Source: a virus. Taken from it: 23,905 nucleotides of DNA. Where the stretch lies: IMG/VR virus record IMGVR_UViG_3300031576_000271, positions 1 to 23,905 of that record, one strand, 5' to 3'. The number at the start of each line of letters is the position of its first letter. Position 1 is the first letter of the stretch. This document shows, piece after piece, positions 1-23,905 of this stretch. Below the pieces are notes generated by a model, which was not told the DNA's origin, did not search any database, and worked only from the letters and a program-made list of their open reading frames with translations. Both the position numbers and the translations under genes were made by a program.

Positions 1-47
1 CCATTTATTTTTTTAACATTATCCTGTATCTGTTCTTCATCTGTCAT
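1..47 (-). CDS. Partial gene after the tail tube gene (5' end only)
   Basis: Only the first 15 codons are in the window, starting MTDEEQIQDN and running off the left edge. A GAGG ribosome-binding site (complement of 54-57) sits six bases before the ATG, and the gene follows the tail tube gene by 12 bases. The visible residues are acidic and polar. In tailed viruses the gene after the tube protein is often a tail assembly chaperone, but that is inference from position only. Confidence 0.6.
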   Translation of the reverse strand, partial: MTDEEQIQDNVKKIN

Positions 48-59
48 ATTAAGCCTCGT

Positions 60-647
60 TTATGGTGTATCTTCACCAAATTCTTTGAATGTATCTTTAG
101 CTGCAGATTTGATTCTAATTTCTTGTGTTGCTTGTCCTTCAGCATCTACTGTCATTCCACCCAATGTTTCAACTATGCAGTCATTCATTAAGAATACTAC
201 AAATGGTTTAGGTGAAAGAGTTTCATCTTGGAATCTAATTGCTACTGCAACTCCTGCTGCTGGTTGAGATGCTCCGTAATTGTATCTCTTTTCAATTTCA
301 GAATCAGTTGGTGCTGTTTCTGCTGTTAATTTAAATCTCTCAAGATCTATTAATGGTGTTGTTGTATCTGGATCTTGCGGACTTAAAAGCAATGTTGCTG
401 TAAATTCAGCATCTGTTGCTGGATTTCTAATCAACAAAGAATTCTGTACTTGAGAACTTGTTCCAGTATTTCCCAATAGTTGTAATGTTTCTGTTGTGTT
501 TTCTGGTTCCGTAAATGTTGCATCAGTTGCGATGCTTGCTATTGAAGAAGTATTTGTAGATACTTGTCCGAATAGTTTTGTATTTGCATCAACGGTGATC
601 TTACTACCAATAGTAATTGATACGTGTTTTGCTTGCCATAATGTCAT
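60..647 (-). CDS. Probable major tail tube protein
   Basis: A 195-residue beta-rich protein without membrane segments or a signal peptide. It lies directly after the stopper and HK97 gp10-like completion genes, which is where tailed viruses encode the tube subunit that polymerises around the tape measure. The start is firm: a GAGGT ribosome-binding site precedes the ATG. The N-terminus (MTLWQAKHVSITIGS) and later strand-rich segments fit a tube fold, but I see no diagnostic motif, so the call rests on gene order, length and composition. The alternative is another tail-surface or baseplate protein. The next gene begins 12 bases after its stop, so the operon continues off the window. Confidence 0.6.
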   Translation of the reverse strand: MTLWQAKHVSITIGSKITVDANTKLFGQVSTNTSSIASIATDATFTEPENTTETLQLLGNTGTSSQVQNSLLIRNPATDAEFTATLLLSPQDPDTTTPLIDLERFKLTAETAPTDSEIEKRYNYGASQPAAGVAVAIRFQDETLSPKPFVVFLMNDCIVETLGGMTVDAEGQATQEIRIKSAAKDTFKEFGEDTP

Positions 648-695
648 TTTATTTACCTCGTTTTATTATTGTTTATCTGACTGTGGACTCTGATA

Positions 696-1142
696 TTATC
701 TTCCGCCTGTTATTTGTACTTTTAATTTAGGCAGTTCTTGTTTCAATCTGTCTCTCATAAATCTGGCTGCTTTAGTCATATATCCTGGAGTTCCTGTCCA
801 AGCATATCCCGTACTGTCATCTCCATATCTTATAGGAGTGATCCCATCTCCAAAAGGCGGAAATAATCTAATTGCTTTAATTCTGCCTTCAACCCAAAGA
901 TTATATGGGAAGGATTTGTGATCTATGAAACTGATTAATCTTGATCTTGTTTTAAATATTTGAACAATGATATTTCTTTTTAATATTCCAGTATCAACTG
1001 GAGCTAATCTTTTTGCTTCTCTTTGACCTGCTTTGATTACTTTTTCATGAAGCTCTTTTGAAGCTTTTGTTAAATTTAATTGAGTTAAATCCAAAAATTT
1101 AACAGTATCTCTTGTGTTAACTTTTATTTTAAGATTGACCAT
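696..1142 (-). CDS. HK97 gp10-like tail completion protein
   Basis: A 148-residue protein of the HK97 gp10 family, small neck/tail-completion proteins of siphoviruses. The family signature is visible: an N-terminal helical stretch with basic residues (about 25-46), then APVDTGIL at residues 47-54, where family members carry A-P-x-D-T-G-x-L, then beta strands and a basic C-terminal helix. Length is typical. The ATG lies inside the end of the preceding gene (14-base overlap), and a GGAAGTG ribosome-binding site within that gene supports the start. It acts at the head-tail junction, with the stopper and terminator-type proteins next to it. Confidence 0.8.
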   Translation of the reverse strand: MVNLKIKVNTRDTVKFLDLTQLNLTKASKELHEKVIKAGQREAKRLAPVDTGILKRNIIVQIFKTRSRLISFIDHKSFPYNLWVEGRIKAIRLFPPFGDGITPIRYGDDSTGYAWTGTPGYMTKAARFMRDRLKQELPKLKVQITGGR

Positions 1143-1557
1143 ATGTCAAAAGCACTTCCATACTTCCAAAGTTTATTTTCTGATCGTCTAAAACAATAGT
1201 TTCAACATTTGAATCATTAATATCTATTAAATTAAGACTTGTTGAATTAAATAAAGAAGTTATATTTGACCATAAAGTATTTGAAACATTATCTTTTCCT
1301 TCATCCATTTTAGCTTTTCCATCTTTAGCTAATGAAAATATATCCACAATAATTGAAATAGTTTTTAATCTGGTTGTTCCAGTAAGAGAAAGGATTGTGA
1401 AATCTATGTTTGCTGGATTAATAATAATACAAGGAAAAGTTGGACTTACTTCAGGAAATGAAGCTAACACTGTCCATCCCGATAGCTTATTAGCATTGAT
1501 CAGAGTGAATAGCTCCTTAAATACATCTTTCCTAATTGTTGATTCCGATATAGGCAT
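1129..1557 (-). CDS. Tail terminator/neck-type protein
   Basis: A 142-residue soluble alpha/beta protein. An N-terminal helix (about 5-25) is followed by strands containing FPCIIINP (around 41-48) and a paired strand with TISIIVDIFS, then a helix and C-terminal strands. This pattern is typical of the tail terminator or lambda gpU-like proteins that cap the tail before it joins the head. Its position between the stopper-like and gp10-like genes is the classical place for such a protein. The ATG overlaps the previous stop codon (TAATG), with GAGGT just upstream inside that gene. The family assignment is by order and fold pattern only. Confidence 0.55.
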   Translation of the reverse strand: MPISESTIRKDVFKELFTLINANKLSGWTVLASFPEVSPTFPCIIINPANIDFTILSLTGTTRLKTISIIVDIFSLAKDGKAKMDEGKDNVSNTLWSNITSLFNSTSLNLIDINDSNVETIVLDDQKINFGSMEVLLTYGQS

Positions 1558-1934
1558 TACAACCTCTTTGTTAAAATAAGAGCCTTAGCAACGATTACAT
1601 CGTTAAAAGGTATATCCCTTATCTCCGAAATATCATAATTAATTGATTGAAATGTTACCTTGTCAGTTGAATCTATTGATTCTCCTGATTTGATAATTAA
1701 TCTCATGTCTCCTGTGGATAAGTTTCCTATTCCCAAGAAATTGAGTTTGTCTTTGAATGATTGTGAAGGTACTGCATTAATTGTGAATGATGCTGATGCG
1801 TTTTCATTCACTGCATTATATCCTCCGAAAGTGCCTATTGTCTGCGCTCTTGGAGTAATTGTAATTGTGGATTTGAAATTGGGATTATTAATTATAGATT
1901 CAACTTGTGATTTGAGTGCTGTTCCTAAGGTCAT
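1557..1934 (-). CDS. Head closure (stopper)-like connector protein
   Basis: A 125-residue protein immediately after the adaptor gene, coupled to it by an ATGA overlap at 1931-1934. An N-terminal helix is followed by a beta-barrel-like half. The segment with GDMRLIIKSG around residues 75-84, followed by D-K-V-T-F-Q-S-I-N-Y-D-I, resembles the strand pattern of head closure/stopper proteins (SPP1 gp16-like), which seal the portal-adaptor channel after DNA packaging. No single catalytic or diagnostic residue exists in this family, so the assignment combines gene order and pattern. The ribosome-binding site is weak, so translational coupling is likely. Confidence 0.55.
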   Translation of the reverse strand: MTLGTALKSQVESIINNPNFKSTITITPRAQTIGTFGGYNAVNENASASFTINAVPSQSFKDKLNFLGIGNLSTGDMRLIIKSGESIDSTDKVTFQSINYDISEIRDIPFNDVIVAKALILTKRL

Positions 1935-2965
1935 ATTGCATCTACTTCAAATCTGCCTACAATATCCCATAGTTCCTGTATTTCTTTATTTAATGATTCT
2001 CTAAAAGAAACTGATTGAGTAACTCCTTTAGAAATGCTAATATCTCCTATATTGATTGAATCAATGTTTTCTGTTTGGGATGCTGAAGCAACTGAAGATA
2101 GCACCTGCTTTGCTGTTAAAAGCGTAGCTAATTTTTGAATGTGTTTAGGAACTAATGATCTTCCCCAATCATAATCTATTTTAATTGATCTCTTGCCAAA
2201 CCTAGGGAACTTATTAAGGAAAGTTATAACTCCTGTATTTTTCTCTGAAACATAATTGCCTCCAGAACCTGTTTGTTCTGTGGTGGCAGTAAATACATCA
2301 ACTGATGTTGCATCTGCCTCATTTATCTTTAATGAATTGATTGTGATTATTGGTCTATGTTTTGTAACAAATTGATCATTGAAAAGAACTCCTGGAATAT
2401 AATCTCTTCTTCCTACGTTTCCTGCAAATGCTAATCCTTCTGGACTAATGTATGATGTGTATTGATTATAATCGTAATATTCTATTACATTATTTATTTT
2501 ATATGAAGTTCCTATTTCTTCATCTATCATCTTCTCTACTTCTGTTATCCACATATCTATTTGATCTGAAGTTGGAGTGGTTGAAGTTGTAAATGTTTTT
2601 CCTAAATAAGCACTTACTAATGCAGAGGTTGTATACGTAGGAACTGATTCTTCTGCTGGTGCAACGATTCTTACTACATCACTTGCAGTAAAATCATTTA
2701 AACCTACAAAGAATTCGAAGAAGATATTCCAATTTCCTGTTATATCTGCAGATGTTGTATTTCTTTTAAAAGCATATTGTCCTGTTCCGAACTTAGTGAA
2801 GAATGTTGGATTAGCTGAGAAGTTATATGTTTCATCTGGAGTTACAGTTAAATTGCCTGGTTTGAATACATCTACTACAAATGTAGAATTTTCAACTACA
2901 TCAACTAATTCAGCGATGGTTAAAGGTACAACCATCTGTTCTCCTCTTCTTATTTCTAATCCCAT
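1931..2965 (-). CDS. Head-tail connector (adaptor) protein with extra N-terminal beta domain
   Basis: A 344-residue protein with two parts. Residues about 1-108 form a strand-rich region (TFVVDVFKPGN near 29-39, GTGQYAFKRN near 61-70) like the Ig-like or BppU-type beta domains attached to many phage structural proteins. Residues about 110-340 resemble gp6/gp15-type adaptors: a helix pair starting SALVSAYLGKTF, then DQIDMWITEVEKMIDEEIG, a long beta excursion, and terminal helices (PKHIQKLATLLTAKQVLSS and the last 30 residues). Adaptors form the 12-subunit ring below the portal. Typical adaptors are far shorter, so the fused N-terminal domain is unusual. The start has only a weak ribosome-binding site just after the preceding small gene. 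Confidence 0.6.
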   Translation of the reverse strand: MGLEIRRGEQMVVPLTIAELVDVVENSTFVVDVFKPGNLTVTPDETYNFSANPTFFTKFGTGQYAFKRNTTSADITGNWNIFFEFFVGLNDFTASDVVRIVAPAEESVPTYTTSALVSAYLGKTFTTSTTPTSDQIDMWITEVEKMIDEEIGTSYKINNVIEYYDYNQYTSYISPEGLAFAGNVGRRDYIPGVLFNDQFVTKHRPIITINSLKINEADATSVDVFTATTEQTGSGGNYVSEKNTGVITFLNKFPRFGKRSIKIDYDWGRSLVPKHIQKLATLLTAKQVLSSVASASQTENIDSINIGDISISKGVTQSVSFRESLNKEIQELWDIVGRFEVDAI

Positions 2966-2966
2966 A

Positions 2967-3134
2967 TTATTGTTTCTCTCTTACATGAATCAAGAATTTT
3001 TCTTTTAATCTCATTACCGCTTCAACTTCTGAAACAGTAACTTTTGCTGGAGCCATTAATGTTAAGACTGCCAGGATTTCTGGTTTTGTTAATCCTATTT
3101 GATATGTAGATTCTACTTTCGGTTGTTCTGCCAT
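2967..3134 (-). CDS. Small hypothetical protein, 55 residues
   Basis: The reading frame stays open upstream to 3230, but the real start is probably the ATG at 3134 (MAEQPKVEST...), five bases after an AGAGGA ribosome-binding site; the longer version would overlap the preceding gene and lacks such a site. The product is mostly helical: a short polar N-terminus, a hydrophobic helix around residues 20-30 (ILAVLTLMAPA) and a basic amphipathic helix at the end. It sits two bases before the connector gene. I do not recognise a family; from position it may be a small structural or assembly factor. Confidence 0.65.
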   Translation of the reverse strand: MAEQPKVESTYQIGLTKPEILAVLTLMAPAKVTVSEVEAVMRLKEKFLIHVREKQ

Positions 3135-3166
3135 TTTTCCTCTGAAATAATTTATAATTTTATTGA

Positions 3167-3727
3167 TCATCCTAAAACTGCTTTTCTTACATCTATATCT
3201 ATCAATAAAGCAGTTGTTGATTGAGCCCAACCAATTTTAGTTGCTGTTGCAGTAGTTGTTAATCCTCCTGCATTTGCCATATAATATATATTTCCTGCTG
3301 TTAATCCTGATAATGTTGTTGTTTTCCCAAACAATGTAACTTCTCCTGTTGCTGTGAATACTCCATTTGGTTCTGTAGTTGAAGATGTAGCTTTTTTCCA
3401 ACTTGAAGTTCCTGTATCAAAAAATACTGGATCTCCATTGGCTGCTCCTACATCTACTGTTTGTGAAGTTAATTTCACTACTGTTGTATCTCCTGCTCCT
3501 CCTGCTTGAATTACATTTACAAATGTTGCTCCATCTTCAGAAGCTTTGAATTTACCAGCACCAGAATCAAAATACATTGCTCCTTGTGCTACTGTTGGTG
3601 CTGTTGTCGGATTATGAAGTGAGTTTTTATTGAATGTGACTTTATTCAACGTAGCATCATCTGCTGTTGAACTATGAGTTTGTGGCACACTTCCAGTGCC
3701 TTTTTTTAATAAGCTTATTTCTGCCAT
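3167..3727 (-). CDS. Fibre/surface structural protein with phage fibre-type C-terminal module
   Basis: A 186-residue Thr/Ala/Gly-rich protein without cysteine. The N-terminal third (to about residue 75) includes TVAQGAMYFDSGAGKFKASEDG, a stretch common in phage fibre proteins. The remainder has a module in which a value/status strand (GDPVFFDTG), a spaced strand pair, a G-L-T-A-G-N-I-Y-Y-M loop and a final G-W-A-Q-S-T-T-A-L-L-I-D-I strand follow one another. The same order appears at the ends of the two neighbouring fibre genes (3786-5561 and 5601-5990), so the three are probably paralogous. Likely role: virion surface, host recognition or capsid decoration. Confidence 0.6.
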   Translation of the reverse strand: MAEISLLKKGTGSVPQTHSSTADDATLNKVTFNKNSLHNPTTAPTVAQGAMYFDSGAGKFKASEDGATFVNVIQAGGAGDTTVVKLTSQTVDVGAANGDPVFFDTGTSSWKKATSSTTEPNGVFTATGEVTLFGKTTTLSGLTAGNIYYMANAGGLTTTATATKIGWAQSTTALLIDIDVRKAVLG

Positions 3728-3738
3728 GATAATAAAAG

Positions 3739-3764
3739 CCCCGCATTCCTTTCGTCATACGGGG
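3739..3764 (-). terminator. GC-rich hairpin with T-rich tail after the long fibre gene
   Basis: Between the stop of the 591-residue fibre gene and the next start lies CCCCG (3739-3743) complementary to CGGGG (3760-3764), with one further A-T pair across a mismatch. On the minus strand it is followed by CTTTTATT. Such a GC block is rare in this AT-rich sequence. It looks like an intrinsic-type terminator or attenuator. An alternative is a structured leader of the next gene. Confidence 0.45.
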
Positions 3765-3785
3765 GAATTAAATAATAAAAAATGT

Positions 3786-5561
3786 TTATGCGTTCACGAA
3801 CATGAACATTGGTTGTATTTCTAAGTCTGTAGCGTTTTTAGCAATACCTACTTGGAATACTACACTTCCGCTTGCTGTTGGTGCGGTTTGTGTCAATGCT
3901 CCTGCAGTCCCTACATATACTGGACTTCCTGCTGTTGCAGCAGTAAGACTTCCTGTTAATGCTCCAAATTGAGCAACTTTAACTGCACTTGTAGCAGCTA
4001 TTGTTTCAATAGCAACTCCAATTGATCTTGATGTGCTTAATGCAGCACTGTCAGCATGTAATACTGTATCATTTGCAGAAATGTAAACTGCTTTATTGAT
4101 AGTAATACCGCCTGCTCCTGCTGTGTAAGTTTCATGCAAGGTCTTCGATTTATGAAGACTGTCTGCATAACTACCATCTGTTAAGGTTGTTAAATTAGCT
4201 CCAGTTACTGTTGAACCTGCTGTGCTTCCTTTAAGACTGAATGTTGATCCTGTATTCAAGTCAAAAGTAGCTCCAGAATCTATGTCCAGAGTTGTTCCTG
4301 TAGCGAATGTCTTAATTCCAGTTGTTATGGTTTGGCTTCCAGTTGTTCTAAGTACAGTGGCGTCTACTGCAACTGTATCGGCTGCTACGCTAATACCATC
4401 GCCTGCTCCTACTGCAAGAATTTTTGATGTTATTGTTAATCCTGCTCCTGCAACTGTATCTGCAATTCTAAGACCAGTTGAAATTTCCAGTCCGCTTGTT
4501 GCATTAAGAGTCAAGGTGATGTCGTCTGCGTTTACAACTATTCCTGTATTACCAGAAACTACATCAAGTGTATTTCCTGTTTTGGTAAGACCTGCGCCTG
4601 CTGTTATGCTTCCTGCTCCACTGAATTGTGAGAAAGCCAAAGCAGTTGTATCAACTACGATTGTTTCGTTTGTGGATAATACCCATCCTGAATCTGCATT
4701 TGCTGTTCCTTCCTCAGCGAAAGTAAACATTCCTGAATTCATTTCTGTTGAAGTGTCTGCATCTATTGCTCTTGTTAAAACGAAAGCTACTCCTGCGGTT
4801 CCTTCTGTGGTTACTTTGTAGATACCATGATCTGCATGTGATGCTGCTTGATCTTTTACTAAAATCCTATTATTAAGAACTGTAGCTACTCCATCAACTG
4901 TTAAAACTCCTACTGCGTTAGCTGTAAGTGTTTTACCTACTCCAGAACCTGCTGCTGTATACGCTGGTAAAGCTGCTGTTGTTGCAACTCTAACTGATTT
5001 CTTTACATCCAATCCTGTTGCTACTGCATCTACATATGCTTTATTTGCTGCATCTGTATCTGATACTGGTGCATCTGCGATTGTTAAATCTGCTCCTGTA
5101 GCGATTGCTAAAATTGTTCCAGTTGCAAATGTTTTTGTTCCGCTTGTTATTGATTGTGAACCTGTGGTTCTCAATACTGTTGCGTCTACTGCTACGCTGT
5201 CTGCTGCTACGGATATACCGTCTCCAGCACCTACGTCAAGTGTTACTGCTCCTGATGTACCGCCACCAGTAAGACCAGCTCCTGCTGTTACTGCTGTGAT
5301 GTCCCCTGCTGAATCACTCCATGCTGGAACTCCGCCAACTACTGTTAATACTTGACCTGTGGTTCCGATTGCTCTTTTAGCAAGAGAGTTTGAAGCATCA
5401 GAATAAAGAATATCCCCTGTTGTGTAAGTTGATTCCCCTGTTCCTCCGCTTGTTTCAACTAAAGGCGTGGTTAAAGTAGCACTTGCTAAGGTTATATCAT
5501 CTGTTGACGCGTGTCCTGTTGGAACACCGCTTACGATTGTTAAAAATTTTCTTTGTGCCAT
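3786..5561 (-). CDS. Tail fibre / receptor-binding type protein
   Basis: A 591-residue Ala/Gly/Thr-rich, cysteine-free protein with clear phage fibre motifs. The N-terminus contains GGTGESTYTTGDILYSDA; residues 172-178 read ANKAYVD, a classic phage fibre element, followed at about 225-315 by the widespread module NNRILVKDQ ... GIYKV ... LTRAIDAD ... GWVLSTN. A 39-residue unit occurs twice (residues 111-149 and 385-423). The last 110 residues resemble the two neighbouring surface proteins. An AAAGGAGG ribosome-binding site precedes the ATG. The likely role is a trimeric fibre contacting the host surface, though a capsid fibre cannot be excluded because the gene is far from the tail tip genes. 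Confidence 0.75.
   Translation of the reverse strand: MAQRKFLTIVSGVPTGHASTDDITLASATLTTPLVETSGGTGESTYTTGDILYSDASNSLAKRAIGTTGQVLTVVGGVPAWSDSAGDITAVTAGAGLTGGGTSGAVTLDVGAGDGISVAADSVAVDATVLRTTGSQSITSGTKTFATGTILAIATGADLTIADAPVSDTDAANKAYVDAVATGLDVKKSVRVATTAALPAYTAAGSGVGKTLTANAVGVLTVDGVATVLNNRILVKDQAASHADHGIYKVTTEGTAGVAFVLTRAIDADTSTEMNSGMFTFAEEGTANADSGWVLSTNETIVVDTTALAFSQFSGAGSITAGAGLTKTGNTLDVVSGNTGIVVNADDITLTLNATSGLEISTGLRIADTVAGAGLTITSKILAVGAGDGISVAADTVAVDATVLRTTGSQTITTGIKTFATGTTLDIDSGATFDLNTGSTFSLKGSTAGSTVTGANLTTLTDGSYADSLHKSKTLHETYTAGAGGITINKAVYISANDTVLHADSAALSTSRSIGVAIETIAATSAVKVAQFGALTGSLTAATAGSPVYVGTAGALTQTAPTASGSVVFQVGIAKNATDLEIQPMFMFVNA
4293..4409 (-). repeat. Internal fibre repeat, copy 2 (residues 385-423)
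   Basis: Encodes the unit starting GAGDGISVAADTVAVDATVL. It matches the copy at 5115-5231 almost residue for residue, but the DNA differs at many third positions and even switches serine codon class (TCC versus AGC). The duplication is therefore old and held by protein-level selection. Confidence 0.75.
5115..5231 (-). repeat. Internal fibre repeat, copy 1 (residues 111-149)
   Basis: First copy of the duplicated unit, starting GAGDGISVAADSVAVDATVL. The two copies flank the conserved phage-fibre module, so the protein looks like two beta-structured shaft segments around a globular insert. Confidence 0.75.
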
Positions 5562-5579
5562 TTTATATTTTCCTCCTTT

Positions 5580-5593
5580 TTATAACGTTATAA
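5580..5593. repeat. Perfect 14-base palindrome upstream of the fibre gene
   Basis: TTATAACGTTATAA is a perfect palindrome in the 39-base gap between the 129-residue gene and the fibre gene, just before the fibre ribosome-binding site. It could be a small hairpin influencing fibre translation or a protein-binding site. No further support is visible. Confidence 0.4.
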
Positions 5594-5600
5594 TTTTCAG

Positions 5601-5990
5601 TCAATTCATGAAATAATTAATTTCTGGATCTATCAAAACTTTTGTAGAACTCACACCTATCCCAACTGATTGAACTATTGTTCCTGTTACTGTTGGAGCT
5701 GTTGATGTAAGTGTTCCTGCTGTTCCTAAGAAATAAGTTGCTCCTGCAACAATTCCTACAAATCCGCCTGATTCTACTCCTGTTCTGACTACTGCTGTTG
5801 TTGTTGAAGGTTTACTGACTATGATGCCAATTGCTGGCGCTGTTGATGTGCTTGTATTAGAAGCCTTGATTACTTTATTAGACCCTGCTGGATCTAAACA
5901 TACTACATCACCTACTGCTTCCGAGGCAGTGCAAGTGTATGCAATTTCTACTCTTTCCACGGCAGATAAGCCTGTTGATACGGTTACCAT
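5601..5990 (-). CDS. Small surface/decoration-type protein, first gene of the fibre-tail unit
   Basis: A 129-residue Thr/Val/Ala/Gly-rich beta protein. Its order of motifs (GDVVCLDPAG; APAIGIIVSK; VVRTGVESGGFVG; ATYFLGTAGTLTSTAPTVTGT; QSVGIGVSSTKVLID) matches the C-terminal module of the adjacent fibre protein and of the 186-residue protein, and resembles small capsid-decoration or fibre-tip domains of tailed phages. It is the first gene after the promoter at 6032-6046, with a predicted leader of about 20 bases. The closest SD-like bases (AAAGGT) lie too far upstream to be convincing, fitting a short-leader archaeal transcript. A decoration role is likely; the exact function is unknown. Confidence 0.6.
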   Translation of the reverse strand: MVTVSTGLSAVERVEIAYTCTASEAVGDVVCLDPAGSNKVIKASNTSTSTAPAIGIIVSKPSTTTAVVRTGVESGGFVGIVAGATYFLGTAGTLTSTAPTVTGTIVQSVGIGVSSTKVLIDPEINYFMN

Positions 5991-6031
5991 TTAGAAAACG
6001 AAACCTTTATATAGAATAATTGTTTTACTCC

Positions 6032-6046
6032 TTTATAAATCTTTCG
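6032..6046 (-). promoter_or_regulatory. Archaeal BRE/TATA promoter for the fibre-tail unit
   Basis: On the minus strand this reads CGAAAGATTTATAAA: a BRE-like CGAAAGA followed by the TATA box TTTATAAA (6032-6039). The predicted transcription start is about 6010, some 20 bases before the gene at 5990. Upstream sequence (to about 6063) shares TAACGAAAG and an ATTGTAC-type element with the portal-operon and RNA promoters. Confidence 0.7.
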
Positions 6047-6048
6047 TT

Positions 6049-6080
6049 ATGTTGTACAATTTTCTTCAAATTTACAACAT
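6049..6080 (-). terminator. Long hairpin between the hydrolase gene and the fibre-unit promoter
   Basis: ATGTTGTA (6049-6056) pairs with TACAACAT (6073-6080), and after one bulged C the stem continues as AATTT/AAATT around a five-base loop, 13 base pairs in all. It sits after the stop of the papain-like gene and overlaps the upstream part of the next promoter. It may end the capsid-operon transcript, act as an operator, or both. Confidence 0.45.
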
Positions 6081-6095
6081 TATAGTGTATAAGAA

Positions 6096-6902
6096 TTAGC
6101 CTAAATCTCCTTCTAATATGTCCATTGCCCAAGCATCAAACATATACAAATTAAAGAATTGATAAGGAATCCAGCAGAATCCTTTATTTCCCCATAAGAT
6201 TCCCCAGCTATTCATTATTTCAAAAGATTGTTTTTGATCATCAAATCCAATAACAACATAAGCATGTCCTCCTCTATTTGTTCCTGTTTGATTTGGAGAC
6301 ATTTGTTCGCCTATTTGATTAATAAAACTATCATAAACATAAGTGCCAACTACAATTGGTTTTCCTTCTGTTAGTGCTTTTTTCATATCTTCAATAGATG
6401 TTATTCTATGATACTCCTTTGCTTTCCAAAATCTTGCCATTGAATATGCAAAGATACTTGGAGTTTCATTATATCTGTTTATATCATAAGGACATAATTT
6501 TTCAGAACAAATTCCTATTTTATTTAATACTTTTGCATTTTCTCTTAAAAATGCTCCTGAATCTTGAGGAAGAGTATTCATATATTCTGAATCTCTTACT
6601 GTATAATAATTGAATCTTTCACTTAATTCTTCATACCAATCTGGTTTATGTTTTTTATACATAACTTCCATTGAAGTTGCATAAGCATGTGCACTACAAC
6701 TTCCAATAGAACCTTGATTTTTAACTGGTGGACAGAATTCTTTTAAACTATAAGAAATAGGAATTGTTGAAACTTTTGCTATGTAATAATGATCTCTTTT
6801 ATCAATAGGATCTTTTTGAACATTACAAATGAATTTATTATTGCCTTCTATTCTTTTTGGCTTTCTTAATAATTTTAATAATAATTTAAATAGTCTTTTC
6901 AT
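6096..6902 (-). CDS. Papain-like (C1A) cysteine protease
   Basis: A papain-fold protease with all four catalytic positions, numbered from the ATG at 6902: Gln63 in the oxyanion hole (KNQGSIGSC), nucleophile Cys69, His213 (GGHAYVVIGFDD) and Asn231 (NSWG). The mature domain runs from about residue 45 to the end (268). There is no long inhibitory propeptide; residues 1-20 form a strongly basic amphipathic stretch (MKRLFKLLLKLLRKPKR). Starts at 6926 (ATG) or 6929 (GTG) are possible but would overlap the preceding gene further, and no candidate has a good SD site. It is the last gene of the capsid operon, next to a permuted NlpC/P60-like gene. Likely roles are host envelope breakdown at entry or release, or processing of virion proteins. 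Confidence 0.88.
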   Translation of the reverse strand: MKRLFKLLLKLLRKPKRIEGNNKFICNVQKDPIDKRDHYYIAKVSTIPISYSLKEFCPPVKNQGSIGSCSAHAYATSMEVMYKKHKPDWYEELSERFNYYTVRDSEYMNTLPQDSGAFLRENAKVLNKIGICSEKLCPYDINRYNETPSIFAYSMARFWKAKEYHRITSIEDMKKALTEGKPIVVGTYVYDSFINQIGEQMSPNQTGTNRGGHAYVVIGFDDQKQSFEIMNSWGILWGNKGFCWIPYQFFNLYMFDAWAMDILEGDLG

Positions 6903-7395
6903 AACTAAACATCTTTTTGAATCCATCACACTTTGCTAAATCTCCTGGACTCACTGTCCAAGTTTGTGAATCTACGCACATAAATATTCCAGAATTAATA
7001 TAAGCATCTGCAACTAATTCAGAACACCAATATCTTCCTTTTTCATCAAAAGGATTTACTTTTCTATGTTTTAATATTCCCAGGAATATTCCAAATATTC
7101 CCATATAATCATATTTATATCCTGTTCTTGTGTCTGCCCAATCACAGATGTCTTTTTGTTTTTCAGGAGTTATAGATGAATGCCGGTATATATCATAATG
7201 ATCATATTTAGTAATTGGACTTTTTATAACACCATTTGGAATATCTGATTCTATAATCTGATTATTTCCAACATAAAGAGCGACATGAGAATATTCTGAT
7301 TTTGTTAAAGTTCTAATTAATCTAGAAACAAATCCTGGTCTTTTTTTTACTAATATTAAATCCGCTTTTCGTAACATTGATTCTAAGCTATCCAT
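6886..7395 (-). CDS. Permuted NlpC/P60-like (YiiX/YebB-type) cysteine hydrolase
   Basis: A 169-residue protein with the permuted papain-fold pattern of the YiiX family: ADLILVKKRPG at the start, SHVALYVG with His37, IIES with Glu49, GYKYDYMGI at about 92-100, WCSELV with Cys124, and a closing SPGDLAK at about 149-155. In this permuted arrangement the His precedes the Cys. Family members are amidase/peptidase-like enzymes acting on amide or thioester bonds, often in cell-wall or lipid contexts. No signal peptide is visible. It overlaps the papain-like gene, and together they look like an entry or lysis pair. The start lacks an SD sequence and lies about 32 bases from a TATA-like stretch, so it may be leaderless. 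Confidence 0.8.
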   Translation of the reverse strand: MDSLESMLRKADLILVKKRPGFVSRLIRTLTKSEYSHVALYVGNNQIIESDIPNGVIKSPITKYDHYDIYRHSSITPEKQKDICDWADTRTGYKYDYMGIFGIFLGILKHRKVNPFDEKGRYWCSELVADAYINSGIFMCVDSQTWTVSPGDLAKCDGFKKMFSYEKTI

Positions 7396-7418
7396 TTTAT
7401 CTGTCTATTCATTATATC

Positions 7419-7432
7419 TATTAATATATAAT
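7419..7432 (-). promoter_or_regulatory. Possible promoter for the hydrolase pair
   Basis: The 49-base gap before the hydrolase gene contains, on the minus strand, an AT run with TATATATT about 32 bases before the ATG. Nearly all genes in this operon otherwise touch or overlap, and this one has no SD. Both points favour a separate near-leaderless transcript. The BRE part is not convincing. Confidence 0.3.
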
Positions 7433-7444
7433 ATTATATCTTCT

Positions 7445-8029
7445 TCAATATAATAGTTCTACCCAAAATTGAAATTCAAATGCCGTTACTGCTGTTGTTG
7501 TATATTTTACTCTGATTGTTTTATTAGCAGGTATTAAACTTCCGCCTAATTTCTTATCTCCTATTTCATAAAACTTATCTGGATGAATATACATATCATC
7601 CATCATCATTACTGATTGTTTTACATACTCATTTACGCTTGCTGCATTTTCTAAGTTTCTATCTAATGTTAATTTAAGATTTGTTTTATCTATACTGACA
7701 ATATGATATTCTGCTGAATTAGATGCTATTTTAATTATGTATCCTACTTTACAATTATCAATTACTGTTTGGCTTGCTTTAATCCAATTCTGTGTAGTAG
7801 GTGCTGCTTCTGTAACAGTTCCAGTAATTGTGTCTGGTGCTACAAAACATCTCATTTTATCTCCATCTGTTGCACTCTTTGAATACCAACAAGCAGATAA
7901 TATTTCTATATTATAAGGAAAGCTAAAATTAAAATCAGTTGTTGTATTTGCATTAACTGTAAATTTATATCCTCTTGCTCTGAAGTTTCCATCAGTTTGC
8001 TTTCCTTCTTCTATACTCATTAATGCCAT
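7445..8029 (-). CDS. Beta-rich virion structural protein, family not recognised
   Basis: A 194-residue protein of mostly beta strands, with a hydrophobic strand pair near residues 31-50 (TTDFNFSFPYNIEILSACWYS) and a strand-rich C-terminus (IRVKYTTTAVTAFEFQFWVELLY). No signal peptide or membrane helix. The ATG overlaps the preceding stop (TAATG), with GAGGT formed by the last codons of that gene. It belongs to a run of five co-transcribed beta-rich proteins after the capsid gene, so a capsid-surface, fibre or baseplate role is inferred from context only. Confidence 0.55.
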   Translation of the reverse strand: MALMSIEEGKQTDGNFRARGYKFTVNANTTTDFNFSFPYNIEILSACWYSKSATDGDKMRCFVAPDTITGTVTEAAPTTQNWIKASQTVIDNCKVGYIIKIASNSAEYHIVSIDKTNLKLTLDRNLENAASVNEYVKQSVMMMDDMYIHPDKFYEIGDKKLGGSLIPANKTIRVKYTTTAVTAFEFQFWVELLY

Positions 8030-8520
8030 TATACATTTACCTCTGCTCCATTTATGCTTACTTCGTGATTCGCATTTGCTCCTGCATTATTACTTACCCT
8101 TACTATCAATCTATCTCCTGCGTTGAATTCCAATGCTCTTAAATATAATCTTTGAATTGCATTAGTGGTATAAAACCTATCTTTTTCAACTTCTGTTGTA
8201 TCTCCTTGTTTATTTATTAATATATAAAGACTGTTTGTATTTCCTGCTCTATCTGCACTCCCGCCAAATCCTTTCACAAATACTTTTTTACCAGTTGTGA
8301 TTACTTGACTGATTAAATCCTTTGTTTCCTGTGCACCGAATGATGAAGTTGCAGTTTTATGAAATAAAGATCCTTCTGTGCCTTGTGCAGATATTTGAAC
8401 AGAACCTGCATTCACTGCTAATCTATCTTTGCCATCTATATTGAATATATCTACAGTTTTAGTTCCATCAGTTATTTCATTATGAAATATTCCTTTGTTA
8501 TTAGTTATAAAATTACTCAT
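8029..8520 (-). CDS. Beta-rich virion structural protein, family not recognised
   Basis: A 163-residue cysteine-free protein. The N-terminal part (VDIFNIDGKDRLAVNAGS) resembles the D-G-x-x-x-R-L-A-V strand unit repeated three times in the 294-residue protein two genes upstream, suggesting a shared docking or shaft element. The rest is a likely jelly-roll-type beta domain with GKKVFVKGFGGS and RLYLRALEFNAGDRLIVRVSN. It starts by an ATGA overlap with the preceding gene, whose final codons GAG GTA provide the ribosome-binding site. Role inferred from context: capsid or tail surface. Confidence 0.55.
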   Translation of the reverse strand: MSNFITNNKGIFHNEITDGTKTVDIFNIDGKDRLAVNAGSVQISAQGTEGSLFHKTATSSFGAQETKDLISQVITTGKKVFVKGFGGSADRAGNTNSLYILINKQGDTTEVEKDRFYTTNAIQRLYLRALEFNAGDRLIVRVSNNAGANANHEVSINGAEVNV

Positions 8521-9218
8521 ACATCTACCTCAAAAAATGAAAATCTACCAAATACAATCTGTCCTCCTGAAAGCCCCATTGCAGTCATTCTAATATGGTG
8601 TCCCTCTTCTACAACTAATGGTGCATTAAATTCAATCTTTTTTACATCAAAATTAGCAATTAATTGTTCATGAAATATCAAATCTATCGGATTTCCTTGA
8701 ATAGTTGTTTTTTCATAATTAAGTCTAACTTGGACTACTCCTGCTGATTGACATCCCACTTCCATTCCCGTTATAACTGCTTTTTTTCCTTTTTTAACAT
8801 GATGAACACAACTAAAGAATTGATTTTTTCCTGCATCTATTCTTGCATATAAAGTAGCATCAGTTAAATTTTTTAAATCTATTATTCCTACTGCTTTTCC
8901 GTCACTTCCAACTTGTATAGTTTCAAATGATTCCACATGTTTTATATTAGTTGCAACAGTATTTACTGATGTTGTTCCATTTAAATTTATATCTTCTGTA
9001 AACTGATTAAAATTAGAATCTAAATAAGTTAATCTTACTTTTTGTATGCCCGTTCCAGTTAAAGTATCATTTGCACTTATACTTACAACTTTCATTCCTC
9101 TTTCATTAAAAGCATCTGGCGTTACTGTCGTTTCAATAGTTTTAAATGAAGTTATTGACATTGCAGTATCTATTGCAAATCTACTATCTGTTGAAAATTT
9201 ATCAAGAATTGTTGTCAT
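8517..9218 (-). CDS. Phage-type beta-sandwich structural protein
   Basis: A 233-residue protein. Residues about 55-130 contain a pattern I recognise from many tailed-phage structural proteins: G-I-Q-K-V-R-L-T-Y-L-D, a short spacer, L-N-G-T-T-S-V-N-T, then I-Q-V-G-S-D-G-K-A-V-G-I-I and ARIDAGKNQ. The second half (from about 135) looks like a further beta sandwich, with VRLNYEKTTIQG and HHIRMTAMGLSGG. These domains occur in virion-surface or fibre-associated proteins. Stop-start overlap (TAATG) and an internal GAGGGA ribosome-binding site couple it to the 294-residue gene. Exact position in the particle unknown. Confidence 0.6.
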   Translation of the reverse strand: MTTILDKFSTDSRFAIDTAMSITSFKTIETTVTPDAFNERGMKVVSISANDTLTGTGIQKVRLTYLDSNFNQFTEDINLNGTTSVNTVATNIKHVESFETIQVGSDGKAVGIIDLKNLTDATLYARIDAGKNQFFSCVHHVKKGKKAVITGMEVGCQSAGVVQVRLNYEKTTIQGNPIDLIFHEQLIANFDVKKIEFNAPLVVEEGHHIRMTAMGLSGGQIVFGRFSFFEVDV

Positions 9219-10102
9219 TATGCCTTATCCCTCCATTCCACTAAATAGGATAACATTTTTTTATTTGCCGCTAATGCTTTTGCTTTCAAGACAAAACTTG
9301 TTGCAAAATAAACGGGCTGTGGTGATCGCCAATGAAAATGAGTCTTTGCCCTGCTTGTTGCTATTGAACTTGGATTTCCTTCTAAAGTATCTAAATCATA
9401 TTCTGCAGGTGTTCCCAAATCACCCATCACAACTCTGAATATCTCAACTCCATCAAGAACCATGATCATTTCAACATCCACTGTATCAAAATTAACTGAT
9501 ACATAATTTACTGCACCTTCGTTTGTTATTGTAACTAAAGTTGTATCTGTTGATATAGGTAATGCAATATCTGTGGCTGAAGTTTGAAATCTTGCTTTCC
9601 ATAAAGCAATATCTGTACTTGAAGTTGTAATATTTACTGGAATTGGATTTGCTGTTGTATTGGAAATAAAAGCGTCTGTTGTTAGTCTTTTAAAAGCATC
9701 TATGTCGCTTCTTACGTCTGCAAGATTTACTCCATCTCCATCACGAATTCTGATTTCCTGGATTGTTCCTGCTACAGGTGTTGTTTCTACTGCTAATCTT
9801 TTAACACCAGCAACATCTACAACATCAGCTAAATCAGTTCCGTTTCCATCTTGTATCCTGATATTTTGAACTGATCCAGTTGTTGGAGTTGATTGTACTG
9901 CAAGTCTTTTTGTTACGCCATCAACAACAACATCGGCAAGATCTGTACCATCTCCATCTTTGATTCTAATTTCTTGTATTCCAGAAGGAGTTGTATTTAC
10001 ATTTAAACTTCCATCAGGATTTACCTTTGTTTTATACGCAGGCGTAGTTGGATCTACTAATTTGAATTCCTCTATTGCTGATCCTGTTGAAGCTATTCCC
10101 AT
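9218..10102 (-). CDS. Structural protein with three tandem D-G-rich repeats and a beta C-terminal domain
   Basis: A 294-residue protein in three parts. Residues 1-41 are an N-terminal strand region (FKLVDPTTPAYKTKVNPDGSLNVN). Residues 42-142 hold three tandem units of about 36 residues, each with (Q)EIRIxDGDGxDLADV ... KRLAV. Residues about 150-294 form a beta domain ending with aromatic, strand-rich sequence (HFHWRSPQPVYF). The repeats look like stacked beta-hairpins of a shaft. No cysteine. The ATG overlaps the previous stop (TAATG), with a GAGGGA site just before it. The likely role is a fibre or spike shaft linked to the particle; inference from repeats and context. Confidence 0.6.
   Translation of the reverse strand: MGIASTGSAIEEFKLVDPTTPAYKTKVNPDGSLNVNTTPSGIQEIRIKDGDGTDLADVVVDGVTKRLAVQSTPTTGSVQNIRIQDGNGTDLADVVDVAGVKRLAVETTPVAGTIQEIRIRDGDGVNLADVRSDIDAFKRLTTDAFISNTTANPIPVNITTSSTDIALWKARFQTSATDIALPISTDTTLVTITNEGAVNYVSVNFDTVDVEMIMVLDGVEIFRVVMGDLGTPAEYDLDTLEGNPSSIATSRAKTHFHWRSPQPVYFATSFVLKAKALAANKKMLSYLVEWRDKA
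9677..9979 (-). repeat. Three tandem protein repeats (residues 42-142 of the 294-residue protein)
   Basis: Units begin at about residues 42, 78 and 114 with I-Q-E-I-R-I, V-Q-N-I-R-I and I-Q-E-I-R-I, and share DGDGTDLADV-like and KRLAV-like elements. The DNA copies have diverged, so this is a maintained protein repeat rather than a recent slip. Confidence 0.8.
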
Positions 10103-10482
10103 TATGATCCCTCTATTATTCTAACTGTTGTAGTTCCTGTACTTACAAGTCCATAAATGGCAACATTGGCGGTTATATCAAAAGCTATTGATGTATTTCT
10201 TGGAACTAAATAACCATTAGAAGTTGTAACTGATGAATCACCTATAAAAAGATTCTGTGCTCCATCATTGAATATGACTATGACTTTTCTGTTTGCTAAT
10301 GCTGTTGTTGGTAATGCTACGGCAGTTGTTCCAACTGTTATGGCAGTTGTTTTAACTGCAATGTTTATTGATTGACCAAATGTAACTGGATCTCCAGTTT
10401 CATTGACAATAAAAACTCTACGAGCATCTGCTGGATCTTGCCAGGCTATTTGCTCATGGTTTAGAAATCCTTCTCTAACCAT
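10102..10482 (-). CDS. Small beta-barrel-like structural/decoration protein
   Basis: A 126-residue protein. After a short N-terminal stretch (REGFLNHEQIAWQDPADARRVFIV) it is nearly all beta, with TTALANRKVIVIFNDGAQNLFIG and SIAFDITANVAIYGLVSTGTTTVRIIEG, a pattern common in small phage proteins encoded near the capsid gene. The GT-rich final strand is typical of barrel-type decoration proteins. AGGTG precedes the ATG and the next gene overlaps its stop. Capsid decoration or spike-base function is plausible but not shown. Confidence 0.55.
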   Translation of the reverse strand: MVREGFLNHEQIAWQDPADARRVFIVNETGDPVTFGQSINIAVKTTAITVGTTAVALPTTALANRKVIVIFNDGAQNLFIGDSSVTTSNGYLVPRNTSIAFDITANVAIYGLVSTGTTTVRIIEGS

Positions 10483-10483
10483 T

Positions 10484-10774
10484 TTACACCTGCGCGACTG
10501 TTATATTCAGATCCTTCTTCTCTGTTAATGGTTCTAGTAATTCTATAGATCTTGCTTTAGGTAAAAATTCTAATTTGAATGAGTCTATATTGGGTACAAG
10601 TTCTTTTGATATTCTTGTACAATAGATTATATAGTCTCCTGCTGTTGCATACATGAAAAGCTCTGTAAGAGTCTCATGATAGAATAAAGGATGTATAAAT
10701 TGTGATTCCGATGTATTATTGATGATCTTGTTTGTTATTCTTTTAAAATCATCAAATGAAATTATGAATATCAT
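10484..10774 (-). CDS. Hypothetical protein, 96 residues
   Basis: A mixed alpha/beta protein with a hydrophobic start (MIFIISFDDFKRI), a helix containing NKIINN, a YATAGDYIIYCTR strand segment near 41-53 and a leucine-rich end. There is no membrane helix of full length and no recognisable motif. It overlaps the 68-residue gene by four bases (ATGA) and lies one base before the decoration-type gene, so it belongs to the head operon. A capsid-associated or assembly role is a guess from position. Confidence 0.55.
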   Translation of the reverse strand: MIFIISFDDFKRITNKIINNTSESQFIHPLFYHETLTELFMYATAGDYIIYCTRISKELVPNIDSFKLEFLPKARSIELLEPLTEKKDLNITVAQV

Positions 10775-10977
10775 TTTTTCTTTTTCTTAGGTTTATCTTC
10801 TTCTATTTGTTCTTCTTCAAGCCATTCTACAATAACTTGGTTATCTGGATGCTCTAAAAGAGCCATATCGATATTGACTGTTTTATCATCAACATCATAT
10901 ACTTGTCCGCCATTCAACATCATTGTTTCTGAAAAACAATAAAGTGCATTTCCTTTCAGTTTAAATTTTCTGCCCAT
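10771..10977 (-). CDS. Small head-region protein with lysine-rich tail
   Basis: A 68-residue protein directly after the major capsid gene and its hairpin. An N-terminal strand region (FKLKGNALYCFSETMMLNGGQVYDVDD) is followed by an acidic stretch (EWLEEEQIEED) and a block of lysines at the very end. A GGAGG ribosome-binding site lies just upstream. Short proteins at this position in tailed viruses are often head-joining or decoration factors; the basic tail after an acidic segment could contact DNA or another capsid protein. Family not recognised. Confidence 0.6.
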   Translation of the reverse strand: MGRKFKLKGNALYCFSETMMLNGGQVYDVDDKTVNIDMALLEHPDNQVIVEWLEEEQIEEDKPKKKKK

Positions 10978-11005
10978 TCTATCTTCCTCCGTATAATGTA
11001 AAGAA

Positions 11006-11022
11006 GGGGATTATTCATCCCC
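11006..11022 (-). terminator. Hairpin with T-rich tail after the major capsid gene
   Basis: GGGGAT (11006-11011) and ATCCCC (11017-11022) form a perfect six-pair stem with a five-base loop, followed on the minus strand by TTCTTTA. It lies in the 68-base gap after the capsid gene, one of the few sizeable gaps of the operon. It probably attenuates transcription or stabilises the capsid mRNA, raising capsid output over downstream genes. Confidence 0.5.
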
Positions 11023-11045
11023 TATCTTTAAAATAAAAAATCTAT

Positions 11046-12119
11046 TTATGGTGTACTTAAGTTATCTATGATAACTTGAGAATCAAATCTCTTCATAACA
11101 AATACTCCGTAACTTTTGAAGTATCCGCCTTGTACATCTGATCTGATACTTGTATCTGCTCCAGTTATAGGAACGTGAGTAGCATCTACTCCATCCAATA
11201 CTCTGAATTCAACGTTATCCATATCAAGCAAATACATTGCATTATCTACATGTGAAGCTGTTCTTACTGTTCCATTCCATGTAACTCCATTTTTGTCCAT
11301 GAATCTGGATGAAACAACTGGGATTCTTTTGTATGTTGATACTGAGAATCCTCCTTCAAGTTCAAGTGTTCCCATAAATCTTTGCTGTGCTTGCAATAAT
11401 TGATTTATTTTATCATGTCTTTCAGGTGAAACGAAGAATATTCTTCTGTTTCCTTTTACTCCCCTTTTATCAGAAGATGTAATGGCTGAATCCAAATGAG
11501 CAAGTGTTAAAGCTGCTGTGGTTACTGGTGCAGCGTGTACAACTTGTACATCTAATTCGTCTCTTGCAGCTGCTCTTGCAACACCGTAAACAGTGTTTGT
11601 TGAGCCATAAGCTGCGTTGCTGTCCATTAATTGAATTAATCCATCGTAAGCTCCAGTTAATCCGTAAGCTACTGTATCGCTTCCACAGATGTAAGCTTTT
11701 TCTTCAGCAATTACTAAAGCTGCGATTGCATTTCTTGCTTCCTCTTCCATTGCATTGTAGAATGAAGAACTTCCTGCAACATGCAAGTTTGTAACTTCGT
11801 AATCTGATCTGATAGCTTTAGCTACAGCGAATAATTGTGTTCTCTTGGAAGGTTGCGGTGTTCCTGCTGCCCCTTCTGAGTAGAATGCAACTCTGCTGTT
11901 CTCGAAGTCTGTGGTTAAATTCCATATATAAGAAAGTTGATCCATAGGTTTTCTTGAAACCATTGGTCTTAAATCAACTGATCTATTTACAGCATCTACC
12001 ATCATGCTATCTATTCTTTTATTTATTTCTGCTCCTCCTTGTGAGCTTGCAACAACTCCAACTGTGTTGGATGATGTTAGAAGAGCTGCTCTTACTTGTA
12101 ATAGTGGTTCGTTTATCAT
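11046..12119 (-). CDS. Major capsid protein, HK97 fold
   Basis: A 357-residue protein with the size, position (after protease/scaffold) and pattern of HK97-fold capsid proteins. An N-terminal arm (to about 60) is followed by E-loop-type strands (IWNLTTDFENSRVAFYSEGAAG), a long spine helix with EEEARNAIAALVIAEEKAYICG near 125-146, an A-domain region (RRIFFVSPERHDKINQLLQAQQRFMG near 226-251) and a terminal strand ending RFDSQVIIDN. There is no long N-terminal delta domain, consistent with a separate scaffold in the preceding gene. GAGGT precedes the ATG. It forms the icosahedral shell; the hairpin after it fits high expression. Confidence 0.85.
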   Translation of the reverse strand: MINEPLLQVRAALLTSSNTVGVVASSQGGAEINKRIDSMMVDAVNRSVDLRPMVSRKPMDQLSYIWNLTTDFENSRVAFYSEGAAGTPQPSKRTQLFAVAKAIRSDYEVTNLHVAGSSSFYNAMEEEARNAIAALVIAEEKAYICGSDTVAYGLTGAYDGLIQLMDSNAAYGSTNTVYGVARAAARDELDVQVVHAAPVTTAALTLAHLDSAITSSDKRGVKGNRRIFFVSPERHDKINQLLQAQQRFMGTLELEGGFSVSTYKRIPVVSSRFMDKNGVTWNGTVRTASHVDNAMYLLDMDNVEFRVLDGVDATHVPITGADTSIRSDVQGGYFKSYGVFVMKRFDSQVIIDNLSTP

Positions 12120-12139
12120 TTTTTTACCTCTTTGTATAT

Positions 12140-12565
12140 TTAAATTCGTGCAATTATATCTTGTGAAGTTCTTTTCAATCTTGCTACTTTTGCAGGATCT
12201 TCTGCATTAAGTGTTTTGAACTCTGCTTGAAGAGCTACTAATTCGCCAAAACTTAATTTACTCAAATTATCCCTGAACTCTGTTGGACTAACTTGAGGTG
12301 TTGAAGAAACACGATATGCTGAATCTGGAGCAACTACTGCTTTTACAGAAGTTCTCTCCTTTTCAACTGCGTCTTTCTTCATTGCTTCAACTGTCTTCTG
12401 AAGTTCTTCTACTTGAGTTTTGTAAGCTAATTTCTCAGCCTCAATAGTTTTTTGTTTCTCTTCCTGCTTTGTTTGTTCCTCTTGAACAAGCTTTGTTTTT
12501 AAACTTTCAAGTTCTTTTTTTAATTGCTCTATTTCATTATTTGTTTCTGTTTTTTGTTCTGCCAT
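12140..12565 (-). CDS. Predicted nested scaffold protein from an internal in-frame start
   Basis: Codon 232 of the protease/scaffold gene is an ATG ([10 protein letters not shown]) three bases after AAAGGTGAG, a good SD sequence in exactly the reading frame of the larger gene. Initiation here would make a free 141-residue coiled-coil scaffold without protease, the arrangement known for lambda C/Nu3. The sequence shows the signal; whether it is used is inference. Confidence 0.55.
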   Translation of the reverse strand: MAEQKTETNNEIEQLKKELESLKTKLVQEEQTKQEEKQKTIEAEKLAYKTQVEELQKTVEAMKKDAVEKERTSVKAVVAPDSAYRVSSTPQVSPTEFRDNLSKLSFGELVALQAEFKTLNAEDPAKVARLKRTSQDIIARI

Positions 12566-13258
12566 ATTCTCACCTTTCTGCGTTGATCTAAATTCCATCA
12601 TACTTCGCATAGCTACTTGAACTATGCTATTTTCTGGAAGTGCTGGATTTCCTACGTAACTAAATCCGTATAAATCTACATCATCAATAACAGATACATA
12701 TTCTCCATTCCTGAATTCTTCAACAACATTCTTAGGAGTGAAGTTAATGGATATTCCGTTAATGAATCCATGCTGAATTGAATTCCATACTGCATCAAAA
12801 TATTTAGGATCTAAGTCTCTATAAAAAGGGTTTAATCTTGTGTCAATAAACAATCCTTTGTCATCAATCTTTAGATCTACTACTTTTGCAAATGGAATAT
12901 CTGTCTGCCTAACCAGATCTATGATCTGGGTAGTTGCAGGAGTAATATCAACTCCACGTTGAGATAACTCTCCCTGCATAGAATTTAGAATAGAACGAAT
13001 GTTAATCAATGCAGCAGTTTGATGTTCTGTATCAACAAAGACTTTTTTCATCTTTGCTTGATCTGCCATTGATTGCACTGCGTGATCTGTGAATAGTGAT
13101 TTAAAAGAAGTTGTAGAGCCATCTTTATTTATTTGATAGCGATAAAGATCTACAGCATTAGGAATACTTGCATATCCTCTAATAATGTACTCTCTTTCTT
13201 TATTACTATTTAAAGAGGTTCTTACTTCTATTTTATCACATACAAATTCGTAGCTCAT
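12140..13258 (-). CDS. Prohead protease fused to a coiled-coil scaffold
   Basis: A 372-residue protein with two parts. Residues about 1-215 match the HK97-type (U35) prohead protease fold: [11 protein letters not shown] at 27-36, the catalytic-type VDTEH with His79, NGISINF with Ser170, and [12 protein letters not shown] near 198-209. Residues about 235-310 are a long charged coiled coil and the end (about 320-372) is a helical capsid-binding-like segment, together a scaffold. The protease matures the prohead by digesting scaffold. The start overlaps the preceding stop (ATGA). An in-frame internal ATG with a good ribosome-binding site separates the two parts, as in lambda C/Nu3. The MRSMMEFRS junction could be a cleavage site; inference. 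Confidence 0.85.
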
Positions 13259-13632
13259 TTTCCTTTAGCTGCTAATTTTTGGAATTTTGCTTTTCCAAAT
13301 TTCTTTCTACCAATAGCTGCTGCTAGCGCTCCTGGATCTCTTACTCCTTTTGCTGTTACTTTTTTTTTAAGTGCTTCAAATCGCCCACCTGCTCCTAGCT
13401 TTGCTTTGGATGCTGGTTGACTTTTTCCGCCTTTTAAACTTGGAATTGGTTTTCCTTTTGCTCCTCTTTCTCCCATCATTTTTTTCATTTCGTCTTCTTT
13501 CATCATGTGTTCTGTTCTTAGATCCATCATTTGCATTGTTTGAGGTGCAAACATTGGTCTTGACATTTCATTAATGACTGTTTGAGCGAAGTTTGGTGGA
13601 AGAAAATCTTTCTTAGGTTCTACTTTTGCCAT
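13255..13632 (-). CDS. Predicted separate product from the internal start (125 residues)
   Basis: The ATG at 13632 ([10 protein letters not shown]) is preceded by AAAGGAGGG at SD distance, one of the strongest ribosome-binding sites in the window. The protein has a Met-rich middle (residues about 29-55) and a basic C-terminal module with [17 protein letters not shown] consider this the main product, with the longer frame either a read-in fusion or a minor form. Confidence 0.65.
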
Positions 13633-13776
13633 ATTAATATCCCTCCTTTGTATTTTACTTTTACCTGCGACGGAGTGAGCTATAGCCACACATTGCTTCT
13701 GCGGTTTGCCCTCTCTTACGCACCTACTAATATTCTCTGATATTGCTTTTTTTGAACTTCCTTTAACTAGCGGCAT
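13255..13776 (-). CDS. Small basic phage head-region protein, in-frame joined to a second one
   Basis: A 173-residue frame. Residues 1-41 match a short phage protein family ([10 protein letters not shown] ... [23 protein letters not shown]) that usually stands alone and ends near this point. Here no stop codon follows; the frame continues through an SD sequence and an internal ATG (residue 49) into a second protein. The C-terminal half, with [31 protein letters not shown], is also a known small phage module of unknown function. It overlaps the end of the portal gene by 14 bases and lacks an SD of its own, suggesting coupling. Function unknown; possibly an assembly or DNA-contacting factor given its basic charge. 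Confidence 0.7.
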
Positions 13777-15103
13777 TTTTCTTAATTACCTCTTCTACAT
13801 CTTTTGGTTCTATATACCAATTATGTTTTACTGATCTTGTTTCAAGCTTTTCTGCTCCTTCTGCTGAAACTCCTTTTTCATCTAAGTTGTTTGTCATCTT
13901 GTCAGTTTGTTTATTCATTCTAACTCTTGAAGGCATTAGGTCTTTTGATTTAATTCCAGTCATTTCTTCTGGTGATTTGAAACTTGTTTCAGGAAGTGTA
14001 TGAAATCCTTTTTTCTTTAGATATTCTATAATTGTATCATCATCTAATCCCATGTCGTGCATATTTCTTGCTATTTCTATGATTGATTTTTCATCTGCAA
14101 GACTAGGTGGATTAAATCTGAATTTAACTCCAGGCATACCCATTTGAGGCATTAATTCTCTATTAATCTGTGATGCAATAATGTGTTGTAATTTTCTAAC
14201 CCTTGTTTCAAATGGAATGCTCATTGATTCTGAGGAGCTTCTATTTGAGTTATCAGGCAATCCTACGAATATAGGCGGCACTCTTGTAACCATTAAAACT
14301 TCCTCTCTTAAAAATTTCAATGTTTCTATTAATCCAGCACCTAAATCTGGAGTGAGTAATTTAACATCTGCATCTCCTATTGCTACTAAATCTAAATTAG
14401 GATTTCTTTTAGCTCTCACTAAATTAGCAATGTATGCTTCTCTTTGCTCTCTTGAAGCTGCTTTTAATACGTGTAATGCTCTTGGGGGCAAATGTTTGAA
14501 TAATGCCTGCAAATAATCATTAGCTAGAATTTTGGTTGTAAAAGATCTTCCTATAGATTCCAATGGAGAATAAGAATAAACTCTTGATCCTACCCATTTT
14601 AATCTGAAGTAAATAACTTCTTCTGGTTTAAATTTAATCTCAGTTTTAACTTTTTGTCCTTTTGGTTTTTGTACATATCCTATTACTCTACCGTGTTGGT
14701 CATATTGAATAGCCATCTCAGTAGGCTCTAAAGGATGTATCTCATCTATGCCTTGACCTGTAGTTCTGCGCAATTCCATATACGCATTGCCATAGATTAT
14801 AAGTTGATAGATTACATTATCAATAACTTTATCAAAATCTAGAATTTCATCGAAGAGCTCTTGAGCATCTTCTATTTGTCTTTTATTTTTACCAGAAAAA
14901 GAATAACCATTTGCTGTTGTTACATCAACAGTTAAATCCATTGCAGTTGAAAGAACAGGATCATTTCTGACCATATCCAAATGAACGTCTGCTAAGATAT
15001 CTATCTCGGGTTCATGAATATTGTCGACTGCGTCAAAGTAGTTCTTAACAATACCTAATGACGCCCTAATGTCTATAGAATCGTTGGGTTTAATAACACG
15101 CAT
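13763..15103 (-). CDS. Portal protein
   Basis: A 446-residue portal protein, the 12-subunit ring at one capsid vertex through which DNA enters and leaves. Evidence: an N-terminal region with [19 protein letters not shown], the wing-domain stretch [28 protein letters not shown] (residues about 104-131), the [13 protein letters not shown] strand with [21 protein letters not shown], and the stem/clip region with [17 protein letters not shown] around 271-287. Length is typical of the HK97/SPP1-type family. The C-terminal 60 residues are charged and variable. It is the first gene after tandem promoters at 15143-15174, with a short leader lacking an SD sequence, and its end overlaps the next gene. 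Confidence 0.88.
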
Positions 15104-15142
15104 TTTAGAGAGCTGAAATGCAAGGGGTAGCTAACCTATACA

Positions 15143-15174
15143 TTTATAAATCTTTCTAGTATATAAATCTTTCG
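15143..15174 (-). promoter_or_regulatory. Tandem archaeal promoters for the portal-capsid operon
   Basis: On the minus strand two BRE+TATA units occur in line: CGAAAGATTTATATA (TATA 15160-15167) and AGAAAGATTTATAAA (TATA 15143-15150), offset by 17 bases. Predicted starts are near 15139 and 15121, ahead of the portal ATG at 15103. Sequence upstream to about 15190 shares ATTGCAC...TAACGAAAG with the promoters at 6032 and 20578. Confidence 0.75.
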
Positions 15175-15190
15175 TTATAGAGTGCAATTT

Positions 15191-15607
15191 TTAACCGAAA
15201 TAAGCTGGAGTTTTGCCTTCATATTCAGAAACATCTGCTCCAAGTTCTTTTAGTCTTTCAACCAATTCCTTGTAATGTTCTGCTATTCTTTTGTTTTGAT
15301 CTCTTAACTTATCTCCGTTGCCGTTCATAGCTTCTATCTTTTCATCTGCATTTAATCTGATTATTTTCTCATGAATAGTTTCCCATTCTTTCAATTTCTC
15401 AAATCCAAAGTTAGGATTCAATACTGCTAGATCTTTGCATTTTACTTCTGTAGCCTCTTTTTCAAGAGCTACTGTTCTATCTATGCGTGCAAGAATTTCA
15501 AGATTCTTGTTATAGACTGATAGATTCTGCCCTATCTCTTCTTTCTTCATTTTTATTTCTTCTTGTGTGTCTAACTTTTCTTTCTTTGCTGACATCAAAC
15601 TTTTCAT
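15191..15607 (-). CDS. Helical protein next to TerL, family not recognised
   Basis: A 138-residue, strongly charged, mostly helical protein. The frame is open upstream to 15637, but the ATG at 15607 (MKSLMSAKKEK) follows a GAGGTGG ribosome-binding site five bases away and starts right after the TerL stop, so I use it. Heptad-like stretches in residues about 10-60 suggest coiled coil; the end reads GADVSEYEGKTPAYFG. Between terminase and portal one expects a small assembly or packaging factor. A terminase small subunit role is possible, but no helix-turn-helix is evident. Confidence 0.6.
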   Translation of the reverse strand: MKSLMSAKKEKLDTQEEIKMKKEEIGQNLSVYNKNLEILARIDRTVALEKEATEVKCKDLAVLNPNFGFEKLKEWETIHEKIIRLNADEKIEAMNGNGDKLRDQNKRIAEHYKELVERLKELGADVSEYEGKTPAYFG

Positions 15608-15608
15608 T

Positions 15609-17159
15609 TTACCACCTCGGTTGTGTTTTCTGTGCATTCATCCAAACCATGTCTTCTCTTAACGAAGAAGGATTCTCTGTAAAAGTTCCTGGCCTGGTAG
15701 TATCAACAATGAAGGCTTCTAAGCCTTCCGCTGTTTCACTTATAAACGGTAATGTACTCATCATGAATGAGTCTATTCTGTCATCAAAGCCTCCTTTTGG
15801 CTTTTTAATGGATACATTAATTAATTTCCTAACTTCCTGCAGGGCTTTCATTTCAACCATTAATTCAGGAATCTTAGGATATTTAATCTTATTAAGGTTT
15901 AACCAGTTTCTAAACTGATAATAACCAGTATTACGGTTATATCCATCTCTGGCCATTGTTGCTTGTTCTGATCTGAAATTATAAAGTTCTATTGGCAATC
16001 CTTCATTCTTCATTCTTTGATTAGTGGAATTACCCTGAGGACAGTCATCTGCAATTATCTTAGCTATCTTGAACTTTAACATTAGCTCCTTAATATCTGA
16101 AAATATCATGTTATCATCTGAATTTAAGGGATAAGCATATTGATAAAGTAATTTAACTCTTCCATCAGTGTCTAAAGTTGAAATGGTAATCACTGTATGG
16201 CAAGTAGTCATTCCATAATCTAACCCTAAACAGCAAGGAGTTTTATTCCATATATTCTGTAATGATAAATCTTCATCATAGCCTGCATCTACCTTTATAG
16301 ATGAGAAGAATGCTTCTTCATCAACTGTGAACATTGCGCCGTATTCTTGGTCAAAGTGTCTCGTATCTCCTTCTATTTGAGCTTGCTCTAATTTCTTTTG
16401 TATTGTTTCTTTTTGTTTCTTGTTCTCGCAAACTGCCCAAGGAAACCATAATCTTTCATATTCATGTTTAGATAATTTATCAAAGGGATCAAACAGACTA
16501 TACCATAATCCGCTTTGTCCTTTTGGTGTGGATGTTAATATTACTATTCCATTAGTTGAACTAACTGTTGGTTCTATATCTTCTCTGAATATTTCTTCTT
16601 CAACAAATGCTGCTTCATCCACTATTACTAGATCAGATGTTTCTCCTCTTATTGCTCCAGTAGGAGGAAAGCATTTAACAGTACACCCATTTTTAAATGT
16701 CATTGTATCTGTATTATTAGCTCCATAAGGATCTAATTCACTGGATAATATTTTCTCTTTGCCAGATGTTTGCAGCATCCACTTATCTCCTATGTTAACT
16801 AGTTTCTTGATCTCTGACATTAGTTTCTTAGCCTGATCATCTGATCTTGATATAATACAAACTTTTGTATTATTATGAACTCCAGAAGGGAATCTATTAA
16901 AGAAAGCTGCCCATAAGCCCAATACTGCAACTGATATTGATTTTCCTATCTGTCTTGAAGAACATACTGCTAATCTCTTTACGCCGTAAGCAGCTCTTTC
17001 AAATATCATAAATTGATAAGAATAAGGTCTAATGCCTAAGAAATGATAGGAAAAATATCCCGGGTTTGTTTTAGCTTCATCAAAAGAGATCTCTGATATT
17101 GGTTTACAAATATCATTCAATCTTTTTGTTGTTTGTTTATCTATAGCTGTATAATCCAT
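15609..17159 (-). CDS. terL: Terminase large subunit
   Basis: A 516-residue packaging motor with both domains. The ATPase half has a Walker A-like CSSRQIGKS (66-74), Walker B LVIVDEA (177-183) with the catalytic Glu, and the coupling motif ILTSTPKG (207-214). The RNase H-like nuclease half has acidic residues in GLDYG (Asp314), IADD (Asp371/372) and GGFDDRID (Asp459/460). Together they translocate and cut viral DNA at the portal. The frame extends nine codons further (to a TTG at 17186), but the ATG at 17159 overlapping the previous stop (TAATG) is the better start. Confidence 0.92.
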   Translation of the reverse strand: MDYTAIDKQTTKRLNDICKPISEISFDEAKTNPGYFSYHFLGIRPYSYQFMIFERAAYGVKRLAVCSSRQIGKSISVAVLGLWAAFFNRFPSGVHNNTKVCIISRSDDQAKKLMSEIKKLVNIGDKWMLQTSGKEKILSSELDPYGANNTDTMTFKNGCTVKCFPPTGAIRGETSDLVIVDEAAFVEEEIFREDIEPTVSSTNGIVILTSTPKGQSGLWYSLFDPFDKLSKHEYERLWFPWAVCENKKQKETIQKKLEQAQIEGDTRHFDQEYGAMFTVDEEAFFSSIKVDAGYDEDLSLQNIWNKTPCCLGLDYGMTTCHTVITISTLDTDGRVKLLYQYAYPLNSDDNMIFSDIKELMLKFKIAKIIADDCPQGNSTNQRMKNEGLPIELYNFRSEQATMARDGYNRNTGYYQFRNWLNLNKIKYPKIPELMVEMKALQEVRKLINVSIKKPKGGFDDRIDSFMMSTLPFISETAEGLEAFIVDTTRPGTFTENPSSLREDMVWMNAQKTQPRW

Positions 17160-17428
17160 TATGAAAGTATATCTACTAAAGCACAATATGTCTTCCCATA
17201 TTTTCTTATGTGCATTATATTAGCGAATTTACAATCAGGATATTCTTTTTTTACATAATCCCATATTTGCTGTTTAACAGATTCTAAAGGGAATACTTCC
17301 CATTTGAATTGTTTCTTTGGGATTTTAATTTCTACATCTATTAAATTCTGAACATAATACTTCTGCTTATGGTTTATAGCTATAAGCAACTGGGGCATCT
17401 TGTCTATTGGTACTTTTCTGTCTTTCAT
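17159..17428 (-). CDS. Hypothetical protein upstream of TerL
   Basis: An 89-residue basic alpha/beta protein coupled to TerL by a TAATG overlap. A strand pair with LLIAINHKQKYYVQNLIDVEIKI is followed by a helix (ESVKQQIWDYVKKEYPDC) and a final strand, NIMHIRKYGKTYCALVDIL. The coupling suggests a function in packaging, perhaps as small terminase partner, but there is no recognised DNA-binding motif. It has no SD sequence and a TATA-like stretch at 17459-17466, so it may begin its own short-leader transcript. Confidence 0.55.
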   Translation of the reverse strand: MKDRKVPIDKMPQLLIAINHKQKYYVQNLIDVEIKIPKKQFKWEVFPLESVKQQIWDYVKKEYPDCKFANIMHIRKYGKTYCALVDILS

Positions 17429-17458
17429 TTTTATACATACAAATGTGTATACTTTTGG

Positions 17459-17483
17459 TATATATATGTAAACTAAAAGTTTA
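17459..17483 (-). promoter_or_regulatory. AT-rich gap with TATA-like box and small inverted repeat before the TerL-coupled gene
   Basis: The 68-base gap contains TATATATA (17459-17466), about 34 bases before the ATG at 17428, and TAAACT/AGTTTA (17469-17474, 17478-17483) around a three-base loop. This may be a promoter with an operator-like repeat, or the end of the upstream transcript. No CGAAAG-type BRE is present. Confidence 0.35.
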
Positions 17484-17496
17484 TATATAGTAACTA

Positions 17497-17724
17497 TCAG
17501 TTAAAGTGGATTAATTTAACTTCTTCATCAGATAAATGATCTTTTAATTCTTCTAATATCTCTGCTGCTTCTTTTCCTACACCCTTATCATTTCTTCCGT
17601 ATTTTAGATATTCTCTAATCTTAGAGAACACTTCAAATTGAAAACAAGCTAATTCAGTTCCTTTTGATGCGCATTCAAATTCTGTATCTTCTTTAGGAAG
17701 ACTAAATTCCAATACTGCTTTCAT
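17497..17724 (-). CDS. Small conserved-looking phage protein
   Basis: A 75-residue acidic protein whose N-terminus (MKAVLEFSLPKEDTEFECA) resembles a short phage family that begins with a strand followed by L-P-E-D-x-x-E-F and continues with helices around an I-K-Y-G-like segment, here IREYLKYGR at residues 37-45. Family members have no established function that I know of. It is coupled to the preceding gene by an ATGA overlap. The match is from memory of the pattern, so only moderate trust is warranted. Confidence 0.6.
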   Translation of the reverse strand: MKAVLEFSLPKEDTEFECASKGTELACFQFEVFSKIREYLKYGRNDKGVGKEAAEILEELKDHLSDEEVKLIHFN

Positions 17725-17978
17725 TTTGCTTTTGTCTCTTCTGCATCCTCTAATAAGACTCTTTCTAATTCACCAAACTCAGCATGCAAGAACAATCCTG
17801 CAACTTGTCCCCCATATCTGTTGATTACATGATCATAAATGTATTGAGAAGCTTTTCCATAGATTGGCTTATCTGATCTAAAATCCCTGTCCTGTAAGAA
17901 ATAATAAGTGTTATGTAATACTTTCAATGAACTTATCTCTCTTTTCAATATCCTGCGATATTCTTTATTCTGTTTCAT
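17721..17978 (-). CDS. Hypothetical helical protein
   Basis: An 85-residue basic-to-acidic helical protein, with segments EYRRILKREISSLKVLHNTYYFL and GKASQYIYDHVINRYGGQVAGLFLHAEF, and an acidic end (VLLEDAEETKAK). No SD sequence is obvious and a 32-base gap separates it from the membrane protein gene. It overlaps the next gene (ATGA). I recognise no family. Its place in the small-gene cluster before TerL suggests a packaging or host-interaction factor, without direct evidence. Confidence 0.5.
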   Translation of the reverse strand: MKQNKEYRRILKREISSLKVLHNTYYFLQDRDFRSDKPIYGKASQYIYDHVINRYGGQVAGLFLHAEFGELERVLLEDAEETKAK

Positions 17979-18010
17979 TTTAGTATATGATTATTCACTT
18001 TTGGTTAATA

Positions 18011-18193
18011 TTATCCAATAATGAGACCTAATGCTAATCCAACTAAAAACCATATAATGTTCTCTGTTTCAAAATCTAATTTCATTTTCTTATACACCTC
18101 CCTAAGTAATAGTAGTATGGTAAAAAGTAATAATGCTAATAACAACCATGTTCCTAACGCCAGGAAAATGCTTAATATAAGATAAACTATCAT
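18011..18193 (-). CDS. Small two-helix membrane protein (holin-like candidate)
   Basis: A 60-residue protein with a long hydrophobic segment at residues about 3-31, a short basic loop (REVYKKMK) with acidic residues, and a second hydrophobic segment at about 46-60 that reaches the C-terminus. Size and two-helix layout fit holins, which permeabilise the membrane at the end of infection, but many small viral membrane proteins look alike. It overlaps the preceding gene (ATGA) and has a GGGGAG ribosome-binding site. The putative envelope hydrolases are far away at 6-7.4 kb, so this is not a classical lysis cassette. Confidence 0.6.
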   Translation of the reverse strand: MIVYLILSIFLALGTWLLLALLLFTILLLLREVYKKMKLDFETENIIWFLVGLALGLIIG

Positions 18194-18396
18194 ATTCTAT
18201 CTCCCCAGCTAACTGCAAACATAAAGTTAAATAAATATATTAAAATTCCCATTCTATCTCCCATCCTATCAAATTTTAAATCAAGTACTGTAAATCTATA
18301 ATCATAATCTTTTCTGCTTCTTTTATAGCTTGATTTTATTAAACTGACACTAAGGCATAATTTATTTAAATTTTCAAAATATAGTTGTAAACTCAT
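18190..18396 (-). CDS. Hypothetical protein with C-terminal hydrophobic segment
   Basis: A 68-residue basic protein. The first 48 residues are polar and basic (SYKRSRKDYDYR, DRMGDRMG); residues about 50-62 (GILIYLFNFMFAV) are hydrophobic and could anchor it in the membrane with its N-terminus inside. It is tied by ATGA overlaps to the genes on both sides, the second of which is the two-helix membrane protein; the pair might work together in the membrane. No family recognised. Confidence 0.5.
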   Translation of the reverse strand: MSLQLYFENLNKLCLSVSLIKSSYKRSRKDYDYRFTVLDLKFDRMGDRMGILIYLFNFMFAVSWGDRI

Positions 18397-18569
18397 CTTG
18401 TTCTCTTCCAGATTTGTGATACTCTGTCTCCTATTTTGATAGTAATCTTATCATTCTTCTTAGAATCTAGAACTGCTCCTAAAAGCATAGCTGCCGTATC
18501 TCTTAACTCATAAGCTACATCTTTTAATTCTCTTATGACTTTACTCTTCTTGGAATTTCCTATAGGCAT
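18393..18569 (-). CDS. Small hypothetical protein, 58 residues
   Basis: The frame begins at an ATG overlapping the end of the 94-residue gene (29-base overlap) and ends in an ATGA overlap with the next gene. The product, starting MPIGNSKKSK, is basic with one amphipathic helix (about 10-36, VIRELKDVAYELRDTAAMLL) and a strand-like end (KITIKIGDRVSQIWKRTR). It fills what would otherwise be a 144-base gap in a gapless operon, which together with its clean overlaps supports it as real. No function recognised. Confidence 0.65.
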   Translation of the reverse strand: MPIGNSKKSKVIRELKDVAYELRDTAAMLLGAVLDSKKNDKITIKIGDRVSQIWKRTR

Positions 18570-18825
18570 CTGGCTTCACCTCAAATCTGTTGTTATTCTC
18601 TTTCATCTGAATAACTTCTCTTTTCAATTTAACTAAGTGCTTAGCTAATTCAATATCCAATTCCAATGCTTTTAGATACTGTCTATCTGTTAATGGATTA
18701 ATGTTTTGATCTAATAATGATTTTTCTAAATTTAATAAATATTGTTTTAGCCGTGCTGCATCATCTAATAAGTTATTCTCTGCTTTTATTATATCTCTTT
18801 TAATAATTTCTAAATCAGCAGACAT
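18541..18825 (-). CDS. Coiled-coil protein, first gene of the TerL operon
   Basis: A 94-residue, all-helical, charged protein (LEIIKRDIIKAENNLLDDAARLK..., LDIELAKHLVKLKREVIQM). The ATG lies about 25 bases after the centre of the TATA box at 18847-18854, so the transcript is probably leaderless. Being the first gene of the packaging operon, it is a candidate terminase small subunit, several of which are short helical oligomers, but no helix-turn-helix is obvious and this is inference from position. Confidence 0.55.
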   Translation of the reverse strand: MSADLEIIKRDIIKAENNLLDDAARLKQYLLNLEKSLLDQNINPLTDRQYLKALELDIELAKHLVKLKREVIQMKENNNRFEVKPDAYRKFQEE

Positions 18826-18846
18826 AACATTTAAATATCTTTCTAC

Positions 18847-18861
18847 TTTATAAATCTTTCT
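18847..18861 (-). promoter_or_regulatory. Archaeal promoter for the TerL operon, leaderless start
   Basis: Minus-strand AGAAAGATTTATAAA with TATA box TTTATAAA at 18847-18854. The predicted start coincides with the ATG at 18825. It lacks the TAACGAAAG and upstream element of the other three promoters; a ten-pair hairpin overlaps its BRE instead, suggesting different control. Confidence 0.65.
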
Positions 18862-18881
18862 ATTTTCAAGAGAAAATAGAA
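18858..18881 (-). repeat. Perfect ten-pair inverted repeat overlapping the BRE
   Basis: TTCTATTTTC (18858-18867) and GAAAATAGAA (18872-18881) flank a four-base loop. The repeat sits after the stop of the small zinc protein gene and runs into the BRE of the TerL promoter. It could be an operator or a hairpin ending the upstream transcript. Confidence 0.55.
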
Positions 18882-18911
18882 GCTATGAACGTAGTGAGTA
18901 TGTTTCTATAT

Positions 18912-19022
18912 TTATCGCTGAGATGAAGAAGAAGTCATGAACAAACAATCATCACATATCTTTCTGTCCTCTCTGAATAAACTATCAATTCTCATTATCC
19001 CGCACATCATACAAATTTTCAT
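18912..19022 (-). CDS. Tiny zinc-ribbon-like protein, 36 residues
   Basis: The protein begins MKICMMCGIMR and has two cysteine pairs, CMMC at residues 4-7 and CDDC at 23-26, the spacing of a minimal zinc knuckle or ribbon. GGAG precedes the ATG at SD distance, and it follows the 102-residue cysteine-rich gene by 18 bases. Such mini zinc proteins are frequent in archaeal viruses and often bind nucleic acid or host regulators. The function here is unknown. Confidence 0.65.
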   Translation of the reverse strand: MKICMMCGIMRIDSLFREDRKICDDCLFMTSSSSQR

Positions 19023-19040
19023 ATTCTGGCTCCATAATAT

Positions 19041-19349
19041 TCAAACTGTTTTTTTATCTCTTCTTGATTTTGATCTTGGTAAGCGCAACTTAGACACTGA
19101 TGGTTTATTACTACTCCTTTTCTCTCGTTGCATTGAAAGCATCTCTTTAGTCCTTTTTTGGCGCTTGTCATTATCTCTATCCACTAACCAGCAATGTCCT
19201 GGTATCATACAACATCCATGTACTTCCCATACTTTCTTAGTACTACAAGTTGATTTAGACATATAGTCTATGCCTTCTCTTGTAGGGTGTCCTATGCCGC
19301 ATGAGCATAATTGTTCTACTAACCCTGTCTCTCTGACTATCGTTCTCAT
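19041..19349 (-). CDS. Cysteine-rich zinc-binding-type small protein
   Basis: A 102-residue protein with six cysteines and two or three histidines in residues 16-53: LCSCGIGHPT, STCSTKK, VHGCCMIPGHCW. The C-G-I-G-H-P and H-G-C-C elements resemble a small phage family, common in actinobacterial phages, with C-x-H-G-x-G-H-P followed by W-G-x-H-G-C-D-G-C-C; that match is from memory. The last 45 residues are very basic (KRQKRTKEMLSMQREKRSS...), suggesting nucleic-acid contact. It overlaps the preceding gene (ATGA). A long frame on the opposite strand covers the same bases but lacks a ribosome-binding site and any recognisable features. Confidence 0.65.
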   Translation of the reverse strand: MRTIVRETGLVEQLCSCGIGHPTREGIDYMSKSTCSTKKVWEVHGCCMIPGHCWLVDRDNDKRQKRTKEMLSMQREKRSSNKPSVSKLRLPRSKSRRDKKTV

Positions 19350-19570
19350 TTTCTCATCCGTTGATAAAGTCTGTAATATGATTTTCCATATTGTCCGTTA
19401 TGGAATTTATCGTAATATAATATAACTGCGCCCCTAGTATAATCTGCCCTTGCTAAGGCATTTATGATGTTATTAAAGTTATCTGTACTTCCTGCTTCTA
19501 TATCACTCATCTGACTGTTCTTGAAAATGAACTTTTCTAATTCACTTAGTTTTATGGTTTTCTTCTTCAT
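19346..19570 (-). CDS. Hypothetical small protein, 74 residues
   Basis: A basic alpha/beta protein (IKLSELEKFIFKNSQMSD; ADYTRGAVILYYDKFHNG). It has a TAATG overlap with the gene before and an ATGA overlap with the gene after, so it is firmly inside the operon. No recognised motif. It could be a small regulator or host-takeover factor, judged only by location near the divergent control region. Confidence 0.55.
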   Translation of the reverse strand: MKKKTIKLSELEKFIFKNSQMSDIEAGSTDNFNNIINALARADYTRGAVILYYDKFHNGQYGKSYYRLYQRMRK

Positions 19571-19782
19571 TATAATCTTTTAACTGTCTGTTCTTTAATT
19601 GAGTTTGATATGGTATTGATTTTCTCTTTTCTTTCTTTCTCATTCTTAATCTTCTCCAACATCAATCTCTTCTGCTTTCTTTTATATCGTTTATATAAAA
19701 CCTTTAAATACTCAACCGCTATATCGGCTGCGAGTATAACAAAGAACAGTATTATGTTCTCTATTACTGTTGTTGAGCTCAT
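19570..19782 (-). CDS. Single-helix membrane protein with basic coiled-coil tail
   Basis: A 70-residue protein with a membrane segment at residues about 7-25 (IENIILFFVILAADIAVEYL) followed by a strongly basic helical tail (KRYKRKQKRLMLEKIKNEKERKEK). GGGAGGT precedes the ATG at ideal spacing. As the first gene of the leftward small-gene unit it follows a leader with two perfect hairpins. The layout suggests a membrane-anchored protein with a cytoplasmic tail that may bind DNA or RNA. No family recognised. Confidence 0.6.
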   Translation of the reverse strand: MSSTTVIENIILFFVILAADIAVEYLKVLYKRYKRKQKRLMLEKIKNEKERKEKINTISNSIKEQTVKRL

Positions 19783-19813
19783 TTTAACCTCCCTTTATCA
19801 GTTCGGTCTTACA

Positions 19814-19838
19814 GGAAATAAAATACTATTTTATTTCC
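19814..19838. repeat. Perfect 11-pair inverted repeat
   Basis: GGAAATAAAAT (19814-19824) and ATTTTATTTCC (19828-19838) with a three-base loop, just ahead of the first small gene. Directly adjacent to another perfect hairpin, so a deliberate structure (operator, terminator or leader element) is likely. Confidence 0.6.
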
Positions 19839-19842
19839 GTAC

Positions 19843-19869
19843 ACAAACTTAATTAAAAATTAAGTTTGT
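19843..19869. repeat. Perfect 12-pair inverted repeat
   Basis: ACAAACTTAATT (19843-19854) and AATTAAGTTTGT (19858-19869) with a three-base AAA loop, four bases from the previous hairpin. The two hairpins form a tandem pair in the presumed leader of the gene at 19782. Confidence 0.6.
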
Positions 19870-19927
19870 TGTATCAGCTTAATATTCTTTAAATATGATG
19901 TTTGTTACTCAGTGATTTATCTCTCTC

Positions 19928-19984
19928 TTAGTGAGATGTTACTTTCTTAGAGAGTAATGTTCTCTGTTAGAGAGTGATGTGCTC
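19928..19984. repeat. Three direct repeats with about 20-base period
   Basis: Starts at 19928 (TTAGTGAGATGT), 19947 (TTAGAGAGTAATGT) and 19967 (TTAGAGAGTGATGT), with a weaker related copy near 19904. A GATGTG/CACATC hairpin (19976-19981, 19987-19992) ends the row. This iteron-like spacing places each copy on roughly the same helix face after two turns. Confidence 0.55.
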
Positions 19985-20070
19985 CTCACATCTCTTCTCA
20001 CTTACTCATTTTCCTCTTCTTGAACTCTCTGCACATATTAGCAACTTTCTGCTAAGTTGTGCAAGTTTAA

Positions 20071-20092
20071 GTAAAATCTTACCAGATTTTAC
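20071..20092. repeat. Perfect nine-pair inverted repeat
   Basis: GTAAAATCT (20071-20079) and AGATTTTAC (20084-20092) around TACC. A further hairpin, TGAGATAA/TTATCTCA (20150-20157, 20165-20172), lies 57 bases away. Both are in the non-coding region and could be binding sites or RNA structures. Confidence 0.5.
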
Positions 20093-20360
20093 GAATTAAT
20101 ACTCATTATTACACATAGTAGAGCCCCCCTTATTACTCTCTTTTGTTACTGAGATAAAAAAGTATTATCTCACCTAATTATCACTATTATAGTCATAACC
20201 TATGTGTATTCTCCTATTATACTTTACCTGTTAATCTACTTAACAACTAAGCTTAATTCTTCCTTATTATATACTTATATTTATCCTATAAGTAAGGTTT
20301 ATATATTTGCTTCACTACTTACTCATGTTTGTAATATATTTGAAAAGAGCGTGAACTATA

Positions 20361-20386
20361 TGAAAAGAAAGAAATTAAATAAATAC
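20361..20386 (-). terminator. T-rich stretch at the end of the candidate RNA
   Basis: On the minus strand a pyrimidine-rich, T-run-containing stretch follows the last helix of the candidate structured RNA by about 22 bases. Archaeal transcription typically ends at T-runs, so a transcript from the 20561-20592 promoters would end here at roughly 170-200 nucleotides. Confidence 0.4.
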
Positions 20387-20407
20387 TTCCTTAGTTTATC
20401 CTACTTC

Positions 20408-20558
20408 GTAGCTACTCGGCAGTTAGTTGCATGGGTTTAGCTTTTTAGTATTGCTAAACAACTGCGTCAACATAACTCCATAGGTTTTGTTTAGCTCAGG
20501 ATTAGTCTCAGCATGCAGGCTCTTACTCTGCATCTTCATTGACATACGCCTAAGCTAC
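20408..20558 (-). ncRNA. Candidate structured non-coding RNA
   Basis: Starts at the predicted transcription start of strong tandem promoters. Four helices nest without conflict: P1 pairs 20553-20558 with 20408-20413 (GTAGCT/AGCTAC); P2 pairs 20539-20543 with 20466-20470 (GTCAA/TTGAC); P3 is a hairpin of 20528-20533 with 20513-20518 (ATGCAG/CTGCAT); P4 is a two-part hairpin of 20460-20465 with 20419-20424 and 20453-20459 with 20435-20441. A competing nine-pair stem (20453-20461 with 20487-20495) could replace P4. A T-rich end follows. It contains a 40-codon frame (20423-20545, starting MSMKMQSKSL) without an SD site, so a tiny leaderless-type gene is the main alternative. It is not a tRNA and matches no RNA family I know. 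Confidence 0.5.
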
Positions 20559-20560
20559 CA

Positions 20561-20592
20561 TATATAAAACTTACTACTATATAAAACTTTCG
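20561..20592 (-). promoter_or_regulatory. Tandem archaeal promoters for the candidate RNA
   Basis: Minus strand CGAAAGTTTTATATA (TATA 20578-20585) and, 17 bases downstream, AAGTTTTATATA (TATA 20561-20568). Predicted starts are about 20556 and 20539. The distal unit carries TAACGAAAG and an ATTCTAT element upstream (to about 20603) like the portal and fibre promoters, and the 17-base tandem spacing equals that at 15143-15174. Confidence 0.7.
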
Positions 20593-20682
20593 TTAAAGTA
20601 TAGAATAAATAATAATAATCCTATTGCTAAGCAACATTGCTAACCCATAGCTTTATATATGTGAATAAAAAATAAGCAAAGA

Positions 20683-20690
20683 TTTATATA
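20683..20690 (+). promoter_or_regulatory. Upstream TATA box of the rightward unit
   Basis: GCAAAGA followed by TTTATATA, with a predicted start near 20712. No gene starts at once, so this may give a longer-leader transcript of the same unit or be a secondary promoter. Confidence 0.45.
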
Positions 20691-20735
20691 TAACTTCCAA
20701 AAGGTTTCCTGTGTGAGTATATAAATAAACATAAG

Positions 20736-20743
20736 ATTTATAT
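20736..20743 (+). promoter_or_regulatory. Main promoter of the rightward unit, leaderless start
   Basis: ATAAGA followed by TTTATATA. The predicted start (about 20764) practically coincides with the ATG at 20766, fitting a leaderless archaeal mRNA. It faces away from the promoters at 20561-20592, forming a divergent control region of about 150 bases. Confidence 0.6.
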
Positions 20744-20765
20744 AGCTAGAATACATATATAGTAT

Positions 20766-21011
20766 ATGAAACATAAGTTAATATGTTTCAAGAGGTTTGA
20801 CAAAATGAGACAGAAAAACAGTTTATCAGATTTAGTAAATGAGATAAGTTTAGCTACACTTAATAGAATAGCTTCCTTTGGGAATGTTGTTTATCAACGA
20901 TTTGAAGAGGGTAAAATAGACTTTTATAGAAGAGATAGCTCTGTATTAATTTACAGACATAAACCAGCCTATGCTATGGTTTATAGCTCAAGCAGGAGTG
21001 TATCACAATGA
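20766..21011 (+). CDS. First gene of the rightward unit, hypothetical
   Basis: An 81-residue basic protein starting MKHKLICFKRFDKMRQ, with a helix (LSDLVNEISLATLNRIASFG) and strands FEEGKIDFYRR and SVLIYRHKPAYAMVYSSS. The ATG coincides with the predicted transcription start, so I keep it over the inner ATG at residue 14. The last bases overlap the next start (ATGA). No family recognised. First genes of such early-type units are often regulators or host-takeover factors. Confidence 0.6.
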   Translation: MKHKLICFKRFDKMRQKNSLSDLVNEISLATLNRIASFGNVVYQRFEEGKIDFYRRDSSVLIYRHKPAYAMVYSSSRSVSQ

Positions 21012-21148
21012 ATAAAACGATACAAGAAAAGATAGATAGTAATATGCTTTTATTAGATATACCAAACAAACAGATAAAAGGATATACAAAAGTTAGTAAA
21101 TGGAAAGAACAATTTAATAAAATTATAGACTTATTGGAGGAGGATTAA
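21008..21148 (+). CDS. Small helical protein, 46 residues
   Basis: Begins MNKTIQEKIDSNML in an ATGA overlap with the gene before and ends with GAGGAG codons that provide the ribosome-binding site of the next gene. Composition is Lys/Ile/Asp-rich and helical (KWKEQFNKIIDLLEED). It fills the space between two clear genes without a gap. No function recognised. Confidence 0.6.
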   Translation: MNKTIQEKIDSNMLLLDIPNKQIKGYTKVSKWKEQFNKIIDLLEED

Positions 21149-21150
21149 AA

Positions 21151-21393
21151 ATGGCTTATATTATACATAACAATAAAAGACCGTTGTCTTATTTTTATGG
21201 TAATGGAAACGGAAGAATAAGAGATATTTTAGGTTTTAGCAATAATAATTATTTTATATTTGATACAAAAGAGAAAGCAAAAGATAAAATAAAACAGATG
21301 AAAGAAGAACTAATAAATAGGGCTATTGATTTAAAACTTTCAATAAAATTGTATAAAATATTTGAAAGATTAAAAATAAAAGAGGTGGCTTAA
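21151..21393 (+). CDS. Hypothetical protein, 80 residues
   Basis: GGAGGAGG precedes the ATG at good distance. A strand-rich N-terminus (MAYIIHNNKRPLSYFYGNGNGR), NNNYFIFDTKEKAKDKI, then a long basic helix to the end (about 43-78). The YFIFDTKEKAKDKI pattern (strand, D-T-K, helix) is common in small phage proteins that display a value-then-helix layout, but I cannot assign a function. Tightly packed with its neighbours. Confidence 0.6.
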   Translation: MAYIIHNNKRPLSYFYGNGNGRIRDILGFSNNNYFIFDTKEKAKDKIKQMKEELINRAIDLKLSIKLYKIFERLKIKEVA

Positions 21394-21394
21394 A

Positions 21395-21556
21395 ATGAAA
21401 ACAAATAGATACAGCAGCCTTACAGATAAAACAATAATGGGATATCAGCAAACATTAATTAAAAAAATAACTAAACAAATAAAAGACCCAAGAGATTTAT
21501 TTGCTGTTTTAGGAATGGAGAGAGAATTAACTTTATTAGAGTGTGATGCAAAATGA
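21395..21556 (+). CDS. Small hypothetical protein, 53 residues
   Basis: AGAGGTGG precedes the ATG, which follows the previous stop by one base. The product, starting MKTNRYSSLTDKTI, is basic and helical (QQTLIKKITKQIKDPRDLFAVLGMERELTLLE). It overlaps the next gene (ATGA). The layout suggests two short helices joined by a turn at DPRD. No family recognised. Confidence 0.6.
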   Translation: MKTNRYSSLTDKTIMGYQQTLIKKITKQIKDPRDLFAVLGMERELTLLECDAK

Positions 21557-21684
21557 TGCCAAGATGTAAAGAATGTTTAAGTATTATGGATTATCCTCAT
21601 AAATATAATACTTGCAATGGTTGTTTAAGACAAATAGCAAACGAATCATTAGAAGATTTTGAAAAAGGAGACGATGTAAAATGA
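21553..21684 (+). CDS. Small zinc-ribbon-like protein, 43 residues
   Basis: Two cysteine pairs, CKEC at residues 5-8 and CNGC at 21-24, separated by 12 residues, form a minimal zinc ribbon. The rest is an acidic tail (ESLEDFEKGDD). Two ATGs lie side by side (21553, 21556); the first makes the ATGA overlap typical here. Likely a nucleic-acid or protein-interaction module. Confidence 0.65.
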   Translation: MMPRCKECLSIMDYPHKYNTCNGCLRQIANESLEDFEKGDDVK

Positions 21685-21848
21685 AAAATTGGGGATATAC
21701 AATATTTGGAGCAAAAATAACAATAGATGAATACAACGATTTAATAGACACTATGTTAAGAAATAATATAGAACAGATAACAAGAGAACAATTACATGAG
21801 TTTATTTGTTCTCGTGGTTTTAAAATAAATGATAAATGGGTAAGATAA
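21681..21848 (+). CDS. Small hypothetical protein, 55 residues
   Basis: Begins MKNWGYTIFGAKITIDEYND after an AAGGAG site inside the previous gene, with an ATGA overlap. A strand pair is followed by two helices (DEYNDLIDTMLRNN; TREQLHEFICSRGFK) and ends in KWVR. The size suggests a compact winged-helix-like or small helical fold, but no DNA-binding motif is clear. Confidence 0.6.
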   Translation: MKNWGYTIFGAKITIDEYNDLIDTMLRNNIEQITREQLHEFICSRGFKINDKWVR

Positions 21849-21849
21849 A

Positions 21850-22002
21850 ATGAAATACAAAGAAGAATTAATTGAATGTCCGGAATGTGATGACGGAACA
21901 ATGATACTATCAACTGAGGCAGACGCAGGAAACGGAAACACAACATACGTTGCATATTGCAAGAAATGCGATTATACAGATTATGAATATTATCAAAAAT
22001 AG
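21850..22002 (+). CDS. Zinc-ribbon protein, 50 residues
   Basis: Cysteine pairs CPEC (residues 10-13) and CKKC (37-40) with strand-like sequence between them (TMILSTEADAGNGNTTYVAY) match a classic zinc ribbon, as in archaeal transcription-factor and translation-protein ribbons. The ATG follows the previous stop by one base. A regulatory or nucleic-acid-binding role is plausible. Confidence 0.7.
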   Translation: MKYKEELIECPECDDGTMILSTEADAGNGNTTYVAYCKKCDYTDYEYYQK

Positions 22003-22012
22003 AGGTGAGAAA

Positions 22013-22156
22013 ATGAAATGTGAATTTTGTAATGAAAAAGAAGAAATAAAACAAATAGCTTTTCCAAAAAGCCATTTGTGTGCTGACTGCACAGAAGAAG
22101 GCATTAGAGAATTACATTATAAATATGCAGAATCAAAAGATTGGTATAAAGAATAA
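22013..22156 (+). CDS. Zinc-finger-like protein, 47 residues
   Basis: Begins MKCEFCNEKE after GAGGTGAG at the right distance. The frame is open upstream to 21950, but that part overlaps the previous gene and lacks a ribosome-binding site. Cysteine pairs CEFC (3-6) and CADC (23-26) resemble the short ClpX-type or treble-clef fingers, followed by a charged helix to the end. Function unknown. Confidence 0.7.
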   Translation: MKCEFCNEKEEIKQIAFPKSHLCADCTEEGIRELHYKYAESKDWYKE

Positions 22157-22189
22157 ATAACAAAATGGAAATAAAGGAGATGATTCAAT

Positions 22190-22399
22190 ATGAGTTTAAC
22201 TAAAGATGAATTAAGAGTTAAAGAAGAAGAACTAAACGAAGAATTAAAAGAATTACATAAAAAGAATATGGAATTTACTCAAATAGGTTGGGATAATGGA
22301 TACAAAGCAGGTTATTATGCAGGCAGAATAGATAGAATGATCAAAGAGGGAAAAAGACTAAATAAACAAATAAAGGTGTTAGAAGATGCTGATAACTAA
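22190..22399 (+). CDS. Coiled-coil protein, 69 residues
   Basis: AAGGAGATG precedes the ATG. Residues 4-28 form a charged coiled coil (LRVKEEELNEELKELHKK); a central G-W-D-N-G-Y-K-A-G-Y-Y-A-G-R patch is followed by a second helix. The two helices around a Gly-rich hinge suggest a homo-oligomer. It overlaps the next gene by 14 bases. No family recognised. Confidence 0.6.
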   Translation: MSLTKDELRVKEEELNEELKELHKKNMEFTQIGWDNGYKAGYYAGRIDRMIKEGKRLNKQIKVLEDADN

Positions 22400-22577
22400 A
22401 ACAACAACTTTATATATTCATAAAAGAAGATGCTTACAATGTATGAGACCACTTATATTAGATATGAATTATAATAATAGATACTGTTGGAAATGCTTAT
22501 ATTCATTTGCTACAACAACATGGAGCAAGAACATATGCAGAGATAATATGTTAAATGAGGAGATTGATTTAAAATGA
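22386..22577 (+). CDS. Zinc-ribbon-like protein, 63 residues
   Basis: Cysteine pairs CLQC (residues 16-19) and CWKC (34-37) around a strand-rich 14-residue spacer. AAAGGTG within the previous gene serves as ribosome-binding site. The end (NMLNEEIDLK) overlaps the ATPase start (ATGA). Immediate coupling to the ATPase suggests it could be an accessory subunit or regulator of it; this is inference. Confidence 0.65.
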   Translation: MLITKTTTLYIHKRRCLQCMRPLILDMNYNNRYCWKCLYSFATTTWSKNICRDNMLNEEIDLK

Positions 22578-23353
22578 CAAACATAATCGATTATTGGATA
22601 CAGAACTTATTACACAAACAAAAGGCAGAATCAAAGTATGAATTAATATATAAGGAAGCATTAAAAGAAAATAAGAATATAATTATAACAGGATACAAAC
22701 ATAATCCTTCTTATTCTGAACTGAAAGAGATTTCTATTGATAATGGAAATCTAAATAATTTTACTTCTAAATTAAATAACAAATCAGTTGTGTGTTTAGT
22801 TGCTGGATGTAGAGGATCAGGTAAAACAGCATTATCATTCAGATTATTAGAAAATATCAAATCACAAACTAACAGATCAATGTTTGCTGTTGGTTTTCCT
22901 AATCAGAATTTACCTAATTGGATTAATCATGCAGAGACAATAGATGAAATACCAAATGGATCAGTTGTTCTATGGGACGAAGCAGGAATAACTCTTAATC
23001 AAACATCAACATTTAATACAGTAACAAGAGACGTAAGTAATCTATTAAAAATAGCAAGACATAAAGATTTATCATTAATATTTATATCTCAAAATGTAGG
23101 TAATTTAAATTTGAATGTTGTGAGAATGATTGATATAGCTTTCTTATTAAAAGACAGCTTATGGCAACAATTTACAGACAGAGGATTTATTAGAAAACTA
23201 TATGAGAACATAAAAATAAGTGAACATCCTTTTGATTATTCAACTAATGGTCAAGTTTATATTATTGATTCAGAATTTACAGGCATGATGAATTTTAAGT
23301 TGCCAAGCTTTTGGAGTGATTCTGTATCAAAGAGTTATGGAGGTAAAAAATGA
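22574..23353 (+). CDS. P-loop ATPase of the Zot/FtsK-HerA kind
   Basis: A 259-residue protein with Walker A AGCRGSGKT (77-85), Walker B VVLWDEAG (131-138), and ARHKDLSLIFISQN (161-174), the arginine-finger/sensor pattern of Zot-type and FtsK-HerA/A32-type DNA-pumping ATPases. An extra N-terminal domain (about 1-68) and a C-terminal strand-rich part (about 200-259, no membrane helix) complete it. It is unrelated to the terminase encoded in the same window. Possible roles are moving or partitioning viral DNA, replication support, or virion assembly. Coupled by ATGA overlaps to the zinc-ribbon gene before and the coiled-coil gene after. Confidence 0.82.
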   Translation: MTNIIDYWIQNLLHKQKAESKYELIYKEALKENKNIIITGYKHNPSYSELKEISIDNGNLNNFTSKLNNKSVVCLVAGCRGSGKTALSFRLLENIKSQTNRSMFAVGFPNQNLPNWINHAETIDEIPNGSVVLWDEAGITLNQTSTFNTVTRDVSNLLKIARHKDLSLIFISQNVGNLNLNVVRMIDIAFLLKDSLWQQFTDRGFIRKLYENIKISEHPFDYSTNGQVYIIDSEFTGMMNFKLPSFWSDSVSKSYGGKK

Positions 23354-23637
23354 AACAAGGACAAACAGATGTTATAAGTTTTGAAGAGCTAATAGATCAT
23401 TTAGCAGGTAAACCTATGCCTCCTCCAAACAATATAAAAGTTGAATTTGATAAAAAGTTTTTTAAAAATTTGGATAAATTACCATTAAAGGCGAAAAAGA
23501 AAGAAAATAAATTAACTCAAAAAGATATAAATAATTGGCATTACGAATTCATTAAAGATCATGAAAACCGTCTAAATAAAATAGAAAAAGAAATAAAAGA
23601 ATTAAAAGATAAAGTAAAAATATTAGAAATAAAATGA
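23350..23637 (+). CDS. Coiled-coil partner candidate of the ATPase
   Basis: A 95-residue basic protein. An N-terminal segment (VISFEELIDHLAGKPMPPPNN) precedes a linker, and a C-terminal coiled coil covers about residues 58-95 (INNWHYEFIKDHENRLNKIEKEIKEL...). GGAGGT precedes the ATG, and it overlaps the ATPase gene by four bases, so coordinated synthesis and physical interaction are likely. No family recognised. Confidence 0.6.
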   Translation: MKQGQTDVISFEELIDHLAGKPMPPPNNIKVEFDKKFFKNLDKLPLKAKKKENKLTQKDINNWHYEFIKDHENRLNKIEKEIKELKDKVKILEIK

Positions 23638-23747
23638 AAGTTAATACTCATTTTAAAACATGTAAACGTTGTAGAAAACCATTCAAAGCAACAAGAAGAC
23701 GTTGTAAAATATGTGATAAATGCAATAAAACAATGAATAAAAAATAA
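23634..23747 (+). CDS. Tiny basic zinc-ribbon-like protein, 37 residues
   Basis: Cysteine pairs CKRC (residues 10-13) and CKICDKC (24-30) with Lys/Arg making up a large share of the rest (TRRR, NKTMNKK). The charge suggests nucleic-acid binding. It overlaps the previous gene (ATGA). Too short for most automated calls, but the spacing of the cysteine pairs is regular. Confidence 0.65.
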   Translation: MKVNTHFKTCKRCRKPFKATRRRCKICDKCNKTMNKK

Positions 23748-23766
23748 GAAAATTGGAGGTTAAAAA

Positions 23767-23905
23767 ATGACAGAACAACTTAAAACATTAAAAGATTTAG
23801 AAGAACAAGATAGTTTACGTAATGTAGTATATGCAGGAATTATTGATGAGCCATTTACGTACGTAGAACCAAGCTTGTTAAGAAATGAGGCAATAAAATG
23901 GATTA
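23767..23905 (+). CDS. Partial gene at the right edge
   Basis: GGAGGT lies just before the ATG. The first 46 residues, starting MTEQLKTLKDLEEQ, are acidic and helical at first, then strand-like (RNVVYAGIIDEPFTYVEP), and the frame runs off the window. Not enough is visible to assign a function. Confidence 0.6.
   Translation, partial: MTEQLKTLKDLEEQDSLRNVVYAGIIDEPFTYVEPSLLRNEAIKWI

Follow-up and report, generated by a model that had tools for sequence, protein, structure and literature searches.

A late-type archaeal promoter and a modestly folded, probably untranslated 5' stretch in the divergent control region of a head-tailed virus

Introduction

What does the leftward promoter in the long non-coding region of this virus drive: a separate RNA, a small protein, or the front of a late messenger? 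The window, i.e. the whole stretch of DNA analyzed here, is a complete IMG/VR record of 23,905 bases. The virus is head-tailed and archaeal, with promoters of archaeal type. In the window, the genes for terminase, portal, maturation protease and major capsid all point leftward, and the rightward set consists of small genes and a P-loop ATPase. These two divergent gene sets are separated by non-coding positions 19783-20765, which hold the promoter and the folded stretch examined below. A sequence-only reading of this locus had proposed a virus-encoded, promoter-driven structured regulatory RNA. To our knowledge, regulatory RNAs of archaeal viruses have hardly been described, and a proven one would be of interest, if true.

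Results

Upstream of the stretch, the following elements were located on the minus strand.

20578-20592, minus strand: BRE (CGAAAG, 20592-20587) and TATA box (TTTATATA, 20585-20578); 0.00 matches to the pattern are expected in shuffles of the window
20561-20568, minus strand: second AT box (TTTATATA) at -12 to -5, assigned by alignment to leaderless genes and by the P. furiosus layout
20556, minus strand: predicted transcription start, an A preceded by T (20557), 29 nt past the first TATA base

Both TATA-like boxes of the tandem promoters that had been read at 20561-20592 are present; their interpretation as two separate promoters, however, did not hold. In the leaderless genes 18825 and 20766 and in that of the viral contig L017, the ATG lies exactly 29 bases after the first T of the TATA box, and in a TATA-aligned comparison the same offset at the leftward promoter lands on A20556. 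Gene 18825 and L017 carry the corresponding second box just before the ATG, too near to it for a TATA role. Since the distal box thus stands at the exact TATA-to-start distance of leaderless genes, the two boxes are most simply read as one core promoter, of which 20568-20561 would be the initially melted region. Promoters of P. furiosus comprise a BRE, a TATA box at about -30 to -23, an AT-rich initially melted region at -11 to -2 and a pyrimidine-purine pair at -1/+1 (PMC6640164). All these elements are matched here, with BRE and TATA at the fixed distance from the start, an AT-rich melted region and T/A at 20557/20556; unlike in P. furiosus, the melted region is itself TATA-like, which gives the appearance of two promoters. 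By these sequence criteria, the leftward promoter is real.

A position matrix was built from eight promoters of this virus, its relative L010 and L017. With this matrix, 20585 was among the best leftward sites of the window, a rank that is partly circular because the site belonged to the training set. A relaxed promoter pattern gave 2 matches in the window against 0.00 expected in shuffles. Kin promoters of the same layout were found at 15167 and 18854, ahead of two late units, which bears out the grouping of the leftward promoter with these two. Both late units of L010 have retained the layout, as has the more distant relative L011, and it also occurs in the unrelated viral contigs L017 and L018; at 5750-5792 of L017, BRE, TATA and second AT box stand directly ahead of a leaderless ATG. 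From this late-class layout, common to several viruses, transcript starts can be predicted to within one or two bases.

A further promoter-like element faces the leftward one.

20298-20305, plus strand: opposing rightward promoter-like TATA, with a start at about 20327; score 15.2, outside the training set

The site (20298-20327) points through the same stretch, and only small frames lie behind it. Elsewhere in the window (6006-6039), the BRE/TATA type recurs in a leftward promoter at 6039, which faces a rightward promoter-like TATA at 6006, 26 bases away.

The folding of the first bases downstream of the predicted start was then considered, with the elements listed here.

20493-20556, minus strand: 5' hairpin domain, with a closing helix of 8 pairs (AGCUUAGG/CCUGAGCU) from +1; z -2.7, p 0.014
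20400-20484, minus strand: 3' domain, which contains P4; alone only z -1.4
20419-20465, minus strand: P4, of 13 pairs and one 10-nt bulge, whose inner stem (GUUUAGC/GCUAAAC) has a pair probability of 0.92-0.99
20453-20495, minus strand: 9-pair stem proposed as an alternative (20453-20461 with 20487-20495), an exact inverted repeat that RNA folding does not favour

For the 157 bases from +1 (20556-20400), the minimum energy was -43.2 kcal/mol, a value equalled by 1% of dinucleotide shuffles; for 20387-20556 on the minus strand, 5 of 200 such shuffles were as good, and the shuffle p varied from about 0.01 to 0.05 with the chosen 3' end. The excess was confined to one strand (z -2.4 on the minus strand vs -0.5 on the plus strand). 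Genome-wide, z < -2.36 was reached by 52 of 476 windows of 150 bases (11%), and other windows of the same intergenic region reached z -4.5 to -6, far beyond their shuffles, so that the stretch is no outlier in stability. The first 165 bases would thus be predicted to fold modestly better than chance.

The minimum-energy fold consists of two local domains, 20556-20493 and 20484-20400. The earlier proposal that helices P1-P4 nest in a single fold was not borne out by the energies, and the pairing between the two ends, 5' and 3', on which it relied, had a maximum pair probability of 0.0003 and appeared only in the costly fold that contains the alternative nine-pair stem. The helix closing the 5' domain had a pair probability of 0.89-1.0; helices of at least 8 pairs from the first base occur at 2.0% of 766 minus-strand positions. 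P4 was recovered as described, i.e. as a 13-pair hairpin with one bulge, in which 20465-20453 pair with 20441-20435 and 20424-20419. As for the nine-pair stem, which had been taken to disrupt P4 as in a switch, the 9-base inverted repeat is exact; the switch itself was not supported by the energies, the stem having a pair probability of about 0 and the forced fold being 10.6 kcal/mol worse. With such a gap, two exclusive folds of similar energy, as in a switch or attenuator, were not found for the stretch. A switch driven by a ligand or a protein is conceivable, although nothing points to it. A search for known RNA families gave no Rfam match for the stretch, and a permissive threshold yielded one chance match elsewhere.

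The open frame within the stretch, which had been named as the main alternative to an RNA, was found where expected.

20423-20545, minus strand: 40-codon open frame (20545-20423), probably not a gene according to codon usage and homologue searches

Its codon-usage score was -0.32, equal to the median of 36 chance frames, and all 18 held-out small genes scored higher (-0.26 to 0.27). No relative was found in phage records or PHROGs, and the frame has no Shine-Dalgarno sequence. ATG 20539, however, stands at leaderless distance from the second AT box, so that the frame might still be a gene; on its codon usage, it is probably non-coding.

Beyond the fold, the extent of the transcript was examined, with three further features on the same strand.

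19570-19782, minus strand: first gene of the leftward set, 70 aa; Shine-Dalgarno GGGAGGT
19783-20556, minus strand: putative untranslated leader of about 774 nt of the leftward transcript, suggested by purine bias and by the lack of another strong leftward promoter
20361-20386, minus strand: T-rich stretch, weak candidate terminator; longest run 4 T

The purine fraction of the minus strand was 0.595 in 19783-20360, against 0.58-0.615 in the leftward genes; 20557-20765 had 0.455 and the rightward genes 0.381, and the purine walk has its maximum and turns at 20594, i.e. at the promoter. The position matrix found no other strong leftward promoter in 19790-20550 (best score 5.4, vs 20.7 for the promoter itself). 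Taken together, the strand bias over the next 580 bases and this lack of another strong promoter suggest read-through to gene 19782, and the Shine-Dalgarno sequence of that gene indicates that a leader precedes it. The T-rich stretch was confirmed: 17 of its 26 minus-strand bases are T, which places it in the top 0.85% of windows. In Methanococcus maripaludis, the termination factor needs at least two U4 tracts to bind efficiently (PMC8716108); with one run of four T, the stretch would be at best a weak terminator.

Homologues were sought at the level of both DNA and protein. In phage and plasmid records, the stretch gave only chance matches of 22-45 bases, and the exact tandem-promoter pattern had no match in viral contigs; a looser pattern led to L010 and to L017/L018, in which the promoter is present and the control region absent. 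Protein queries identified L010 as a close relative (capsid protein 89% and terminase about 69% identical) and L011-L014 as distant ones, none of L010-L014 reaching or keeping the control region. L010, the nearest, stops at the equivalent of about 18.95 kb of the window, short of this region. Two genome-contig scans gave no match. In those parts of the 34.7 kb contig of L014 that were read, no non-coding stretch of comparable length was seen, and this contig is too distant to inform on this point.

Discussion

Of the explanations weighed, a long leader, about 774 nt, of a leftward late transcript ranks first, the stretch being its folded front end; we propose it tentatively, at a little short of an even chance. 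Behind it come a discrete regulatory RNA, then control sites acting at the level of DNA and finally a small protein. The promoter, the predicted +1, the hairpins and the strand bias are seen in the sequence; transcription itself, read-through to gene 19782 and protection of the 5' end are inferences. A late-type archaeal core promoter (BRE, TATA and AT-rich melted region) would initiate leftward transcription at A20556, and the first 774 bases of the RNA would most likely be untranslated, forming a leader for the late operon that starts leftward with gene 19782. The first 165 bases would form two local hairpin domains, the first of them closed by a helix from base one, which would shield the 5' end of the RNA; the same 5' hairpin would hold the start codons of the short frame inside it. 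Some transcripts may end at the T-rich stretch (20386-20361).

Viral late messenger RNAs may carry long 5' leaders. The present locus resembles them in its late-class promoter, its untranslated stretch and the Shine-Dalgarno sequence of the first gene; it differs in its unusual length and in having no homologue that shows a conserved leader fold. Several points weigh against a leader. The strand bias could also stem from replication starting in the control region, and a leader of 774 nt, which is very long, would include palindromes and repeats resembling a replication or control region. Transcription may stop early, at the T-rich stretch, and the genes after 19782 could be driven from a weak TATA at 19699. 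Furthermore, the significance of the fold is modest genome-wide, and the site was itself part of the training set of the promoter matrix.

The regulatory RNA of the sequence-only reading survives in part. A probably untranslated, locally folded RNA agrees with the promoter anatomy, the helix at +1 and the codon score; that it is a separate RNA is not borne out, given the lack of a homologue and the minimal terminator. Structured, discrete and encoded by the virus, such an RNA would span about 170-195 nt between 20556 and the T-rich stretch and would act in trans or oppose the rightward transcript from about 20327; we regard it as rather unlikely. Its helix does begin at the predicted +1, as at 2% of random positions, its GC content is 41% when the remaining intergenic sequence has 27%, it would reach a T-rich stretch that falls in the top 0.85% of windows, and it would be fully complementary to the rightward transcript of the opposing promoter at 20298. 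On the other hand, the single run of 4 T falls short of the two U4 tracts of the methanogen data (PMC8716108), no homologue or Rfam match was found, and the same z-score is reached by 11% of genomic windows. Nor was a convincing complementary target found at 46 gene starts (best p 0.02 uncorrected, none surviving correction). The narrower version, in which an RNA of 170-195 nt, unlike described families, is made from the late promoter and pairs with the opposing rightward transcript, is somewhat less probable again. The ColE1 RNAs I and II form an antisense pair, to which the locus is alike in its possible overlapping opposite transcripts within a non-coding control region; it differs from ColE1 in that nothing here points to a primer, to an initiator that would match or to conserved loops.

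The fold could also be incidental, the stems being inverted copies of a putative protein-binding site (GTTTAGC / TTGYTTAGC) near the promoter in a region that exerts its control as DNA. Three of the four copies of GCTAAAC in 23.9 kb lie at 20435, 20453 and 20489, and TTGYTTAGC is present only at 20453, 20487 and 20626, the motif having been picked post hoc; moreover, the whole 1 kb region is rich in inverted repeats, several of which fold on both strands. As folding is better on the minus than on the plus strand and a helix boundary coincides with the predicted +1, we consider sites of this kind improbable. The least probable explanation is a short mRNA for a protein of 38-40 residues, beginning at ATG 20545 after an 11-nt leader or, leaderless, at ATG 20539. 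The exact leaderless spacing of the second AT box and the leaderless appearance of several genes of the same virus would suit it; the codon score, which is under the lowest (-0.26) of the small genes, the missing relatives and Shine-Dalgarno sequence, and the position of the start codons within the folded 5' domain argue against it.

The late-class promoter layout makes a precise prediction, namely a start at 20556 and a leader of about 774 bases. On sequence grounds, what is present is a credible promoter followed by a modestly structured and probably untranslated 5' stretch.

Additional features of the window

Several repeats were noticed in the control region. Copies of GCTAAAC and TTGCTAA cluster in an operator-like manner at 20435-20650, three of the four genomic GCTAAAC lying within 61 bases. 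At 20020-20085 there is a long near-perfect palindrome (TGCACATATTAGCA...TGCTAAGTTGTGCA; plus-strand z -4.8), and repeats of about 20 bases that resemble iterons (TTAGAGAGTRATGTKCTC) stand at 19925-19985 beside a second inverted-repeat block, as a candidate replication origin. Just ahead of the Shine-Dalgarno sequence of gene 19782, two perfect 12-base inverted repeats lie back to back (19814-19869), among the strongest local folds of the intergenic region (z -5.6).

ARAGORN found no tRNA, which left the reading of an integration site without support. Among the leftward genes, 6096-6929 encodes a papain-family cysteine protease (Pfam PF00112, E 4e-14). In the first leftward operon, three small overlapping frames at 18912-19349 are cysteine-rich and zinc-ribbon-like, and a similar cysteine-rich frame is found at the start of L010.
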